Shown: in pieces, positions 1 through 64,000 of the stretch | Layout of the letters: every line of letters begins with the position of its first letter | Position numbering within the stretch: the first letter of the stretch is position 1 | DNA from: Algoriphagus yeomjeoni | GTDB taxonomy: Bacteria > Bacteroidota > Bacteroidia > Cytophagales > Cyclobacteriaceae | Reading direction: 5' to 3' | Length of the DNA: 64,000 nucleotides | Assembly (NCBI RefSeq): GCF_003259505.1 | Contig: NZ_QLLK01000002.1 | Location: 195,387 to 259,386 of the forward strand | Notes under the pieces: generated by a model | Database searches by the model: none | What the model was told of the DNA's origin: nothing | What the model saw: the letters and a program-made list of their open reading frames with translations, nothing else | Position numbers and translations under genes: made by a program

Positions 1-32
1 TGACAATGACTTTCTGCCCAGTTTTGAGAAGA

Positions 33-425
33 TCAACCTAAGTGATCTTTATTTACTGGTTGTTTCAGTAAGTCGTCTCCGAAAATTCTTTTCCGGTGAT
101 TCTCTCCCCATACGTGAAGTGCAGCTATTACATCATTGAGCGTCTCACCGTACTTGGTCATGGTGTATTCTACTGTCACAGGAAAAGTATCATACACCGA
201 CCGTTTCACAAGCTGGTTCATTTCCAGATCACGAAGCTCTTTCGAAAGCATTCGGTCTGTTATCCCTGGGACTTGCTTAGAAATTTCCGAAAATCGCTTA
301 TATCCATGCAGTAAAGCTACGATAATTGGGAGCTTCCATTTTCCATTCAATACATCCAGCGCATCCTGAACTGGGCGGATAATCCCTGTGCATTGCGTAT
401 GATTTGACTTATCTAACTTTTCCAT
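33..425 (-). CDS. HxlR-family winged-helix transcriptional regulator
   Basis: This 130-residue protein matches the HxlR family in length and pattern: a Cys near the N-terminus (residue 12), then the block LNGKWKLPIIVAL, the RFSEISKQVPGITDRMLSKELRDLE recognition region and a VEYTMTKYGETL wing. HxlR proteins are small cytoplasmic DNA-binding regulators, often responding to electrophiles or redox stress through the N-terminal Cys. The gene is divergent from a DoxX-like membrane protein, and the 117-base gap holds two palindromes, so it probably controls itself and that neighbour. The inducer cannot be read from sequence. Family assignment is firm; target and signal are inferred. Confidence 0.9.
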   Translation of the reverse strand: MEKLDKSNHTQCTGIIRPVQDALDVLNGKWKLPIIVALLHGYKRFSEISKQVPGITDRMLSKELRDLEMNQLVKRSVYDTFPVTVEYTMTKYGETLNDVIAALHVWGENHRKRIFGDDLLKQPVNKDHLG

Positions 426-453
426 AACATCCTCTCAAATAGAATTAGGCTAT

Positions 454-490
454 ACTATACCGAAGTATAGTACTATATCCTAGTATAGTA
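454..490. promoter_or_regulatory. Twin palindromic operator between HxlR and DoxX genes
   Basis: Two inverted repeats stand end to end and share one base: ACTATAC/GTATAGT arms at 454-460 and 465-471, and TACTATA/TATAGTA arms at 471-477 and 484-490. A further half-site TATAGTT lies at 501-507. The position in a divergent gap next to an HxlR gene makes them the likely HxlR binding sites. No footprint can be seen from sequence alone. Confidence 0.65.
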
Positions 491-494
491 CTTA

Positions 495-527
495 CAAATG
501 TATAGTTAATTACCATAGGTTTGCAAA
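495..527 (-). promoter_or_regulatory. Bacteroidota-type promoter for the HxlR gene
   Basis: Read on the minus strand, TTTG (524-527) and TACATTTG (495-502) are separated by 21 bases, close to the TTG/TAnnTTTG consensus. Transcription would start near 488, inside the second palindrome, which fits autorepression. Confidence 0.4.
516..523 (+). promoter_or_regulatory. -7 element of the DoxX-like gene
   Basis: TAGGTTTG matches TAnnTTTG and lies 19 bases before the DoxX start codon. No good -33 TTG is visible at the expected distance; the operator half-sites occupy that place instead. Confidence 0.3.
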
Positions 528-542
528 AAATATTTCAATCTT

Positions 543-899
543 ATGACGAACAAAATAATTTATTGGACATCCACCTCACTGGTTTCATTGATGATGCTTT
601 TCAGCGCATATGCTTATTTCACCGATCCAAATGTATCGGCTGGATTTACCGCAATGGGATTTAAGGACTTCTTCCGAATAGAATTGGGAGTTGCAAAAAT
701 ACTAGGCGCACTTGTACTACTGCTTCCTTTTTCCCAAAAACTCATAAAAGAATGGGCTTATGCAGGATTTGGTATCACTTTCATCTCAGCGTTCATTGCT
801 CATTCAGCAAATGGAGATCCCGTTTCCGCTATGATTATGCCTTTGGTAGCACTTGCGTTATTGGCAGTTTCGAGAGTATTCTTAGCAAAAATCAGCTAA
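543..899 (+). CDS. DoxX-like small integral membrane protein
   Basis: The 118-residue protein has about four hydrophobic segments (roughly residues 5-26, 48-66, 70-88 and 92-112) and the DoxX-like pattern of a polar FFRIELGVAKILGALVLL stretch after the first loop. DoxX family proteins sit in the inner membrane; some are linked to thiol and redox stress, but the biochemical role of this subgroup is not settled. It is divergent from the HxlR regulator and is its likely target. A hairpin terminator follows, so it is probably a single-gene transcript. Confidence 0.8.
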   Translation: MTNKIIYWTSTSLVSLMMLFSAYAYFTDPNVSAGFTAMGFKDFFRIELGVAKILGALVLLLPFSQKLIKEWAYAGFGITFISAFIAHSANGDPVSAMIMPLVALALLAVSRVFLAKIS

Positions 900-914
900 T
901 AATAGCTTATCATG

Positions 915-949
915 AAAAGCATCCTAGGAGAAGTCCAGGATGCTTTTTT
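915..949 (+). terminator. Rho-independent terminator after the DoxX-like gene
   Basis: Stem arms AAAAGCATCCT (915-925) and AGGATGCTTTT (937-947) enclose an 11-base loop and run into a T tract. Confidence 0.8.
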
Positions 950-1022
950 AATTTAAAAATTGGAAGGCACAAGAACTTTAAACTGGTTGAATACATTTGT
1001 TAAAGCACAATCCTTAAAAACT

Positions 1023-1586
1023 ATGCCGCTGATCTACGTCAAAAATATGGTTTGCCCTAGGTGTATTGCTTCGGTTTGTAAGACCTTGGATAACTTGGGC
1101 CTCTCCTATTCCTCTGTTGATTTGGGGAAAATCAGGTTAGATTCATCTCCCAATAATCAACAAAAAATAACTTTGGCTGAGAAACTGAAAGCAAATGGTT
1201 TCGAACTGCTTGAAGACGGAAAGTCAGCTTTAATTTCTCAGATCAAGAGTCTCTTAGTTGATCAAATTCAACATTCGAAGGAATACTTGGCTGAAAACTA
1301 CTCAAACTATATCGCAGAAAAGCTAAATCATGAATACACGTATTTGAGTAAACTTTTTTCGCAGGTAGAAGGCATTACCATCGAAAAGTATATCACTAAA
1401 TTAAAAATAGAGCGGGTGAAGGAATTGATTTCATACAATGAAAAAAATCTGTCAGAAGTCGCTGATCTCCTCAATTACAGTAGTGTTGCTTATCTCTCAG
1501 CACAGTTTAAGAAAGAGACTGGGATGACGCCTTCTGAATTCAGAAAACAAATAAAATCCGGAAGAAAAAGCCTAGATCAGATCTAA
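1023..1586 (+). CDS. AraC-family regulator with N-terminal HMA-like metal-binding domain
   Basis: I start the protein at the ATG at 1023 (187 residues) because the HMA-like fold begins there; a TTG at 960 would add 21 unremarkable residues. Residues 3-18 (LIYVKNMVCPRCIASV) contain a CxxC pair at C11 and C14, as in heavy-metal-associated domains. Residues about 85-187 form an AraC helix-turn-helix region (KYITKLKIERVKELISYNEK, then SVAYLSAQFKKETGMTPSEFRK). The usual AraC sugar-binding cupin is absent. The layout suggests a one-component metal sensor, probably for copper or another soft metal, with copA 4.6 kb downstream. Metal and targets are inferred. Confidence 0.8.
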   Translation: MPLIYVKNMVCPRCIASVCKTLDNLGLSYSSVDLGKIRLDSSPNNQQKITLAEKLKANGFELLEDGKSALISQIKSLLVDQIQHSKEYLAENYSNYIAEKLNHEYTYLSKLFSQVEGITIEKYITKLKIERVKELISYNEKNLSEVADLLNYSSVAYLSAQFKKETGMTPSEFRKQIKSGRKSLDQI

Positions 1587-1674
1587 TCCTGCTTCTAAAC
1601 TCTAAATTCTTCCCATTTGATGATTTATTGCCATTTTTTGAATGAAAGCTAATAGTCAATCGAGCGAGTTTGCC

Positions 1675-1704
1675 TTGTAGTTAAAACCTGAGCGTTTATC
1701 TTTG
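1675..1704 (+). promoter_or_regulatory. Bacteroidota-type promoter for the DUF1080/cytochrome pair
   Basis: TTG (1675-1677), a 19-base spacer and TATCTTTG (1697-1704) match the consensus exactly. The expected transcription start lies near 1711, giving a leader of about 78 bases before the ATG at 1789. Confidence 0.6.
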
Positions 1705-1788
1705 GACTTGAAAGAAAATTCAATGATTATTTAATAATTCTCATTTTTCCAATCAAACCTCATACTATCAAATAACCCTCCAATTCAC

Positions 1789-3576
1789 ATGATTTTGAAC
1801 AAACATGTAGGCTTGTTTGCCACCGCCTTTGCCTTACAGCTTGGTATTGTGCAAGCACAGCAAAATCCTGTCACGCTTGACCTGAGTTCCTTTGAAGGAA
1901 ACAAAGGCAGCTGGACAGAAGTAGGAAAAGTCTGGGCTAACCCTACTATTCCTAATGAACTTCAAGCTGCAGATGGCTCCGGAGTTTTTGCAAATCTTCC
2001 TACCAAGAAAAATCCAGGAGCCGACATAGTTACCAAAGACAAGTATGGCGATCTAGATCTTTCATTAGAGTACATGGTAGCTCCAGGCTCTAACTCTGGC
2101 GTTTACCTCCAAGGAAATTATGAAATTCAAATCCTGGATAGCTGGACTACTACCACCACCAAACCTGGTGACAACGGCGGGATCTATCAGCGCTGGGACG
2201 AAAGCAAGCCTGAAGGCCAAAAAGGTTACCAAGGATATGCTCCAAGACAAAATGCTAGTAAAGCTCCTGGTGTTTGGCAAAAACTGGAAGTCTCTTTTCA
2301 AGCTGCAAAATTCGACGCATCAGGTAGCAAAATCGAAAACGCACGTTTCCTTTCCGTGAAACTCAATGGCGTAACTATTCACGAAAATCTGGAAGTTTTT
2401 GGCCCTACCCGCGGCTCTATGACTGGCAAAGATGTGGCCGAAGGTCCTTTGAGAATCCAAGGAGATCACGGTGCTGTAGCATTCAGAAACGTTGAAATCA
2501 TCCCATTCAATGCTAAAACTCCAACCGTTTCTAACGTAAGTTATGAGACATATCAAGGTTCCATCAATAACCTGGAAGAGCTAGCAGGAAAAACAGCCGT
2601 AGCCAAAGGGACTGTTGCTACTTTAAGTGAAGTGCCAGCATCAGTTTCTGATGTGAATTTGACAAAGTATACTGCAAACTTGAATGTGGATGAGCCTGGT
2701 GAATACCAAATCACACTTCAAGTTCCAGGCGGACTTGCTGGTTTTGCTGCAGGAGCTGAAAGCATTTCTAGTCTATCTGATAGAGGAGTTCGAGTTCGAA
2801 AGCAATTAAAAGCTGGAGATAACACTATTCAGATTATTGCTTCCAAAAACAGAAATTGGTCAGTAGATGGATTCAATCTTTCAATATCTGGGCCTGGACT
2901 TAGAAGCACTGATCTTTTGGTTTCAGAAGCTGGAGCTTCTCAAGCTACTGATCCGATATTGGTAGACGCAGACGAAACTCCAGTTTTGCGAAGCTTCCGT
3001 GACTATCCTGGTTCAAAAAGATTGAGTCACGTAGTTTCAGTTGCCAGTGAGGAGCAGGTAAACTATGCGTACGATATGGAAACAGGTACGCTGATCCAAG
3101 TGTGGAGAGGTGAATTCCTAGACGCTACCCCTATGTGGAATAGCCGTGGAAACGGTGTTTCTGTTCCTCGTGGTGCAGTAATTAACCTGAGCGCGCCAGC
3201 AGTCAATGCGGTAAACAGCGACTACTCCGCTTCAGAAGAATTCCGAACCAAAGGTTATCAGTTAATGGATGGTTCAGAAGATATTGTTTTCTCATATCTT
3301 CTTGCTGATCAAGCGGTAAAGGATGAAATAAAAATTCTGGAATCAGGAAAAGGAATCAATAGATCCGTCTCTGGAATTGGCACAGGCTATTACAAAGTAG
3401 CTGCGGGTACAGAGATTCAAAGAATCAATAAAGGCTATTATTTATTGCCTGAAACCGGTGTCTACCTGCAATACGATGAAGCGACTTTCGGAGCTCCAGT
3501 GGCCCATTCCGTTGATGGTACTGCTGGGATTTTCTTGCCTGCAAAGGGAAACATCGTTTACAATCTTCTCTTTTAA
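1789..3576 (+). CDS. Secreted DUF1080 (3-keto-disaccharide hydrolase-like) protein
   Basis: A Sec signal peptide ends at VQAQ (about residue 24). Residues 30-238 are a DUF1080/LamG-like beta-sandwich, recognisable by GSNSGVYLQGNYEIQILDS, GGIYQRW, PGVWQKLEVSF and GPLRIQGDHGAVAFRNVEI. Some family members hydrolyse 3-keto-glycosides. About residues 255-370 look like a beta-rich carbohydrate-binding module. The C-terminal third, with RSFRDYPGSKRLSHVVSVAS and LIQVWRGEFLDATPMWNSRG, resembles a domain that accompanies periplasmic quinoprotein/cytochrome proteins. It is 18 bases upstream of such a protein and probably co-transcribed. Substrate is not identifiable; activity is inferred from the family. 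Confidence 0.8.
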   Translation: MILNKHVGLFATAFALQLGIVQAQQNPVTLDLSSFEGNKGSWTEVGKVWANPTIPNELQAADGSGVFANLPTKKNPGADIVTKDKYGDLDLSLEYMVAPGSNSGVYLQGNYEIQILDSWTTTTTKPGDNGGIYQRWDESKPEGQKGYQGYAPRQNASKAPGVWQKLEVSFQAAKFDASGSKIENARFLSVKLNGVTIHENLEVFGPTRGSMTGKDVAEGPLRIQGDHGAVAFRNVEIIPFNAKTPTVSNVSYETYQGSINNLEELAGKTAVAKGTVATLSEVPASVSDVNLTKYTANLNVDEPGEYQITLQVPGGLAGFAAGAESISSLSDRGVRVRKQLKAGDNTIQIIASKNRNWSVDGFNLSISGPGLRSTDLLVSEAGASQATDPILVDADETPVLRSFRDYPGSKRLSHVVSVASEEQVNYAYDMETGTLIQVWRGEFLDATPMWNSRGNGVSVPRGAVINLSAPAVNAVNSDYSASEEFRTKGYQLMDGSEDIVFSYLLADQAVKDEIKILESGKGINRSVSGIGTGYYKVAAGTEIQRINKGYYLLPETGVYLQYDEATFGAPVAHSVDGTAGIFLPAKGNIVYNLLF

Positions 3577-3594
3577 TCCAAAGACAGCGCAAAG

Positions 3595-5523
3595 ATGAAA
3601 AAATTACTAAAGAATAAATTCACAAAAATTGCCTTTGGAATAGCAGCTGCAATTCAGCTTTTTCCAGGGCAAGTAGATGCACAGGAATCTCCAAAAGAAG
3701 AGGACTTCTTTAAAATCATGCGAGTTACAGCTCCAGAAGGCACCCTTCTGGAAGTTGGTGGCATGACCGTTTTGCCAAATGGTGACCTCGGCGTAGCTAC
3801 GCGTAGAGGAGACGTATTTATAGTGGAGAACCCTACGAGTTCTAAGCCTTTTTTCAGGAAGTTCGCCTCCGGTCTTCATGAGATTTTAGGTCTTCATTAC
3901 GAAAATGGCGCATTTTACATGGCCCAGAGAGGTGAGTTGACCAAATTGGTGGATACAGACCAAGACGGAACTGCTGATTTATATGAAACAGTTTATGCTT
4001 GGCCGATTTCTGCACACTATCACGAATATAGCTTCGGTCCTAAAGTAGGTCCTGACGGCTCATTCTTCGTTTCTGCCAACGTTGCTTTTGGCGATCAGGA
4101 ATGGTGGAGAGGCGAAAGCCGCGAACCAATGAGAGGCTGGATCATGAAAATAAACCGTGATGGAAGCATGGAGCCTTATGCTACTGGGATGAGATCTCCA
4201 GCTGGTTTGGGAATGCTAGGCGATCAGTTGGTTTACACAGAAAATCAAGGTGATTACATGGGTTCAGGTGGGCTTTGGTTTATCGAAAAAGGAGATTTCA
4301 CAGGTCACCCAGCAGGTTTGGTATGGACTGGACGCCCGGATTCTCCTTTGAAATTAACCACAGAGGAATTCAACAAAGTAGTGGATCCACAAAAGGTCCC
4401 AAATGGTAACGGTGGATTTCTGAAGCCAGAAAACGTAATCGATGCACCTTATATCACCATGGCACAAGCCAAGGAAAAACTTCCTGATTTGAAGCTTCCG
4501 GCAGTATGGTTGCCACATGGTATTCAGGGTATTTCCAACGCCGAACCAGTTTTGATCCCTGAAGGCACTTTTGGACCATTTGAAGGACAGGTTTTGATTG
4601 GTGACCAAGGTCAAAGTAAAATCATGCGAGTAGTTCTTGAAGAAGTAGGTGGTGTGATGCAAGGTGCTTCGATTGATTTTAGATCTGGTTTCCAGTCAGG
4701 AATCTTAAGAATGGCTTGGGCAGCAGACAAATCCTTGTTCATCGGAGAGACCAATCGTGGTTGGGGTTCCGCTGGCGAAGCTAATGAAGGTTTGCAGCGC
4801 TTAGTTTGGAATCATAACATTCCTTTCGAAATGAGAACAGTTAAAGCTCAGCCAGATGGATTCTTAATTGAGTTTACCAAGCCAGTCAATAAAGCAACTG
4901 CTGAGGATTTGACTTCTTATTCGGTGGAAAGCTTCACTTATAAATACTACCCAGTTTATGGTAGCCCACCAGTTGACAATAAAAACCTAAAAATTCTTGG
5001 TGTAGAAGTAGCTGCCGATGGTATGTCCGCAAGAATTGCCGTGGAAGGTTTGAGAGAAGACTACGTGCACAAGCTTAGCCTTAATGGTGTTCGTGCAGTC
5101 GATGGAAGCTTCTCGTTAGTCCATCCAGATGCTTACTACACTCTTCACAAAATTCCTGCTGGAGCAAAAATGGCAATCAAAACGCCAACTCCTGAGCCTG
5201 TAAAAGAAGTAGCGGCAAAACCTGCTCCAGCCAAACCAGCCCCAGCGAAGGCCATTGCTTCTGCGATTCCAACAGATGCAGAGATCAAGACGATTTTGGC
5301 AAAAAACACCTGTTCAGCTTGTCACATGAAAGACAAAAAGGTTATTGGCCCAGCTTATGAAGAAGTAGCGAAGAGAAGATATTCTGACGAAAGAATCGTT
5401 GAATTGATCTATAATCCTGAGCCTCAAAACTGGCCAGATTATGCGACTCCAATGCCTCCGATGGCACAGGTATCCAAAGAAGATGCAATGAAAATTGCCA
5501 AGTGGATTAATTCATTGAGATAA
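3595..5523 (+). CDS. Exported beta-propeller dehydrogenase-like protein with C-terminal cytochrome c
   Basis: A signal peptide ends at QVDAQ (about residue 30). Residues about 40-420 form a beta-propeller of the soluble quinoprotein glucose dehydrogenase type (GGMTVLPNGDLGVATRRGDV; MRSPAGLGMLGDQLVYTENQ). A Pro/Ala/Lys-rich linker (about 535-565) leads to a c-type haem domain with CSACH at 573-577 and a candidate axial Met in ATPMPPM. The protein should oxidise a sugar-like substrate in the periplasm and pass electrons to its own haem, or use the propeller only for binding. Pairing with the DUF1080 gene suggests a keto-sugar pathway. Propeller chemistry is uncertain; the haem site is clear. 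Confidence 0.8.
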   Translation: MKKLLKNKFTKIAFGIAAAIQLFPGQVDAQESPKEEDFFKIMRVTAPEGTLLEVGGMTVLPNGDLGVATRRGDVFIVENPTSSKPFFRKFASGLHEILGLHYENGAFYMAQRGELTKLVDTDQDGTADLYETVYAWPISAHYHEYSFGPKVGPDGSFFVSANVAFGDQEWWRGESREPMRGWIMKINRDGSMEPYATGMRSPAGLGMLGDQLVYTENQGDYMGSGGLWFIEKGDFTGHPAGLVWTGRPDSPLKLTTEEFNKVVDPQKVPNGNGGFLKPENVIDAPYITMAQAKEKLPDLKLPAVWLPHGIQGISNAEPVLIPEGTFGPFEGQVLIGDQGQSKIMRVVLEEVGGVMQGASIDFRSGFQSGILRMAWAADKSLFIGETNRGWGSAGEANEGLQRLVWNHNIPFEMRTVKAQPDGFLIEFTKPVNKATAEDLTSYSVESFTYKYYPVYGSPPVDNKNLKILGVEVAADGMSARIAVEGLREDYVHKLSLNGVRAVDGSFSLVHPDAYYTLHKIPAGAKMAIKTPTPEPVKEVAAKPAPAKPAPAKAIASAIPTDAEIKTILAKNTCSACHMKDKKVIGPAYEEVAKRRYSDERIVELIYNPEPQNWPDYATPMPPMAQVSKEDAMKIAKWINSLR

Positions 5524-5569
5524 ATTTGGTCCACAGTCGACAGACAATTGTAAACAGAAGTTTTGATAT

Positions 5570-5607
5570 AAAAGGCTTAGCGAAATAAATCGCTAGGCCT
5601 TTTTTTT
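5570..5607 (+). terminator. Rho-independent terminator after the cytochrome gene
   Basis: AAGGCTTAGCGA (5572-5583) pairs with TCGCTAGGCCTT (5590-5601) with one G-T wobble, loop AATAAA, followed by a run of T. Confidence 0.85.
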
Positions 5608-5617
5608 GGCTATTGTA

Positions 5618-6040
5618 GTTCATGTGATCGTACCATAGAACGGCACATTTATAGCTAATTCAGATCCAAAAGAAATCCTCGTTCCGTAGGGACGATTCGT
5701 GTATTCATCTTTACCATGCGTTCCGATGGAACGCTTACCCACAATCCATATTTATTTCTACCAACCAATTGTTCCTATGGAACAAACGAAACAAGTCCAG
5801 CTTCTGGAGAAGCAGGCCAACATATTAAGTTGCGTTCTCTGCGTTATCCTCTGCGAACTCCGCGGTTAGCAAAAGCCATAACGCAGTGTTCCGATGGAAC
5901 GCTAAATTTATATCTGCAAACCATTTCTACAGACGAAATGCCCCGAATGGGCCATTTTCCAAAATAGTCCAGCTTCTGGAGAAGCAGGCCAACATATTAA
6001 GTTGCGCTCTCTGCGTTATCCTCTGCGAACTCCGTGGTTA
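5618..6040. repeat. Intergenic repeat cluster with two 75-base direct repeats and small palindromes
   Basis: The 621-base gap before copA has no convincing gene. It holds two 75-base direct repeats (5794-5868 and 5966-6040) differing at two positions. Each is preceded by a block that begins with a GTTCC/GGAAC palindrome (near 5720 and 5887); further palindromes of this type occur near 5681 and 5771. The end of each 75-mer resembles the common CTCTGCG...CTCCGCGGTTA intergenic repeat of Bacteroidota. An open frame at 5716-5967 runs through the repeats and looks accidental. Confidence 0.75.
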
Positions 6041-6109
6041 AAACACCCGACCACAAAATCTCATAACTTTTCCTCAAAATTCCATAACAACTCCCTCCTA
6101 TCATCTTCC

Positions 6110-6117
6110 TAAGTTTG
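6110..6117 (+). promoter_or_regulatory. -7 element upstream of copA
   Basis: TAAGTTTG matches TAnnTTTG, 27 bases before the copA ATG. No -33 TTG is found at 17-21 bases upstream, so the call is tentative. Confidence 0.3.
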
Positions 6118-6144
6118 TAAGGTCGAATCAAGACAAATGAACAT

Positions 6145-8373
6145 ATGAAAGATTCAACCCAATCCGTACATAAAGAAACTTTTCCGGTCACCGGCATGAC
6201 TTGCGCAGCATGTGCCTCTTCTGTGGAAACCATACTTCAATACACCGACGGAGTTAAATCCGCTCAGGTAAACTTTGCCAGTAGCACCGTTTTGGTAGAA
6301 TATACTGATGAAATCAACCCTGAGGGTTTGAATGACGCACTTACCGCAATTGGCTACGGATTGATCACCGAGAAAGAGAATGTGGAAGAAAAGGTCTCCA
6401 CCAACCAAAAGGAACATTACAAAGAGCTGAAAAGGGATACCATAGGAGCCGCTATTTTGACGGTTCCAATTTTTATTATCGGTATGTTTTTTATGCATTG
6501 GAAGCCTGGAGCATGGATTTCTCTCATTTTATCTATTCCCGTTCTTTTCGTTTTTGGAAAGAGATTTTTCGTTAGTGCTTGGAAGCAAGCAAAAAACAGA
6601 AGTGTCAATATGGACACTTTGGTTGCTTTGAGTACGGCGATTGCCTTCATTTTTAGCTTTTTCAACACCGTATTTCCAGAGTTTTGGATCAGCAGAGGCT
6701 TTGAATCTCATGTGTATTACGAGGCAGCTACGGTGATTATTACCTTCATTCTTTTCGGCAAAATGCTGGAGGAAAAAGCAAAATCAAAAACTTCCACTGC
6801 ACTCAAAAACTTGATGGGACTTCAACCCAAGACTTTGAAAGCTCTGATTGATGGAGAGGAGAAAGAAATCCCAATTTCTGAAGTTCAAAAAGGGTACGAA
6901 ATCATCGTTCGTCCAGGAGAAAAAATACCGGTGGATGGAAAAGTGATCTCAGGAAACTCCTTTGTGGACGAAAGTATGATCAGTGGAGAACCGATTGCTG
7001 TAGAGAAATCAGAAAAAGATGCCGTTTTCGCTGGTACCATTAATCAAAAAGGAAGCTTTCACTTCAAAGCTGAAAAAGTCGGAAGCGAAACACTACTTGC
7101 GCAGATTATCAAACGAGTACAGGAAGCGCAGGGTAGCAAGGCGCCAGTCCAGAAATTGGTGGATAAAATTGCCTCCATCTTCGTCCCAACGGTCATTGCA
7201 ATCTCTATTGTCACCTTCGCGGTATGGATGATTATGGGTGGTGAAGATGCCCTATCCCATGGGATTTTGAATGCAGTTGCCGTTTTGGTAATTGCCTGTC
7301 CATGTGCATTGGGTTTGGCTACGCCGACGGCAATAATGGTAGGAATTGGAAAAGGTGCTGAAAACAACATTCTGATCAAAGACGCAGAAAGCTTGGAAAT
7401 CGCTCATAAAGTCAACGCTATCATCCTGGACAAAACCGGAACAATAACCGCCGGAAAGCCAACTGTATCTAATATTCAATGGGAAACTGAGGAGCAGAAA
7501 AACACTTTTGCTCCAATCCTATTAGCTATTGAATCCAAGTCAGAACATCCGCTAGCAGATGCAGTTAGTAAAAAACTGAGTGAAGAAAATGTCAAAGCTG
7601 AATCAATTAAAGACTTTCAAAGCTTGACCGGTAAAGGGGTAGAAGCTAAAAATAATTCTGGAGAACCCTTCTTTGTCGGAAACTTAAGTCTAATCGAAGC
7701 ACAAGGAATTTCATTGAATTCGGATATGCAAAACAAAGCACAGGCTTGGAGTAATGAAGCCAAGACTATTGTTTTCTTTGCAGATAAAGAATCTGTTCTT
7801 TCCATTATTGCAATTTCAGACGAGATCAAACCGAATTCAAAATCAGCTATAAGTAAACTCAAAGAAAAAGGAATTGATGTCTACATGCTGACAGGCGATA
7901 ATCAGCAAACTGCGTCCGCAGTGGCAAAGCAAGTGGGTCTGACTGATTTTAAAGCTGAAGTGATGCCTTCTGACAAATCAGACTTCGTCAAAGAACTTCA
8001 ATCTAAAGGCAAAATCGTAGCGATGGTCGGCGATGGAATCAATGACTCAGAAGCTTTGGCACAAGCTGATGTCAGCATCGCGATGGGTCACGGTTCGGAT
8101 ATCGCCATGGATGTGGCGAAGATGACTATCATATCCTCAGATCTGGAAGTAATTCCAAAAGCGCTAAATCTATCAGACTTGACCGTAAGAGGAATAAAAG
8201 AAAACCTCTTTTGGGCGTTTATTTACAATTTGATAGGAATTCCAATTGCTGCAGGTGTGCTGTATCCTATCAACGGCTTCTTGCTTGATCCTATGATCGC
8301 CGGAGCTGCGATGGCTTTTAGTTCGGTATCGGTGGTACTGAATAGCTTGCGGTTGAAAGGAAAAAGAATTTAG
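6145..8373 (+). CDS. copA: P1B-type copper-translocating ATPase
   Basis: The 742-residue protein exports copper from the cytoplasm across the inner membrane using ATP. One N-terminal HMA domain carries GMTCAAC (C20, C23). Membrane helices follow, with the ion-path motif C385-P-C387, the phosphorylation site D429 in DKTGT, and the hinge GDGIND. The ending [18 protein letters not shown] is the usual CopA helix with Met and Ser metal ligands. Length and motif order are normal for CopA. It precedes a small HMA protein and the Cus-type efflux genes, so it probably supplies the first step of copper detoxification. Silver transport cannot be excluded. Confidence 0.95.
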
Positions 8374-8640
8374 TAGCAAGACATAAGTATCAAGATACTA
8401 GAGCAAAGAATCGAGACTTTGATATCAAGAAGCTAGATTTTAGACATTAAAACTTTATTAGTGAGTTGTCTGTCCGAGCGAAGTCGGAGACCTACTGTAC
8501 CGGAAAAGCCTTCGATCCCGATATCTATGCGGGAAGCTCAACCTGACAAACCATATTAGTTTAATAAATGATTCAACTTGACAACCTTACCACTTTAAAA
8601 CCATCAAACTCTAATTTTCCAATATTTCAATTAGATTCAA
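8374..8640. other. Gene-free stretch with intergenic repeats
   Basis: The first 70 bases are, on the minus strand, a copy of a degenerate TCT-rich intergenic element, also seen near 8880, 31015 and 55315. A second element of the GAGCGAAGTCG type lies at 8468-8491. No gene or clear promoter is seen. Confidence 0.5.
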
Positions 8641-8850
8641 ATGAAAACTCAAAAATTCAAAACCAACATCGCATGTGGCAATTGCCTGGCAAAGGTCACT
8701 CCTATTTTAAACGCTGAACCAAAAATCGAATCCTGGTCTGTGGATTTACAGAGTGACGATAGAATTCTCACCGTAGAATCTGATGAAATCACAGCTGATG
8801 AAGTCTTCAAAACCGTTTTAAAAGCAGGCTTTATTGCAAAACCTGAGTAA
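8641..8850 (+). CDS. Small HMA-domain (copper chaperone-like) protein
   Basis: The 69-residue protein is a single ferredoxin-like HMA domain: KFKTNIACGNCLAKV has the metal-binding pair C12 and C15, and the remainder follows the beta-alpha-beta pattern. CopZ-type chaperones carry Cu(I) to CopA in the cytoplasm. Position just after copA supports that role. It uses ACGNC rather than the usual GMxCxxC, so metal preference is not certain. It may be a separate transcript, as 267 bases separate it from copA. Confidence 0.85.
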   Translation: MKTQKFKTNIACGNCLAKVTPILNAEPKIESWSVDLQSDDRILTVESDEITADEVFKTVLKAGFIAKPE

Positions 8851-8879
8851 ATCACTGAAAAAACGCTAAGCTTGGGAAA

Positions 8880-8937
8880 TCTCTAATCTCTATTTCTTAT
8901 GTCTTAAGTCTAATATCTTACGTCTCAGGTCTTAAAA
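8880..8937. repeat. Degenerate TCT-rich intergenic repeat
   Basis: A run of short units such as TCTTATGTCTTAAGTCTAA and TCTTACGTCTCAGGTCTTA separates the HMA and ATPase genes. Similar runs occur at 8374-8445 (reverse), 31010-31084 and 55315-55390. Confidence 0.5.
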
Positions 8938-8938
8938 A

Positions 8939-9724
8939 ATGTACTACCTCCGTCAAATCAACCTTCCTTCTGGCTCTGATCGCCAGTTTCCTTTTTCCCT
9001 GAAATCGCTGAAGGAACTGGGCACCATGAGTTTTGACAGTCCGATTACAGTTTTTGTAGGAGAAAACGGCTCGGGAAAGTCTACTTTGCTTAAAGCATTG
9101 GCTATAAAGCTAAACTTTCCTGCAATAGGAAGTACAGATCTAGAAAGTGATGAGACTCTCGATGGAGTCAAAAATTTTGGCGAGCAAATCATCACACAAT
9201 GGAATGAAAAGGCTTACCGTGGATTCTTCTTCCGGGCAGAGGACTACTTTGGCTTCGTAAAGCGTCTTCAAAACATGGATAGTGAGATGCAGGGAGATAT
9301 TGTAGACTTTGAAAAACGATTGAGCGGAACAGGCCTCAAACTTGCCGTCGGGTCGATTTTAGGTCAAAAAGAAGCGCTTCGCAAGAAATATGGTGATCTC
9401 ACTGAGGTTTCCCACGGAGAAGGTTTCTTGAAAGTTTTGGAGGGAAGACTTCAGGCAGAAGGAATTTATCTAATCGATGAACCAGAGGCTGCACTTTCGC
9501 CACAGCGTCAACTGGCGCTTTTTTCCTTGATCAAAAACCTGGCAGAAAATCACAGTTGTCAGTTTATCATTGCGACACATTCCCCGATCTTAATGACTCT
9601 TCCAAATGCGACAATTTTCCAATTTGGAGAGCAAATTCAAAAAGTGAACTACGAGGACACCGAACATTTCACCATCCTAAAAAACTTTCTGAATAATCCA
9701 GATGCATTCTTGAGACACCTCTAG
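8939..9724 (+). CDS. ABC-type AAA ATPase (COG3910-like), function unknown
   Basis: This 261-residue protein has a Walker A GENGSGKST (41-49), a signature-like SHGEG (158-162), Walker B IYLIDEPEAALSP (176-188) and an H-loop ATHSP (H214). No membrane segment or transporter partner is present, so it is a soluble ABC ATPase of the SMC/RecF/OLD type, similar to the predicted ATPases grouped as COG3910. Some such proteins belong to defence or repair modules, but there is no nuclease domain or partner gene here. It lies between two metal-related genes without clear operon linkage. The family is confident; the function is unknown. Confidence 0.8.
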   Translation: MYYLRQINLPSGSDRQFPFSLKSLKELGTMSFDSPITVFVGENGSGKSTLLKALAIKLNFPAIGSTDLESDETLDGVKNFGEQIITQWNEKAYRGFFFRAEDYFGFVKRLQNMDSEMQGDIVDFEKRLSGTGLKLAVGSILGQKEALRKKYGDLTEVSHGEGFLKVLEGRLQAEGIYLIDEPEAALSPQRQLALFSLIKNLAENHSCQFIIATHSPILMTLPNATIFQFGEQIQKVNYEDTEHFTILKNFLNNPDAFLRHL

Positions 9725-9806
9725 GGTTTGTGGATCATATCAAAATTTGAAATTCAGAGTTTGTATCTTTGATTATATGTTTAAAAAAAGCATTAGCAAA
9801 ATCCCA

Positions 9807-10244
9807 ATGAAACACCTCGCCTTTTCGTTCTTTTTCTTTCTCACAACACAAGTCTTAGCCCAACAAGCTCCTCTCCTTCCACTCGTGAAATCAGAAATCA
9901 AAGGAATCAATATCTACGGTAAAACAGTTGATAACCAGACCCGCTGCCAGCACTGGCATTCGGATTTGGATGTAATTGCGATCAAATTCAAATGTTGTGA
10001 AAAGTACTATCCGTGCTTTTCTTGCCATGAAGAGGAAGCTGATCACAAACCTCAAGTGTGGCCAAAGGCTGAGTTTGACACCAAAGCAATTCTATGTGGC
10101 GTTTGTGGTTCGGAATTGACAATCAAAGCTTACCAAGCAAGCGGCAATACCTGTCGAAATTGCACTGCTGCATTCAACCCTGGATGTAGCAAGCATTATC
10201 ACTTATACTTTGAAACAGATACTCCTAACAAATCTGATTTATAG
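9807..10244 (+). CDS. CHY zinc-finger protein with an N-terminal signal peptide
   Basis: The core, about residues 37-134, matches the CHY zinc finger: VDNQTRCQHWH, IKFKCCEKYYPCFSCHE, LCGVCG, CRNC, PGCSKHYHLYF, with eleven Cys and several His able to bind zinc. I start at the ATG at 9807 because it gives a clean Sec signal peptide, MKHLAFSFFFFLTTQVLAQQ. An ATG at 9777 is also possible and would add ten residues including KK. A -7-like TATCTTTG at 9764-9771 places transcription near 9778, favouring the later start. CHY proteins are normally intracellular; the eukaryotic relative Hot13 acts in the mitochondrial intermembrane space. The role here is unknown, perhaps periplasmic metal or thiol handling. 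Confidence 0.75.
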   Translation: MKHLAFSFFFFLTTQVLAQQAPLLPLVKSEIKGINIYGKTVDNQTRCQHWHSDLDVIAIKFKCCEKYYPCFSCHEEEADHKPQVWPKAEFDTKAILCGVCGSELTIKAYQASGNTCRNCTAAFNPGCSKHYHLYFETDTPNKSDL

Positions 10245-10296
10245 CTAGTTAGCTAAATGAAATTTTAAATAGTTAAACTCTAAACCGTTTATTTCG

Positions 10297-10304
10297 TAAG
10301 TTTG
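10297..10304 (+). promoter_or_regulatory. -7 element upstream of the HYC_CC_PP gene
   Basis: TAAGTTTG fits TAnnTTTG. It is only five bases before the TTG start, so the transcript would have almost no leader, or translation starts further in. The -33 region is poor. Confidence 0.3.
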
Positions 10305-10309
10305 TCCTG

Positions 10310-10726
10310 TTGAAAAAGATTCTTTCCATAGCGTTTTCCCTGATGATCCTACTCAGTAGTGTAGGTTTGGCAAAGACCATCCACCTCTGCATGGGTACAG
10401 AGACGGAGAGCGCAATTGGTTTTTCGACTTCCCATATTGAATGTGAGATGGTTAAAAAGAAGCCAAGTTGTCATTCTGAAAAAGATTCAAGCGAACACGA
10501 AGAAAAAGATTGCTGCAATGAGGAGTTTGAATTGCTCGTTTTAGACCAAGATCTTCAGAAGTCATCAGTCAATCTTGATTACTCACCAGAATTCGTTGTT
10601 TCCTTAGTTTATACCGTCTTTGGGTTATCAATTTTTCCAACTGAGAAAAACGAAAATTACACCGATTATCCCCCTCCAGTTCTAAGGCAAGACCTTCAGG
10701 TACTTCATCAATCCTTCTTAATTTAA
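10310..10726 (+). CDS. HYC_CC_PP-family exported protein, probably metal related
   Basis: The 138-residue protein opens with a signal peptide (MKKILSIAFSLMILLSSVGLA) from a TTG codon; the only early in-frame ATG is residue 12, which would cut the peptide. The conserved marks of the HYC_CC_PP family of Bacteroidota are present: H25-L-C27 after the signal peptide, C68-C69 and P121-P123. A His/Cys/Glu-rich stretch (about 53-70) could bind metal. It sits directly before the cusA gene, where such genes often occur, which suggests copper binding in the periplasm. Biochemistry is unproven. Confidence 0.75.
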   Translation: MKKILSIAFSLMILLSSVGLAKTIHLCMGTETESAIGFSTSHIECEMVKKKPSCHSEKDSSEHEEKDCCNEEFELLVLDQDLQKSSVNLDYSPEFVVSLVYTVFGLSIFPTEKNENYTDYPPPVLRQDLQVLHQSFLI

Positions 10727-10730
10727 TCTT

Positions 10731-10812
10731 TCCGGTAGCCCAATTCAGATGAGTTGGGAGAATAAGCGATTGCCTGTTTGGGCAATTGATTCTTTCTATT
10801 TCGCTTACCGGA
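10731..10812 (+). promoter_or_regulatory. Highly structured leader between HYC_CC_PP gene and cusA
   Basis: An outer stem TCCGGTA (10731-10737) with TACCGGA (10806-10812) encloses a hairpin CCCAA/TTGGG (10739-10743, 10754-10758). A second arm has AAGCGA (10764-10769) with TCGCTT (10801-10806) around TTGCC/GGCAA (10770-10774, 10781-10785). It ends eight bases before the cusA ATG. It could be a leader RNA controlling cusA, an attenuator or a REP-like element; no known riboswitch is recognised. Confidence 0.45.
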
Positions 10813-10819
10813 TTCGATT

Positions 10820-13800
10820 ATGCTTAATAAAATCATCAAGTTTTTTCTTGAAAATAAACTAGTCACTGTACTTCTGCTATTGTTGATCATCGCATGGGGA
10901 GTAGTGACTGCTCCGTTCAACTGGGACACTGGATTTCTGCCACGAGATCCAGTACCTGTGGACGCTATTCCTGATATTGGAGAAAATCAACAAATCGTCT
11001 TTACTGAATGGATGGGGCGATCTCCTCAGGATGTGGAAGACCAAATCACCTACCCTCTCACCACTTCACTACTGGGATTACCTGGCGTAAAAAGCGTCCG
11101 GAGTAGCTCTGCTTTTGGGTTTTCCAGTATCTACATCATTTTTGACGAAGACACAGAATTCTATTGGAGTAGATCTAGGGTTTTGGAGAAACTCAACTCG
11201 CTTCCAGCAGGACTATTACCTGAGGACGTCCAACCTAAACTTGGCCCCGATGCAACCGCATTAGGTCAGGTATTTTGGTACACCTTGGAAGGTAGGGATG
11301 CGGATGGAAATCCAGTCGGTGGCTGGGACCTTCACGAACTCCGAACCATACAGGATTATTATGTCCGCTATTCGCTGACTGCTGTCGAAGGGGTTTCTGA
11401 AGTAGCTTCAGTGGGTGGCTATGTGAAGGAATATCAGGTGGACGTAGATCCAACTGCCTTGAAAGCCTATGGTGTCACGCTGATTGATGTGATGCAGGCA
11501 GTACGGAAAAGCAATCTCGATGTCAGTGCTAATACCATAGAGGTAAATAAAGTGGACTACTTCGTCCGAGGTCTGGGCTATGTTGAAGAGCTCTCGGACT
11601 TGGATCAGGCGGTAGTTAAAGTCACCGATAATGTTCCAATTCGTATCCAGGATGTCGCTAAAGTAAATATTGGTCCGCAAGTTCGAAATATGGGCGGTAT
11701 CCTGGATAAGTCAGGAGCCGAAGCTGTCGGCGGGGTAGTCATAGCCCGATATGGAGATAATCCCTTGGCAGTCATTGAAGGTGTAAAAGCAGAGATCGAA
11801 AAGCTTTCGGAGGGGCTACCATCCAAAACACTTGCTGATGGACGAATTTCCAAAGTCACCATCGTTCCATTCTATGATCGTTCGGGATTAATTTTCGAGA
11901 CGCTTGGAACGCTCTACGAAGCTATTTCGCTCCAAATCTTAATCACCATTATCGTCATCGTGGTAATGGTATCAAATCTCCGAGCCTCATTCCTGATTTC
12001 TGCACTTCTGCCTTTAGCAGTGCTCATGTGCTTTATTTTCATGAAATACTTTGGTGTAGATGCGAATATCGTAGCACTGTCAGGAATTGCGATAGCGATT
12101 GGGACCATGGTGGATTTGGGGATTATTCTCAATGAGAATGTGCTGCGTCATTTAGAAGATGCTCCTGCAGGACAGTCAAAGTTGAAGACCGTTTACTTGG
12201 CTACATCAGAGGTAGCTTCTGCCATACTCACCGCAGTAAGTACAACAATCGTCAGCTTCTTGCCAGTATTTACCTTACAGGCAGCAGAAGGAAAGCTCTT
12301 TGGTCCCTTAGCCTACACCAAATCCTTTGCTTTGATAGCGGCTTTGATTTTTACACTCTTGATCATGCCGGCTTTTTCTCATTGGGTTTTCTCTTTGAAA
12401 AGCGCTAGTAAGCAAAGAGGACTTTATCTGAATATCGCACTGGTTGTTTTAGGACCTATTGTAGCTTTTACCATATGGGCTTGGGCTGGTTGGGTCTTAT
12501 TTGCTTTTGGAATTGCAAACCTGCTCATCCACTATTATCCAGAGCGAGTTGGAAAGTACCAGGATTATATCCGTGTTGGAATCACAGTGATTGCGATTTC
12601 CTGGTTGCTAACTATCAAATGGCTCCCATTAGGTGTTTCCAATAGCCTATTGACGAATTTCATATTCATCGCTTTAATTATCGGATTGGTCTTAGGAACC
12701 TTTTCGATTTTCCTTCACTACTATCCTAGGATTCTTCTCTGGTGTCTGAATAATAAAGGCAAATTTTTAATCATGCCATTAGTCATATTCCTTTTGGGTA
12801 TGAATGTCTGGTTGGGTTTCGATCGGGTTTTTGGTGTTTTCTCTAATACTGCAGACCGAATCGGATGGAATCTTCGTGCGACAGGATTCTGGTCGAGCAT
12901 GACGCATAGTTTTCCAGGATTGGGAAAAGAGTTTATGCCCTCGCTAAATGAAGGTTCTTTTCTATTGATGCCTACGACCATGCCGCATTCAGGTCTCACA
13001 GAGAACAAGGAGGTACTTGCTCAATTGGATATGCTGGTGACTGCGATTCCTGAGGTGGATTTAGTAGTTGGAAAAGCAGGCCGTGCAGAGACTGCCATTG
13101 ACCCTGCTCCTATTTCAATGTTTGAAAATACGATCAACTACAAATCAGAATATGCCACGGACGCAGATGGAAATCGTCTTCGTTTTAAAACAAATGAGGA
13201 TGGATATTATGAATTGAAATCGGGAGAATTTTACGATCCCAGTTTAAATACACCAGGTAATATCGACCCGGCCAACATGATTCCTGATAATGAAGGTGAA
13301 TACTTCCGACAATGGCGAGCGGAAATCACTTCTCCTGACGATATCTGGGAAGAGATAATTGGAGTCATCAATATTCCAGGAGTGACCTCCTCTCCAAAGC
13401 TTCAACCCATCGAGACTCGACTGGTCATGCTTCAAACTGGCATGAGAGCTCCTATGGGAATCAAGGTATATGGGCCTGATCTTCAAACTATAGAGGAGTT
13501 TGGAATGAAGCTGGAGCAATACCTCAAGGAAGTGCCATCAGTCAAGAAAGAAGCGGTCTTTGCAGATCGGATTGTAGGTAAGCCTTACCTCGAACTCGAC
13601 ATTGATCGGGAGCAAATCTCCCGCTATGGAATGAATGTGGTCGATGTGCAGGATTTCATTGAAACGGCCATTGGAGGTATGAAAGTCAGCACGACTGTAG
13701 AAGGTAGAGAGCGATTCCCTATCCGAGTTCGCTATGCCCGGGAATTCCGTGACGATCCAGCGGCACTCGAAAACATCCAAGTCCCTACCCCGCTTGGTAA

Positions 13801-14629
13801 TTATATTCCACTTGGACAATTGGCCAATATCACCTATAGACCTGGACCGGATATGATTCGGGCGGAAAACAGTTTTCTGGTGGGCTATGTGCTTTTGGAC
13901 AAAATGCCTGGTTTTGCGGAAGTGACCGTAGTAGAAGACGCACAACGCTACCTGAAGAGCAAGATAGACTCAGGTGAATTGATAGTTCCAACCGGAGTAC
14001 GCTATGCTTTTTCAGGATCGTACGAAAACCAGGTCAGAGCCGAGCAACGCCTAGCGATTGTCGTTCCCCTCTGTCTGATAGCAATTTTCCTGATTTTATA
14101 CTTTCAATTCAAATCTGTTTCCACAACGGTATTTGTGTTTTCAGGTATTGCAATGGCTTTCTCCGGAGGGTTCCTCATGCTTTGGTTATATGGACAGGAT
14201 TGGTTTCTAAACTTCTCCTTTTTCGGTACAGAGATGCGGGGATTATTTCAAATGAAAAGCTACAACCTCTCCGTGGCTGTTTGGGTAGGGTTTATAGCCC
14301 TGTTTGGAATAGCTACAGACGACGGGGTTGTTGTAGCTTCCTACCTCAAGCAAAGCTTTGAATCCAACAGTCCGAAAACGGTAAAAGAAATTCGAGAAGC
14401 AGTGCTGGAAGCGGGAAGTAGGCGTGTTTTGCCATGTCTCATGACCACCGCCACTACCCTGCTGGCCTTGATTCCGGTACTTTCTTCTTCAGGAAGGGGA
14501 TCTGACATCATGATCCCTATGGCGATTCCTTCTTTTGGAGGAATGACGATAGAGTTGATCACCTTATTTCTTGTCCCAGTGCTTTTCAGTTGGTGGGCTG
14601 AGCGAAAATTAAAAAATAAGAACACATGA
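10820..14629 (+). CDS. cusA: CusA/CzcA-type heavy-metal efflux RND pump
   Basis: The 1269-residue inner-membrane pump drives metal, most likely Cu(I)/Ag(I), out through the CusB-CusC channel using the proton gradient. RND hallmarks include PVDAIPDIGENQQIVFTEW at the first periplasmic loop, VRSSSAFGFSSIYIIF, the charged membrane helix GIAIAIGTMVDLGIILNENV, and ATDDGVVVASYL near the end. It is about 220 residues longer than E. coli CusA. An insertion around residues 530-700 adds several extra membrane segments after the first helix bundle, a form seen in Bacteroidota. Its stop overlaps the cusC start by four bases. Confidence 0.93.
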   Translation: MLNKIIKFFLENKLVTVLLLLLIIAWGVVTAPFNWDTGFLPRDPVPVDAIPDIGENQQIVFTEWMGRSPQDVEDQITYPLTTSLLGLPGVKSVRSSSAFGFSSIYIIFDEDTEFYWSRSRVLEKLNSLPAGLLPEDVQPKLGPDATALGQVFWYTLEGRDADGNPVGGWDLHELRTIQDYYVRYSLTAVEGVSEVASVGGYVKEYQVDVDPTALKAYGVTLIDVMQAVRKSNLDVSANTIEVNKVDYFVRGLGYVEELSDLDQAVVKVTDNVPIRIQDVAKVNIGPQVRNMGGILDKSGAEAVGGVVIARYGDNPLAVIEGVKAEIEKLSEGLPSKTLADGRISKVTIVPFYDRSGLIFETLGTLYEAISLQILITIIVIVVMVSNLRASFLISALLPLAVLMCFIFMKYFGVDANIVALSGIAIAIGTMVDLGIILNENVLRHLEDAPAGQSKLKTVYLATSEVASAILTAVSTTIVSFLPVFTLQAAEGKLFGPLAYTKSFALIAALIFTLLIMPAFSHWVFSLKSASKQRGLYLNIALVVLGPIVAFTIWAWAGWVLFAFGIANLLIHYYPERVGKYQDYIRVGITVIAISWLLTIKWLPLGVSNSLLTNFIFIALIIGLVLGTFSIFLHYYPRILLWCLNNKGKFLIMPLVIFLLGMNVWLGFDRVFGVFSNTADRIGWNLRATGFWSSMTHSFPGLGKEFMPSLNEGSFLLMPTTMPHSGLTENKEVLAQLDMLVTAIPEVDLVVGKAGRAETAIDPAPISMFENTINYKSEYATDADGNRLRFKTNEDGYYELKSGEFYDPSLNTPGNIDPANMIPDNEGEYFRQWRAEITSPDDIWEEIIGVINIPGVTSSPKLQPIETRLVMLQTGMRAPMGIKVYGPDLQTIEEFGMKLEQYLKEVPSVKKEAVFADRIVGKPYLELDIDREQISRYGMNVVDVQDFIETAIGGMKVSTTVEGRERFPIRVRYAREFRDDPAALENIQVPTPLGNYIPLGQLANITYRPGPDMIRAENSFLVGYVLLDKMPGFAEVTVVEDAQRYLKSKIDSGELIVPTGVRYAFSGSYENQVRAEQRLAIVVPLCLIAIFLILYFQFKSVSTTVFVFSGIAMAFSGGFLMLWLYGQDWFLNFSFFGTEMRGLFQMKSYNLSVAVWVGFIALFGIATDDGVVVASYLKQSFESNSPKTVKEIREAVLEAGSRRVLPCLMTTATTLLALIPVLSSSGRGSDIMIPMAIPSFGGMTIELITLFLVPVLFSWWAERKLKNKNT

Positions 14630-16041
14630 AAAAGCTACTCACATTAGCGATTCTCTGGGCCAGTGTTGGGCATTTTGCTCTTTCACAAAATCTCGATGAA
14701 TATTTGGTCAGGGCGGCGGAAAATAATCCTGAACTGAAAGCCTATTACAATGAATATTTGGCCGCAACAGAAATTGGAAATCAAGTCAGCCTTCCCAATC
14801 CTGAGCTTCAAGTTGGATTTTACTTTCGACCAATGGAGCGATTTATGGGGAATCAGCAGGCAGATATCCGCTTGATGCAAATGTTCCCTTGGTTTGGAAT
14901 GCTTAAAGCTCAAGAGTCAGAAGCCGATCAAATGGCATTGGCGCGCTATCAGCTTTTCTTGGATGCCAAAAACAACCTGTTTTTCCAAGTTAAAACTACT
15001 TGGTACGCCTTGGCAGAATTGGAACAGGAAATCCGAATCACTGAAGAAAATCTGGAAATCCTGCGCAAATACGAGCGAATGGCCTTGATCCGCTTTGAAA
15101 ATTCTTCCTCATCTGCAGAAGGACCGAGTTCAACACCCATGGCACCTTCTTCAAGCTCCAGCGTTTCTGCAGGTTCAGCCGGAATGAATACCATGGGGAA
15201 TCAAACTCAGGGTATGTCAAGCCAAGCGAATTCTTCTGCAATGACTTCTCCAGCTGCTATGGGATCCACTGGGCCAGGCATGACAGATGTATTACGAATT
15301 CGACTACAAATCAACACATTGGATAATGAGTTGGATTTGCTGAATGCAAATAAAATTCCCCTTCAGGTGGAATTAAACAAACTGATGAATTCCCCTCGTG
15401 AAGCTCAGCTTTCTAATCCAGAACCCTTACTGCCATTTGTAATGAATTTGGAAAAACAAGCCATTCTAGATAGCATCTCGGCCAATAATCCCATGCTAGC
15501 CATGTACGATGCAGAGCTTTTGGCACTGGAATCTCAAAAGCAAATGGCAAAACTGGACGGCAGACCAATGCTGGGTGCCGGTGTGAATTACATGCCCTTT
15601 CAGCCTAGAATTGAGGATGGCATGTCTATGGGTGGAAAGGATATGATTATGCCCATGGTGACCGTGACCTTGCCTATTTATAGAAAGAAGACTACAGCAA
15701 AGATCAAAGAAACTGAACTTCGTCAGGAAGCAGTTCAATTCAACAAAGAAAACACGCTCAATCAACTGGAGATTGAGTGGGCAAAAGCTTTCCGGGATCT
15801 CGAAGATGCCAATCGAAAAGTCCGACTCTACGAGCAGCAACTCGACCTGGCAAATCAAAACCTCAGCCTACTACTAACTGCTTACGCTACAAGTGGGCAA
15901 GACTTCGAAGAAGTCCTCAGAGCACAACAACTGATTTTGGACTACGAATTCTCAAAAATCGGGGCAATTACCAGACAATATACTTCCCTAGCCATGCTGG
16001 ATATGCTTTCAGCTACTGGGATTCAACCTTATTCTAAGTAA
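14626..16041 (+). CDS. cusC: TolC-family outer-membrane efflux channel (CusC-like)
   Basis: The 471-residue protein has a signal peptide (to about LSQ, residue 21) and two outer-membrane-efflux repeats rich in coiled-coil helices (NPELKAYYNEYLAATEIGNQVSLPNPELQVGF; LEIEWAKAFRDLEDANRKV). Residues about 160-225 are a low-complexity Ser/Met/Gly/Asn/Pro insert, rich in Met, lying between the first helix pair; it may contact metal or be a flexible loop. No lipobox Cys is seen. Translational coupling to cusA (ATGA overlap) and the cusB gene five bases later make it the outer-membrane part of the efflux complex. Confidence 0.9.
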   Translation: MKKLLTLAILWASVGHFALSQNLDEYLVRAAENNPELKAYYNEYLAATEIGNQVSLPNPELQVGFYFRPMERFMGNQQADIRLMQMFPWFGMLKAQESEADQMALARYQLFLDAKNNLFFQVKTTWYALAELEQEIRITEENLEILRKYERMALIRFENSSSSAEGPSSTPMAPSSSSSVSAGSAGMNTMGNQTQGMSSQANSSAMTSPAAMGSTGPGMTDVLRIRLQINTLDNELDLLNANKIPLQVELNKLMNSPREAQLSNPEPLLPFVMNLEKQAILDSISANNPMLAMYDAELLALESQKQMAKLDGRPMLGAGVNYMPFQPRIEDGMSMGGKDMIMPMVTVTLPIYRKKTTAKIKETELRQEAVQFNKENTLNQLEIEWAKAFRDLEDANRKVRLYEQQLDLANQNLSLLLTAYATSGQDFEEVLRAQQLILDYEFSKIGAITRQYTSLAMLDMLSATGIQPYSK

Positions 16042-16045
16042 TCAC

Positions 16046-17827
16046 ATGGAAACTAAAACTAAAAAGTTATACCTATTTGGAGTATTGCTGTTTGTCATCG
16101 GAATCACAATCGGCTGGCTTATAAGCCCTTCAATGACTGAACCTGTCGATGCAGAGCACAATCACGGGCTGGAATCCCTAGCCGATCAACTTTGGACCTG
16201 CTCCATGCACCCTCAGATCAAGCTGAATGAAGCCGGAGATTGTCCGATTTGTGGGATGGATTTGATTCCTGTAGCCACTGCGAGCAGTCCTGGATCTACC
16301 AACCCAATGGTACATGAGATGACGCCCGAGGCTATTGCTTTGGCAAATGTCCAAACCTCCATCGTTGGGGGGATGAATAGTAGCGGAGAGTTGCTGTTGA
16401 CTGGGAAAATTCAGGCTGATGAGCGCCAGAATGCATCTGTAACTGCAAAATTTCCAGGTAGAATAGAAAAGCTATTTGTGAGTTTTACAGGGGAAAAAGT
16501 AAAACTCGGTCAGCGTCTCGCGACTGTCTATTCGCCAGAGTTGGTTACAGCTCAGAAAGAGCTTTTGGAAGCGCTAAAAACCAGGGAAGTTTTCCCAGAA
16601 TTATACCAAGCTGCACGAGAGAAATTACGACTTTGGAAATTATCCGATGCACAAATCTCGACCTTAGAAAATTCCGGAACGCCTAAAACTGAATTTGATG
16701 TCTTGGCAGAACATAGCGGTGTAGTTACCCAGCGGAATATCGCTGTGGGTGATTATGTCAATACCGGTACAGTGCTTTTCAACATTGTAGACTTGGATAA
16801 AATCTGGGTGATGCTCGATGCCTACGAATCGGATTTATCGATGGTAGCTGTGGGAAATACCATTTCATTTACAGCTGCAGGAATTCCCGGTCAAACCTAT
16901 CAAACAAAAGTCACATACATTGATCCGATTTTGAATCCGAATACCCGAGCGGCCTCTCTACGTGCAGAAATGAATAATCCTGGCGGAAAGCTTTTGCCAG
17001 AGATGTTTGTCTCTGCAAAAGTGAAAACGAATATAAAATCTCAAAATGCAGGAATTGCTATACCGCGCACTGCTTTACTTTGGTCAGGTAAGCGTTCCAT
17101 TGTGTATGTCAAAGTTCCTAATTCCGAATACCCCGCTTTTGAAATGCGAGAGATTACCATAGGTTCTAAAATGGGCGATATGTATGCTGTAGAGGCAGGT
17201 TTAGAGATTGGAGAAGAGATTGTTACCAATGGCGTATTTGCTATTGATGCGGCTTCACAATTGGCTGGAGGCTACAGCATGATGAATCGTCCGGAAACAA
17301 AAACACTTGATGTTTCCGCGGCTTTTCAATCACAGGTTACTCAATTGACCGAGGAATACTTCAAAGTAAAAAACTCTCTGGTCAACGACGACGCAGTGGC
17401 AACTCAGAAAGCCGCAGCTTCTATCAAAAGTAACCTTTCAAAGGTGGACATGAATTTGGTGAAGGGCTCAGCTTATGATCAATGGATGTCGATCCGAACT
17501 GAGGTACAAAAAGCGGCAGAAATGATAGCAAAGGAAACTGATATCGCAAAACAACGAATACACTTTGCGCCTCTTTCCCAGGCTTTTCTGGATATGACGG
17601 AAACTTTTGGACTGACGAAAGACAAGGTTTATAAGGAATTTTGCCCGATGGCTTTTGATAATAAAGGAGCCTATTGGCTTAGCGAATCAGAACAGATTCG
17701 AAACCCTTATTTCGGACAATCCATGCTGACTTGCGGGGAAGTGAAAGCCACCTATTTGAAAGGACAGCCAGTTATGGATTACAATGGATCGAAAGCTGTA
17801 TCTAGTTCAGCAGAGCATCGTCACTAG
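16046..17827 (+). CDS. cusB: CusB-like membrane-fusion protein with HMBD and DUF3347 domains
   Basis: The periplasmic adaptor (593 residues) is anchored by a segment at 8-27. A heavy-metal-binding domain follows, with WTCSMHPQ (C52, M54, H55) and DCPICGMDLIP (C66, C69). The barrel-sandwich hybrid and beta-barrel regions occupy about 110-405 (GRIEKLFVSFTGEKVKLGQRLATVYSPEL; FDVLAEHSGVVTQRNIAVGDYV). The C-terminal region, about 435-590, is a DUF3347 domain with the motif CPMAFDNKGAYWLSESEQI and a later LTCGEV. The three metal-binding elements suggest it collects periplasmic copper for the pump. E. coli CusB lacks DUF3347. Third gene of the cusACB operon. Confidence 0.92.
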   Translation: METKTKKLYLFGVLLFVIGITIGWLISPSMTEPVDAEHNHGLESLADQLWTCSMHPQIKLNEAGDCPICGMDLIPVATASSPGSTNPMVHEMTPEAIALANVQTSIVGGMNSSGELLLTGKIQADERQNASVTAKFPGRIEKLFVSFTGEKVKLGQRLATVYSPELVTAQKELLEALKTREVFPELYQAAREKLRLWKLSDAQISTLENSGTPKTEFDVLAEHSGVVTQRNIAVGDYVNTGTVLFNIVDLDKIWVMLDAYESDLSMVAVGNTISFTAAGIPGQTYQTKVTYIDPILNPNTRAASLRAEMNNPGGKLLPEMFVSAKVKTNIKSQNAGIAIPRTALLWSGKRSIVYVKVPNSEYPAFEMREITIGSKMGDMYAVEAGLEIGEEIVTNGVFAIDAASQLAGGYSMMNRPETKTLDVSAAFQSQVTQLTEEYFKVKNSLVNDDAVATQKAAASIKSNLSKVDMNLVKGSAYDQWMSIRTEVQKAAEMIAKETDIAKQRIHFAPLSQAFLDMTETFGLTKDKVYKEFCPMAFDNKGAYWLSESEQIRNPYFGQSMLTCGEVKATYLKGQPVMDYNGSKAVSSSAEHRH

Positions 17828-17891
17828 CCGGCAGTTTTCAGTGGAAACTAATTAAAATAAAGATTTACTTTTAACTAGTAAATACTTTAAA

Positions 17892-18593
17892 ATGAGGAAA
17901 AATAATCAATTCTACGCCAGAAGAATCCATCGATTCTTGGGCGTTTTCATCGGGATTCAATTTATTTTCTGGACCATTTCAGGCTTGTACTTTAGCTGGA
18001 CGGATATCGATGAGATTCATGGAGATCATTTCCGAACGGATCATATGATGCATGAAAATGCAACAGAATTGATTGATCTGTCAAAACTGGACTCTACGCT
18101 CTTGATAGCTTCCCTTGAACTTAGATTTGTCAATCATAAACCCTATTTCTGGGTGAATGAAAGCAAGTTATTTGATGCACAGTCAGGAGTTCTACATTCG
18201 GAAATCTCTGAAACCGAGGCGCGGGAAATTGCCCAAATCTACATTAAAGATGATCTGCAAATCAGAGAAATGGAATACCTAACAGAAACTAGCCCTCATC
18301 ATGAATATCGAGGTTCAGCGCTACCTGTTTGGGCAGTGCATTTCAATCATCCTGAAAACTTGGTGGCCTATGTGGATGCCAAAAGTGGAGAATTCTCTAA
18401 AGTCAGACACAGGGCCTGGCGTTGGTTTGATTTCCTTTGGATGTTTCACACCATGGATTATGCAGGAAGAGATGACTTCAACAACCTGCTTTTGCGGGTA
18501 TTTTCCCTAGCGGGATTGGCAGCAGTAGGTTCTGGATTCACCTTATTCTTTATGACAAAACAGAAAAAAATATATCAAAAAAATAAAACCTAA
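17892..18593 (+). CDS. PepSY-domain membrane protein
   Basis: The 233-residue protein has an N-terminal membrane helix (about 15-35, VFIGIQFIFWTISGLYFSW), a periplasmic PepSY region (about 60-180, including AREIAQIYIKDDLQIREMEYL and VAYVDAKSGEFSKV), and a second helix near the end (about 198-222). This is a reduced form of PepSY-associated membrane proteins, some of which assist iron or copper reduction and uptake. It lies 64 bases after cusB and four before the DUF3347 lipoprotein, so it is probably in the same transcript. Several His residues after the first helix (HGDHF, DHMMHE) could bind metal. The exact role is unknown. Confidence 0.8.
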   Translation: MRKNNQFYARRIHRFLGVFIGIQFIFWTISGLYFSWTDIDEIHGDHFRTDHMMHENATELIDLSKLDSTLLIASLELRFVNHKPYFWVNESKLFDAQSGVLHSEISETEAREIAQIYIKDDLQIREMEYLTETSPHHEYRGSALPVWAVHFNHPENLVAYVDAKSGEFSKVRHRAWRWFDFLWMFHTMDYAGRDDFNNLLLRVFSLAGLAAVGSGFTLFFMTKQKKIYQKNKT

Positions 18594-18597
18594 ATCA

Positions 18598-19155
18598 ATG
18601 AAGAATCTAAGATTACCAATTGCACTATCTGTTTTAGTAGCACTATCTATGGCTTGCTCTAGCAAGTCTACTCATGAAGATCACATGGAAAATGAGGCAT
18701 CTCAGGAAATGTCGTCCGCTACTTCTGATGAATTAGCCTCAACTCCTACAACAATGATTTCTTTTAAAGAAGAGTCAACTACACAGATTTTCAATACCTA
18801 TTTTGGGTTGAAAGATGCCTTGGTAGAAACTAATGGAGAAAAAGTAAGTGAGGAAGCAAAAAAATTAGAAGCACTTCTGACTGAAGAAAAGTACAATTCT
18901 ATGAAAGAAGAGGTCCAGAAAATCGCTGGAACAACTGACACAGCAATTCAGCGTGATGCATTTGATGAACTTTCTGATCAAATGATTGAATTGGCTAAAA
19001 GCAGCGAGTTGGCTTCAGGAAACCTTTTTCTTCAGCATTGCCCTATGGCAAATGGCAACAAAGGAGCAAATTGGATCAGTTTGTCTGAAGAAATCAGAAA
19101 TCCATACTTCGGGGACAAAATGTTGAAATGCGGTTCTGTCACTGAGAAGATTTGA
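18598..19155 (+). CDS. Stand-alone DUF3347 lipoprotein
   Basis: The 185-residue protein starts with a lipoprotein signal whose lipobox LSMAC puts the lipid on C20. A His/Glu/Met-rich stretch follows (HEDHMENEASQEM). Residues about 60-185 form a DUF3347 domain whose C-terminal part, HCPMANGNKGANWISLSEEI and then MLKCGSV, closely parallels the end of the CusB protein two genes upstream. It may hold or deliver copper in the periplasm. It is the last gene of the copper operon and ends at a strong hairpin. Confidence 0.82.
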   Translation: MKNLRLPIALSVLVALSMACSSKSTHEDHMENEASQEMSSATSDELASTPTTMISFKEESTTQIFNTYFGLKDALVETNGEKVSEEAKKLEALLTEEKYNSMKEEVQKIAGTTDTAIQRDAFDELSDQMIELAKSSELASGNLFLQHCPMANGNKGANWISLSEEIRNPYFGDKMLKCGSVTEKI

Positions 19156-19159
19156 TTTT

Positions 19160-19189
19160 GTAGGGGGCGAAAGATTTTCCGCCCCCTAC
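19160..19189. terminator. Bidirectional hairpin terminator between DUF3347 and TonB receptor genes
   Basis: A perfect ten-base stem, GTAGGGGGCG (19160-19169) and CGCCCCCTAC (19180-19189), lies in the 36-base gap between two convergent genes. T tracts are short on both sides. Confidence 0.75.
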
Positions 19190-19191
19190 AT

Positions 19192-21474
19192 TCAATTTGA
19201 AATTGTAAATCTCAAACCCAAGAATCCTCTAATCCCCTGATTAGGAGCATAAACATAAGTTGGATCAAAGGTCAAGGCATTTGGATTTCCCGGAGTAGGA
19301 ATCACCGAGCCATCTGGTGCAAAGTCAACTCCCCTATCAAATGGATCAAAAGCTCTGGCAATGGAATTTGCAGCGGGTGTGAAATTCAACAGATTTTTCA
19401 CTCCTCCATAGATCTCCCACTTTTCACCTAGCTTTTTTGATAGCTGTATATTTTGTATGCTATACCAAGGAGAATATTCAGGCCTATCGTCCAGCTCTCC
19501 CAATAAAGGAAGACGCATCGGGCTATAAACATTTCCAGTATAATCCACTGTCAAACCTAAGCGGAAAAACTCATAACCTACAGACCATACGCCAGAGAAT
19601 CGCTCGGTAAGTAATTGACGGGTTTTTACCCCTCCCTCTTCTATACTCACATCCATAAGTGTTCCTCCAGCCGTCACTGTAAATCCGTTTGGCCAGGCAG
19701 CATCGATATTTAGTGACACACCTTTGGATACTGCCGAACCATCCAAGTTGGAATAAATAATCTGATTAGGATTTGTCTCGTAGTCAGGAATAATCCGATT
19801 GGTGAAATAGGTGTAAAAAGCTGACCCGTCCAATCCAATAAACACACCTTTATCTGAATAGATTTTCTTCACCAGATTAGCATTTCCATTCCAGCTTTGC
19901 TCCGGCTTTAATTCCTCCGTAAAAATGACCTCCCGAGCTCCTGTCAACGCTGCATGATCTTCTGTAAACACATTCGCTACCCGGAAACCATTTCCTGCCG
20001 AAAGCCTAAAGACCGTGTTCTTGTCAGCTGATGAAAGTTTGTAATTCACACGAGGGGAAAAGATGGAACCATGGATGGAATTATAATCGTATCGCGCTCC
20101 TAGTAGCAAACTCTGATTTGGAGTAAACTTAATTTCATCCTGTAGGAAAAGCCCTGGCAAATGAATGACTGAAGGTTGATTTGAATCTGAAATCAGATCA
20201 GATGTGGCAGGTGTATTGTCATCATAAAATGTATATCTATAAGCCATTCCAAGCAATAGACCATGTTTCTGGGCAGTTTTGGCCCAAGTCAATTGCCCGA
20301 ATCCTATATATTGCTCAGCGGTATAAATAGTCGTCCCATAAACTGAGTTTTGGTTATGACCATTTGCTGAAAACTGAAAATTCATGGTTTCTGAGGTAGG
20401 CAATTGCCAAGTACCAAATGTCTCCCATCTGCTGGTATAAATACTCTCCCCGTACACTTCATCCCCACCACGATCTGCACTTGTCCAGTTCATCTCTCCT
20501 CCCCATCGATCTTCGTAGACGTACCTTCCTGCCATGGTAAAAACTCTGTTTTCTGGTCGGCTTACATTGATTTTTTGGAAAAAAGATATCCTTTTCGAAA
20601 GCGTCACATCAGTAAAGCCATCGCCGTTATTATCTATTGGGTTATCATAATAAAAAGCATTTACACCAGTAAGTGATTGAATATTCTCACCCCAATTTGA
20701 GCGCAAACCCAAATCCAGATTCATCTCTCCCCAACCTGTAGCAAAGAAGTCTGTAGACACCAAAGGGGCTGATTCAGGTTTTTTTGTGATCACATTGATC
20801 AAACCACCTACAGCTTCTGAACCATACAATGTAGAGGCTGGACCTTTCACTACTTCCACTCTATCGATCAGTGCCTGTGGAATTCCAGTCAATCCATACA
20901 CGGTCGCCAAACCGCTCACGATCGGCATTCCATCAATCAAAACCATGGTATATGGTCCTTCCAAACCATTGATATGAATGTCGCCTGTGTTGCAGACGTT
21001 ACAATTGATCTGAGGTCGAACACCGTTTACATTTTGTAGGGACTCAAAGATTGAAGGGTTTGGATTGGCTCTGAAAAAGTTCGCTGAATACACTTCTACT
21101 GGTACTGGGCTATCCAATTTGGACACTTCCTGCATGGTACCACTGACTACTACTTCATCAAGTCCCCCATCCATTTCCTTAAGTGAGAAAATCAACTCCG
21201 ATAAATCCTCACCAGGTACTTTCACTACCTGTTGGGCCGTTTGAAAACCAACCATAGAGGCCTGAATAGTGAATGTTCCTGCTTTTGTTATTGAAATTTC
21301 AAAACCTCCATCTGCTCCTGTAACTGCTCCAGTACCCAGGCCTTTCACGAAAACATTAGCAAATTCTACCGGTTCATCCTGAAAAATGACCTTACCACTG
21401 AGCACATATTTTTGACCAAAAGCTACAGAAGTGAAAAGACTAAAAACCAGAAAAAGAAAATACTTATAGGTCAT
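19192..21474 (-). CDS. TonB-dependent outer-membrane receptor, probably for a metal complex
   Basis: The 760-residue protein has a signal peptide (to FGQ, residue 21), a carboxypeptidase-like regulatory domain (about 22-100), a plug (about 115-230; VVVSGTMQEVSKLDSPVPVEV, VLIDGMPI, VEVVKGPASTLYGSEAVGG) and a 22-strand barrel ending in GFLGLRFTISN with the expected aromatic pattern. The plug contains an unusual CNVC pair at C158 and C161, followed by NTGDIHINGLEGPYTM. It is divergent from a DtxR/MntR repressor whose probable operator lies inside this gene's promoter, implying repression by metal. Substrate could be iron, manganese or copper chelates; sequence does not decide. Confidence 0.88.
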   Translation of the reverse strand: MTYKYFLFLVFSLFTSVAFGQKYVLSGKVIFQDEPVEFANVFVKGLGTGAVTGADGGFEISITKAGTFTIQASMVGFQTAQQVVKVPGEDLSELIFSLKEMDGGLDEVVVSGTMQEVSKLDSPVPVEVYSANFFRANPNPSIFESLQNVNGVRPQINCNVCNTGDIHINGLEGPYTMVLIDGMPIVSGLATVYGLTGIPQALIDRVEVVKGPASTLYGSEAVGGLINVITKKPESAPLVSTDFFATGWGEMNLDLGLRSNWGENIQSLTGVNAFYYDNPIDNNGDGFTDVTLSKRISFFQKINVSRPENRVFTMAGRYVYEDRWGGEMNWTSADRGGDEVYGESIYTSRWETFGTWQLPTSETMNFQFSANGHNQNSVYGTTIYTAEQYIGFGQLTWAKTAQKHGLLLGMAYRYTFYDDNTPATSDLISDSNQPSVIHLPGLFLQDEIKFTPNQSLLLGARYDYNSIHGSIFSPRVNYKLSSADKNTVFRLSAGNGFRVANVFTEDHAALTGAREVIFTEELKPEQSWNGNANLVKKIYSDKGVFIGLDGSAFYTYFTNRIIPDYETNPNQIIYSNLDGSAVSKGVSLNIDAAWPNGFTVTAGGTLMDVSIEEGGVKTRQLLTERFSGVWSVGYEFFRLGLTVDYTGNVYSPMRLPLLGELDDRPEYSPWYSIQNIQLSKKLGEKWEIYGGVKNLLNFTPAANSIARAFDPFDRGVDFAPDGSVIPTPGNPNALTFDPTYVYAPNQGIRGFLGLRFTISN

Positions 21475-21505
21475 AAACTGGGAGATAATTTCAAATTAGA
21501 TACGA

Positions 21506-21536
21506 CAAATTTATAATGTTAGATTTATCTAACAAA
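21506..21536 (-). promoter_or_regulatory. Promoter of the TonB receptor gene
   Basis: On the minus strand TTTG (21533-21536), a spacer of exactly 19 bases and TAAATTTG (21506-21513) match the Bacteroidota consensus. Transcription would start near 21499, 25 bases before the ATG at 21474. Confidence 0.7.
21517..21534. promoter_or_regulatory. Probable DtxR/MntR-family operator
   Basis: An 18-base inverted repeat has arms TGTTAGAT and ATCTAACA around a central TT. It fills the spacer between the -33 and -7 elements of the receptor promoter and lies just upstream of the repressor gene's own -33 region. Such a place is ideal for repression. Binding is inferred. Confidence 0.7.
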
Positions 21537-21537
21537 A

Positions 21538-21566
21538 TTGTTTTCAACATTATTTTCTCATATTTG
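21538..21566 (+). promoter_or_regulatory. Possible promoter of the DtxR-family gene
   Basis: TTG (21538-21540), an 18-base spacer and CATATTTG (21559-21566) are one base from the TAnnTTTG consensus, 19 bases before the ATG at 21586. Confidence 0.35.
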
Positions 21567-21585
21567 AATACTAAAGCAATAAATC

Positions 21586-22245
21586 ATGGCATCACAAACA
21601 GAAGAGAATTACTTGAAGACCCTTTTTAACCTGGCAAATGATAAGAATGAGGTGAATATCTCAGAACTGGCTGCACAAATGCAAGTCAGTATGCCCACTG
21701 TGAATAGTATGGTGAAAACTCTTCAGAAGAATGATTGGCTGATTTATGAAAAATACAAGCCTGTTATACTCACCCAAAAAGGCAAAAAAGAAGCGGCACT
21801 GATTATCCGCAAGCATAGACTTACAGAAATGTTTCTAGTAAATAAAATGGGATTTGGCTGGGAGGAAGTCCACGAGATTGCTGAACAAGTAGAGCATATT
21901 CATGCGCCAAAGTTTTTCGAACGAATGGATGAAATGATGGGTTTCCCGACCATTGATCCACACGGTTCCCCGATTCCTGATAAGCAAGGGCGTATCCAAG
22001 AGATCAATTACTTAACGCTTTCAAAATGTAAAGCTGGACAAACCGTCATCCTCGCGGCTTTGACAAATTCATCCACCGAATTTTTGGAATTTCTTAACAG
22101 TCGTGAACTAAGTTTGGGGACAGAGCTAACCATCAATTCTGTAGAAAACTATGATCAAAGTATGGTTGCCACTTATGTGGGCCATACTTCTGAGACGTTG
22201 AGCGAAAAAGTATGCGAAAGACTTTTAGTAAGAGTAATAGGGTAA
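21586..22245 (+). CDS. DtxR/MntR-family metal-dependent transcriptional repressor
   Basis: The 219-residue protein has an N-terminal winged helix (EENYLKTLFNLAN; SELAAQMQVSMPTVNSMVKTLQKNDWL), a dimerisation/metal domain (RKHRLTEMFLVNKMGFGWEEVHEIAEQVEHI, with E, H and Cys/Met candidates) and a C-terminal FeoA/SH3-like domain (about 150-219). The region around FPTIDPHGSPIP is typical of the family. These cytoplasmic repressors bind Fe(II) or Mn(II) and shut off uptake genes. The divergent TonB receptor and the intervening palindrome make that receptor its likely target. Which metal it senses is not certain. Confidence 0.9.
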   Translation: MASQTEENYLKTLFNLANDKNEVNISELAAQMQVSMPTVNSMVKTLQKNDWLIYEKYKPVILTQKGKKEAALIIRKHRLTEMFLVNKMGFGWEEVHEIAEQVEHIHAPKFFERMDEMMGFPTIDPHGSPIPDKQGRIQEINYLTLSKCKAGQTVILAALTNSSTEFLEFLNSRELSLGTELTINSVENYDQSMVATYVGHTSETLSEKVCERLLVRVIG

Positions 22246-22333
22246 TGAAGTTAGTTTAAGTCTTATCTCTAGGCTATTTTTTAAGAAGAATTTTTAGCCG
22301 TAAATGCTCCGTTGATGAGTGTTTATCCTATTC

Positions 22334-22693
22334 TTACTTCAGAAAAGCTACTTCTGGAAAAGTGCTCAGGTAATATTCCAAATAGTTAAGATCTAATCCG
22401 ACGAAGTTCTCTCCTATAGGTGTTCCCTGTTTTATTTCTTGGACAATTTTATCCTTAGTGTAACTTTCACCATTCAATGTAGATACAAGCGCATTTTCCT
22501 CAGAGGACTGGTATCGTTTGATGGCAAGTTTGATCCGTGATCCCTTATCCAAATTAGTTAGTGGGTAGATTTTTTGCTCACCTTCAGCCACTTTATCATA
22601 ATAGATAAAGTCAGCGGTATGCGGATTGTAGCTGAGCGGTTTTACTTTAGCTTCTACAGCGATAGGCGGCAAAGTGATCTTTTCCATGGTCAT
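22334..22693 (-). CDS. Small protein homologous to the N-terminal domain of the adjacent caspase-like protease
   Basis: The 119-residue protein has no signal peptide or membrane segment and is not a family I recognise. It aligns with residues 1-110 of the upstream protease: both have an early TLP..A.E, KLAI at residues 55-58 with Arg at 60, a Y-x-K-x-x-(I/V) near 78, T-x-x-G near 91-94 and Y-x-EY near 104-107. Thus it is a free-standing copy of the protease's front domain without the catalytic part. It starts nine bases after a terminator-like hairpin, probably lowering its expression relative to the protease. It could be a partner, inhibitor, decoy or substrate; none is proven. Translation may start at either of two ATGs six bases apart. 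Confidence 0.7.
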   Translation of the reverse strand: MTMEKITLPPIAVEAKVKPLSYNPHTADFIYYDKVAEGEQKIYPLTNLDKGSRIKLAIKRYQSSEENALVSTLNGESYTKDKIVQEIKQGTPIGENFVGLDLNYLEYYLSTFPEVAFLK

Positions 22694-22702
22694 AAAAGTA
22701 AA

Positions 22703-22742
22703 AAATAGCAGTTGCTTATTTATAGGTATACAACTGCTATTT
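22703..22742 (-). terminator. Terminator-like hairpin between the protease gene and its small paralogue
   Basis: A perfect 12-base stem, AAATAGCAGTTG and CAACTGCTATTT, encloses a 16-base loop. On the minus strand the second arm runs into TTTTTT. It starts seven bases after the protease stop codon and ends nine bases before the ATG of the small gene, so it can act as a partial terminator or a leader structure. Confidence 0.7.
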
Positions 22743-22748
22743 AATTTA

Positions 22749-23861
22749 TTAAAAACGTCTAATAGTATAGTCAGCCAATGTCATATTGTAGAAAAGATAG
22801 GGCTGAATCTTGGCTGTTTTACTACCCCAGGCAATTCCGGACATGGGAGAACGCATCAGGTCACGGTCTTGCATTAGCAATGCTGCTGTAGTCGTTCCCG
22901 GTACAGATGCCATTCCTACATTAAACTGAGCAACAGAATCTGATACTGCCTGTTGCGCAGTCCGCCCAAGAGCCATACTTATATCGTATTGTGAGTCAGC
23001 TTTCCAAAAAAGGGTTGAATTTGCCCAGGTAAATGTGAAATTTTCTGTGTAACCCATAAAGGAAACTGCACCCTTGCTGACTGTATTTGGTCCCAAATCC
23101 CTTCCAGTTCTACAACTCAATAAGTGGATAGAGCTATGGTCAACTTCCGTAGGATCATATGAACCAACACGGATCAAGCTAGCATTGCCATGCCCGGTAA
23201 AATTATCATAATTCCCATGGCCAATACCACTGATATAAACCACGCGAGATTCCTTGGCTCTAGCAGCAAAATTTGACCTATTGTCATTCACACCAGTCAG
23301 TTTAATAAGTTCAAACCCACGATTTTCAAAGACTGGATGCACATTATTTATTCTATAATTTGCTACTTCGTTGGTGACACTATCCGTAGTGTTTTCACAA
23401 AATAAAACCTTATTGGAAAAGAGCTTCCACTGAGCTTTAGGAATGATTTTCCATTCTTTAGGGATAGTGGGTAAAGCTTCCGCTTTTGGCATCACAAATC
23501 GCAGAGAAGCAACCGGAATTTTACCCAGCATCTGATTCATCATATATTCCGCATACTTTACCTCTGCGTCTGCAATCTGCTTTCCAAAAGATGTTTGCTT
23601 TTCTATATGGGAAATCACCTCTGCTTTACTGTAAATACCCGCGTTGATGACACCGATCTTTAGATCTGGTTCCAACTTAATTCGCTGGATAGCAAGCTTA
23701 GCTTTGTTATCCTCAGAAGTAAGATCCAAACCGAATTTGGGAGGAATCCTTCCTGAGACGACTTCTTTGGCATACATCAGCGAGCCATTACCTCGTACAC
23801 CAATAGCTTTCTCTGCGGCAAAATCCGGAAGGGTAAGTTTGCCAAGTTTTACTGTCTTCAT
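22749..23861 (-). CDS. Caspase/gingipain-fold (clan CD) cysteine protease-like protein
   Basis: The 370-residue protein lacks a signal peptide. Residues about 1-112 are a domain shared with the next gene. Residues about 145-345 look like a clan CD peptidase: after the strand VVYISG comes G-I-G-H215-G-N, and after the strand IHLLS comes C250-R-T-G, followed by VSKGAVSFMGYTENFTF as in C25/CHAT-type enzymes. H215 and C250 would be the catalytic pair. It is separated by 55 bases from the small paralogue. Bacterial caspase-like proteases take part in programmed death, defence, and processing of secreted proteins. Here activity, substrate and role are unknown; the fold assignment is by motif only. 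Confidence 0.7.
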   Translation of the reverse strand: MKTVKLGKLTLPDFAAEKAIGVRGNGSLMYAKEVVSGRIPPKFGLDLTSEDNKAKLAIQRIKLEPDLKIGVINAGIYSKAEVISHIEKQTSFGKQIADAEVKYAEYMMNQMLGKIPVASLRFVMPKAEALPTIPKEWKIIPKAQWKLFSNKVLFCENTTDSVTNEVANYRINNVHPVFENRGFELIKLTGVNDNRSNFAARAKESRVVYISGIGHGNYDNFTGHGNASLIRVGSYDPTEVDHSSIHLLSCRTGRDLGPNTVSKGAVSFMGYTENFTFTWANSTLFWKADSQYDISMALGRTAQQAVSDSVAQFNVGMASVPGTTTAALLMQDRDLMRSPMSGIAWGSKTAKIQPYLFYNMTLADYTIRRF

Positions 23862-24339
23862 TTTGTAATTGATTTAGGAATTTTGCCTACTGTTAACGGT
23901 TTCGGCTATCCGTTACTAAATCGATTTATTCAATCGTATTTACTTAAAAATTAATCAGTTACTTAAAAATTTGCATCCGGGAGCAGTACCAAAATTAAAA
24001 CTATTTCAGAATTTTCAATTTCAATTTTTACTGATTTCAATGTCATTTTTAGGAGTACTCAATTTTTAGAAAAAAATAACAAATTAAGACCTTCATTTGC
24101 TCAACAAATTCTCCATTACCTTAGTCATCAGTGGGTTATAAAACTGATCCATTTAGCGATCACAGGGTTTACAAGGGTTCAAACATTCAAAAAAAATCTG
24201 GTTGGCTAAAGCCTTTGGCAGCTTCTTATAGTGCGCTATAAAAGAGAGGAAAATATACTTTATTCGTCGTCTAATCGCATTTGACTTTTTTACCTTGGTC
24301 AAATTATTGGTACATTCTACACAAACCAATTTTTGAAAC
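23862..24339. other. AT-rich gene-free stretch upstream of the protease gene
   Basis: No convincing gene is seen in 478 bases. A 13-base direct repeat TTACTTAAAAATT occurs at 23940-23952 and 23959-23971 (19-base period). An inverted repeat TAACGG/CCGTTA lies at 23894-23899 and 23910-23915. The possible protease promoter is at 23990-24018. The stretch separates two divergent genes. Confidence 0.5.
23990..24018 (-). promoter_or_regulatory. Possible promoter of the caspase-like protease gene
   Basis: On the minus strand TTG (24016-24018), 18 bases and TAATTTTG (23990-23997) fit the consensus. The leader would be about 120 bases and contain the TAACGG/CCGTTA inverted repeat at 23894-23915. Confidence 0.35.
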
Positions 24340-25152
24340 ATGATCATAGACGTACATACCCACATTAACAATTACCACGAAGACCGAGTAGTTTCACTTG
24401 AAGACTGTCTGAATAAACTGACTGAAACCATGGAGGAAAACCACGTTGACTATTCTCTGGTGCTCACTTCATATAAAGTCAATGAACACAGACCAAGTAC
24501 CAAAAAAGTGGTTGAGGCGATTGAAAACAGGAAAAACCTAGGTGTCGTGGCTGGCATAAGCTACTTGAATTACAATCATCATGATTTAAGGGAAATCGGT
24601 GAATATCTCGAAGCAGGCCTAATTAAAGGGCTGAAACTCTATCCAGGTTATGAGCCCTTTTACCCAAATGATACGCGTATGAAAGTCGTTTATGACATGG
24701 CAATAGAGTATGATGTGCCAGTCATGTTTCACTCAGGTGATACCTATGCGCCCACAGGACGGGTAAAATATTCCCACCCTATTCATCACGATGATTTGGC
24801 GGTGGATTATCCTGACTTGAAAATTGTGATCTGCCATGTCGGCAATCCTTGGATCAAAGACTGCATGGAAGTCACTTACAAAAACCAAAATGTACATGCG
24901 GATTTTTCAGGCTTAGTATTGGGAGATTTCTCGGAGAAATTTGAGCGTTGGATGAAAAACGAGCTCGAGCAAATGATCACTTATGCTGGAAATCCTAAAT
25001 ACCTACTCTATGGAACAGATTGGCCAATTTCTTCCATGAAATCCTATTTAAATTTCATGAAGAATCTTGATCTTCCTCAGGAAAAGAAAGAATTGATCCT
25101 ATGGAAAAACGCGGCCGAATTATTCAAGCTTGACGTAACTAGCTTTAAATAG
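24340..25152 (+). CDS. Amidohydrolase-family TIM-barrel protein
   Basis: The 270-residue cytoplasmic protein begins with the metal-binding strand MIIDVHTHI (HxH), and continues with GLKLYPGYE, MFHSGDTY (H), KIVICHVGNPW (H) and YGTDWP (D), the ligand series of amidohydrolase-2 enzymes. Relatives hydrolyse lactones such as fuconolactone or decarboxylate aromatic acids. The nearby aldo/keto reductase and mutarotase-like genes make a sugar lactone a reasonable guess. A TatD-like or unrelated metal-dependent hydrolase remains possible. It converges with a dipeptidyl peptidase gene across a strong terminator. Confidence 0.8.
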   Translation: MIIDVHTHINNYHEDRVVSLEDCLNKLTETMEENHVDYSLVLTSYKVNEHRPSTKKVVEAIENRKNLGVVAGISYLNYNHHDLREIGEYLEAGLIKGLKLYPGYEPFYPNDTRMKVVYDMAIEYDVPVMFHSGDTYAPTGRVKYSHPIHHDDLAVDYPDLKIVICHVGNPWIKDCMEVTYKNQNVHADFSGLVLGDFSEKFERWMKNELEQMITYAGNPKYLLYGTDWPISSMKSYLNFMKNLDLPQEKKELILWKNAAELFKLDVTSFK

Positions 25153-25293
25153 AAATGGTAATACTTACCAATATTGAAGTTTAGCTTGTTTCGTGCCTCG
25201 CAAAGACGGTAATTATTAGATTTTATATTGAGCATCAACTGCGTCTTCTGCGAATCCCGATATCGGGACTCAGTGGACTTTGCGGCTAAAACA

Positions 25294-25329
25294 AAAAACC
25301 ACCTGCCAATCACTCAGCAGGTGGTTTTT
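25294..25329. terminator. Bidirectional terminator between amidohydrolase and DPP IV genes
   Basis: A perfect 13-base stem, AAAAACCACCTGC and GCAGGTGGTTTTT, has a ten-base loop. A and T tracts on the two sides make it usable from both strands. Confidence 0.9.
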
Positions 25330-25348
25330 GTATAAAATCTATGCTAAA

Positions 25349-27427
25349 TTAACGAACATCTTTTTTGTAATCTGTAACCAAATGCTCGATGAAAAACTCC
25401 ATCATTCTATCTCTGTTCAAGGCGGTGTGACCGCCGTCTGGAGCTACTTGCACCTCTATGCTTTTGCCGGCATCTTGAAACGCTTTGATCAACATCAGCG
25501 AATTGGATGGATGCACATTATTATCAGCAGTTCCGTAGAATACCAAAAGTTCACCTTGTAGCTGGTCAGCCATATTCATTAAGCTGAACCTATTGTAACC
25601 AGCTTCATTGCTTTCTAGTGTGCCCATAAAACGCTCCGTGTAGATGTTGTCATATAATCTCCAGTCCGTTACTGAAGAGTTTGCGACAGCCGCATGAATC
25701 AAGTCAGGAAATCTTAGTAGCATAGAAGCCGCTGTGGTTCCTCCATAAGAAGTTCCAAATACGCCTACTCTATCCTTATCGAAATAAGGTCTATCATGAA
25801 GTGATTTGATGCCTTCGGCAAAATCATCCATTTCTACCAAACCTAGATTTCCGTATAATTGATCCAGCAACTTTTTGCCTCGACCTTTTACATTTCTACC
25901 ATCAATATTCAATATCAAAAACCCATATTCAGTCAATGGATCTGGAAGTGTGAAATTCTCCCGAAATGCATTCGTAGCAGGTCCACCATAGTTACTAAGG
26001 ATTACTGGGTATTTTTTACTTGGGTCAAAATCCGATGGGAAATGAATCATTCCGTGCAACTCAGTCACTCCATCTTTAGAAGTGAAAGTGAATACTTCCA
26101 CTTTATTCAGACCTAACTCCTCAAACCTACTCATGTCACTTTTTGCCAATTCAGCTACCACTTTGCCTTTGGCATCCACCAAATTGGTAAATGGAGGAAT
26201 GTCATGAGTTTGAGCTACATCTACAAAGTATTTCCCATCAGGAGAAATAGTCACCGAGTGATTAAAAGCTGGATCTGTTAATCGGGTATCTTTTGTACCG
26301 TCAAGATTTACGCGATGTAGCTGCATCAGCATGTGATTTTCACCACTGCGAGCCATGTAATACAAGGTCTTATCCTCTTCATCTACCTTTACAATATTGG
26401 AAACTTCAAAAGGATGAGTGGTAATCGCATTTACCAGTGTCCCATCAAAATTGTAGAGGTAATAGTTATTGAAACCTGATCTTTCAGATGCCCAGATGAA
26501 ATGCTCACCATCGGCTAAAACTTCCATCTCTGGGGAATTCTCCACAAAACTCGGAAGCCACTCTTCACGGATTACCGTTCGGCTTTTACCTGTTTCTGGG
26601 TTAGCAGCACGAAGCTCGAGGATATTCTGACGTCTATTGGTGCTGTGATAAAGCAATTCTTTGCCGTCTGGAGTCCAAGACAAGTCATAAATATATGTTC
26701 CCAAATCTCCATCGCTGTAAGGCTTACCATCTCTGATATCCAATTCAGTCATCTTTTTGGTCGCTACATCATAGACCATCAGATCCACGGGAAGATTTGG
26801 CTCACCCACTTTAGGATAGGCTTCGATCTCAAGTGAATCATATAAACTTAATTGATTCAACAGGACGTAGTATTTCTTTACATCCTTTTCATCAAATCTA
26901 TAGAAAGCGATTTTACTTCCATCAGGAGACCACCACATGGCGGTATTCTGGCTTAATTCCTCTCCATATACCCAAGTAGCAATACCGTATTTTATTTGAT
27001 TATCCTCGTTACCATCGGTTGTGATGGCGATCACATTGCTGCCATCAGCATTGCTGAGGTACATATTGCGATCCTTTGTGTATGCTTTGAATTTACCATC
27101 TGGTGACTCTGCCGAATCAAACTGGCGACCTCGGGCAGGACGATTCCAAGCTCTTCGCTCAGGAGTTGGGATTTCTCCAACTTCTGTTACTTTTTTCGTT
27201 TTTATTGAGAAAGACTGAAGCTTGCCATTTTCTACGTATTCAAAGGATTTGCCATCCTCAGCCCATTTTACATTTAGACTGCCTGGAATGACAGAAGACC
27301 TTATTTGTGGCGCTATTTTTTGGTATTGCTCATAGCCAGGCATGTTTTTGAGCTTATCCTGAGCATGTGAGATAGAAATGGAAGTAACCAAAGCTGCAGC
27401 CATGGTAAAGAAGAACTTATGCTTCAT
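25349..27427 (-). CDS. Dipeptidyl peptidase IV (S9B serine peptidase), exported
   Basis: I start at the ATG whose CAT is at 27425-27427 (692 residues), because MKHKFFFTMAAALVTSISISHAQ is a clear signal peptide; an upstream frame would add 41 hydrophobic residues. The N-terminal part is a DPP IV beta-propeller (SPDGKFKAYTKDRNMYLSN; WVYGEEL with the Glu region that binds the substrate amino end). The C-terminal alpha/beta hydrolase has the nucleophile S560 in GTSYGG, Asp in TADNNVH and His in DGGHTAL. It should cut dipeptides, usually after Pro or Ala, from peptides in the periplasm. Length and motifs are normal for Bacteroidota DPP IV. Confidence 0.93.
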   Translation of the reverse strand: MKHKFFFTMAAALVTSISISHAQDKLKNMPGYEQYQKIAPQIRSSVIPGSLNVKWAEDGKSFEYVENGKLQSFSIKTKKVTEVGEIPTPERRAWNRPARGRQFDSAESPDGKFKAYTKDRNMYLSNADGSNVIAITTDGNEDNQIKYGIATWVYGEELSQNTAMWWSPDGSKIAFYRFDEKDVKKYYVLLNQLSLYDSLEIEAYPKVGEPNLPVDLMVYDVATKKMTELDIRDGKPYSDGDLGTYIYDLSWTPDGKELLYHSTNRRQNILELRAANPETGKSRTVIREEWLPSFVENSPEMEVLADGEHFIWASERSGFNNYYLYNFDGTLVNAITTHPFEVSNIVKVDEEDKTLYYMARSGENHMLMQLHRVNLDGTKDTRLTDPAFNHSVTISPDGKYFVDVAQTHDIPPFTNLVDAKGKVVAELAKSDMSRFEELGLNKVEVFTFTSKDGVTELHGMIHFPSDFDPSKKYPVILSNYGGPATNAFRENFTLPDPLTEYGFLILNIDGRNVKGRGKKLLDQLYGNLGLVEMDDFAEGIKSLHDRPYFDKDRVGVFGTSYGGTTAASMLLRFPDLIHAAVANSSVTDWRLYDNIYTERFMGTLESNEAGYNRFSLMNMADQLQGELLVFYGTADNNVHPSNSLMLIKAFQDAGKSIEVQVAPDGGHTALNRDRMMEFFIEHLVTDYKKDVR

Positions 27428-27710
27428 ATATATTCGGGTTAAATTAATTCTAGATGCGATGATACTATTTTTAGCTGTAAAAAACAGGGATAAATACACG
27501 AGTGAAGGATTTTGAAAGTAGAATAGGATTCCAAAAAGCAGTATTTTCACATTATTTCACTTTAGGCCGTTCATCTCGGCCATTTTTTGAAAACAGTTCA
27601 TTAATTAAAACGCTACCTAAAGAATCATCGATCTATCTGATAAATTGTCTCCCCCAGAAATACTCAATATATTGGTTTGATTATCATTTAACCCACAAAT
27701 AACCCAAGAA

Positions 27711-28643
27711 ATGGAATACAGAAAATTAGGAAAGACAGGCCTGAACTTGTCTATTCTTGGATTTGGAGCATCGCCTATGGGTGATGTTTTTGATGTTTCT
27801 GACGAAAAAGATGGCTATCGAGCCGTTCACTATGCAATAGACCACGGAGTTAATTTTTTCGATGTTTCTCCTTTCTACGGAATTACTTTAGCGGAAAAGC
27901 GACTGGGAAATGCGCTAGAAGGAAAGCGTGAACAAGTTATTTTGGCTACAAAATGTGGGCGTTATGACCTACAGGAATTTGATTTTTCTGAAAAGAGAAT
28001 TCTCAAATCTGTCGATGAATCTCTCTCCAGATTAAAAACAGATTATGTTGATTTGCTTCAGCTTCATGACATCGAGTTCGTTGATAAAGAGCAAATTCTT
28101 AATGAAGCTTGGCCAACTTTAGTCAAACTCAAAGAATCCGGGAAAGCCAGGTTTATTGGAATCACAGGTTTACCCGTGAATTACTTGGCAGAAATCACAC
28201 GAAATATAGAGGTGGACACGGTCCTTTCTTGGGCCCATTACAATTTGCTCGAAGACGAGATAAACCGAGAACTCGTTCCTCTTTCAAAGGATAAAGGCTT
28301 TGGTCTGATGAATGCAGCTCCCTTGATGCAACGCATTCTATCGGATGCTCCTTTGCCGGAATGGCATAGATCTCCGCAGGCTATGAAGGACATGCAATCC
28401 AAACTACTAAGCCTTTGCGCTAGATTTAATGTAAAACTAAGTGACGTTGCGATTCGCTATGCTTTGGATCATCGGGACATCACTACGACTATCGTTGGCA
28501 TGTGTGACCTTGCTACTAGTTCTCAAAACGTAAGCGTACTCGATTTCAAAATTCCTGATGGCCTTTTGGAAGAAATAGAAATCCTGGTCGCACCCGTCAA
28601 AAACCAAATGTGGTACGAAGGAAAGCCTGAGAATAATATTTAG
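27711..28643 (+). CDS. Aldo/keto reductase, L-galactose/L-fucose dehydrogenase-like
   Basis: The 310-residue protein is a TIM-barrel NAD(P)-dependent oxidoreductase. The AKR catalytic set is visible: D and Y in NFFDVSPFYG, K in ILATKCGRY, and H in LLQLHD. Sequence features such as GFGASPMGDVF and GLMNAAPLMQRILSDAPLPEWH resemble the L-galactose dehydrogenase subgroup, which oxidises L-galactose or L-fucose to lactones. The amidohydrolase upstream and the mutarotase-like gene downstream fit a non-phosphorylative deoxysugar route. Exact sugar is inferred. Confidence 0.85.
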   Translation: MEYRKLGKTGLNLSILGFGASPMGDVFDVSDEKDGYRAVHYAIDHGVNFFDVSPFYGITLAEKRLGNALEGKREQVILATKCGRYDLQEFDFSEKRILKSVDESLSRLKTDYVDLLQLHDIEFVDKEQILNEAWPTLVKLKESGKARFIGITGLPVNYLAEITRNIEVDTVLSWAHYNLLEDEINRELVPLSKDKGFGLMNAAPLMQRILSDAPLPEWHRSPQAMKDMQSKLLSLCARFNVKLSDVAIRYALDHRDITTTIVGMCDLATSSQNVSVLDFKIPDGLLEEIEILVAPVKNQMWYEGKPENNI

Positions 28644-28750
28644 GAGACAGGTAGCAATGATCAGATTACAGTATACAGCGTCATTGCAAACGACAGAGAG
28701 CCTGTCCCGATTCGTCGGGAAGTGAAGCAATCTGTTTTTAAGAAGTAACC

Positions 28751-28878
28751 CTTCGACTTCGCTCAGAGTGACTTCAGACTCCGTTCAACGTTACAATTTA
28801 GTCAGACTGAGCGAAGCCGAAGTCCAATTTGATTTAGTGAAGCCCTAAGACCTTGTCAGATTGAGCGAAGTCGAAGTC
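28751..28878. repeat. Three copies of a GAGCGAAGTCGAAG-type intergenic repeat
   Basis: In the 378-base gene-free gap there are copies at 28751-28772 (reverse), 28801-28824 and 28855-28878, each about 24 bases with the core CTGAGCGAAGTCGAAG and small variations. A related copy is at 8468-8491. No gene is seen in the gap. Confidence 0.7.
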
Positions 28879-28940
28879 AACACAAAATAAATTTTGAAGT
28901 AAAATATTCAACACAATAACTCATACCGCATGAAATCGAG

Positions 28941-28992
28941 CATGACTGAAAAGTCACACACTGAGATAATTATCCCATACGCGAGATTCCAT
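28941..28992 (+). repeat. 52-base intergenic element, copy 1
   Basis: The element starts CATGACT-NN-AAAGTCACA and ends GCGAGATTCCAT, with a variable middle. A second copy of the same length is at 38967-39018. It stands about 30 bases before the next start codon. Confidence 0.55.
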
Positions 28993-29021
28993 GTGACCAT
29001 TAAAAAACAAATTATAAACAC

Positions 29022-30041
29022 ATGAAAGCATTAGTCCTCACAGATATCGGCAAAACAGAACTCCGGGAAGTAGAAAAACCCAGTCCAAAAGCTGGTGAAG
29101 TTCTCCTCAAAGTTGGCATGGTTGGCTTTTGCGGTGGTGATCTGAATAGCTATCGAGGACTTTTTCCCCTTCAGGAATACCCTAATATCCTCGGTCATGA
29201 AGTTGGAGGAATTATCGAGGAACTGGGAACTGACGTTCCTGAGTCCGTCAAAGTTGGGATGAAAGTGACAGTTTATCCCTACTTGAATTGTGGAAAATGC
29301 ATAGCGTGCCGAAAAGGAGCACGTAATGCCTGCAAGGAAAATAAAACCATGGGCGTTCGCCGACCTGGAGCAATGTGTAGATACATAACCTTGCCTTGGC
29401 AGGATGTTTTTCCTTCTGAAAAATTATCTCTTCGTGAGCTAGCTTTGGCAGAGCCACTTACCGTTGGTTTTCATTCTGTAAACCGAGCAAAGGTAAGTGC
29501 TGAAGATCGCGTAGCAGTAATTGGATGTGGAATCGTAGGATTAGGAGCTGTGGCATCAGCAGTTAATAAAGGAGCGGAAGTGATCGCAATTGATTTGGAT
29601 GACGCTAAACTTGAGATTGCAAAGAAAATTGGTGTAAAGTATACCATAAATCCCAAGAAGGTTGACTTGCATCAAACACTACAGGAGCTGACAACAAATG
29701 ACGGCCCTGACGTGATCATTGAAGCTGTTGGAAGTCCTATCACCTACCGTCAGGCTGTAGAAGAAGTGGCTTTTACCGGGCGAGTTGTGTGCATAGGCTA
29801 CGCAAAAGCACCTGTGGAATTCAACACTTCGCTCTTCGTTCAAAAGGAAATAGAGATCCTCGGTTCTAGAAATTGCACTACCGAATTTCCTGAGGTAATT
29901 GACTATTTGGAGCAAGGAAAATTTCCGGTAGATGAGGTAATCAGTAAAGTGGTGAGTATTGATGAATCAGAGCAAGCTCTCGCGGATTGGTCTAAAGATC
30001 AAGAGGGAATAATTAAAATAATGATAGATTTTGACAAATAA
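29022..30041 (+). CDS. Zinc-dependent alcohol dehydrogenase (MDR), sugar-acid/polyol type
   Basis: The 339-residue enzyme has catalytic-zinc ligands in VGFCGGD and LGHEVGG (Cys and His-Glu), the structural-zinc set in NCGKCIACRKGARNAC, and a Rossmann motif VIGCGIVGLGAV. Relatives oxidise polyols, L-galactonate, L-threonate or similar with NAD. Four bases later comes a sugar isomerase/epimerase gene, so the two form an operon for carbohydrate catabolism. The substrate cannot be fixed from sequence. Confidence 0.87.
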   Translation: MKALVLTDIGKTELREVEKPSPKAGEVLLKVGMVGFCGGDLNSYRGLFPLQEYPNILGHEVGGIIEELGTDVPESVKVGMKVTVYPYLNCGKCIACRKGARNACKENKTMGVRRPGAMCRYITLPWQDVFPSEKLSLRELALAEPLTVGFHSVNRAKVSAEDRVAVIGCGIVGLGAVASAVNKGAEVIAIDLDDAKLEIAKKIGVKYTINPKKVDLHQTLQELTTNDGPDVIIEAVGSPITYRQAVEEVAFTGRVVCIGYAKAPVEFNTSLFVQKEIEILGSRNCTTEFPEVIDYLEQGKFPVDEVISKVVSIDESEQALADWSKDQEGIIKIMIDFDK

Positions 30042-30045
30042 GAAA

Positions 30046-30861
30046 ATGATAAAATCCTGTGTAACGATAGCTCTAGTGCCACAAATAAAAACTGGACCTT
30101 GGATATTTTGGGAGGATCTGGAAGCTGGAATGCATAAAGCGTCCAAACTTGGATTTGATGCGATAGAGCTTTTCACTGCTTCTGCGGACGCGATCGAAAT
30201 TCCAAAACTAAAGGAACTTCTTGAAAAATATAACTTAGAACTTGCAGCAGTGGGAACCGGCGCTGGAAAGGTAATTCACGGAATGACGCTTACCGATCCT
30301 AATTCAGAAATCAGGAAAAAAGCAATTTCCTTTATCAAAGAAATGATGGATTTTGGAGCCGCTTTCCGTGCACCGGCGATTATTGGTTCGATGCAGGGAA
30401 ATATACTTCCTGGAAATGACAGAGAAGAAACCATGTCTTGGCTAGCTGAAGCATTGAATGAACTAGGAAAACATGCCGAAGCAAAAGGTGTCACCTTAAT
30501 CTATGAACCTCTAAATCGCTACGAAACTAACTTGCTCAATACACTTGAGGCAGGTTCAAAATTCTTAGATACGCTGGATACCAAGTCTGTAAAACTATTG
30601 GCCGATCTTTTCCATATGAATATTGAAGAAGAAAACTTAGAACAAAGTATTCTGAAATGGGGAAAATACATAGGGCATATTCACTTCGCGGACAGCAATA
30701 GAAGACCAATGGGATTTGGACATACATCAATGAGGGAAATTGCTGAATCTATCAAGACTATTGGCTACAGCGGTTTTGTTTCTGCAGAAGCTTTCCCCTA
30801 CCCTAATCCAGATGCAGCAGCTGAGCAGACGATTGGGGAGTTTAGGAAATGGTTTCGGTGA
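30046..30861 (+). CDS. Xylose isomerase-like TIM-barrel sugar epimerase/isomerase
   Basis: Starting at the ATG at 30046, four bases after the dehydrogenase stop, the protein has 271 residues. Typical points of this superfamily are the substrate Glu in LIYEPLNRYETN, the metal ligands in LLADLFHMNIEE (Asp, His), HIHFADSNR (His, Asp) and FVSAEAFPYP (Glu). Relatives isomerise or epimerise keto sugars or work on inosose. The dehydrogenase partner suggests a step in the same sugar route. Confidence 0.87.
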   Translation: MIKSCVTIALVPQIKTGPWIFWEDLEAGMHKASKLGFDAIELFTASADAIEIPKLKELLEKYNLELAAVGTGAGKVIHGMTLTDPNSEIRKKAISFIKEMMDFGAAFRAPAIIGSMQGNILPGNDREETMSWLAEALNELGKHAEAKGVTLIYEPLNRYETNLLNTLEAGSKFLDTLDTKSVKLLADLFHMNIEEENLEQSILKWGKYIGHIHFADSNRRPMGFGHTSMREIAESIKTIGYSGFVSAEAFPYPNPDAAAEQTIGEFRKWFR

Positions 30862-30895
30862 TTTGAGATTTGAGATTTGAGATTTGAGATTTGAG
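30861..30895 (+). repeat. Five tandem ATTTGAG heptamers
   Basis: Five perfect copies of ATTTGAG begin at the last base of the epimerase stop codon and run 35 bases. The remaining 195 bases before the next gene contain a degenerate TCT-rich element (31010-31084) and no gene. Confidence 0.85.
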
Positions 30896-31009
30896 ATTTT
30901 TGAACCTCCATCGTAAAGCCCAAAACGCATTGAAAATGAGGTACCCCCACCCCCCTTTTACAAGTATTTCTTATTCCACGCAGCTTTCAATTCCAAGGAG
31001 GACTTGCTT

Positions 31010-31084
31010 CTGTCTAGACTCTTGGCTCTAATCTCTTAAGTCTTATATCTATATATTGATACTTACATCTAGCAACTTGATACT
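31010..31084 (+). repeat. Degenerate TCT-rich intergenic repeat
   Basis: Units such as CTCTAATCTCTTAAGTCTTA and ACATCTAGCAACTTGATAC match in style and partly in sequence the tracts at 8374-8445, 8880-8937 and 55315-55390. Confidence 0.5.
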
Positions 31085-31090
31085 AAAAAA

Positions 31091-31432
31091 ATGAAACGAT
31101 TCGCACTTACTCTTGACCTCATTGATGATGAGGAATCCATCAAAGAATACGAGCAGCATCATTCTCCTGGAGCTGCTTGGCCAGAAGTAACCCAGCATGA
31201 TATAGATGCAGGTATTCTCAATATTGAGATTTTCCGTACAGGAAATCGCATGTTTATGTTGCTAGAAACAATAGATGAATTTGACTTTGAAGAAAAAGCT
31301 AAATTCGATGCAACCAATCCTAAAATCGCCGAATGGGAGGCTTTTATGTGGAAATATCAGCAACCTATTCCATGGGCAAAACCTGGAGAAAAGTGGGTTT
31401 TGATGAATAGAATCTTTAAGTCTGGAGAATGA
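31091..31432 (+). CDS. L-rhamnose mutarotase-like protein
   Basis: The 113-residue protein matches the RhaM/COG3254 family: MKRFALTLDLIDDEESIKEYEQHHSP (with the conserved His), EIFRTGNRMFMLLE, and a closing EKWVLMNRIF. These small cytoplasmic enzymes interconvert alpha and beta anomers of L-rhamnose or L-fucose. It fits with the neighbouring aldo/keto reductase and dehydrogenases as the entry step of deoxysugar catabolism. Whether the sugar is rhamnose or fucose is open. Confidence 0.85.
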   Translation: MKRFALTLDLIDDEESIKEYEQHHSPGAAWPEVTQHDIDAGILNIEIFRTGNRMFMLLETIDEFDFEEKAKFDATNPKIAEWEAFMWKYQQPIPWAKPGEKWVLMNRIFKSGE

Positions 31433-31500
31433 TTAACAACTATTGACTACCTACTTTTAGATTTTTTACCCATTTTACGAGTTCACTAACTTTTTCTACA

Positions 31501-32064
31501 ATGAAAATGCTGCATAAACTCCCAGTTGTAATTGGGCTAATTCTTTTCTCCAACAGTATCAGCCAAGCGCAGATTAACCCTGCTAAAGGCTATGATCATG
31601 ATATCGGAAACATGGTTTCTATGCTTGAGAATCTCCGGGCAAGAATTATTATGAGCGTGCAAGGCCTAAATCAAGAGCAAACTGATTTTTTGTTGGATGA
31701 TAAAGCCAATAGAATTGGTGCTATGATTATGCACCTGGCTGCCACAGAAGTTTATTATCAAGCTTTGACTTTTGAAAACAGACAGCTAAATGAGGAGGAA
31801 AAAGAAAAATGGGGAGTTGCGCTTAGCCTAGGAGATGAAGCAAGAGCAGAATTTATAGATAAACCTATTAGCTATTATCTGGAGGCTTGGACCCAAGTTA
31901 GAGTAAAAACGAATGAGCTTCTCAAAACTAAAGATGACAGGTGGTTTTCAAGTAAAATCAAAGGCTCAGAGGTCAATAATCACTGGGCATGGTTTCATGT
32001 AATGGAGCATCAGGCAAATCACATGGGCCAGATCAATATGCTCCGAAGTCGATTGCCTGAATAA
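31501..32064 (+). CDS. Exported DinB-family protein
   Basis: The 187-residue protein has a signal peptide ending SQAQ (about residue 23). The remaining part is a DinB four-helix bundle: a metal His in MIMHLAATEVYY and the pair in WFHVMEHQANHMGQIN. DinB/YfiT-like proteins bind a divalent metal and include thiol transferases and hydrolases, but many have no known activity. Export to the periplasm argues against a bacillithiol-like cytoplasmic role. It converges with the arginine decarboxylase gene. Confidence 0.8.
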   Translation: MKMLHKLPVVIGLILFSNSISQAQINPAKGYDHDIGNMVSMLENLRARIIMSVQGLNQEQTDFLLDDKANRIGAMIMHLAATEVYYQALTFENRQLNEEEKEKWGVALSLGDEARAEFIDKPISYYLEAWTQVRVKTNELLKTKDDRWFSSKIKGSEVNNHWAWFHVMEHQANHMGQINMLRSRLPE

Positions 32065-32088
32065 CTTTAACTTTCAAACTAATGAAAC

Positions 32089-32124
32089 AAAAACGGCTGC
32101 TAATTGAATTAACAGCCGTTTTTT
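32089..32124. terminator. Terminator between DinB and arginine decarboxylase genes
   Basis: AAAAACGGCTG (32089-32099) pairs with CAGCCGTTTTT (32113-32123), loop of 13 bases; A and T runs allow use from either strand. Confidence 0.9.
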
Positions 32125-32127
32125 CTT

Positions 32128-33513
32128 TTAATACCCTAAAGTCTTTAACATACTTTCTTCCGTCTGATCTTCTGCGAAAAGTCTGTGGGTTACATTTCCA
32201 TCTTTATCTCGATCGATCAGAACATGCTTTGGAGCAGGGATTAGACAATGCTGAATTCCGCCGTATCCACCTAGCGATTCCTGATAAGCACCCGTATGGA
32301 AAAAGCCCAAATACTGAACTGTCTTCTCAGGTTTTGGGAGGTAAATATTGTATTGGTGAGCCTCAGAGTTATAATAATCCATGCTATCACAGGTAAGTCC
32401 ACCAAGATTGATATTATGATATTCTGCATCCCAATTATTGACAGCTAGCATAATATACTTCTGATTCAAACCCCAGCTATCTGGCAATTGCGTGATAAAG
32501 GACCCGTCGATCATATACCAAAGCTCTTTGTCATTTTGAAGCTTTTCTTCCAAAACTGAATAAAGCACAGCCCCACTCTCTCCGACGGTATAGCTTCCAA
32601 ACTCAGTGAAAATATTTGGCTCGTCCGTATTGTTTTTGCCACACATCCACTTGATGTTTTTCACGATTTGCTCAGCCATATACTGGTAGTCATAATCGAA
32701 AAAGACATTGGTCTTAATCGGCCATCCGCCACCAATATCCATCGAGTCCAACGTAGGAGAAATCTTTTTCAAGTCCACGTATTTCTGGATAAATCGCGTC
32801 AATTCAGACCAATAATAAGCCGTATCTCTGATGCCGGAATTGATAAAGAAATGCAACATTTTCAGGCTTACATTCGGATTATCCTTGATTTTGTCTTCAT
32901 ACAGCTTGATGATGTCATTGTATCTCACACCAAGTCTAGATGTGTAAAAACCAAACTTTGGCTCCTCGTCTGCAGCGATTCTGATTCCAACTTGGAATGG
33001 AACTTTCACATGCTCCAAATAATAGTCGATCTCAGTGATGTTATCCAAAATCGGCACACAGTTCACAAAACCGTCGTTGAGCAATTCAGTGATGTATTTC
33101 TTGTACAGCTCACGTTTGAAGCCATTACAGACTATAAAAGTCTTCTTGGTGATCTTTCCTTTCGCATAGAGACTTCGAACCAATGGAATATCAAAAGTCG
33201 ATGAAGTCTCAATATGAATGTCATTTTTTAGCGCTTCGTTGAGCACAAAACTGAAGTGAGAAGACTTGGTGCAATAACAATAAGTGTATTTACCCTTGTA
33301 ATCATGCTGCTCCATTGCATTCTTAAAATACGTCTTTGCGTTCTGAATACTCTCGGAGATTTTAGGTAAATAGGTAAGCTTAAGCGGAGTACCATAGGTT
33401 TCTATAATCTCCATCATGTTCACTCCATTGAAATGCAGTTCATTGTTTTCTACCTCAAATTCCTTGGTAGGAAAGTCAAATGTCTGCTCAATCAGATCTT
33501 TGTAAGTATTCAT
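32128..33513 (-). CDS. speA: Arginine decarboxylase, fold-III PLP enzyme
   Basis: Start is placed at the ATG whose CAT is 33511-33513 (461 residues); a TTG two codons earlier is unlikely. The alanine-racemase-like barrel has a PLP-lysine candidate in YCYCTKSSHFSF, the block LHFFINSG and the phosphate-binding DIGGGWP. The second domain has the substrate-side FHTGAYQESLGGYGG. This shorter form is widespread in Bacteroidota and is annotated as arginine decarboxylase, making agmatine for polyamines. It lacks the extra domains of E. coli SpeA (658 residues). Ornithine or lysine activity is not excluded. Confidence 0.82.
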   Translation of the reverse strand: MNTYKDLIEQTFDFPTKEFEVENNELHFNGVNMMEIIETYGTPLKLTYLPKISESIQNAKTYFKNAMEQHDYKGKYTYCYCTKSSHFSFVLNEALKNDIHIETSSTFDIPLVRSLYAKGKITKKTFIVCNGFKRELYKKYITELLNDGFVNCVPILDNITEIDYYLEHVKVPFQVGIRIAADEEPKFGFYTSRLGVRYNDIIKLYEDKIKDNPNVSLKMLHFFINSGIRDTAYYWSELTRFIQKYVDLKKISPTLDSMDIGGGWPIKTNVFFDYDYQYMAEQIVKNIKWMCGKNNTDEPNIFTEFGSYTVGESGAVLYSVLEEKLQNDKELWYMIDGSFITQLPDSWGLNQKYIMLAVNNWDAEYHNINLGGLTCDSMDYYNSEAHQYNIYLPKPEKTVQYLGFFHTGAYQESLGGYGGIQHCLIPAPKHVLIDRDKDGNVTHRLFAEDQTEESMLKTLGY

Positions 33514-33575
33514 TAGCAAAAATAATTGGTGTTAAAGCCCTGCAAAAATTGCTTTTTATTAGGGGAATTCAAATG

Positions 33576-33605
33576 AAAAAGGGACAAATCCCTTCGGACT
33601 GTCCC
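33576..33605 (-). terminator. Terminator after the 140-residue hypothetical gene
   Basis: GGGAC (33581-33585) and GTCCC (33601-33605) bracket a GGG/CCC-rich loop; on the minus strand the stem is followed by TTTTT. It separates the hypothetical gene from the decarboxylase gene. Confidence 0.6.
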
Positions 33606-33642
33606 AATATTAGTTAATAGTAATGATATGTTAATTATTCAT

Positions 33643-34065
33643 TCAATCCATCATTGCATGCTGAAGTAAAAACTGCTCAGACCTGAAATGGTTTCTATTG
33701 ATAATTACCTCCTTGAGTACTTTCTTGAATTTCACTTCCTTTTGCAGAAGTAAAACCAATTCCGAAAAGAACTGCGATACTGCTGCGTGATTGGCTTCAG
33801 GATAATAAAAAAAAGCTGCTTTTTCCTCTGAAGAAAATCTCAAATTCAAACTTTTTGGCTTCCCCGACTCACTAAGACCTTTGAAAAGTGGGAAGAGGAT
33901 TTCAAAGGGAGACTCAAACCTGCAAATACCCTGCATCATCAAACCTGATTTTTGACTAAAAATCTTCACGATTTCCTGTTGATTTACTGAAATGCTGGAA
34001 ATTCCGTTGGAAAAGCTAATCAATTGCTCTTCTGAAATTGGGCTAGTTTGTGGTAATGCGCTCAT
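33643..34065 (-). CDS. Hypothetical protein, 140 residues
   Basis: I do not recognise a family. The protein is soluble, without signal peptide or membrane helix. It has a hydrophobic central block (FESPFEILFPLFKGLSES), then RFSSEEKAAFFYYPEANHAAVSQFFSELVLLLQKEVKFKKVLKEV, probably alpha/beta with a long C-terminal helix. A possible -7 element TACATTTG on the minus strand lies at 34095-34102. It ends at its own terminator, so it is likely a single-gene unit. Coding character is supported by length, start context and lack of competing frames. Confidence 0.6.
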   Translation of the reverse strand: MSALPQTSPISEEQLISFSNGISSISVNQQEIVKIFSQKSGLMMQGICRFESPFEILFPLFKGLSESGKPKSLNLRFSSEEKAAFFYYPEANHAAVSQFFSELVLLLQKEVKFKKVLKEVIINRNHFRSEQFLLQHAMMD

Positions 34066-34194
34066 TGTTGCAAGTTTAAAGATCTAATACGCTTCAAATG
34101 TAAAAGGGTTATCCTTATTATCCTATATTCCCTATAATTTTTATAGGGTTTATAAAAACACCTGATTGAGAATGGGATAATTCAGCTAGAAAGC

Positions 34195-35343
34195 TTAGAA
34201 TTTTATGTTCTGCAATTTGTCCAAAGCTATAAAAAGGTCTTTATTTTCCTTTGCGAAGCAAAAACGAAGAATTTTATGGTCCTTCTTATCTGAAAAAAAC
34301 ACCGATATAGGAATGCTAGCTACACCAATTTCTTTGGTTAATCTAACTGCTAAATCGTAGTCGTATTCCTGAGAAAGATGGCCATACGACACCATTTGAA
34401 AAAAGCTTCCCTGAGCCGGAGTAAATTTAAAGGAGGTTTCCTTCAATCCTTCGCAGAATAAATCCCGCTTTTCTTGATAAAAATCAGGCAAGGTCAAATA
34501 CCGAGATGGCTCAGCCAAGAAATCTGCTAAAGCATATTGTAGAGGAGTTGCTGTACTAAAGGTCAAAAACTGGTGGACTTTTCTAAATTCATCTGTGAGT
34601 TGCGGGGGGGCCAAACAGTAGCCGATTTTCCATCCAGTCACATGAAAAGTCTTGCCAAAAGAACCGCAGACAAATGTTCTTTCCCTCAAAAGCGAATTTG
34701 TCAATAGCGATAAGTGTTTTCTTCCATCAAAAGTGATGTGCTCATAAACCTCGTCACTTACGACATATATATCTTTATCCTGAATCAATTCAGCAAGTGT
34801 ATTAAGATCTTTGGTTGTCCATACATAGCCACTTGGATTGTGAGGAGTATTGACCATAATCAAGCGAGTCCTATCCGTGATTGCTGATTTCACTCTATTC
34901 CAATTCACTGAAAAATCTGGCATTTCCAACGGTACAAAGACAGGTTTCCCGCCATTCAACTCAACAGCCGGAGCGTAAGAATCATACGCAGGATCAAATA
35001 AAATCACTTCATCCCCAAGCTTCACCACTGCAGACACTGCAGCATAAAGAGCCTCAGTCGCTCCAGAAACAACAGTCACTTCAGTTTCTGAATCCAGTTT
35101 AACTCCGTAAACCAACTTAGTTTTTTCAGCTATTCTCTCACGAAAAATAGGGATCCCGCTCATAGGCGCGTACTGATTATGTCCTGCTTTCATGTATTTG
35201 GTCACCAAGTCCAACAATTCAGGGTCACAATCAAATCCAGGAAATCCTTGGGAAAGGTTAATTGCTCCACAGTCAGAAGCAAGCTTGGACATTACAGTAA
35301 AAATCGTCGTCCCTACATTGGGCAGTTTGGATGAAATAGGCAT
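34195..35343 (-). CDS. PLP-dependent aminotransferase (methionine aminotransferase/YbdL-like)
   Basis: The 382-residue fold-I enzyme has NLSQGFPGFDCDPEL near the front, the substrate-binding MVNTPHNPSGYVW, the PLP contacts SDEVYEHITFDG, and the Schiff-base Lys in CGSFGKTFHVTGWKIGYC. The FxxDxx and SFGKTFHVTGWK pattern is that of YbdL/kynurenine aminotransferase-like enzymes, which transaminate methionine from 2-keto-4-methylthiobutyrate or aromatic substrates. A TAGTTTTG sequence four bases before the ATG on the minus strand may be a -7 element giving an almost leaderless transcript. Confidence 0.87.
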   Translation of the reverse strand: MPISSKLPNVGTTIFTVMSKLASDCGAINLSQGFPGFDCDPELLDLVTKYMKAGHNQYAPMSGIPIFRERIAEKTKLVYGVKLDSETEVTVVSGATEALYAAVSAVVKLGDEVILFDPAYDSYAPAVELNGGKPVFVPLEMPDFSVNWNRVKSAITDRTRLIMVNTPHNPSGYVWTTKDLNTLAELIQDKDIYVVSDEVYEHITFDGRKHLSLLTNSLLRERTFVCGSFGKTFHVTGWKIGYCLAPPQLTDEFRKVHQFLTFSTATPLQYALADFLAEPSRYLTLPDFYQEKRDLFCEGLKETSFKFTPAQGSFFQMVSYGHLSQEYDYDLAVRLTKEIGVASIPISVFFSDKKDHKILRFCFAKENKDLFIALDKLQNIKF

Positions 35344-35389
35344 AGGTCAAAACTATTGATTTTGAGTTAGTATTTTTTGATTGATTTCA

Positions 35390-35516
35390 TTTCCCGCAGA
35401 TTTGCGCAGAAAAATAGCGCTGACTTACGTAGATTTTTTCGATAAAAAGTTCTTACCTATCTGACTAATAGATCTGCGGGAATCTGAGAACCTTATCAGC
35501 GAGAATCTGCGGGAAA
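35390..35516. repeat. CCCGCAGATT-type intergenic repeats
   Basis: The 327-base gap carries TTCCCGCAGATTTGCGCAGA (35391-35410) and inverted copies ATCTGCGGGAA near 35472 and 35504, a widespread intergenic repeat type in Bacteroidota. No gene is seen in the gap. Confidence 0.6.
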
Positions 35517-35619
35517 AAAGCGGAGAATTATATCAAACCACCTACCATAATTTTCAAACTTGACCCTTGTCTATTGTCAATTGAACTTTGAATAGTGATC
35601 ATTTAAAGGCATTTTTAAC

Positions 35620-35627
35620 TACTTTTG
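35620..35627 (+). promoter_or_regulatory. -7 element of the arginase gene
   Basis: TACTTTTG fits TAnnTTTG, 43 bases before the ATG. The -33 region is weak. Confidence 0.35.
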
Positions 35628-35670
35628 CCTCGCTTTAGCCAACCCAATATAACTTTAACTACTGCTAAAA

Positions 35671-36621
35671 ATGCGTGATATAATACTAGTAGAAGTACGA
35701 TCAGAGATTGCCGCTGGAACCCGCGGAGCCAGTTTGGGGATTGATGCTTTGAAAATTGCCAGCCTGGACAAGAAGTCTGATTTTTTCACACAGTTTGATC
35801 CGATCAACGTTCCTGATGCGAATAATTACTTGTGGAAGGGAAACAATTTCCCTTATGCTAAATACATCGATGGAGTTTATCAGGTATTGAAAAATGTCTA
35901 TTCCACCATCGAGTCACTAAGGATGGAAAAGAAATTCCCTATCGTTTTAGCTGGGGATCATAGCACTGCGGCAGGAACGATCATGGGTATAAAAGCCGCA
36001 GATCCTGATAAGCGTTTAGGGGTTATTTGGATCGATGCGCATGCTGATTTACATACCCCTTTCACGACTCCTTCTGGAAATATGCATGGAATGCCTTTAG
36101 CGATGGTGGCACAGCTGGATAACATGGATTGTCAAGTGAATGAACCATCTGAAGAGACTTTGGCATTTTGGAAACGTATAAAAACCATAGGTGGAGAATC
36201 TCCTAAAATAAATCCCAGTGATATTGTATTTATCACTGTTCGTGATACTGAAGCACCAGAAGATCATTTAATCAAAAACTACGGTATCAAAAACTTTAGT
36301 ACTAAAGAAGTAAGACAAAAAGGAATAGATCAGATAGCTACTGAAGCATTGGAGTCGCTGAAAAACTGTGATCAAATCTATATTTCCTTTGATGTGGATA
36401 GTTTGGATAGCTCGATCTCCGTGGGAACCGGGACACCTGTCCCTGATGGACTGACGGTGGAGGAAGCGATAGAACTCAACGTCAAACTCATTCAAGACAA
36501 ACGTGTTTGTTGCTGGGAGATCGTGGAAGTAAATCCTACGCTAGACTCTGAGAACGTGATGGCCGAAAACGCTTTTGAAGTCCTCGAAGCGACTACTAAA
36601 AGTTTGGTAGATAATTTTTGA
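35671..36621 (+). CDS. Arginase-family ureohydrolase
   Basis: The 316-residue protein has the binuclear manganese motifs of the family: AGDHSTAAG (His), WIDAHADLHTP (DxHxD) and SFDVDSLDSS (DxDxxD). The SGNMHGMPLA stretch is the arginase form, whose Asn and His contact the amino-acid end of arginine, so arginase is favoured over agmatinase. It would release urea and ornithine from arginine. The arginine decarboxylase 2 kb away competes for the same substrate; both could feed polyamine synthesis. Formimidoylglutamase is less likely. Confidence 0.85.
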   Translation: MRDIILVEVRSEIAAGTRGASLGIDALKIASLDKKSDFFTQFDPINVPDANNYLWKGNNFPYAKYIDGVYQVLKNVYSTIESLRMEKKFPIVLAGDHSTAAGTIMGIKAADPDKRLGVIWIDAHADLHTPFTTPSGNMHGMPLAMVAQLDNMDCQVNEPSEETLAFWKRIKTIGGESPKINPSDIVFITVRDTEAPEDHLIKNYGIKNFSTKEVRQKGIDQIATEALESLKNCDQIYISFDVDSLDSSISVGTGTPVPDGLTVEEAIELNVKLIQDKRVCCWEIVEVNPTLDSENVMAENAFEVLEATTKSLVDNF

Positions 36622-36629
36622 TTTTACTT

Positions 36630-37154
36630 TACCACAGTGGTCACAGAGGTTAGCACGGAGAGCACAATGATCATTTTTATCCTTATTTTAATTGGGAAAA
36701 ATCTATAGATAGACGATGGATAGATATGACTTGACCTTTGAAAATGATCTTGCAACCAAGGTAATTGGAATCGCTATGGAAGTTCACACGCAGTTAGGAC
36801 CCGGATTATTAGAAAATGCCTACAAACAAGCATTAGCTTATAAACTTAGAAATGAAGGACTTTCTATTGAAGTTGAAAAAAAGATGCCATTGATTATTGA
36901 TGGAGCAGAACTAGAAAATGGCTACTGCATTGACATTTTAGTGGAAAGTAAGCTAGTTTTGGAGTTGAAAGCTGTGGAAAGAACTACAGATATTCACTTT
37001 GCCCAAACACTCAATTATGTCAAACTTGGAAAATTCAAACTTGGATTATTGATTAATTTCAATGTACCTAGACTTAAACTGGGTATTAGAAGAGTCATAA
37101 ATACTAAATAATTTCATGGTGGCCTCTGTGTTGCCCTTTGTGCCCTCCGTGGTA
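36630..37154. repeat. Inverted ACCAC...GAGAGCAC repeats flanking the GxxExxY gene
   Basis: A 36-base sequence at 36630-36665 and its imperfect inverted copy at 37119-37154 stand immediately before and after the GxxExxY gene. Both belong to the common CACAGAGG/CACGGAG intergenic repeat type. Confidence 0.6.
36716..37111 (+). CDS. GxxExxY protein
   Basis: The 131-residue protein carries the family's name motif in GPGLLENAYKQAL, preceded by IGIAMEVHTQLG, with later LELKAVERTTDIHFAQTLNYVKL. The ELKA and preceding Asp residues recall a PD-(D/E)xK nuclease fold, which I believe has been proposed for this family, but activity is not established. Such genes are scattered, often in many copies per genome. 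Here the gene is bracketed by inverted repeats, suggesting independent mobility. It reads toward argS with a 51-base gap. Confidence 0.85.
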   Translation: MDRYDLTFENDLATKVIGIAMEVHTQLGPGLLENAYKQALAYKLRNEGLSIEVEKKMPLIIDGAELENGYCIDILVESKLVLELKAVERTTDIHFAQTLNYVKLGKFKLGLLINFNVPRLKLGIRRVINTK

Positions 37155-37162
37155 GAATAAAC

Positions 37163-38953
37163 ATGAACATACAAGAATCAATACATAACGGCATTCAACT
37201 TGCCTTTCAGAATATTTTCAACCACGACTTGCCTTTGGAGCAGATCAGCCTCGCTCCTACGCGGAAGGAATTTGAAGGAACTTATACCTTCGTAGTTTTC
37301 CCTTACCTGAAAGTATCCAAAGCAACTCCTGAAGCAACAGCCAATCTGATCGGTGAATACCTGAAAGAAAACGTGGCGGAAGTTGCCGGTTTCAATGTGG
37401 TGAAAGGCTTCCTGAATCTGGAACTCAACAACATGATTTGGGTGGATGTCTTCCAAAAGCTTTTTGCTAATGAAAACATAGGCCAACTCCCTGCAAATGG
37501 TCAAAAAGTGATGGTGGAATACTCTTCCCCGAACACCAATAAACCGCTTCACCTGGGTCACCTAAGAAATAACTTTTTGGGCTTTTCTGTAGCAAACATT
37601 CTGGAGGCAAATGGGTACGAAGTCATCAAAGCCAATTTGGTAAATGACCGCGGAATTCATATTTGTAAGTCCATGGTGGCCTATCAGCATTTTGGCAATG
37701 GAGAAACTCCTGAATCTTCTGGTCTAAAAGGCGATCATTTGGCAGGAAAGTATTATGTGATCTTTGACCAGAAGTACAAAGAACAAATTGCTGAACTCAC
37801 GGAGAAAGGACAATCTGAAGATGAAGCAAAAAAGAATGCACCGCTCTTCTTAGAAGCACAAGAAATGCTTCGCAAGTGGGAAGCTAATGATAAGGAAGTT
37901 GTTTCGCTGTGGAAGCAAATGAATACCTGGGTTTATGCTGGTTTCGAAAAAACTTACCAGCGCATGGGCGTTAGCTTTGACAACTATTATTACGAGTCAG
38001 ACACCTATCTGTTAGGAAAGGACATAGTAAGTGAAGGCTTGGAAAAAGGCGTATTTTTCAAAAAGGAAAATGGCTCAGTCTGGGTGGACTTAACTGATGA
38101 AGGACTAGACGAAAAGCTGGTTCTTCGTGGAGACGGAACTTCTGTTTACATCACCCAAGATATGGGAACGGCTGATCTGAAATATGATGATTTTGGAATT
38201 AGCAAGTCTGTATATGTTGTTGGTAATGAGCAGGATTACCACTTTGATGTATTGTTTAAGATCATGAGAAAATTGGGCAGACCATACGGCGAAGGTTTGT
38301 ATCATTTGTCCTATGGAATGGTAGATCTTCCTACAGGCAAAATGAAGTCCCGCGAGGGAACTGTGGTAGATGCCGACGACCTGATGCAGGAAATGGTCGA
38401 TACAGCCGCACAGCACACAAAGGAGTTAGGTAAAATCGATGGATTCAATGAGGCCCAAGCCACTGAGCTTTATGAAACACTTGGAATGGGAGCTTTGAAA
38501 TACTTCTTGCTGAAAGTCGATCCTAAGAAACGCATGCTTTTCAACCCTCAGGAGTCTATAGAATTTCAAGGAAATACTGGTCCTTTTATTCAGTATTCAC
38601 ATGCTCGAATAGCATCTATCCTAAGAAAGGCCGAACAAATTGGTGTTGATTACAAACAAGCGGACTTCTCTTTAGTTAGTACAATTGAAGATTCAGAATC
38701 GAGCCTAATTTATCTGCTTAATGATTTTGAAAAGAAAATTTCCCAAGCTGGATTGGATTATTCTCCAGCAATTTTAGCACAATACCTTTTCGATTTAGCG
38801 AAAGAATACAATAGATTCTATGCAGATCTTCCTATATTTCTTGAAAATGACTCATCAATTCTTGCTTTCCGAGTAGCACTCTCAGGTCATACTGCAAAGA
38901 CACTGAAAAAAGGAATGCAGTTGCTTGGAATCACTGTACCTGACCGAATGTAA
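37163..38953 (+). CDS. argS: Arginyl-tRNA synthetase
   Basis: The 596-residue class I enzyme charges tRNA-Arg. The N-terminal Add-1 domain (about 1-110) leads to the signature PLHLGHLRN (HIGH type) and the catalytic Rossmann fold. GKMKSREGTVV takes the place of KMSKS, and the alpha-helical anticodon-binding DALR domain occupies about 470-596 (IQYSHARIASILRKA). Length and domain order are normal. It is essential and argues for a chromosomal location. Confidence 0.96.
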   Translation: MNIQESIHNGIQLAFQNIFNHDLPLEQISLAPTRKEFEGTYTFVVFPYLKVSKATPEATANLIGEYLKENVAEVAGFNVVKGFLNLELNNMIWVDVFQKLFANENIGQLPANGQKVMVEYSSPNTNKPLHLGHLRNNFLGFSVANILEANGYEVIKANLVNDRGIHICKSMVAYQHFGNGETPESSGLKGDHLAGKYYVIFDQKYKEQIAELTEKGQSEDEAKKNAPLFLEAQEMLRKWEANDKEVVSLWKQMNTWVYAGFEKTYQRMGVSFDNYYYESDTYLLGKDIVSEGLEKGVFFKKENGSVWVDLTDEGLDEKLVLRGDGTSVYITQDMGTADLKYDDFGISKSVYVVGNEQDYHFDVLFKIMRKLGRPYGEGLYHLSYGMVDLPTGKMKSREGTVVDADDLMQEMVDTAAQHTKELGKIDGFNEAQATELYETLGMGALKYFLLKVDPKKRMLFNPQESIEFQGNTGPFIQYSHARIASILRKAEQIGVDYKQADFSLVSTIEDSESSLIYLLNDFEKKISQAGLDYSPAILAQYLFDLAKEYNRFYADLPIFLENDSSILAFRVALSGHTAKTLKKGMQLLGITVPDRM

Positions 38954-38966
38954 TTATGAACTCAAA

Positions 38967-39018
38967 CATGACTCCAAAGTCACATATTTATTCGGTTTTA
39001 GACCATGCGAGATTCCAT
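38967..39018 (+). repeat. 52-base intergenic element, copy 2
   Basis: Same length and end sequences as the element at 28941-28992. Directly after it, 39025-39040 is a perfect 16-base palindrome (CCCCGAAT/ATTCGGGG). Confidence 0.55.
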
Positions 39019-39068
39019 AGCCAGCCCCGAATATTCGGGGTGACCCTAAAAAATCAAAATATACCCAC

Positions 39069-39656
39069 ATGAAAAATTTATTATTCCTTGGCTGTTTTTT
39101 ATTCCTAATGAGTGCCTACTCTATCAGCAAAACTCATGTTTTAAAAGCTAAAAACACCTCTATAACCAAAGAAACTATGGCACCATCATTTTATGAATTC
39201 ACCATGAAAGACTTGAATGGAGATGTCGTTGATTTTAGCAACTTCAAAGGAAAGAAAGTGATGGTAGTCAATGTCGCTTCTAAATGTGGCTACACACCTC
39301 AATACGAAGAATTACAGAAACTTTATGCCGAGCATAGTGACAAAATCGTCATTTTAGGCTTTCCTGCAAATAATTTTGGAGGTCAAGAACCAGGGTCCAA
39401 CGAGGAAATTAAATCTTTCTGCTCTGAGAATTATGGCGTTACATTCCCCATGTTTGAGAAAGTATCAGTGAAAGGATTCGATAAACATCCGATTTACAGA
39501 TGGCTAACAGACGCAAATTTAAATGGCTGGAACAACGAAGAGCCAAGCTGGAATTTCTGCAAGTACATCCTAAATGAAAAAGGCGAACTTATCAACTATT
39601 TTCCTTCCAAAGTATCACCATTGGATCAGGAAATTCTAGATCTAATCAACGCTTAA
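39069..39656 (+). CDS. Glutathione peroxidase-family protein with N-terminal hydrophobic segment
   Basis: The 195-residue protein has the GPx fold: peroxidatic Cys in NVASKCGYTPQYEELQ, Gln in GFPANNFGGQEPG and the Trp/Asn in SWNFCKYILN. Cys replaces selenocysteine; such enzymes usually use thioredoxin and reduce lipid or organic peroxides. About 20 hydrophobic residues at the start (MKNLLFLGCFLFLMSAYS) form a signal peptide or anchor, so it probably acts in the periplasm. It is followed 19 bases later by menA. Confidence 0.9.
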   Translation: MKNLLFLGCFLFLMSAYSISKTHVLKAKNTSITKETMAPSFYEFTMKDLNGDVVDFSNFKGKKVMVVNVASKCGYTPQYEELQKLYAEHSDKIVILGFPANNFGGQEPGSNEEIKSFCSENYGVTFPMFEKVSVKGFDKHPIYRWLTDANLNGWNNEEPSWNFCKYILNEKGELINYFPSKVSPLDQEILDLINA

Positions 39657-39675
39657 TAAGAAGATTTCCGACTGA

Positions 39676-40596
39676 GTGAAACAAGCCATTCAAACAAAAA
39701 AAGAAGCCTGGCTCCATGCGGTCAGGCTTCGTACATTACCACTAGCCCTAGCTAGCATCTTTGCAGGTTCATTTTTGGCAGTATATAAGCAAGTTTTCCG
39801 CTGGGAGATCTTATTACTAGCTTCATTGACCACCATATTTTTGCAAATACTCTCAAATCTTTCCAATGACTATGGAGACACCATTCATGGGGCTGACCAT
39901 CAAGAACGTCAGGGTCCTATGCGGGCGGTCCAATCTGGTTTAATTTCTTTACCTGAAATGAAAAAGGCGATGTATCTTTTTGGGATATTAGCCTTAGTAT
40001 CAGGTTTACTTTTACTCTATTTTGCGATTCAGGATTGGGTACTTTTCGGGATATTCTTGGGATTAGGCTTGGTCGCTATTTGGGCGGCTATTTCATATAC
40101 CTCAGGAAATAATCCATACGGCTATGCAGGATTAGGAGACATTTCGGTATTTCTTTTCTTTGGATTGCTGGGTGTTTTTGGCACCTTTTTCCTCCATAGT
40201 TTGGATTGGGACAACTCCATAATTTGGATAGGAATTGCATTGGGACTTTTCAGCACAGCTGTTCTGAATATCAATAATATCCGGGATATAGAATCAGACA
40301 CTACAGCGGGAAAAAAATCTATTCCCGTGAGAATAGGTAGAAAAGCTGCCAATATTTACAATTGGATTTTGATTTTGGGGGGTAACTATTGCTTGTTGGT
40401 ATTTGCCTTTATCACCAAAGAATGGACTTCTTTATTGGCATTGGCACTTTTCCCACTAATGATCCGGATTGGTATTAATGTGCAAAAAGGTAAAGATTCG
40501 CAGTCGATTGATCCCAACTTGAAAAAAATGGCACTCAGCACCTTGGTTTGGGTGATATTATTCGGAATTGGTTTAGTTTTTTTAGGAAAAAGGTAA
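39676..40596 (+). CDS. menA: 1,4-dihydroxy-2-naphthoate polyprenyltransferase
   Basis: The 306-residue UbiA-family membrane enzyme attaches the isoprenoid chain in menaquinone synthesis. It starts at GTG 39676. Two Asp-rich motifs bind Mg-diphosphate: NLSNDYGDTIHGADH and NNIRDIESDTTAGKKSIPVRIG. About eight or nine hydrophobic helices follow. The pattern is typical for MenA of Bacteroidota, where menaquinone is the respiratory quinone. It closely follows the peroxidase gene and may be co-transcribed. Confidence 0.93.
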   Translation: MKQAIQTKKEAWLHAVRLRTLPLALASIFAGSFLAVYKQVFRWEILLLASLTTIFLQILSNLSNDYGDTIHGADHQERQGPMRAVQSGLISLPEMKKAMYLFGILALVSGLLLLYFAIQDWVLFGIFLGLGLVAIWAAISYTSGNNPYGYAGLGDISVFLFFGLLGVFGTFFLHSLDWDNSIIWIGIALGLFSTAVLNINNIRDIESDTTAGKKSIPVRIGRKAANIYNWILILGGNYCLLVFAFITKEWTSLLALALFPLMIRIGINVQKGKDSQSIDPNLKKMALSTLVWVILFGIGLVFLGKR

Positions 40597-40658
40597 ACAA
40601 AGTCCTTTTCTATTCTTTTAAATAAAGGTAATTTGGGGTTAACCAATTTAACTTGACC

Positions 40659-41510
40659 ATGACTAAAATACTCGTCCCTTTCGATTTCTCAGAACAAGCC
40701 CAGAATGCGCTTGATTTCTCGACTGCCATAGCCAGCAAATTCGATAGTGTAGAAATTTCTATTTTAAATGTAGTAGAAGTCCCTTCCGGGTCTGGCATGG
40801 GCACAATGGGTGGAGGGGAAATGATGCCTGAAATGGAAAATCAGATTTTTTTCATAGAGCTGATAAATCGCCGCAAAGAGCAGTTTAAAGAGTTGGAGCA
40901 AAAATATAAAGAGAGCAACTTTTCATTTTCCACTAAAATCGTTTTAGGAAATGCTTTTAAAAATATTTCCTCGTCTATCATTGAAGAAGATCCAGACTTG
41001 GTCATCATGGGGTCAAAAGGCAGTAGTGGGCTTGAGGAAATATTGATTGGAAGCAATACGGAAAAAGTGGTGAGAACAGCCCATTGTCCGGTGGTTACTG
41101 TCAAAGCTGCTACTGATCCAACTAAATTTAAGAAGATCGTATTTGCAAGTGACTTCAAAGAAAATCAAGATGAGCTGGCATCTCGGCTAAAAACCCTTCA
41201 AAAATGGTTTGATGCAAATCTTTATCTTGTGGTTATCAATACTCCTGGGAATTTTGAAACGACTCGAAGATCAGCATCACGAATCAAGAGGTTCGTAAAT
41301 AAGTATGAAATAGAACATGCTGTTGCAGAGATTTACAATTCAAATTCCGAGGAAGAAGGAATTGTGGAGTTTGCGGAAGATGTAGATGCAGATCTGATTG
41401 CAATGGCGACTCACGGTCGTACCGGCCTTATTCATTTATTTACAGGATCTATCGCAGAAGATGTGGTAAATCACGCCAAGCGACCAGTATGGACATTTAA
41501 AGTAAAATAA
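40659..41510 (+). CDS. Universal stress protein with two UspA domains
   Basis: Start is the ATG at 40659 (283 residues); a TTG two codons earlier is less likely. Two tandem Usp domains are present, the first beginning TKILVPFDFSEQAQNALDFS and the second KKIVFASDFKENQDEL. Each ends with a nucleotide-loop motif: VIMGSKGSSGLEEILIGSNTEKVVRTAHCPV and AMATHGRTGLIHLFTGSIAEDVVNHAKRPV, where G-x2-G-x9-G(S/T) can hold ATP. It probably acts in the cytoplasm during stress; the precise role is unknown. A terminator lies after it. Confidence 0.92.
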   Translation: MTKILVPFDFSEQAQNALDFSTAIASKFDSVEISILNVVEVPSGSGMGTMGGGEMMPEMENQIFFIELINRRKEQFKELEQKYKESNFSFSTKIVLGNAFKNISSSIIEEDPDLVIMGSKGSSGLEEILIGSNTEKVVRTAHCPVVTVKAATDPTKFKKIVFASDFKENQDELASRLKTLQKWFDANLYLVVINTPGNFETTRRSASRIKRFVNKYEIEHAVAEIYNSNSEEEGIVEFAEDVDADLIAMATHGRTGLIHLFTGSIAEDVVNHAKRPVWTFKVK

Positions 41511-41528
41511 AACAAGAATTAATTAAAG

Positions 41529-41556
41529 AATACCTACTCTTCGGGGTGGGTATTTT
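41529..41556 (+). terminator. Terminator after the universal stress gene
   Basis: AATACCTACTC pairs with GGGGTGGGTATT through a short loop (two wobbles), followed by TTTTC. It ends nine bases before the next ATG, so it could also shape the SUI1 gene leader. Confidence 0.6.
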
Positions 41557-41564
41557 CATTTGAT

Positions 41565-41918
41565 ATGGCGAAAAAAAATAACGATTGGAAAAAGCGAGAT
41601 GGAGTTGTCTATTCAACTAGCGATGATTTTGAGTTTCAAACTGAAGATGAAGGAAGCGAAGAAACACTTGCCCCAAATCAACAGAATTTGAAAATTTTAC
41701 TTGATAAAAAAGCCCGCGCAGGCAAGAAAGTCACTCTCATAGAAGGGTTCATAGGAAGTGAGGACGACTTGAAAGAGCTGGGAAAAATGCTAAAAAACAA
41801 ATGTGGCGTTGGCGGTTCAGCTAAAGAAGGAGAAATCCTCATTCAGGGAGATCATCGGGATAAAGTAGTCCAAGTGCTTCAGTCAGCAGGATACAAGGCA
41901 AAGAAGTCAGGAGGATAA
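41565..41918 (+). CDS. SUI1/eIF1-like translation factor (YciH type)
   Basis: The 117-residue protein has a disordered acidic first third and a SUI1 domain from about 45: [67 protein letters not shown]. Bacterial YciH relatives bind the ribosome and affect start-codon fidelity, mainly under stress. It follows the universal stress gene and converges with the transglutaminase gene 11 bases later. Confidence 0.92.
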
Positions 41919-41929
41919 TCCTCCTTAGA

Positions 41930-42814
41930 TTACTCCACCTCTTCCAAATTCCTCACATCCACACTCACCTTCATCTCCTGTTTACTTCCACTATAGACAA
42001 TTCCTTTGAGAGGTGTGACATCTGCAAAATCACGACCTACAGCAACTCGGATATGCTTATCATTTACCAATAGGTTATTAGTAGCATCAAACTCAATCCA
42101 TTCATGGCCAGGAACGTAGATGGCAATCCAAGCATGCGAAGCATCTGCTCCTATCATTTTCGGTTTGCCTGGAGGTGGTAAAGTCTCCAAATAACCGCTG
42201 ACATAGCGGGCGGACAAACCTAGCACCCTTAAGCACGCTAAGGAGAAATGTGCGAAATCCTGACAAACCCCCTTTTTGTGCTTGAACACTTTCTCCAGTG
42301 GCGTACTGATATCAGAGAATCCCGGGGTAAAAGCAAAGTCATTGAATATTCGTGTATTCAAGTCTAGCATTGCTTCCATGATCGGCCTTCCCGGCGTAAA
42401 AGATTCTAAAGCATAGTCACCTATCCCATCTATGAAGTTCACATGCTTTGACTCCAAGTAATATTGTCGAACATCGGTCGAGGTCTTTGTGGTATGAAGC
42501 AACGCGACCACTTTTTCCCAAGGCATTGTTTCATCCGGCTTGACCGAAACCCAAGATGGAGAAGAGAGCTCAACAACACTTTTAGAGGTCACGGTGAGAT
42601 TCTTGTGTGATCTTTCCACAGAAAAATAAAGGTACTTATTTCCGAAAAAATCAACCCGCTCAATCTCGGTACTTGGCTTTGGACTGATCTCGCAAAGGTA
42701 TTCTTCAACATTCTGAAAAGGAAGATCTGGCGGAATCTGGAACATCAAATTGTGACAGAGCACCGCAGGAAAATCGTAAATATAATTTGTGATATGTGTG
42801 ACCTTATACCTCAT
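41930..42814 (-). CDS. Transglutaminase-like cysteine protease-fold protein
   Basis: The 294-residue protein starts with a small beta-rich N-terminal domain (RYKVTHITNYIYDFPA; bacterial transglutaminase-like N-terminal) followed by the core with the catalytic triad C184 (KGVCQDFAHF), H227 (DASHAWIAIY) and D243 (WIEFDATNN). No signal peptide is seen. It is the last gene of a three-gene operon and overlaps the ATP-grasp gene by four bases. In this conserved neighbourhood it may cleave or transfer peptides made by the partners; substrate unknown. Confidence 0.9.
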   Translation of the reverse strand: MRYKVTHITNYIYDFPAVLCHNLMFQIPPDLPFQNVEEYLCEISPKPSTEIERVDFFGNKYLYFSVERSHKNLTVTSKSVVELSSPSWVSVKPDETMPWEKVVALLHTTKTSTDVRQYYLESKHVNFIDGIGDYALESFTPGRPIMEAMLDLNTRIFNDFAFTPGFSDISTPLEKVFKHKKGVCQDFAHFSLACLRVLGLSARYVSGYLETLPPPGKPKMIGADASHAWIAIYVPGHEWIEFDATNNLLVNDKHIRVAVGRDFADVTPLKGIVYSGSKQEMKVSVDVRNLEEVE

Positions 42815-45348
42815 ATCTCAGGAATAACAGAAGATTGAATCATACTATACCTGGTATCTGTATGACTAAAGTATTTCTCATAAATAGAATCGGAAGTTTC
42901 ATGCAATAGGCCAATGATCTCATCCAGCAGCACACGCAACTCTACAAATTCTTGAGTTACTACATTTGGAATAGAAATTTCGTCAATATCGCACAATCTG
43001 ATTTTCGTGATAGCCTGAAGCAGTTTCTTACGCTCTATGCTAAATAGCTCCTTTTCATCTTGATTTGGCAGCGTACTCAAATGATTGTCAATTTCTAATA
43101 ATTGGAAAATCAAGGACCTTGGGTTGTCTTCATGCAGAATCAACAAGCTCAACACCCCATGCATCTCCAAATTAGATCGGTATCGATAGCGATACGTCAC
43201 CAAACTTTCATTGCAGCGCAAAGTATCTTCCATCAGCTCTTTATTTGATTCAGAATCAAAAGATTTGGTCAGCATTCCCTTAAGGATCAAACAGTTGTTT
43301 GATGCCGATTCTATAAACCTTCCAATGTTCAATAAGTGCCAAGTCGGTTCACGGGTCATGTTATCAATATTCAACCCGTAAAAGGCCATCAACTTTACCA
43401 CCATATTATCTAAGCTTTGATAGGCTTGCATCAGGGTGGTATCTGCATTTCGCATTTTGGCGAGCTCCTCAGAAATGCTATCCAGAATCCTCCATGTATC
43501 CAAGCTCAATCTGTCGCGTACGGAATATGCATTCGTAAGAAAAGACTGAATTGAATACGCCAAACTCCCCATCTTTTTCACATCATGAACTAAAGATAAA
43601 AGCTGAGCCTCTGGATTTTTGAGATTCTTTTTCACCGTAAAGCCAGGCAATGTCCCGGTCATTACGGTGAGTGTTTGCAGTAAAGTGCTAAGCACTGGAT
43701 TATCATGAACATGAATATCTTCATCCGCTTCATTGTAAGAAAGAAGCGTCATCCTCATCAAACGTACAGAATATGCAGCGCGCTCCAAATACCTACCAAG
43801 CCAAAATAAACGCTCGCCAGTACGACTTGGGAGGACATTTCGAACCAAAGGCTGAATTTTAATTGCTTTGGCGACTGGAGTTGCAACTTCTTTTCCTTTA
43901 CCTAAAACCCAAGTATCCTTGCTAATTCCACCTGTTTGATTTGAAACTAAAAATGCCCCCTTCTCTGGAGAGCTTCTGGACAATCCTCCAGGCATTACTT
44001 TATAGTTTTTATTTTCAGTGTCAGCGACTACATAACTTCGAAAAACAGCATTTCTAGCAACCAGCTTATTATTTATCCAAGATGGCGTAGTAGAAAAATC
44101 AACCATTTCCTGCCCAACATACATGTATGGACTGCGTCTGATTTCCCGCTTTAACTTTTCTATTTCCTCCTTGCTGAGGTTACCACCAAAAACAGATTTC
44201 TTGTGTGTGCCTCTATAGATATTTCGAATTACCAAGGATTCTATATGCTCAAAGACATATTTCATCTCGGTTGGTTGCCCGCACCACCATGTAGCTACAG
44301 AAGGTAAAATCAAGTCTTCACCTAATAGATGCTTACTGATTTTCGGTAGGAATGCCATTAAGCCTGGATTCTCCAACACTCTACATCCCAATGGGTTAAT
44401 GACTAAAACTTTTCGTTGCCTTACAGCTTCCATTAGCCCGACAACTCCCAGATGGGAGTTGCTTTTATATTCCAAAGGATCACAAAAAACATCGTCAACC
44501 CGACGGATAATTACATCAACTTTTTCAAGACCTTTGATCGTTTTCAGCCATACATAACCATCACTTACTGTAAGGTCTTCACCAAAAGCCAGCGTAAATC
44601 CCATAAAAGAGGATATGTAGGCATGTTCGAAAAATGTTTCATTCGTCGGACCAGGTGACAATAACACCACCCGTGGGTTTTCCTTGTTATTTGTAAGGCT
44701 TGTAAGTGTGTTTTTGAATGTTTGGTAATAAGATGTGATTTTTCTCGCATGATTTTCACGGATCAAATCTGGGAAAACCCGCGTCATTGCAGCTCTATTC
44801 TCAAAAGTATAACCCGCACCAGATGGGGCATCGGTGCGATCATGAAGCACCCACATCTTTCCATTTGGGCCTCTCGCCAAATCGGATGAATACTGTATGA
44901 GCTGTTGCTCTCCACCTAGCTTTATGTGGTGCGCTTGCCTGAGGAATCCCCCATGATTATAAATCAACTCAAAAGGAATCTTTCCCTCTTTGATCAATGT
45001 CTGATCCCCATACAAATCACCTAAAATCAGGTTAAGTAACTCCGTACGTTGAAGTAAGCCTTTCTCTATTCCCTCCCATTCGTCACTGCTGAAAACCATC
45101 GGAACGGGGTCCAATATCCAAGGTCTGTTCATCCCATTTGGATCGCCGTAGACATTGTATGTTACGCCATTTTCACGGAGTTGACGACCAACTTCCTCAT
45201 GGAATTGCCCCATACGACCTGAGCCTATTTGCTCATAGTATTTGGCTATTCTTTCCCAATGTGGATGTATTTTACCTTGGTCGGTGGCCATTTCATCCAG
45301 AAACGGCTCATTATTGAACATTTTGTCAATAAGATAAGACTCAATCAT
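42811..45348 (-). CDS. Circularly permuted type 2 ATP-grasp plus alpha-E fusion protein
   Basis: The 845-residue protein combines COG2308 and COG2307. About residues 60-490 are a circularly permuted ATP-grasp (YNVYGDPNGMNRPWILDPVP, GGFLRQAHHI, WVLHDRTDAPSGAGYTFENR, NPLGCRVLENPGLMAFLP) expected to join a carboxylate to an amine using ATP. About 510-845 are the helical alpha-E domain (NVLPSRTGERLFWLGRYLERAAYSVRLMR). In many bacteria the two are separate neighbouring genes. Operon position between two transglutaminase-containing genes supports a peptide-synthesis and processing module. Product unknown. A second Met at residue 10 is an alternative start. Confidence 0.9.
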   Translation of the reverse strand: MIESYLIDKMFNNEPFLDEMATDQGKIHPHWERIAKYYEQIGSGRMGQFHEEVGRQLRENGVTYNVYGDPNGMNRPWILDPVPMVFSSDEWEGIEKGLLQRTELLNLILGDLYGDQTLIKEGKIPFELIYNHGGFLRQAHHIKLGGEQQLIQYSSDLARGPNGKMWVLHDRTDAPSGAGYTFENRAAMTRVFPDLIRENHARKITSYYQTFKNTLTSLTNNKENPRVVLLSPGPTNETFFEHAYISSFMGFTLAFGEDLTVSDGYVWLKTIKGLEKVDVIIRRVDDVFCDPLEYKSNSHLGVVGLMEAVRQRKVLVINPLGCRVLENPGLMAFLPKISKHLLGEDLILPSVATWWCGQPTEMKYVFEHIESLVIRNIYRGTHKKSVFGGNLSKEEIEKLKREIRRSPYMYVGQEMVDFSTTPSWINNKLVARNAVFRSYVVADTENKNYKVMPGGLSRSSPEKGAFLVSNQTGGISKDTWVLGKGKEVATPVAKAIKIQPLVRNVLPSRTGERLFWLGRYLERAAYSVRLMRMTLLSYNEADEDIHVHDNPVLSTLLQTLTVMTGTLPGFTVKKNLKNPEAQLLSLVHDVKKMGSLAYSIQSFLTNAYSVRDRLSLDTWRILDSISEELAKMRNADTTLMQAYQSLDNMVVKLMAFYGLNIDNMTREPTWHLLNIGRFIESASNNCLILKGMLTKSFDSESNKELMEDTLRCNESLVTYRYRYRSNLEMHGVLSLLILHEDNPRSLIFQLLEIDNHLSTLPNQDEKELFSIERKKLLQAITKIRLCDIDEISIPNVVTQEFVELRVLLDEIIGLLHETSDSIYEKYFSHTDTRYSMIQSSVIPEI

Positions 45349-45388
45349 GCCTCAAAAATGAACTTATTAACCCTGAAATAATATAAAA

Positions 45389-48300
45389 TCATCGTTTTTT
45401 ATATCGCCTTAAATCCATCGTATAAGGGAATTCTGGATTGACAATTTCAGGTGAAGGATCATAGGTTGTTTTCAAATCCAGTTTAGTGATATATCTGCCA
45501 GATTTCTGATCATCCTGAACAGTCAAAGGTGCATCTGGAGAAGGATTAATCGTATGACCAAAGTCAAAAAACCTAGATATTCTCCTCGACTCAGCTTCAT
45601 TGCTATTGATAGGGAAATTATCATAACTCCTGCCTCCCGGGTGAACTACATGGTATTGGCAGGCAGCAATAGATTTCTTAGTCCAGGTATCATACAAATC
45701 TATCACTAGAGGTGTATCAATTCCAATGGTAGGATGCAAGGCAGAATATGGTTGCCAAGCTCTATATCGAATTCCTGCTACGAATTCTCCTTGAACTCCT
45801 GTATTTTTCAAAGGAATTCTATGACCATTGCATAGCAAGTGATAACGGGATTCAGTCAATCCTGAGATTTTCACCTGAAGTCGCTCTAAAGAAGAATCTA
45901 CATATCGAGCTGTTCCCGAGCTGGACATTTCCTCGCCTAACACATGCCAAGGTTCAATTGCCATTTTCAAATCCACATGGATATCATCCACTTGAAGCTC
46001 TCCAATAAATGGAAAACGGAATGAAAAGAATGGGTCAAACCAGGACAAATCAAAGTCATAGCCTGCTCTTTTCAAATCATTAACCACTTCTAGCATATCT
46101 TTTTCGCAGTAGTGAGGAAGTAAAAACTTATCGTGAAGAGAAGTGCCCCAGCGCACCAATTTATGATCATATGGCTCTCTCCAAAACCAGCTCATCAGCG
46201 CCCGAATCAGTAAAAGTTGCACCATACTCATTCTGTAATGAGGTGGCATATCAAAGCCTCGGAACTCTAAAATTCCCAAACGACCACTACTGGAATCAGG
46301 TGAGTAAAGCTTATCGATACAAAACTCAGCTCTATGGGTGTTACCAGTAATATCTACCAATAAATTCCTAAAGACACGATCCACCATCCAAAATGGAATC
46401 TCGTTTTCTTTGCCATTTGGAACCTGCTGAAAGGCTAACTCCAGTTCATATAGCATGTCATCTCTACCTTCATCCACTCGTGGAGCCTGACTAGTCGGTC
46501 CAATAAACTGTGTAGAAAACAAGTAAGACAAGGCTGGGTGATGTTGCCAGTAGGTAATAAAACTCTTCAATACATCTGGTCTCCGCAGCAAAGGACTATT
46601 TTCCGGTGAAGAGCCTCCAAGTGTAATATGGTTTCCGCCACCTGTACCGGTATGCTTTCCATCTACATTGAATTTCTCAGAAATAAGTCGCGATTCACGG
46701 GCCTTTTCATAAAGAACTGCATAATTATGAGTAACCTCCTTCCAGCTCTTGGCGGGTTGCACGTTTACCTCAATCACTCCAGGATCTGGAGTAATCATCA
46801 TCTTTTCTATTCGCTTATCTGACGGTGGATCATATCCTTCAATGAGAATTGGCACTTTGAGCTTTTGAGCCGTTCGTTCAACAGCACGCACTAAATCTAA
46901 ATAATGCTCTATGAAAGAGACTGGGGGAAAAAAAACAAATAATTTCCCTTCACGAACTTCCACAACCAATGATGTCTTAAAAATTCGCTTGGAATTAATT
47001 GGATTTCGTTTGACTCGTTTCGCTTTTTTGCCTGAAGAAAGTGCTTCTACTTCTGCAAATAAATCATTCTCAGGCTTGAGTGGCTCGTCCTCTGGTGGAG
47101 TAAACTCAATCGAGTCCAATGGCAACCGTAAGCCTGCAGGAGAATTACCGGGTACCAAATACAAATCCTTATTACGAAACTTCCATCGACAGCTTTGCCA
47201 CATTTCTTTTTCATACTCCCATTCCAAAGGAACAGAATACCCAACGGGCTTACCAAGGCCTTTTTTCAAAAGCTTCGCTAGCTTTTGGCGCTCTAAGGAA
47301 GATTTTAAATTGTATTTCGCTGGATTGATATTGACAGGAACTTTTCCTTCCTGCCAAATGAAATAAAATGGATCTTCGTAAAGTGGCGTCACATTTAACG
47401 GATCAACATTAATTTCCTTGACCAGCGTATTCATGAAGCTCTTAGCTTTCTTGCTGGTCAGTTTATAATCAACAGAAAGATCAGCCATTAAGGCATCATT
47501 ATGCCACATTGGTTCTCCATCTTTTCTCCAGAAACATGCTAATTTCCATCTAGGCAAAGGCTCTCCAGGATACCATTTACCCTGGCCATATTGCATCAAA
47601 GCGCCAGTTCCAAATTCCCCTTTTAGTTTATGAAAAAGTATATTTGACAGACTACGTTTGTGTTCTCCATCAGCAGCAGTATTCCATTCGGGGGCATCCT
47701 GATTATCCACAGAAACAAAGGTAGGTTCCCCTCCCATGGTTAATCGTACATCATTTGCGTCCAAATCTTCATCTACCCTATCTCCAACTGCCAATATTTT
47801 CTCCCATTGTTCCTCAGAATAGGGCTTGGTCACGCGGGGAGTCTCTTCAATTCTAGTTACTTCATTTTTGAAGAAAAACTCCGTCTCAGCAGGTTCTGAC
47901 ATTCCGGTGATTGGTGCTGCATCTTGCGGACTTGGCGTGCAGGCAAGTGGAATATGCCCTTCTCCGGCAAATAAACCTGAAGTGGAATCCAAACCAATCC
48001 AACCAGCTCCAGGCACGTAAACTTCCGTCCAAGCGTGTAAATCAGTAAAATCCTCCTCTGGTCCTGATGGACCGTCTAGAGATTTCTCATCTGATTTCAA
48101 TTGCACTAAATAACCTGATGCAAATCTGGAAGCTAAGCCAACATGTCGTAAAACCAGAACCATCAGCCAAGCAAAGTCTCTGCAGGAGCCAGATCCTAAT
48201 GTTAGTGTTTCTTCACATGATTGAACACCGGGCTCCATTCTTAAATTATAACGGAGCTCCTGATTAATCATCGAATTTATCGCAACTAGGTAATCCACCG

Positions 48301-48730
48301 TGACAATATCTTTAGTAATCAAAGCTTTTGCCTTTTCTACTAGTTTCATCAGAAGTGGATCTGACTCTTTGATTTCCAAATAAGGTCCAAGCTGTCTTTT
48401 TACGCTTTCATCGTATTCAAAAGGAAAGTTTCCGGCATAATCCTCCACAAAAAAATCAAAAGGATTAATCACCACCATATCGGCTATCACCTCCACATCA
48501 ATTTCAAAAAACTTGACTTTCTCAGGAAAAACTACTCTGGCCAAATAATTACCAAATGGGTCTTGTTGCCAATTTATAAAGTGATTTTCCGGCTTAATAT
48601 TCAGTGAATATCCTTTAATGTGAGTTCGTGAATGAGGTGCAGGCCGCAATCGAATCACTTGAGGACTCAGGGTAATGTGACGATCGTACTCGTACTTTGT
48701 ATAGTGCCGGATGGCAACTTTGATAGACAT
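45389..48730 (-). CDS. Transglutaminase-DUF2126 fusion protein
   Basis: The 1113-residue protein has a transglutaminase domain (about 1-300) with C183 (GSGSCRDFAW), H232 (TDLHAWTEVY) and D248 (WIGLDSTSG). The long DUF2126 (COG4196) part (about 325-1100) is recognised by RLTMGGEPTFVSVDNQDAPE, QYGQGKWYPGEPLPRWKL and GKHTGTGGGNHITLGGSSPE. As I recall, DUF2126 was proposed to be an amide ligase with a glutamine-synthetase-like fold by computational work on amidoligases; this is not shown here. First gene of the operon, 40 bases before the ATP-grasp gene. No signal peptide, so cytoplasmic. Confidence 0.92.
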   Translation of the reverse strand: MSIKVAIRHYTKYEYDRHITLSPQVIRLRPAPHSRTHIKGYSLNIKPENHFINWQQDPFGNYLARVVFPEKVKFFEIDVEVIADMVVINPFDFFVEDYAGNFPFEYDESVKRQLGPYLEIKESDPLLMKLVEKAKALITKDIVTVDYLVAINSMINQELRYNLRMEPGVQSCEETLTLGSGSCRDFAWLMVLVLRHVGLASRFASGYLVQLKSDEKSLDGPSGPEEDFTDLHAWTEVYVPGAGWIGLDSTSGLFAGEGHIPLACTPSPQDAAPITGMSEPAETEFFFKNEVTRIEETPRVTKPYSEEQWEKILAVGDRVDEDLDANDVRLTMGGEPTFVSVDNQDAPEWNTAADGEHKRSLSNILFHKLKGEFGTGALMQYGQGKWYPGEPLPRWKLACFWRKDGEPMWHNDALMADLSVDYKLTSKKAKSFMNTLVKEINVDPLNVTPLYEDPFYFIWQEGKVPVNINPAKYNLKSSLERQKLAKLLKKGLGKPVGYSVPLEWEYEKEMWQSCRWKFRNKDLYLVPGNSPAGLRLPLDSIEFTPPEDEPLKPENDLFAEVEALSSGKKAKRVKRNPINSKRIFKTSLVVEVREGKLFVFFPPVSFIEHYLDLVRAVERTAQKLKVPILIEGYDPPSDKRIEKMMITPDPGVIEVNVQPAKSWKEVTHNYAVLYEKARESRLISEKFNVDGKHTGTGGGNHITLGGSSPENSPLLRRPDVLKSFITYWQHHPALSYLFSTQFIGPTSQAPRVDEGRDDMLYELELAFQQVPNGKENEIPFWMVDRVFRNLLVDITGNTHRAEFCIDKLYSPDSSSGRLGILEFRGFDMPPHYRMSMVQLLLIRALMSWFWREPYDHKLVRWGTSLHDKFLLPHYCEKDMLEVVNDLKRAGYDFDLSWFDPFFSFRFPFIGELQVDDIHVDLKMAIEPWHVLGEEMSSSGTARYVDSSLERLQVKISGLTESRYHLLCNGHRIPLKNTGVQGEFVAGIRYRAWQPYSALHPTIGIDTPLVIDLYDTWTKKSIAACQYHVVHPGGRSYDNFPINSNEAESRRISRFFDFGHTINPSPDAPLTVQDDQKSGRYITKLDLKTTYDPSPEIVNPEFPYTMDLRRYKKR

Positions 48731-48883
48731 AGGCTAGGTTGAAAATTTTACTTCAAAAAGATCAAATCATTTAATAATTGCAAACGATTTGGGTCATCTG
48801 GGCTGCTCGTATTAGGTGTAATTTAAAGTAAGAAAAGGGACATTTCTGCATTTGGCTCTAGAAAAATCACATAAAGGAGAAAT

Positions 48884-48891
48884 TACTTTTG
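48884..48891 (+). promoter_or_regulatory. -7 element of the ROK kinase gene
   Basis: TACTTTTG fits TAnnTTTG, 87 bases before the ATG; no matching -33 at the usual distance. Confidence 0.3.
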
Positions 48892-48978
48892 TATTAACTC
48901 TCTACTATTTTTTCTCAAAATTGAGAATTGAATCAATTTCTTCTTCTGTAAGTAAACATTTCTATTTAGTTTCAATGG

Positions 48979-49653
48979 ATGGAAAAAAAGAAAAAGAAAA
49001 TCCTCGTAATCGACATAGGGGGTTCAAATGTAAAAATCCTGGCTACAGGTGCTGAAGAAAGAATTAAAATCCCATCTGGAGCTGATTTCAAGCCTGCAGA
49101 GATGGTCGAGTTAGTCAAAGAAAATGCCGCTCAATGGGACTATGACATGATTACCATGGGTTTCCCTGGTATGGTCAAAGAAAACAGAATTGTTTCCGAG
49201 CCTGTAAACCTTGGCGAAGGATGGAATAAATTTGATTTCCATGCAGCTTTCAATTGCCCAGTTAAAATTATAAATGACGCTGCCATGCAGGCACTTGGTG
49301 GATATGAGGGTAAAAAATTGCTTTTTCTTGGTTTAGGAACTGGACTTGGAACAGCTATGGTGATCCACAATGTCATTGTTCCACTAGAAGGCGGACACCT
49401 ACCTTTTAAGAAAAAGACTTTTGAAGAATATGTGAATAAAGAGTATCTGACCAAAAGCGGATCAAAGAGATGGGAGAAAAACGTACAGAAAACTGTTGAA
49501 ATCTTCCGTGCTACTTTCCAGCCTGATGATATTCTACTCGGTGGTGGAAACTCGAAGTTGCTTTCCGAAATTCCTGAAGGTTGCAGATTAGGCACAAATC
49601 AAAATGCTTTCACAGGTGGATTCAAGTTCTGGGAAGAGGATTTTAAGCTCTAA
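48979..49653 (+). CDS. ROK-family (polyphosphate glucokinase-like) sugar kinase
   Basis: The 224-residue protein is an actin-fold kinase: phosphate loop VIDIGGSNVKI, a catalytic-base region KIINDAAMQALGG (Asp), and LLFLGLGTGLGTAMV. It is shorter than usual ROK proteins (about 300) and lacks the zinc-binding CxCxxxGC element, as in the polyphosphate glucokinase branch. It would phosphorylate glucose or a related sugar with ATP or polyphosphate. Standing alone between the ATP-grasp operon and a hydrolase gene, it gives no context for the substrate. Confidence 0.85.
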   Translation: MEKKKKKILVIDIGGSNVKILATGAEERIKIPSGADFKPAEMVELVKENAAQWDYDMITMGFPGMVKENRIVSEPVNLGEGWNKFDFHAAFNCPVKIINDAAMQALGGYEGKKLLFLGLGTGLGTAMVIHNVIVPLEGGHLPFKKKTFEEYVNKEYLTKSGSKRWEKNVQKTVEIFRATFQPDDILLGGGNSKLLSEIPEGCRLGTNQNAFTGGFKFWEEDFKL

Positions 49654-49722
49654 ATCCTACTTTATCAGCCTCTTCATTTTTCGTAGATTTCAATTCACCC
49701 TAGTTCCCAATAACCTATACCT

Positions 49723-51000
49723 ATGAAACACCTATTCCTTTATGCCTTTGCCATCCTTATTTTTTCAAGTTGTGAAAAGAGGCAGTCAAAAGACAACACA
49801 GAAACACTACTGGTAAATGAGCAAGTCCGGGCAAGAATAGACTCTACCCTATCGAGCTTTGTAGACAGTGGAAATCTTGCAGGAGTTTCAGCATTAATTT
49901 TTGAAAAAGATCAAGAGGTTTATTTCAATGCTTTTGGCTATGCTGATCGGGAAAATCAGGTGAAGATGGATAGAAATACCATTGTGCAGATTTACTCTAT
50001 GACCAAGCCAATTACAGGAACGGCGCTGATGACGCTTTACGAGGAAGGTAAATTCCAGTTGGATGATCCACTTTCAAAATATGCGCCTGAGTTTGCAGAC
50101 ATGAAAGTCTATGATGGTGTAGATGAAAATGGAGATATCAAACTCGTTGATGCGGACAGACCAGTTACTATTCGAGATTTAACCCGGCATACCGCTGGCT
50201 TTCCAAACCGTGCTGATATACCTGGCTTAAGTGATATTCTTGCAGAGAAAGATCCGAGAAGTTTTGAGATAGATTTAAATGAAATGGCCAAGAGAATCGG
50301 GCAAATTCCGCTTTGGTTTCAGCCTGGTACCCAGTGGGAATATGGTCAATCTGTGGATGTTCAGGCATTTTTGGTAGAAAGAATTGCTGGAGTTCCATAC
50401 AAGCAATATGTTCAGGAGCATGTACTCGATCCACTTAACATGACAGATACAAGGTATTTTGTCCCAGAAAGTGACAGAGCAAGAATGTCTGCATCTTACC
50501 GAAGAACAGGTGAAGGTCAGCTCGAACAATTGCCAAATGAAGAAGCTCATAACTTCAATATCAATGAGTGGCCACTGACTCCGGGAGGATTTGGATTTAC
50601 TTCGACTTTGGACGATTACATGACTTTTGCCAGAATGCTGGTTCACAAAGGTGAGTTTGATGGTGTCCGTGTTTTGAAGCCTGAGACAGTTGAGCTCATG
50701 AGTACCAATCAACTTCCTGATTCTGTGACCGAAAGATCCTGGTTGCCTAGCAAAGGAAATGTAGGGTTTGGAATTGATTTCGCAGTGCGAGTAGCTCCAC
50801 CGGCAAGTGCTGAAGAAATGAACGGGATTGTAGGTGAATTCTTTTGGGATGGAGCAGCCAGTACACTTTTTTGGGTTGATCCGGTCAATGAGATTACAGC
50901 CGTTCTTTTTGTCCAGCTTTTCCCATATGATCAAATCAAGCTTCACAAAAAGTTCAAAGATGCGGTTTATGGGAAATATCAGCCTAGCGGCTCTAATTAA
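49723..51000 (+). CDS. Serine hydrolase lipoprotein (class C beta-lactamase/esterase fold)
   Basis: The 425-residue protein has a short lipoprotein signal with the lipobox ending at C17 (IFSSC). The penicillin-binding-like hydrolase fold follows, with S92-M-T-K95 as nucleophile and base, Y207 in WEYGQS at the YxN position (Gln where class C enzymes have Asn), and a C-terminal strand around FFWDGAAST in place of KTG. This matches EstB-like family VIII esterases more than true beta-lactamases. It should act in the periplasm on small esters or amides. Confidence 0.88.
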   Translation: MKHLFLYAFAILIFSSCEKRQSKDNTETLLVNEQVRARIDSTLSSFVDSGNLAGVSALIFEKDQEVYFNAFGYADRENQVKMDRNTIVQIYSMTKPITGTALMTLYEEGKFQLDDPLSKYAPEFADMKVYDGVDENGDIKLVDADRPVTIRDLTRHTAGFPNRADIPGLSDILAEKDPRSFEIDLNEMAKRIGQIPLWFQPGTQWEYGQSVDVQAFLVERIAGVPYKQYVQEHVLDPLNMTDTRYFVPESDRARMSASYRRTGEGQLEQLPNEEAHNFNINEWPLTPGGFGFTSTLDDYMTFARMLVHKGEFDGVRVLKPETVELMSTNQLPDSVTERSWLPSKGNVGFGIDFAVRVAPPASAEEMNGIVGEFFWDGAASTLFWVDPVNEITAVLFVQLFPYDQIKLHKKFKDAVYGKYQPSGSN

Positions 51001-51069
51001 AATCAGCTAAACCATCGTTCGTGTCATCAGGATCGATATAAAATCTTAGCTCACTAAATTTCTCTTGCC

Positions 51070-51093
51070 GTCGTTCGTGTCATCACGAACGAC
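51070..51093. repeat. Palindrome with TCAT loop
   Basis: Ten-base arms GTCGTTCGTG and CACGAACGAC flank TCAT. A partial copy is near 51015. The same TGTCATCA centre occurs in a different stem at 56942-56965, so it looks like a mobile palindromic family; as a terminator it would be followed by ATTTTG. Confidence 0.55.
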
Positions 51094-51140
51094 ATTTTGT
51101 TTGAGTACTTTAAACAAATCACAGTACAATAGATTTCCCT

Positions 51141-51148
51141 TAACTTTG
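51141..51148 (+). promoter_or_regulatory. -7 element of mnmA
   Basis: TAACTTTG fits TAnnTTTG, 86 bases before the ATG; -33 not evident. Confidence 0.35.
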
Positions 51149-51234
51149 CGCTAAGCAGAACCATTTTCTAATAAAATGTTGTTCTGCACTCATTGTAACC
51201 TAATGGACCTTGAATCCATTACTTATTACAGCGT

Positions 51235-52449
51235 ATGAAAGAAAGACCAAGAGTAGTAGTCGGCCTCTCCGGAGGGGTCGATAGTTCCGTAGCCGCTCAC
51301 CTTCTCATCGAGCAAGGCTATGAAGTCATCGGGATGTTCATGAAGAACTGGCACGATGAATCTGTCACCATTTCCAACGAATGCCCCTGGATGGAAGACT
51401 CCACCGATGCTATGCTGGTAGCTGAAAAGTTGGGAATACCATTTCAAGCCATAGATCTTAGCGAAGAATACAAGGATAGAATTGTGGATTACATGTTTGC
51501 TGAATACAAAGCAGGCCGTACTCCCAATCCGGATATTCTTTGCAACAGAGAGATCAAATTCGATATTTTCCTGAAAGCTGCAGAAAAGCTAAAGGCTGAC
51601 TTTGTAGCAACTGGGCATTATTGCCAGAAAGGCGAAACTATAGGAGCTGATGGAAAAACAGCCTATCAATTGCTTGCAGGAGCCGATCCAAACAAAGATC
51701 AGAGTTATTTCCTGTGTCAATTGAACCAAGGTCAGTTAGCCAAAGCGCTATTCCCAATCGGGCATATGCAAAAGCCGGATGTCCGTGCAAAAGCCAAAGA
51801 GATGGACTTAATTACTGCTGATAAAAAAGACAGTCAGGGGCTTTGCTTTATAGGAAAAGTACGTTTGCCTGATTTCCTTCAGCAACAATTAAAGCCTAAA
51901 AAAGGCCAGATTATTCAAATTCCTGAAGAACTAGCCATCTACCAGAATAAGCAAATACCAGCAGGATTTGCTCCTGAAGACTATAATCAGGAGACTTTGG
52001 ATGCTATTTCTCTGCCAACGCACTACACTCAGAATCAAGGAAAAGTCCTTGGTGAGCATAATGGCGCACATTATTTCACCGTTGGTCAAAGGAAAGGACT
52101 TCATGTAGGAGGAACCGGAAAACCCTTATTTGTGATTTCTACTGACACGCAAGAGAATGTGATCTACACAGGTTTGGGAGAAACCCATCCTGGCTTACTT
52201 CGTGATGGCTTATTTGTCAAAAACGAAGATATACACTGGATTAGAGAAGATTTGAAACTCAACATCGGCGAAAGCAGAAGATACGAAGCCAGAATCCGCT
52301 ACCGCCAGCCTCTCAGCGGAGCTACGTTGATCCAGAAAGAAAATGGTCTTTACGTCATCTTCGATCAGCCTCAGAAGGGTGTAGCTTCGGGTCAATTTGT
52401 AGCTTGGTATGAGGTTGAGGAATGTATAGGATCTGGGACGATATTTTAG
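51235..52449 (+). CDS. mnmA: tRNA-specific 2-thiouridylase
   Basis: The 404-residue enzyme inserts sulfur at U34 of tRNAs for Lys, Glu and Gln. The PP-loop is [15 protein letters not shown] (residues about 9-23). The two catalytic Cys lie in [14 protein letters not shown] and [11 protein letters not shown]. The C-terminal tRNA-binding beta-barrel contains [13 protein letters not shown]. It is slightly longer than the E. coli enzyme (368), with an extra segment around 225-250. A terminator follows, so it is likely monocistronic. Confidence 0.96.
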
Positions 52450-52471
52450 GAATTAGGATTTACAATTTACG

Positions 52472-52489
52472 TTCCGATAGCTATCGGAA
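52472..52489. repeat. Perfect 18-base palindrome
   Basis: TTCCGATAG is followed directly by its reverse complement CTATCGGAA. It sits between the mnmA stop and its terminator and is typical of short intergenic palindromes in this window. Confidence 0.6.
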
Positions 52490-52492
52490 TAC

Positions 52493-52541
52493 GAGGCTAA
52501 TGTAATTTGAAATTTGAAGTTCAATTTATTAGCCTCTTTTT
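52493..52541 (+). terminator. Terminator after mnmA
   Basis: GAGGCTAAT (52493-52501) pairs with ATTAGCCTC (52528-52536), followed by TTTTT; the loop is long (26 bases). Confidence 0.6.
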
Positions 52542-52556
52542 ACCTAAAACAACAAA

Positions 52557-52584
52557 TCCCCCTAGCCTCCTTTATAAAGGGGGA
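52557..52584. repeat. CCCCCTAGCC...AAAGGGGGA intergenic repeat
   Basis: Arms TCCCCC and GGGGGA surround the 12-base palindrome CCTTTATAAAGG (52569-52580), a well-known intergenic pattern in several bacterial phyla. Confidence 0.6.
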
Positions 52585-52664
52585 ATAGCCAAACCTGAAC
52601 CCCATTCATTACTTTCAGATAGCCATTATTTTAAATTCTTAATTCATTCATTTTAAATTTTCCA

Positions 52665-53372
52665 GTGTTAGAAATTCTTTTCGAAGACGAATACCTTATT
52701 GCCATCAATAAACCTTCTGGATTGCTTGTTCATCGGACTTCTATCGCAGCGGAGGAAACCGTCTTTGCTTTGCAGTTGCTTCGTGATCAAATTGGTCAGC
52801 ATGTTTCACCGGTTCATCGATTGGACAGACCGACAAGTGGTGTTTTGCTTTTCTCCAAGAATGAAGAAGTCCTCCCCCTACTTAAAGAGCAATTCGCTGA
52901 TCGATCGGTGAAGAAAACTTATCTAGCCATTGTTCGAGGGATTCCTACGATTAAGTCGAACCTGATTGATCATCCCTTGACAAGTGAGCGCTCTGGGAAA
53001 TTGCAGGAATCACAAACGCATTTTCAAGTTTTGGCAGAAGCGGAAATCCCTTTTAATACCACAGGAAGATATCCTTCAAGTCGCTACAGTTTGCTTGAGC
53101 TAAAACCTGAAACGGGCCGAACGCATCAGATCAGACGGCATTTAGCACATATTCGTCACTATATATTGGGAGATAAAAAACACGGAGATAATAAGCAGAA
53201 CCAATTTTTCGAGAAGCAATTTGGTATGGTGAACCTACTATTACATGCTAGAAAGCTTGAATTCACTCACCCGATTTCGAAAAAGAAAGTATCTATTGAA
53301 GCTTCACTTCCTTCTCATTTCCAAAAAACAATAAGTGATCTAGGTTGGTCAGCACTTGATTTAGAAGGTTAG
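52665..53372 (+). CDS. truC: tRNA pseudouridine(65) synthase TruC-like
   Basis: The 235-residue protein begins at GTG 52665. It belongs to the RluA/TruC family: YLIAINKPSGLLVHRT, then the catalytic Asp in HRLDRPTSGVLLFSK, and RTHQIRRHLAHI near the middle. There is no S4 domain, as in TruC. It converts U65 (or a neighbouring position) of tRNA to pseudouridine. It follows mnmA, another tRNA modification gene, but the terminator between them suggests separate transcription. Confidence 0.88.
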   Translation: MLEILFEDEYLIAINKPSGLLVHRTSIAAEETVFALQLLRDQIGQHVSPVHRLDRPTSGVLLFSKNEEVLPLLKEQFADRSVKKTYLAIVRGIPTIKSNLIDHPLTSERSGKLQESQTHFQVLAEAEIPFNTTGRYPSSRYSLLELKPETGRTHQIRRHLAHIRHYILGDKKHGDNKQNQFFEKQFGMVNLLLHARKLEFTHPISKKKVSIEASLPSHFQKTISDLGWSALDLEG

Positions 53373-53426
53373 AAGCCATCTTTTCCTTAATTTCAACTAC
53401 TTTAGAATACACTTTATATAAACCCT

Positions 53427-54902
53427 ATGAAAAAATCACTGTTAGGACTAAGCCTTTTGTTATCTGTGACTTTTGTGGCAGAAGCTCAAAAGAAGAAAAT
53501 TGATAAAAAATTCAACGAAACTGCTGCAGTCGCTGACCTCACTTATCTAGCATCAGATGAATTGAAAGGAAGAGACCCTGGGGCTCCAGAAATGGCCATG
53601 GCCTACAATTACATATCGATGCAGTTGGAGGATGCTGGTGCAAAACCAGTTCCCGGAGCAGATGGTTATTTCCAAAATATTCCATTCATGATGTCTTCTC
53701 CTCCAAGCAAGGGCGAAATCAAATTGAGGGACTCGCTTTATTCCCAAGGTAAAAACATGCTTGTGATCAGCGGAGATGGTATTTCTGGAAAATATGAGTT
53801 AGTCGATGTAGGTTTTGGACTTGCAGAAGATTTGGAGGGAAAAGACTTAAAAGGCAAAATCCTATTGACCAACGTTGGCGCTCCAGATCGCATGAGTCCA
53901 GCTGATCTATTCAGTTTAGGAGCTGAAAAAGGAAAACTCGCCGAAGCTGCCGGTGCGATCGGAGTTATTGAAAGGTTTAATATCCCATCTATTCCATGGC
54001 CATTGATTGTCAATTACCTCAATCGAAGCCAGATGGTAATAGATAATGGCGAGTCTAGCAAAATGCCATACATCTGGATAGAAGATGTGAAAAACACGAT
54101 TAAGAATCAATTGACTGATGGTAAGGTTGAGGCCAATCTTTTAATAGAAGGCAAGAAAAACACACCTGTAGAAGGCAAAAATGTACTTGCGTGGATTGAA
54201 GGCACAGACAAGACGCTAAAGGATGAATTCGTCATGCTATCTGCACACTACGATCACGTGGGAATTGGGGCGCCAGATGCCAGTGGTGACTCCATTTACA
54301 ATGGTACTAGAGATAATGCTGTAGGTACTGTTGCGGTAATGAACTCTGCAAAGTTCTTTGCCAAAAATCCACCAAAAAGATCCATTCTTTTGGCACTTTG
54401 GACTGCAGAAGAAAAAGGGCTTCTAGGTTCTGCTTATTTCGCAGCAAACCCATTAATTCCATTGGATAAAATCATCTACAACCTAAACATCGATGGTGCT
54501 GGCTATAATGATACTTCAGTAATTACGGTGATCGGATTGGGCAGAACTACCGCAGATGACTTGGTTGCTGAGGCTGTTGCAGATTTTGGGTTGAAAGCTA
54601 TAGCAGATCCAGCTCCAGAGCAAGGACTTTACGATAGATCAGATAATGTGAACTTCGCCAAAGAAGGCATCCCTGCTCCTACTTTCAGCCTTGGATTCAC
54701 GGCATTCGACGATGAGATCAACAAGTATTATCACAAAGCTGGAGATCACGTGGACTCCATGGATTTGGACTATGTGACGCTTTACTGGAAGTCATTTATC
54801 CTTGCTGCGCAAAACATCGCCAATGCAGAAGCTCAACCAATGTGGGTTGCTGGTGATAAGTATGAAGAGGCAGGGAAAAAGCTTTATGGGGATAAAAAAT
54901 AA
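53427..54902 (+). CDS. Exported M28-family zinc aminopeptidase
   Basis: The 491-residue protein has a signal peptide (to about AEAQ, residue 21), a PA-like inserted domain (about 120-215) and an M28 peptidase domain. Zinc ligands are in MLSAHYDHVGIG (His), TRDNAVGTVAV (Asp), WTAEEKGLLGS (Glu-Glu), NLNIDGAG (Asp) and YYHKAGDHVDS (His). It probably removes N-terminal amino acids from peptides in the periplasm, complementing the dipeptidyl peptidase IV in this window. A small unknown gene follows after 24 bases. Confidence 0.92.
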   Translation: MKKSLLGLSLLLSVTFVAEAQKKKIDKKFNETAAVADLTYLASDELKGRDPGAPEMAMAYNYISMQLEDAGAKPVPGADGYFQNIPFMMSSPPSKGEIKLRDSLYSQGKNMLVISGDGISGKYELVDVGFGLAEDLEGKDLKGKILLTNVGAPDRMSPADLFSLGAEKGKLAEAAGAIGVIERFNIPSIPWPLIVNYLNRSQMVIDNGESSKMPYIWIEDVKNTIKNQLTDGKVEANLLIEGKKNTPVEGKNVLAWIEGTDKTLKDEFVMLSAHYDHVGIGAPDASGDSIYNGTRDNAVGTVAVMNSAKFFAKNPPKRSILLALWTAEEKGLLGSAYFAANPLIPLDKIIYNLNIDGAGYNDTSVITVIGLGRTTADDLVAEAVADFGLKAIADPAPEQGLYDRSDNVNFAKEGIPAPTFSLGFTAFDDEINKYYHKAGDHVDSMDLDYVTLYWKSFILAAQNIANAEAQPMWVAGDKYEEAGKKLYGDKK

Positions 54903-54926
54903 TAAGTACTTCAAAAATTATATTTA

Positions 54927-55247
54927 ATGGACACTCCCAAAATAGATAAGAGATTTTGGTTTAAACATAAAGGCTGTGAAGGAAAGCATTATTTGATAGG
55001 GAACCCTCACACTTTTCCTGGAAGGATATTGGCTTGGTGTCCAATAAAAAAAATAGACTTTTGTGTTTCAAAAGCTGAGATGGATGAGATTTCGGAATCA
55101 GCACAATATTGGCTTGAAGGATTTCTAGCAGGCAATCAACCTTATCCTCCGTTAGATGACAACGGTGATTTGGACTTTGAAAGCCCAGAATATAAAAACT
55201 GGCTTTTAGAAATAAAAGAATTTAGAAAAACAGGGGATTGGAAATAA
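54927..55247 (+). CDS. Hypothetical protein, 106 residues, Cys/Trp-rich
   Basis: I do not recognise a family. The protein is soluble and acidic. Its N-terminal half has three Cys and two Trp in FWFKHKGCEG, ILAWCPIKKIDFCVSK, and the second half is rich in Asp, Tyr and Trp (NQPYPPLDDNGDLDFES). It has no signal peptide. It follows the M28 peptidase gene by 24 bases and ends at a strong hairpin, so it may share that transcript; a functional link is not evident. Confidence 0.65.
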   Translation: MDTPKIDKRFWFKHKGCEGKHYLIGNPHTFPGRILAWCPIKKIDFCVSKAEMDEISESAQYWLEGFLAGNQPYPPLDDNGDLDFESPEYKNWLLEIKEFRKTGDWK

Positions 55248-55254
55248 GAAATTG

Positions 55255-55296
55255 AGAGGTAAAAAGTAAGATGATGTCATCTCTCTTTTTACCTCT
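55255..55296. terminator. Terminator between the small hypothetical gene and the nucleoside transporter gene
   Basis: AGAGGTAAAAAG (55255-55266) pairs perfectly with CTTTTTACCTCT (55285-55296); an inner AGATGA/TCATCT pairing extends the stem. Confidence 0.8.
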
Positions 55297-55314
55297 TTAA
55301 TTTTTTTACTCTCG

Positions 55315-55390
55315 CCTCTAAACTCTTGATTCTGATCTCTAATTTCTTGCGTCTAGACTGTAAAATCTTATGTCTTGCTACTTAATACTC
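55315..55390. repeat. Degenerate TCT-rich intergenic repeat
   Basis: Units such as CTCTTGATTCTGATCTCTAA and CTTATGTCTTGCTACTTAA repeat the style of tracts at 8374-8445 (reverse; shares CTTATGTCTTGCTAC), 8880-8937 and 31010-31084. Confidence 0.55.
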
Positions 55391-55404
55391 CCTACTCAAA
55401 AAAC

Positions 55405-56691
55405 CTACCCAAACAACATCCCCGCAATCGTCGCCGTCATCAGGCAAGCAAGCGACGCTGCAAGCAATGACTTTAATCCCAATCGGCTAATATTAGCCTG
55501 CTGGTTTGGAGCGATGATGGCGATACCACCCAACTGAATTGCAATTGAACTGAAATTGGAAAAACCACAAAGTGCATAGGTAGCGATGACAATTGATTTG
55601 GCGCTTAGGCTTCCCATTTCCTTCATTTCAGAAAGGCTCAAGTAAGCTACGAATTCGTTAATGACAGTTTTCTGACCTAGCAAAGAACCTACTTGCAATG
55701 TGTCTGCCCACTCCACTCCTATCACCCAGGCAAAAACCCGGAAGACTTGGCCAAAAAGATATTCTAATGAAAAACCTTGGAACTGACCTCCTGTAGTTCT
55801 CACCACAAACTCATTCAACCCTGTAACATCTCCCAAAATCCCCATCAAGAGGTAATTGAGCGCTGCGATGACGGCAATAAATGCCAAAAGCATTGCTCCT
55901 ACATTCAATGCCAATTTCAAACCTTCGGAAGCACCAATAGACATGGCATCGATCAAGTTCACTCCCATCGCTTCCTCGTTCACTTCAAGCTTGTCCTGAA
56001 CCCGCTCCTTTTCCAACTCAGGAATAAACATCTTGGACATTACGATAGCAGCTGGAGCATTCATGATACTTGCACCGAGAAGATAAGCTGCAAATCTACT
56101 TTGCTCCTCCAGACTATCTCCTCCTAGAAAAGCCACATAACCCGCCAAAACACCCCCGGCAATTGTGGCCATTCCGCCAGTCATCAAGCACATCAGTTCA
56201 GATTTACTCATCTGAGGAATAAAAGGTCGAACTAACAAAGGGGCTTCAGTTTGTCCTAAAAAGATATTTCCTGCTGCTGATAAGCTTTCGGGACCAGATA
56301 ATCTCATCGTTCTCGCCATTACCCAAGCGATACCGAAAACCACTTTCTGTAGTATTCCTAAGTAGTATAAACCTGCTGATACCGTAGAAAAGAAGATAAT
56401 TGTAGGAAGAACTTGGAAAGCGAAAATGAAACCGTAGCCATCTCCTGCTAAATCTCCAAAAATAAATGCTGCCCCATCCCGACTGAAGCTCAGAAACTTC
56501 ACAAAGCCTCGACTGACCATAGCAAAGGCACTTTCCACAACAGGTACCTGAGTAATCAAAAACCCAAAAACCAATTGAAGTAGGATCCCAATACCAACTA
56601 ATCTCCAATCGATTTTCTTTCTATTGCTTGAAAAAATAAAAGCCACCAAAACGATGACGGCCAGACCAAAGACTCCTCTTATATAATCCAT
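55405..56691 (-). CDS. Concentrative nucleoside transporter (NupC/CNT family)
   Basis: The 428-residue inner-membrane protein has the CNT order: N-terminal helices (GVFGLAVIVLVAFIF, FGFLITQVP), the gating region with FVFGDLAG-like FIFGDLAGDGYGFIFAFQVLPTII, then GQTEAPLLVRPFI, TGGMATIAGGVLAGYV and NEFVAYLSL. It imports nucleosides with sodium or protons. Length is normal. No adjacent nucleoside-degrading gene is seen. Confidence 0.93.
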   Translation of the reverse strand: MDYIRGVFGLAVIVLVAFIFSSNRKKIDWRLVGIGILLQLVFGFLITQVPVVESAFAMVSRGFVKFLSFSRDGAAFIFGDLAGDGYGFIFAFQVLPTIIFFSTVSAGLYYLGILQKVVFGIAWVMARTMRLSGPESLSAAGNIFLGQTEAPLLVRPFIPQMSKSELMCLMTGGMATIAGGVLAGYVAFLGGDSLEEQSRFAAYLLGASIMNAPAAIVMSKMFIPELEKERVQDKLEVNEEAMGVNLIDAMSIGASEGLKLALNVGAMLLAFIAVIAALNYLLMGILGDVTGLNEFVVRTTGGQFQGFSLEYLFGQVFRVFAWVIGVEWADTLQVGSLLGQKTVINEFVAYLSLSEMKEMGSLSAKSIVIATYALCGFSNFSSIAIQLGGIAIIAPNQQANISRLGLKSLLAASLACLMTATIAGMLFG

Positions 56692-56848
56692 TCAGTAAGT
56701 GTTGCAAATAAAAGCTAAAAATAAGGAACGCAGGTTCGGAAAACAATCATGTATCATGAGGTTAAGTTTTAAAATGAGAATTAGGGGTAAATAGTGAACA
56801 GTGATCAGTCGCAGTGATCAGAATTCAGAGTCACAAAACACAATTTTT

Positions 56849-57006
56849 GGCACAAGTCTTCAGACTTGTGCCTATTTTAATGCTGTCTTCGGACTGCCAT
56901 TCTATTTATCGTCTAAAACACGCTAGAAATTTCACTTCGTAACTGTTTCTGTCATCACAAACAGTATCACATGCTCATTTTAATGCAGTCCCCTCTCCCG
57001 ACTGCA
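56849..57006. repeat. Cluster of four short palindromes
   Basis: The 511-base gap upstream of the transporter gene has no gene. It contains arms GGCACAAGTCT/AGACTTGTGCC (56849-56872), GCTGTC/GACTGC (56882-56897), ACTGTTT/AAACAGT (56942-56965, with a TGTCATCA centre) and TGCAGTC/GACTGCA (56984-57006). The sequence TTTTAATGC precedes the second and fourth. A CTTTGTGG...GTGGTAAAG-type repeat occurs near 57130. Confidence 0.65.
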
Positions 57007-57202
57007 TCATTTTCTAAGAAATGAAGTAAATTCCCCCTATCGTCTTTCGAAGTTTGAAAACTTCAGTAAAGTGAGTCCTAGTCATGAGACTTAAACTAAA
57101 TTTGGAAGCAGGAAAACTGCGCACTTTACGTTTTCTTTGTGGTCTTCGTGGTAAAGAAAAAATCATAAAAAAAGCCCGAGCTAACCCGGGCCTTAAACTG
57201 TA

Positions 57203-57799
57203 TCAGTTTCTCTTGTTGATTTCATCTCGGATTCGAGCTGCTCGTTCGTAATCTTCATTATTGATAGCTTTATCAAGCATCTGATTAAGCTTGTCCAAGC
57301 TGAAATCCTTCAAAGAAGGTTCTTTTTTAGTCGTGAACTTTTGTGTGGAAGGTTTTGGTGGTGTTTTATCATCCTTTTTCTCTACCTCATAATGCTCAAC
57401 TGCCCCTTCGGACATAGCCTTTTCGGTACAAAATACAGGGCTTCCAAATCGTATCGCTATAGCTATTGCATCCGAAGGTCGAGCATCTACATCTGTCTCG
57501 ATTTTGTCTCCTTTACACTTGATTTTAGCATAATAGACACCTTCCTTCATGTCAGTTATAACGATTCTTTCAATATCAAAATTAAACCCAGATGCAAATG
57601 ATTTAAACAAATCATGTGTCATGGGACGATTTGGAACAATCTTTTCGATTTCTAAAGCGATCGCCTGAGCTTCAAACATACCGATCACTATCGGCAACCG
57701 TCTTGCTCCACCAACTTCACCTAACACCAAGGTAAATGACCCTGATTGGGAATGATTGGACGAAAGTCCCAAAATCTCAAGTTCTATGATTTTTTCCAC
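57203..57799 (-). CDS. Bifunctional nuclease family protein (DUF151) with UVR motif
   Basis: The 198-residue protein has a DUF151/BFN domain (about 1-135; LVLGEVGGARRLPIVIGMFEAQAIALEIE and DARPSDAIAIAIRFGSPVF), then a Lys-rich linker and a C-terminal UVR motif (about 160-196; LNQMLDKAINNEDYERAARIRDEI), which in UvrB/UvrC mediates protein contacts. Members of the BFN family are reported to have DNase and RNase activity in plants. It is directly followed on the same strand by... no gene; it lies six bases downstream of etfA and is probably the last gene of that operon. Confidence 0.9.
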   Translation of the reverse strand: MEKIIELEILGLSSNHSQSGSFTLVLGEVGGARRLPIVIGMFEAQAIALEIEKIVPNRPMTHDLFKSFASGFNFDIERIVITDMKEGVYYAKIKCKGDKIETDVDARPSDAIAIAIRFGSPVFCTEKAMSEGAVEHYEVEKKDDKTPPKPSTQKFTTKKEPSLKDFSLDKLNQMLDKAINNEDYERAARIRDEINKRN

Positions 57800-57805
57800 A
57801 AAAAT

Positions 57806-58774
57806 TTATAATTCAGCTTTTAATGCTTCGTTTAATTTTGGCACAACCTCAAATGCATCGCCTACGATTCCGTAGTCCGCAGCTTTGAAAAAAGGAGCAT
57901 CAGGATCTTTATTGATGACCACAATGCACTTTGAAGAGTTAACTCCTGCAAGATGTTGAATAGCTCCTGAAATTCCTATCGCTATGTATAAAGTTGGAGC
58001 GACTTTTACTCCAGTTTGTCCCACATGCTCGTGATGAGGTCTCCATTCGAGGTCAGAAACGGGTTTAGAACATGCAGTAGCAGCTCCTAAAATTTTAGCC
58101 ATATCTTCTACCATACCCCAGTTTTCTGGCCCTTTCAAGCCTCTTCCACCTGAAACTACAATATCTGCTTCAGGAAGCAAAACGTCGCCTGTAGCACGTT
58201 CGGTAGATGTAATTTTTGATGCAAAATCAGCGTCTTCCAACGCCACATCGAAGGTTTCAACCTGAGCAGCTGCTCCATCCTGCTTCAAATCAATTGCATT
58301 CTTTTTGATTGCAAGGATTTTATTTTCTGTCGTTACAGAAGTTTCAGCAAAAGCTTTTCCTGTGTAAATACTCCTTTTCACAAGGTATCCAGAATCAGTT
58401 TTCGGTAACTCTACCACATTTGACACCAAGCCTGCTTTTATTTTAATCGCAAGTCTTGCCGCAACTGCATCTCCAAGGGAAGATTTAGCCAAAACCAATG
58501 TCTTTGCTCCTACTAGATTGAAAGCCTGTGCTACCGCGGAAGCGTGTGCTTGGATCACTCCGGCATCCAACTTACTTTCAGCACCGTGAAGCACTTTTGC
58601 TGCGCCCGCTTTTCCTACAGAGGCTAACTCCTCATTTCCAATGGTGCCGAGAGCAACTGCAATCACATCTCCTTCTCCAGTCTGTGCTGCTAAAGCATTT
58701 GCAAAAGAAACTGCCTCAAGACTAGTCTTTTTTACCTTTCCTTCAGCCTGTTCTATATATACTAAAATTGACAT
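57806..58774 (-). CDS. etfA: Electron transfer flavoprotein alpha subunit
   Basis: The 322-residue protein has the FAD-binding C-terminal domain: VVSGGRGLKGPENW, GAATACSKPVSDLEWRPHHEHVGQTG and YIAIGISGAIQHLAG, plus NKDPDAPFFKAADYGIVGD. With EtfB it carries electrons from acyl-CoA dehydrogenases to the membrane quinone pool. It lies 35 bases after etfB, in one operon with the bifunctional nuclease gene. Confidence 0.96.
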   Translation of the reverse strand: MSILVYIEQAEGKVKKTSLEAVSFANALAAQTGEGDVIAVALGTIGNEELASVGKAGAAKVLHGAESKLDAGVIQAHASAVAQAFNLVGAKTLVLAKSSLGDAVAARLAIKIKAGLVSNVVELPKTDSGYLVKRSIYTGKAFAETSVTTENKILAIKKNAIDLKQDGAAAQVETFDVALEDADFASKITSTERATGDVLLPEADIVVSGGRGLKGPENWGMVEDMAKILGAATACSKPVSDLEWRPHHEHVGQTGVKVAPTLYIAIGISGAIQHLAGVNSSKCIVVINKDPDAPFFKAADYGIVGDAFEVVPKLNEALKAEL

Positions 58775-58809
58775 AATATCCTAATTTATAACAAGTTATT
58801 GGGTTTTTA

Positions 58810-59547
58810 TTAAAGCACCTTTGCTTCATTTTTCAACAGCTTCACCAGCTCTGCCACATTATCTTTATCCACCAATTTCACCGCTCCTTTAGCTGGAGGC
58901 AGCTCATATTTGCTAGCTTCAGCCTGAGTCTCCTGAGATACTGGCTCCACTACATTAAGAGGCTTGGTTCTGGCAGACATGATACCGCGCATATTTGGAA
59001 TTTTCCACTCTGCAATTGGTTCTTGACAGCCCGCAATCAATGGAAGGCTAGCTTCGAGCATTTCCTTACCACCTTCGATTTCTCTGGCCATTTTCACAGT
59101 TGAGCCATCTACATCTAGTTTCATCACTGGCGAAAAGGACGGCATTCCCAGCAATTCGCCAACCATTCCATGAACCATTCCTCCATTGAAATCAATAGAC
59201 TCTCTACCCATCAAAATCAGATCGTAAGCTCCTTCTTTTGCATAATGAGCTATTTGCTGGGCTACGAAGTATGAGTCTTTAGGCGCAGCGTTTACGCGTA
59301 TAGCATCATCTGCTCCTATTGCTAAAGCTTTTCTTAAAGTAGGATCAGAATCCGCCTCTCCTACATTCATAACAGTTAACTTTCCACTCGCTTGATCTCT
59401 CAGTTCGACTGCTCTTGCCAAAGCGTAATCATCATAAGGTCCAATAATATATTGAACGCCCGTTGAATCAAACTTGGTATTGTCGGCTGTAAACTGAATC
59501 TTGGAGGTAGTATCGGGTACGTGGGTGATACAAACAAGAATCTTCAT
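58810..59547 (-). CDS. etfB: Electron transfer flavoprotein beta subunit
   Basis: The 245-residue partner of EtfA begins MKILVCITHVPDTTSKIQF and has the AMP-binding region (YDLILMGRESIDFNGGMVHGM) and the recognition-loop region SLPLIAGCQEPIAEWKIPNM. Length and motifs are normal. The cytoplasmic heterodimer serves beta-oxidation. It is the first gene of the etfB-etfA-nuclease operon. Confidence 0.96.
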   Translation of the reverse strand: MKILVCITHVPDTTSKIQFTADNTKFDSTGVQYIIGPYDDYALARAVELRDQASGKLTVMNVGEADSDPTLRKALAIGADDAIRVNAAPKDSYFVAQQIAHYAKEGAYDLILMGRESIDFNGGMVHGMVGELLGMPSFSPVMKLDVDGSTVKMAREIEGGKEMLEASLPLIAGCQEPIAEWKIPNMRGIMSARTKPLNVVEPVSQETQAEASKYELPPAKGAVKLVDKDNVAELVKLLKNEAKVL

Positions 59548-59621
59548 TGGTTTAGAATTAGATTAGGTTAGATTTATTTATCGTGAAAATAACAGTAAGC
59601 ACTTAATTAAAAAAACTATTG

Positions 59622-59954
59622 ATGAGCAATCTGGACAGGATAACGCTACTAAAACAATTTACCGAAGAGGAACCGGAGAACCCTTTCAACTGGTATGCAT
59701 TGGCTATAGAACACAGAGAATCGGACCCCAAGGAAGCTCATAGTCTCTTCATGAAATTGCTATCTGAGCATCCTACTTATCTTGCAACGTACTTTCCTGC
59801 TGCACATCTTTATGCAGAAATGGGTGATTTAGAGCAGTCTAAAGTGATTTTTGAAGATGGAATTTCTCTGGCTCGTGAACAAAAAAATATGAAAGCATTG
59901 CAAGAGCTTCAGAATGCCTATCAGAATTTTCTCTTTGAAAATGACTTGGATTAA
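59622..59954 (+). CDS. Small TPR-like protein
   Basis: The 110-residue protein starts at the ATG at 59622. Helical repeats of TPR form are visible (ENPFNWYALAIEHRESDPKEAHSLFMKLLSEHP; YLATYFPAAHLYAEMGDLEQSKVIFEDGISLARE), then a C-terminal helix. Such proteins mediate protein contacts in the cytoplasm. It is divergent from etfB with a 74-base gap. Specific partner unknown. Confidence 0.8.
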   Translation: MSNLDRITLLKQFTEEEPENPFNWYALAIEHRESDPKEAHSLFMKLLSEHPTYLATYFPAAHLYAEMGDLEQSKVIFEDGISLAREQKNMKALQELQNAYQNFLFENDLD

Positions 59955-60067
59955 GACTAGTCAGATTGGCTAAAAAGTACTGAATTCATAAAAAAATGTG
60001 AGCAATCCTTAACTTGAAATTAGTAGTTTTATATGACCTATATCAAATAATCTAACCCTATAGTTCC

Positions 60068-60553
60068 ATGATCACCCAAAAAGAAATGCTGGCTCATTTT
60101 CTCCCTATTTTAGAAAAAAGCGGTAAACGCTATAAAAAAAAGAGTATGATCCGAGCCAAAAAAGCAAAACCGGGGCAATTGGTGATCACAAAAACATCTG
60201 ATGGAGAAGAAACCCAAAACACTGCTGAGGTTGGAGACTGGTTGGTTGAAAATCAGACAAGTGTAAATGAGCTGTATTTAGTAAAAGCTGAAACTTTTGA
60301 AAAAAAATACACTATAGTTCAAGCCCTAGAGCATGGTTGGGGCTGCTATCATCCAAAGGGGGAAATATTGGGAATTATTGTGAATGAAGCACATTTTGAT
60401 GAGTTAGGAGTGACTAAAACATTAAAGTTTCAGGCGCCTTGGAAGGACAGTATGGTCGCTAAACCTGGCGATATGCTAGTAGTTCCACTAGATAAAGATG
60501 AGATCTATAGAATCGCCAAAAAGGAATTTGGTGAAACTTACATCGAGGTTTAA
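60068..60553 (+). CDS. Hypothetical protein, 161 residues, possibly PGDYG-like
   Basis: The soluble protein has no signal peptide. The stretch AEVGDWLVENQTSVNELYLVKAETFEKKYTIV resembles the PGDYG family pattern (GD-x-V, then Tyr and Phe-x3-Tyr). A similar GDMLVVPLDKDEIYRIAKKEFGETY near the C-terminus suggests an internal duplication of this unit. The basic N-terminal part (KSGKRYKKKSMIRAKKAK) could contact nucleic acid or a membrane surface. Function unknown. Its stop codon touches the end of the convergent oxidoreductase gene. Confidence 0.6.
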   Translation: MITQKEMLAHFLPILEKSGKRYKKKSMIRAKKAKPGQLVITKTSDGEETQNTAEVGDWLVENQTSVNELYLVKAETFEKKYTIVQALEHGWGCYHPKGEILGIIVNEAHFDELGVTKTLKFQAPWKDSMVAKPGDMLVVPLDKDEIYRIAKKEFGETYIEV

Positions 60554-61552
60554 TTAAGGAACCAAAACTATTTTTCCGGTTTGCTTTCCATCCCGCATCC
60601 GATTAAAGGCTTCTTCTGCCTTGTCAAATCCGAAAACCTGATCTATTATAGGCTTGATTTTTTTCTCGTTGACAAAGGAAACCATATTCTTAAAATCTTG
60701 ATCAGAACCCATAGTAGTTCCCATAATTTTCAACTGATTCCAGAATATTTTTCTTGCCTCCAACTTAGATGGATTCCCTAAAGTAGCTCCGTAAAAAACA
60801 ATTTTCCCACCTGGTTTTGCAACTTGAATCAGATGATTTAACGTATCGCCTACAGCTCCATCTATGATCAAATCAAAACCATTGGTAACTTCCATGGCTT
60901 TTGATATCCAATTGTGATCCAAGTAATTAAAAGTAGTTGATACACCCAAAGCTTTAGCTTTTTCCAGTTTCTCAGTGCTGCTACTACTCGTTGAAACCTT
61001 TGCACCAAGTGCCAATCCAAATTGGACCGCAAATTGAGCTACGCCACCACCAAATCCAGTGACTAGCAAGTTTTCCCCAGCCTGAATATTCCCCTGGTAA
61101 GTAAGTGCCCGGAAAGCTGTTAATCCAGCTAAGGGCAAAGCTGCAGCTTCCTCCCAAGTCATATGAGCTGGCTTCTCGTAAAGTCTGTCTACAGGAACAA
61201 TGACTGACTCTGCAAGTGTCCCGTTTCTAGGCATGCCCAAAATCTCAAAATTTGGACCTTGCACTTTTTGATTTTCTCCCCAATTCAATGCGGGATTTAT
61301 GATTACTTCTTTATCCAACAGCCCATAATCTACTCCCTTTCCTATCTCAGTCACCACTCCAGCACCATCAGAACCTAGAACAACACCGTCCTGAATATTT
61401 GGATAAAGTCCTTGTCTGCACCATTCATCTCGGTGATTCAGCGCCGCAGCTTTAATCAGTACGCGTACTTCTCCAGGATGCAAATTTCGAGTTTGAACAT
61501 CGGTCAGTAGTAATTTTGAAGATTGAGTGCTTTGTAGAGTTATAGCGTTCAT
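60554..61552 (-). CDS. Zinc-independent MDR oxidoreductase (quinone oxidoreductase-like)
   Basis: The 332-residue protein is a medium-chain reductase with an NADPH-binding motif GFGGGVAQFAVQFG and the substrate-side NHRDEWCRQGLYP and VLGSDGAGVVTEIG. The catalytic and structural zinc ligands of alcohol dehydrogenases are absent, as in quinone oxidoreductases and crotonyl-CoA-like reductases. Substrate unknown. It lies six bases downstream of dnaB on the same strand and may be co-transcribed. Confidence 0.87.
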   Translation of the reverse strand: MNAITLQSTQSSKLLLTDVQTRNLHPGEVRVLIKAAALNHRDEWCRQGLYPNIQDGVVLGSDGAGVVTEIGKGVDYGLLDKEVIINPALNWGENQKVQGPNFEILGMPRNGTLAESVIVPVDRLYEKPAHMTWEEAAALPLAGLTAFRALTYQGNIQAGENLLVTGFGGGVAQFAVQFGLALGAKVSTSSSSTEKLEKAKALGVSTTFNYLDHNWISKAMEVTNGFDLIIDGAVGDTLNHLIQVAKPGGKIVFYGATLGNPSKLEARKIFWNQLKIMGTTMGSDQDFKNMVSFVNEKKIKPIIDQVFGFDKAEEAFNRMRDGKQTGKIVLVP

Positions 61553-61558
61553 AAGCTT

Positions 61559-63139
61559 TTAAAATGCGTCTTCTGAGTTATTTCTATTCAATAAATCGTC
61601 TCCGTCATCACTGTTTGCTTTGCTTTGAAGTTTGATTGTATTTCCAGAATCAAACTCAGAAATCCCGCTCGATTGAGCTGCGAATGTTGGTCGGTAAACA
61701 GCATTTCCACCTTGAGGATCTTGCATATTGCCAAAGCCATCCAAATCCTGGAATTTGGTATATCTACCGATAAATCGAAGTTTCACATTGTCCAAGGAGC
61801 CATTTCTATGCTTAGCAATAATTACTTCTCCGACTCCCTGCGTAGAATTACCATCTTCATCTTCGGTGATGCCATAATATTCAGGACGGTAAAGGAACAT
61901 CACCATATCGGCATCCTGCTCGATGGCTCCTGATTCCCTTAAATCCGAAAGTTGCGGACGCTTATCTCCTCCTCTGGTTTCCACCGCTCTGGAAAGCTGC
62001 GAAAGTGCAATTACAGGAACCTCTAGTTCTTTTGCGATTTTCTTCAAGGCTCTGGAAATACTTGCAATCTCCTGCTCTCGATTTCCTCCACCTCCGCCTT
62101 TAGAATCTCCTGACATCAACTGCAAATAATCAATCACGATCATCTGAATATCGTGCTGAGCTTTTAGCTTTCTACATTTTGCCCTAAGCTCAAGTATAGA
62201 AAGTGCAGGCGTATCATCTACGAAAAGCGGTGCTTTGGAGAGTTTTGCAGTCTTATGAACCAATTGAGCCCACTCATGCTCAGCAAGTGTACCTTTTTTG
62301 ATTTTCTCTGAGTCCAATTCAGCCTCGGAGGAAATCAAACGATTCACCAACTGAATCGAGGACATCTCCAGTGAGAAGATTGCCACCGGACGACTGTGAT
62401 CTACCGCTGCATTTCTCAAAACAGAAAGTACAAAAGCCGTTTTACCCATTGCAGGACGAGCCGCAATAATCACCAAATCTGATTTTTGCCATCCTGAGGT
62501 CACTCGATCCAACGCAGTCAAACCAGAAGGGACACCAGTCAAACCGTCTTTTTGACCTTTTCTGGCTTCCAATTCTATGATCGCCTCCCGCATGATGGAC
62601 TTCATATCGGAGTAATTCTTCCGGATATTTTTTTCAGATATCTCAAAAAGATTCTGCTCCATTTTGTCCAGCAACTCAAAAACATCAGTAGTCTCCTCGT
62701 AAGCATCTTTTTGGATATCAGACGCAATTCTGATCATCTCACGCTTGATGGATTGCTCAGTGATAATCCGAGCATGGTATTCAATATTGGCGGCAGAAGC
62801 TACTTTTGAAGTAAGTTCAGTCACATAAAAAGCCCCACCGGCAATCTCCAACGTACCGCTTTTGCGAAGCTGAGAAGTAACGGTAAGCAAATCTATCGGC
62901 TGACTTTCGGTAAAAAGATCAAGAATCGCCTGAAAAATGACCTGATGAGAATCCTTATAAAAACTCTCCACCTTCAAAATATCAATCACGTTTGTCAACG
63001 CATCCTTCTCGAGCATCAATGCACCTAGCACAGCTTCCTCAAGATCAATGGCTTGCGGCGGCACCTTGCCTAGCATGTTAGTATTTTGGTGAGTGGGCTT
63101 GTTTCGGGTAATACGGGGATTGCTACTTTTCTCGGTCAT
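61559..63139 (-). CDS. dnaB: Replicative DNA helicase DnaB
   Basis: I start at the ATG whose CAT is at 63137-63139 (526 residues), which gives an ordinary DnaB N-terminus (VPPQAIDLEEAVLGALMLEKDAL after a short polar tail). The helicase domain has the Walker A AARPAMGKTAFVLS, MIVIDYLQLM and ELEVPVIALSQLSRAVETR with the arginine finger region; no intein is present. The hexamer unwinds DNA at the replication fork. A TACATTTG -7-like site on the minus strand at 63144-63151 would give transcription at about the ATG, so a start at MLGKVPPQ (63076) cannot be excluded. Confidence 0.95.
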   Translation of the reverse strand: MTEKSSNPRITRNKPTHQNTNMLGKVPPQAIDLEEAVLGALMLEKDALTNVIDILKVESFYKDSHQVIFQAILDLFTESQPIDLLTVTSQLRKSGTLEIAGGAFYVTELTSKVASAANIEYHARIITEQSIKREMIRIASDIQKDAYEETTDVFELLDKMEQNLFEISEKNIRKNYSDMKSIMREAIIELEARKGQKDGLTGVPSGLTALDRVTSGWQKSDLVIIAARPAMGKTAFVLSVLRNAAVDHSRPVAIFSLEMSSIQLVNRLISSEAELDSEKIKKGTLAEHEWAQLVHKTAKLSKAPLFVDDTPALSILELRAKCRKLKAQHDIQMIVIDYLQLMSGDSKGGGGGNREQEIASISRALKKIAKELEVPVIALSQLSRAVETRGGDKRPQLSDLRESGAIEQDADMVMFLYRPEYYGITEDEDGNSTQGVGEVIIAKHRNGSLDNVKLRFIGRYTKFQDLDGFGNMQDPQGGNAVYRPTFAAQSSGISEFDSGNTIKLQSKANSDDGDDLLNRNNSEDAF

Positions 63140-63464
63140 AGAACAAATGTATTCTGAAAAAGGCAAGAGTTCTAAACAACTTTTACCAGAGTTATCAACA
63201 ATTAAACTCCTCAATAACCAAGCCTCGAAAAGGAAATCAACCTATTAATTATCACAAAAATCCAGCCTTAACTCCGATTATAAGAGATAAATTCAGACAC
63301 TCAGGTAGTTGCATTTATTGGGAAAACAAACACAAAATCCTTTTAACTAACCAGTCAAAATTCAACAACTAAATAAAATCTTTTGAATTAGAATTGCTAT
63401 GCCCCCAAGCTGCCAATAATTATTTTTAAGTTTGAAGTATAATTCCCACTCGTTATTTTACTCA
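63140..63464. other. Gene-free stretch between dnaB and mpl
   Basis: These 325 AT-rich bases between divergent genes show no gene. They hold the possible dnaB -7 element (63144-63151, minus) and a TAAGTTTG -7 element for mpl at 63427-63434 (plus). Confidence 0.5.
63427..63434 (+). promoter_or_regulatory. -7 element of mpl
   Basis: TAAGTTTG fits TAnnTTTG, 30 bases before the ATG at 63465; -33 not evident. Confidence 0.35.
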
Positions 63465-64000
63465 ATGAATAAATATCACTTTATAGCCGTCGGTGGAGCA
63501 GTGATGCATAATTTAGCCTTAGCACTCGTAGAAAAAGGCTATCAGGTCACCGGTTCTGATGATGAAATCTACGAACCATCCCGTACGAGATTAGAAAAAG
63601 CGGGGATTTTGCCGGCTGAATATGGATGGTTTCCTGAAAAAATCACAGCTGATTTGGAGGGTATAATCTTAGGCATGCATGCCAGAATAGATAATCCTGA
63701 ACTTATAAAAGCTCAGGAATTGGGCATTCCTGTTTACTCTTTCCCAGAATTCATCTATAATCAAAGTCAGAATAAAAAGCGGGTAATCGTAGCTGGCTCA
63801 CATGGAAAGACTTCAATTACTTCGGTGATTCTTCATGTACTGAAAGATCAACAGGTAGATTTTGATTATCTCGTTGGAGCCCAGATCGAAGGCTTTAACT
63901 TGATGGTTAAACTTTCTGATGCTCCGGTGATCATTATCGAAGGCGATGAATATCTTACCTCTCCCCTAGACAGAACGCCGAAGTTCTTTCACTATAAACA
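63465..64000 (+). CDS. mpl: UDP-N-acetylmuramate:L-alanyl-gamma-D-glutamyl-meso-diaminopimelate ligase-like, N-terminal part
   Basis: The frame is open from ATG 63465 to the window end (178 residues seen), so the gene is cut by the window, not broken. The N-terminal Mur-ligase domain begins MNKYHFIAVGGAVMHNLALAL. The ATP loop AGSHGKTSITS is at about 110-120, and IIEGDEY follows. The GGxxMxNLA form is typical of Mpl, the cell-wall recycling ligase, rather than MurC, though MurC cannot be fully excluded from this part. Confidence 0.85.
   Translation, partial: MNKYHFIAVGGAVMHNLALALVEKGYQVTGSDDEIYEPSRTRLEKAGILPAEYGWFPEKITADLEGIILGMHARIDNPELIKAQELGIPVYSFPEFIYNQSQNKKRVIVAGSHGKTSITSVILHVLKDQQVDFDYLVGAQIEGFNLMVKLSDAPVIIIEGDEYLTSPLDRTPKFFHYK

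Follow-up and report, generated by a model that had tools for sequence, protein, structure and literature searches.

The window analysed here, a stretch of 64,000 nucleotides from Algoriphagus yeomjeoni, contains a two-gene unit of about 2 kb that encodes a putative protease and a small protein. Both genes are on the minus strand. The small protein resembles the N-terminal domain of the protease. The features of the two genes are as follows.

22334 to 22693, minus strand: small gene, 119 residues, a free copy of the protease N-terminal domain (open reading frame and homology)
22749 to 23861, minus strand: protease gene, 370 residues (open reading frame; orthologues with dN/dS of about 0.045 where calculable)
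22902 to 23423, minus strand: putative caspase-like catalytic core of the protease, residues 147–320 (family profile alignments and the homologue in vir519)
23112 to 23114, minus strand: codon of the proposed catalytic Cys250 (LSC), invariant in homologues and placed on the catalytic cysteine of CHAT, C25, and C14
23217 to 23219, minus strand: codon of the proposed catalytic His215 (GHG), invariant in homologues and placed on the HG histidine of CHAT, C25, and C14
23424 to 23525, minus strand: proline-rich variable linker of the protease, residues 113–146 (the least conserved region between orthologues, dN 0.09–0.27)
23526 to 23861, minus strand: N-terminal domain of the protease, residues 1–112, common to the small protein (BLASTP, profile–profile, and HMM comparisons)

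The two open reading frames, which are 55 bp apart, lie where an earlier note on this DNA had placed them. The motifs read in that note are also present: GIGH215GN and C250RTG in the 370-residue protein, and KLAI (55–58) with R60 at identical positions in both proteins. The true start of the small gene may be 22687 instead of 22693, because in the orthologues the small protein starts with MEK or MKK. No recognisable signal peptide was seen in the protease. From their sequences, we take the neighboring genes to encode a DtxR/MntR-type regulator, a TonB-dependent receptor, an amidohydrolase, and a dipeptidyl peptidase. Judged in the same way, none of the neighbors of the pair in the window is a defence gene.

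The small protein had been proposed to be homologous to the first ~110 residues of the protease, and the similarity is clearly above chance. BLASTP aligns residues 6–109 of the protease with residues 3–110 of the small protein at 26% identity (E 1e-7). A profile of the N-domain (n=5) matches a profile of the small protein (n=5) with a probability of 97.7% and an E value of 2.4e-12. In six-frame translations, the N-domain HMM picks up every small protein, with E values of 2e-13 to 2e-7; in the other direction, the small-protein HMM picks up every N-domain, with E values of 5e-10 to 3e-9. Neither HMM had another match at E<1 in the six-frame translations of the 64-kb window and the other loci searched. 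An AlphaFold model of the small domain, derived from six aligned domains, has an alpha+beta architecture with a pLDDT of 89.9 and a pTM of 0.83. A loop at about residues 61–80 is less rigid (pLDDT 75–79). By this confident model, the small domain folds on its own. Its best match in the PDB with Foldseek has an E value of 1.7, which is neither convincing nor proof of a new fold, and VIA-align returned one row with an unconvincing Z of 2.2.

Neither protein of the window matched a described family, in line with the earlier note. Both were without a Pfam family at E<=10 and remained below every family cut-off in Pfam/NCBIfam. PHROG gave no assignment of any weight for either, and PADLOC-DB, which covers known anti-phage defence systems, matched neither. 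Sequence-search matches in the PDB to a Fab, VPS75, archaeal RNA polymerase, and FeoB look like chance and were discarded.

Of the 72 Algoriphagus genomes covered by profile searches, four have the protease, with the small gene beside it each time. These are the genome of the window (G000, contig C2), G466, G020, and A. litoralis DSL-12 (G460). A fifth copy of the pair is carried by a viral contig. The genes are adjacent and in identical order in all five loci, a conservation that had been named beforehand as a check. Clear relatives of the protease were found neither among 395 genomes sampled across the phylum nor in the rest of 321 genomes sampled across the order. Plasmids gave no match, and among phages only vir519 matched. 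In the phylum- and order-wide searches, weak profile hits in G098 and G425 look like chance; a further weak hit, in G181, has a CHAT-like C-terminus below the Pfam threshold. Three separate observations were made alongside. A 699-residue open frame at L008:1-2100, cut at the edge of the locus, has a CHAT-like C-terminus (GTHGNYDHYTPH ... LNICDG) that is missed by the Pfam CHAT models. G036, a 4.1-Mb genome of the same order, shows a striking expansion with 46 CHAT-domain matches. In G045:C34:220161-242076, matches to C25, C14, and CHAT are clustered within about 22 kb.

The viral contig (IMG/VR, L006) is 5569 bp long and carries both genes in the order seen in Algoriphagus. Its protease is 42% identical overall, and its small protein 25–27%. 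Beyond the pair are genes that, from their sequences, we take to be HNH endonuclease-, terminase-, and portal-like. The large terminase has relatives of ~40% in many phages. The G+C content of the contig rises at ~2400 from about 0.35 to 0.60, and this position separates the pair from these phage-type genes. Given this jump, two origins are conceivable: a moron carried by a phage, or a chimeric contig. We considered an assembly artefact and rejected it for the pair itself, which is diverged and intact; the link to the phage genes may be such an artefact. The second viral homologue is a protein of the Caudoviricetes vir519, whose host is given as Methanofastidiosa. This distant archaeal-virus protein is homologous to the catalytic core (E 3e-4 / 3e-5) and lacks the Algoriphagus N-domain, which shows that the core can occur by itself. 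The protein itself, vir519_00054 (L005:4905-5651), is annotated as hypothetical and carries a hydrophobic C-terminal segment in addition to the core homologue.

The flanking genes indicate how the pair behaves in Algoriphagus. In G466, it is located between DtxR/MntR-like and amidohydrolase-like genes, as in the window. The same two genes are about 60–100 bp apart in G461, G482, and G472, where the pair is absent. Because the flanking genes adjoin each other in these pair-less relatives, the pair is gained or lost as one unit. G020 and A. litoralis retain the regulator flank, and their opposite flank differs. The A. litoralis protease is 84–86% identical to the other Algoriphagus proteases, as close as those are to each other; the regulator and TonB-receptor genes of A. 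litoralis are an outgroup at 70–77% identity. These comparisons are suggestive of horizontal exchange of the cassette, and they stay at that level because synonymous sites are saturated.

Residues H215 and C250, on whose conservation the earlier note had staked its reading, do not vary among the four orthologues, the homologue on the viral contig, and the protein of vir519, down to about 27% identity. Neither this check nor that of gene adjacency refuted the reading. The surrounding sequence follows the dyad pattern of clan CD: a hydrophobic strand followed by (G)HG, and then a hydrophobic strand followed by C. We compared the core with CHAT, C25, and C14 domains from related genomes, using 60 column shuffles as the control. 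The profile alignments are weak, yet all three place H215 and C250 on the HG histidine and the cysteine of the family. This register, together with the conserved dyad, bears out the clan CD marks that had been read in the protein. The CHAT profile scored best, at 24.4, above all 60 shuffles; the corresponding hhalign probability is only 6%. The C25 score was reached by one of the 60 shuffles, and the C14 score by four.

The proposed profile comparison thus placed the dyad in register, with CHAT in front, but all scores lie below the thresholds of the families. With CHAT (PF12770), the protease has a strand–helix–strand unit in common, and the HG and LS(A)C-x-TG motifs align. The CHAT HMM matches the A. 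litoralis protease with an E value of 6e-4 in a search of six sequences. However, the Pfam CHAT model recognises neither the window protease nor any homologue, and the window protease has no TPR repeats and carries an undescribed N-terminal domain. With C25 (PF01364), the GHG and the cysteine are in register, but the window protease has no match to the Pfam model and shows no secretion signal; the vir519 homologue reaches 15 bits (E 0.015) against a cut-off of 23. The caspases and metacaspases of C14 (PF00656) have the GHG ... Cys motifs in the same order and register, but the Pfam model does not match the window protease, whose profile score is not above the shuffles. We conclude from these alignments that the putative protease core resembles clan CD, with CHAT or C25 as its nearest families, and that it is outside all three families by their own thresholds.

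A core with a clan CD-like sequence pattern could also lack peptidase activity. No family model reaches its threshold, and the fold is unconfirmed, with a pLDDT of 45 for the AlphaFold model of the full-length protease (three sequences). Against this, the GHG (H215) and LSC (C250) motifs have been kept unchanged over the whole range of homologues, and we regard a protein that is not a protease as very improbable indeed.

Both proteins are under purifying selection. For the four orthologues, dN/dS is about 0.045 for the protease where it can be calculated and about 0.09–0.18 for the small protein. The N-domain of the Algoriphagus orthologues is as constrained as the core, and the linker varies more than any other part of the protease. 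The small protein evolves about twice as fast as the protease N-domain. Its faster evolution, its position as a dedicated adjoining partner, and its less rigid loop would suit a substrate that the protease docks through the common domain and cuts, releasing an active fragment. However, we found no conserved candidate cleavage site, and a substrate would not need homology to a domain of the protease itself. We consider this role improbable.

The intergenic region and the leader of the protease gene contain three further features.

22703 to 22742, minus strand: intergenic RNA hairpin followed by a T run, between the protease gene and the small gene (z = -4.8 versus dinucleotide shuffles)
23897 to 23913, minus strand: conserved leader motif ACGGATAGCCGAAACCG, about 36–52 bp upstream of the protease start codon
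23940 to 23971, minus strand: direct repeat AATTTTTAAGTAA, copies 19 bp apart, upstream of the protease

A strong hairpin separates the two genes at every one of the five loci (z about -4 to -6). The stem sequences differ between Algoriphagus and the viral contig, and a T run follows the hairpin in three of the four Algoriphagus copies. The hairpin probably either terminates transcription in part or stabilises the transcript, and the amounts of the two products would then be unequal. Rfam gave no match, and a promoter and terminator scan gave no excess; the scan missed the intergenic hairpin, whose loop exceeds the length limit of the scan. The motif ACGGATAGCCGAAACCG occurs exactly, as a single copy, in each of the four pair-bearing genomes among the seven genomes searched, and no exact copy is present in the three pair-less ones. 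The repeat AATTTTTAAGTAA has two copies in the window and in G466, and its conservation is poorer in G020 and A. litoralis. Unequal expression, as suggested by the hairpin, does not sit easily with a constitutive heteromeric enzyme or sensor in which the small protein is a structural subunit and has no switching role. The strict pairing and the common domain would suit such a pseudo-symmetric heterodimer, and nothing is decisive here. To us, it is a quite improbable arrangement.

Parallels to the layout of the pair have been described. In the principle of effector-associated domains (EADs), a terminal domain is present on a caspase-like protein and extra copies are encoded in adjacent genes (PMC7159879, PMC8195603). 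The pair agrees with the EADs of bacterial conflict systems in that a small terminal domain without catalytic function has a paralogous copy next door (PMC7159879, PMC8195603), so that copies of one small domain are found on several proteins of one locus. It differs in that the domain of the window has no Pfam family, the free copy has no fused effector, and the locus has no NTPase core component. A second parallel is SUB1-ProM, a stand-alone propeptide-like protein that is encoded beside subtilase genes and is a potent inhibitor of SUB1 (PMC6993865). In that system too, a free protein resembling the N-terminal propeptide of a protease is encoded beside protease genes (PMC6993865). However, those proteases are subtilases of a eukaryotic parasite, and the N-domain of the window need not be a cleaved propeptide. 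The earlier note had held that known families such as gingipains, CHAT, and metacaspases do not describe the pair. We found no described family for either component, but the architecture has known parallels, and the pair is less unprecedented than was thought because the EAD principle had already been described.

The EAD parallel raises the alternative of a homotypic adaptor. In this case, copies of the domain would bind one another, and the free copy would bridge, seed, or cap protease oligomers, a role that is attributed to EADs and to CARD-only proteins. The layout fits, with a small terminal domain on the core protein, a further copy nearby, and caspase-like peptidases among the known partners (PMC7159879, PMC8195603). 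However, the domain matches no Pfam model, its predicted alpha+beta structure has no convincing PDB match and lends no support to a death-like bundle, and the free copy has neither an effector nor a sensor, unlike the described EAD copies. The likeness to CARD-only decoy proteins drawn in the earlier note is accordingly a candidate analogy. We consider the adaptor somewhat unlikely. Both it and the substrate role fit the same sequence data as a trans-acting regulator.

Our preferred reading, which is tentative, is a two-gene accessory cassette. One gene would encode a cytoplasmic cysteine protease of clan CD-like (CHAT/C25-like) type, and the other a dedicated partner that acts in trans, was copied from the N-terminal regulatory domain of the protease, and most likely restrains it. 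The common domain, the strict pairing, the cassette behavior, the conservation of the dyad, and the purifying selection were counted as the basis of this reading. The predicted independent folding of the small domain, the lone core in vir519, the hairpin at all five loci, and the SUB1-ProM precedent also speak for it. A regulated enzyme with a trans-acting version of its own domain is the most economical account of these sequences. The N-terminal domain would control the catalytic core in cis. The free copy would use the same surface to bind the protease, and would either take the place of the N-domain on the core or pair with the N-domain itself. It would most likely hold the protease in an inactive state, from which a trigger would free the enzyme by removing or outcompeting the small protein. 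The intergenic hairpin would set the ratio of protease to small protein. The small protein more probably restrains the protease than relays a signal, because a free domain without an effector or a sensor adds little to a relay and suffices as an inhibitor. Because the distribution is accessory and patchy, our guess is a role in defence or cell fate; the neighboring genes, none of which looks like a defence gene, speak against it. A stronger proposal is that these caspase-like proteases of bacteria and phages form a family not described before. A dedicated, separately encoded, new-fold copy of their own regulatory domain would control them, and the two genes would act as a minimal switch for abortive defence or cell death. 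We hold this to be rather unlikely.

Many bacterial caspase-like enzymes are found in large multi-gene systems, in which their control is hard to dissect. The protease and its own-domain protein are a complete, removable unit, for which the pair-free relatives serve as natural controls. If the small protein does gate the protease, the pair would be a simple, testable model for the evolution of prodomain copies and domain-only proteins that control caspase-type enzymes.
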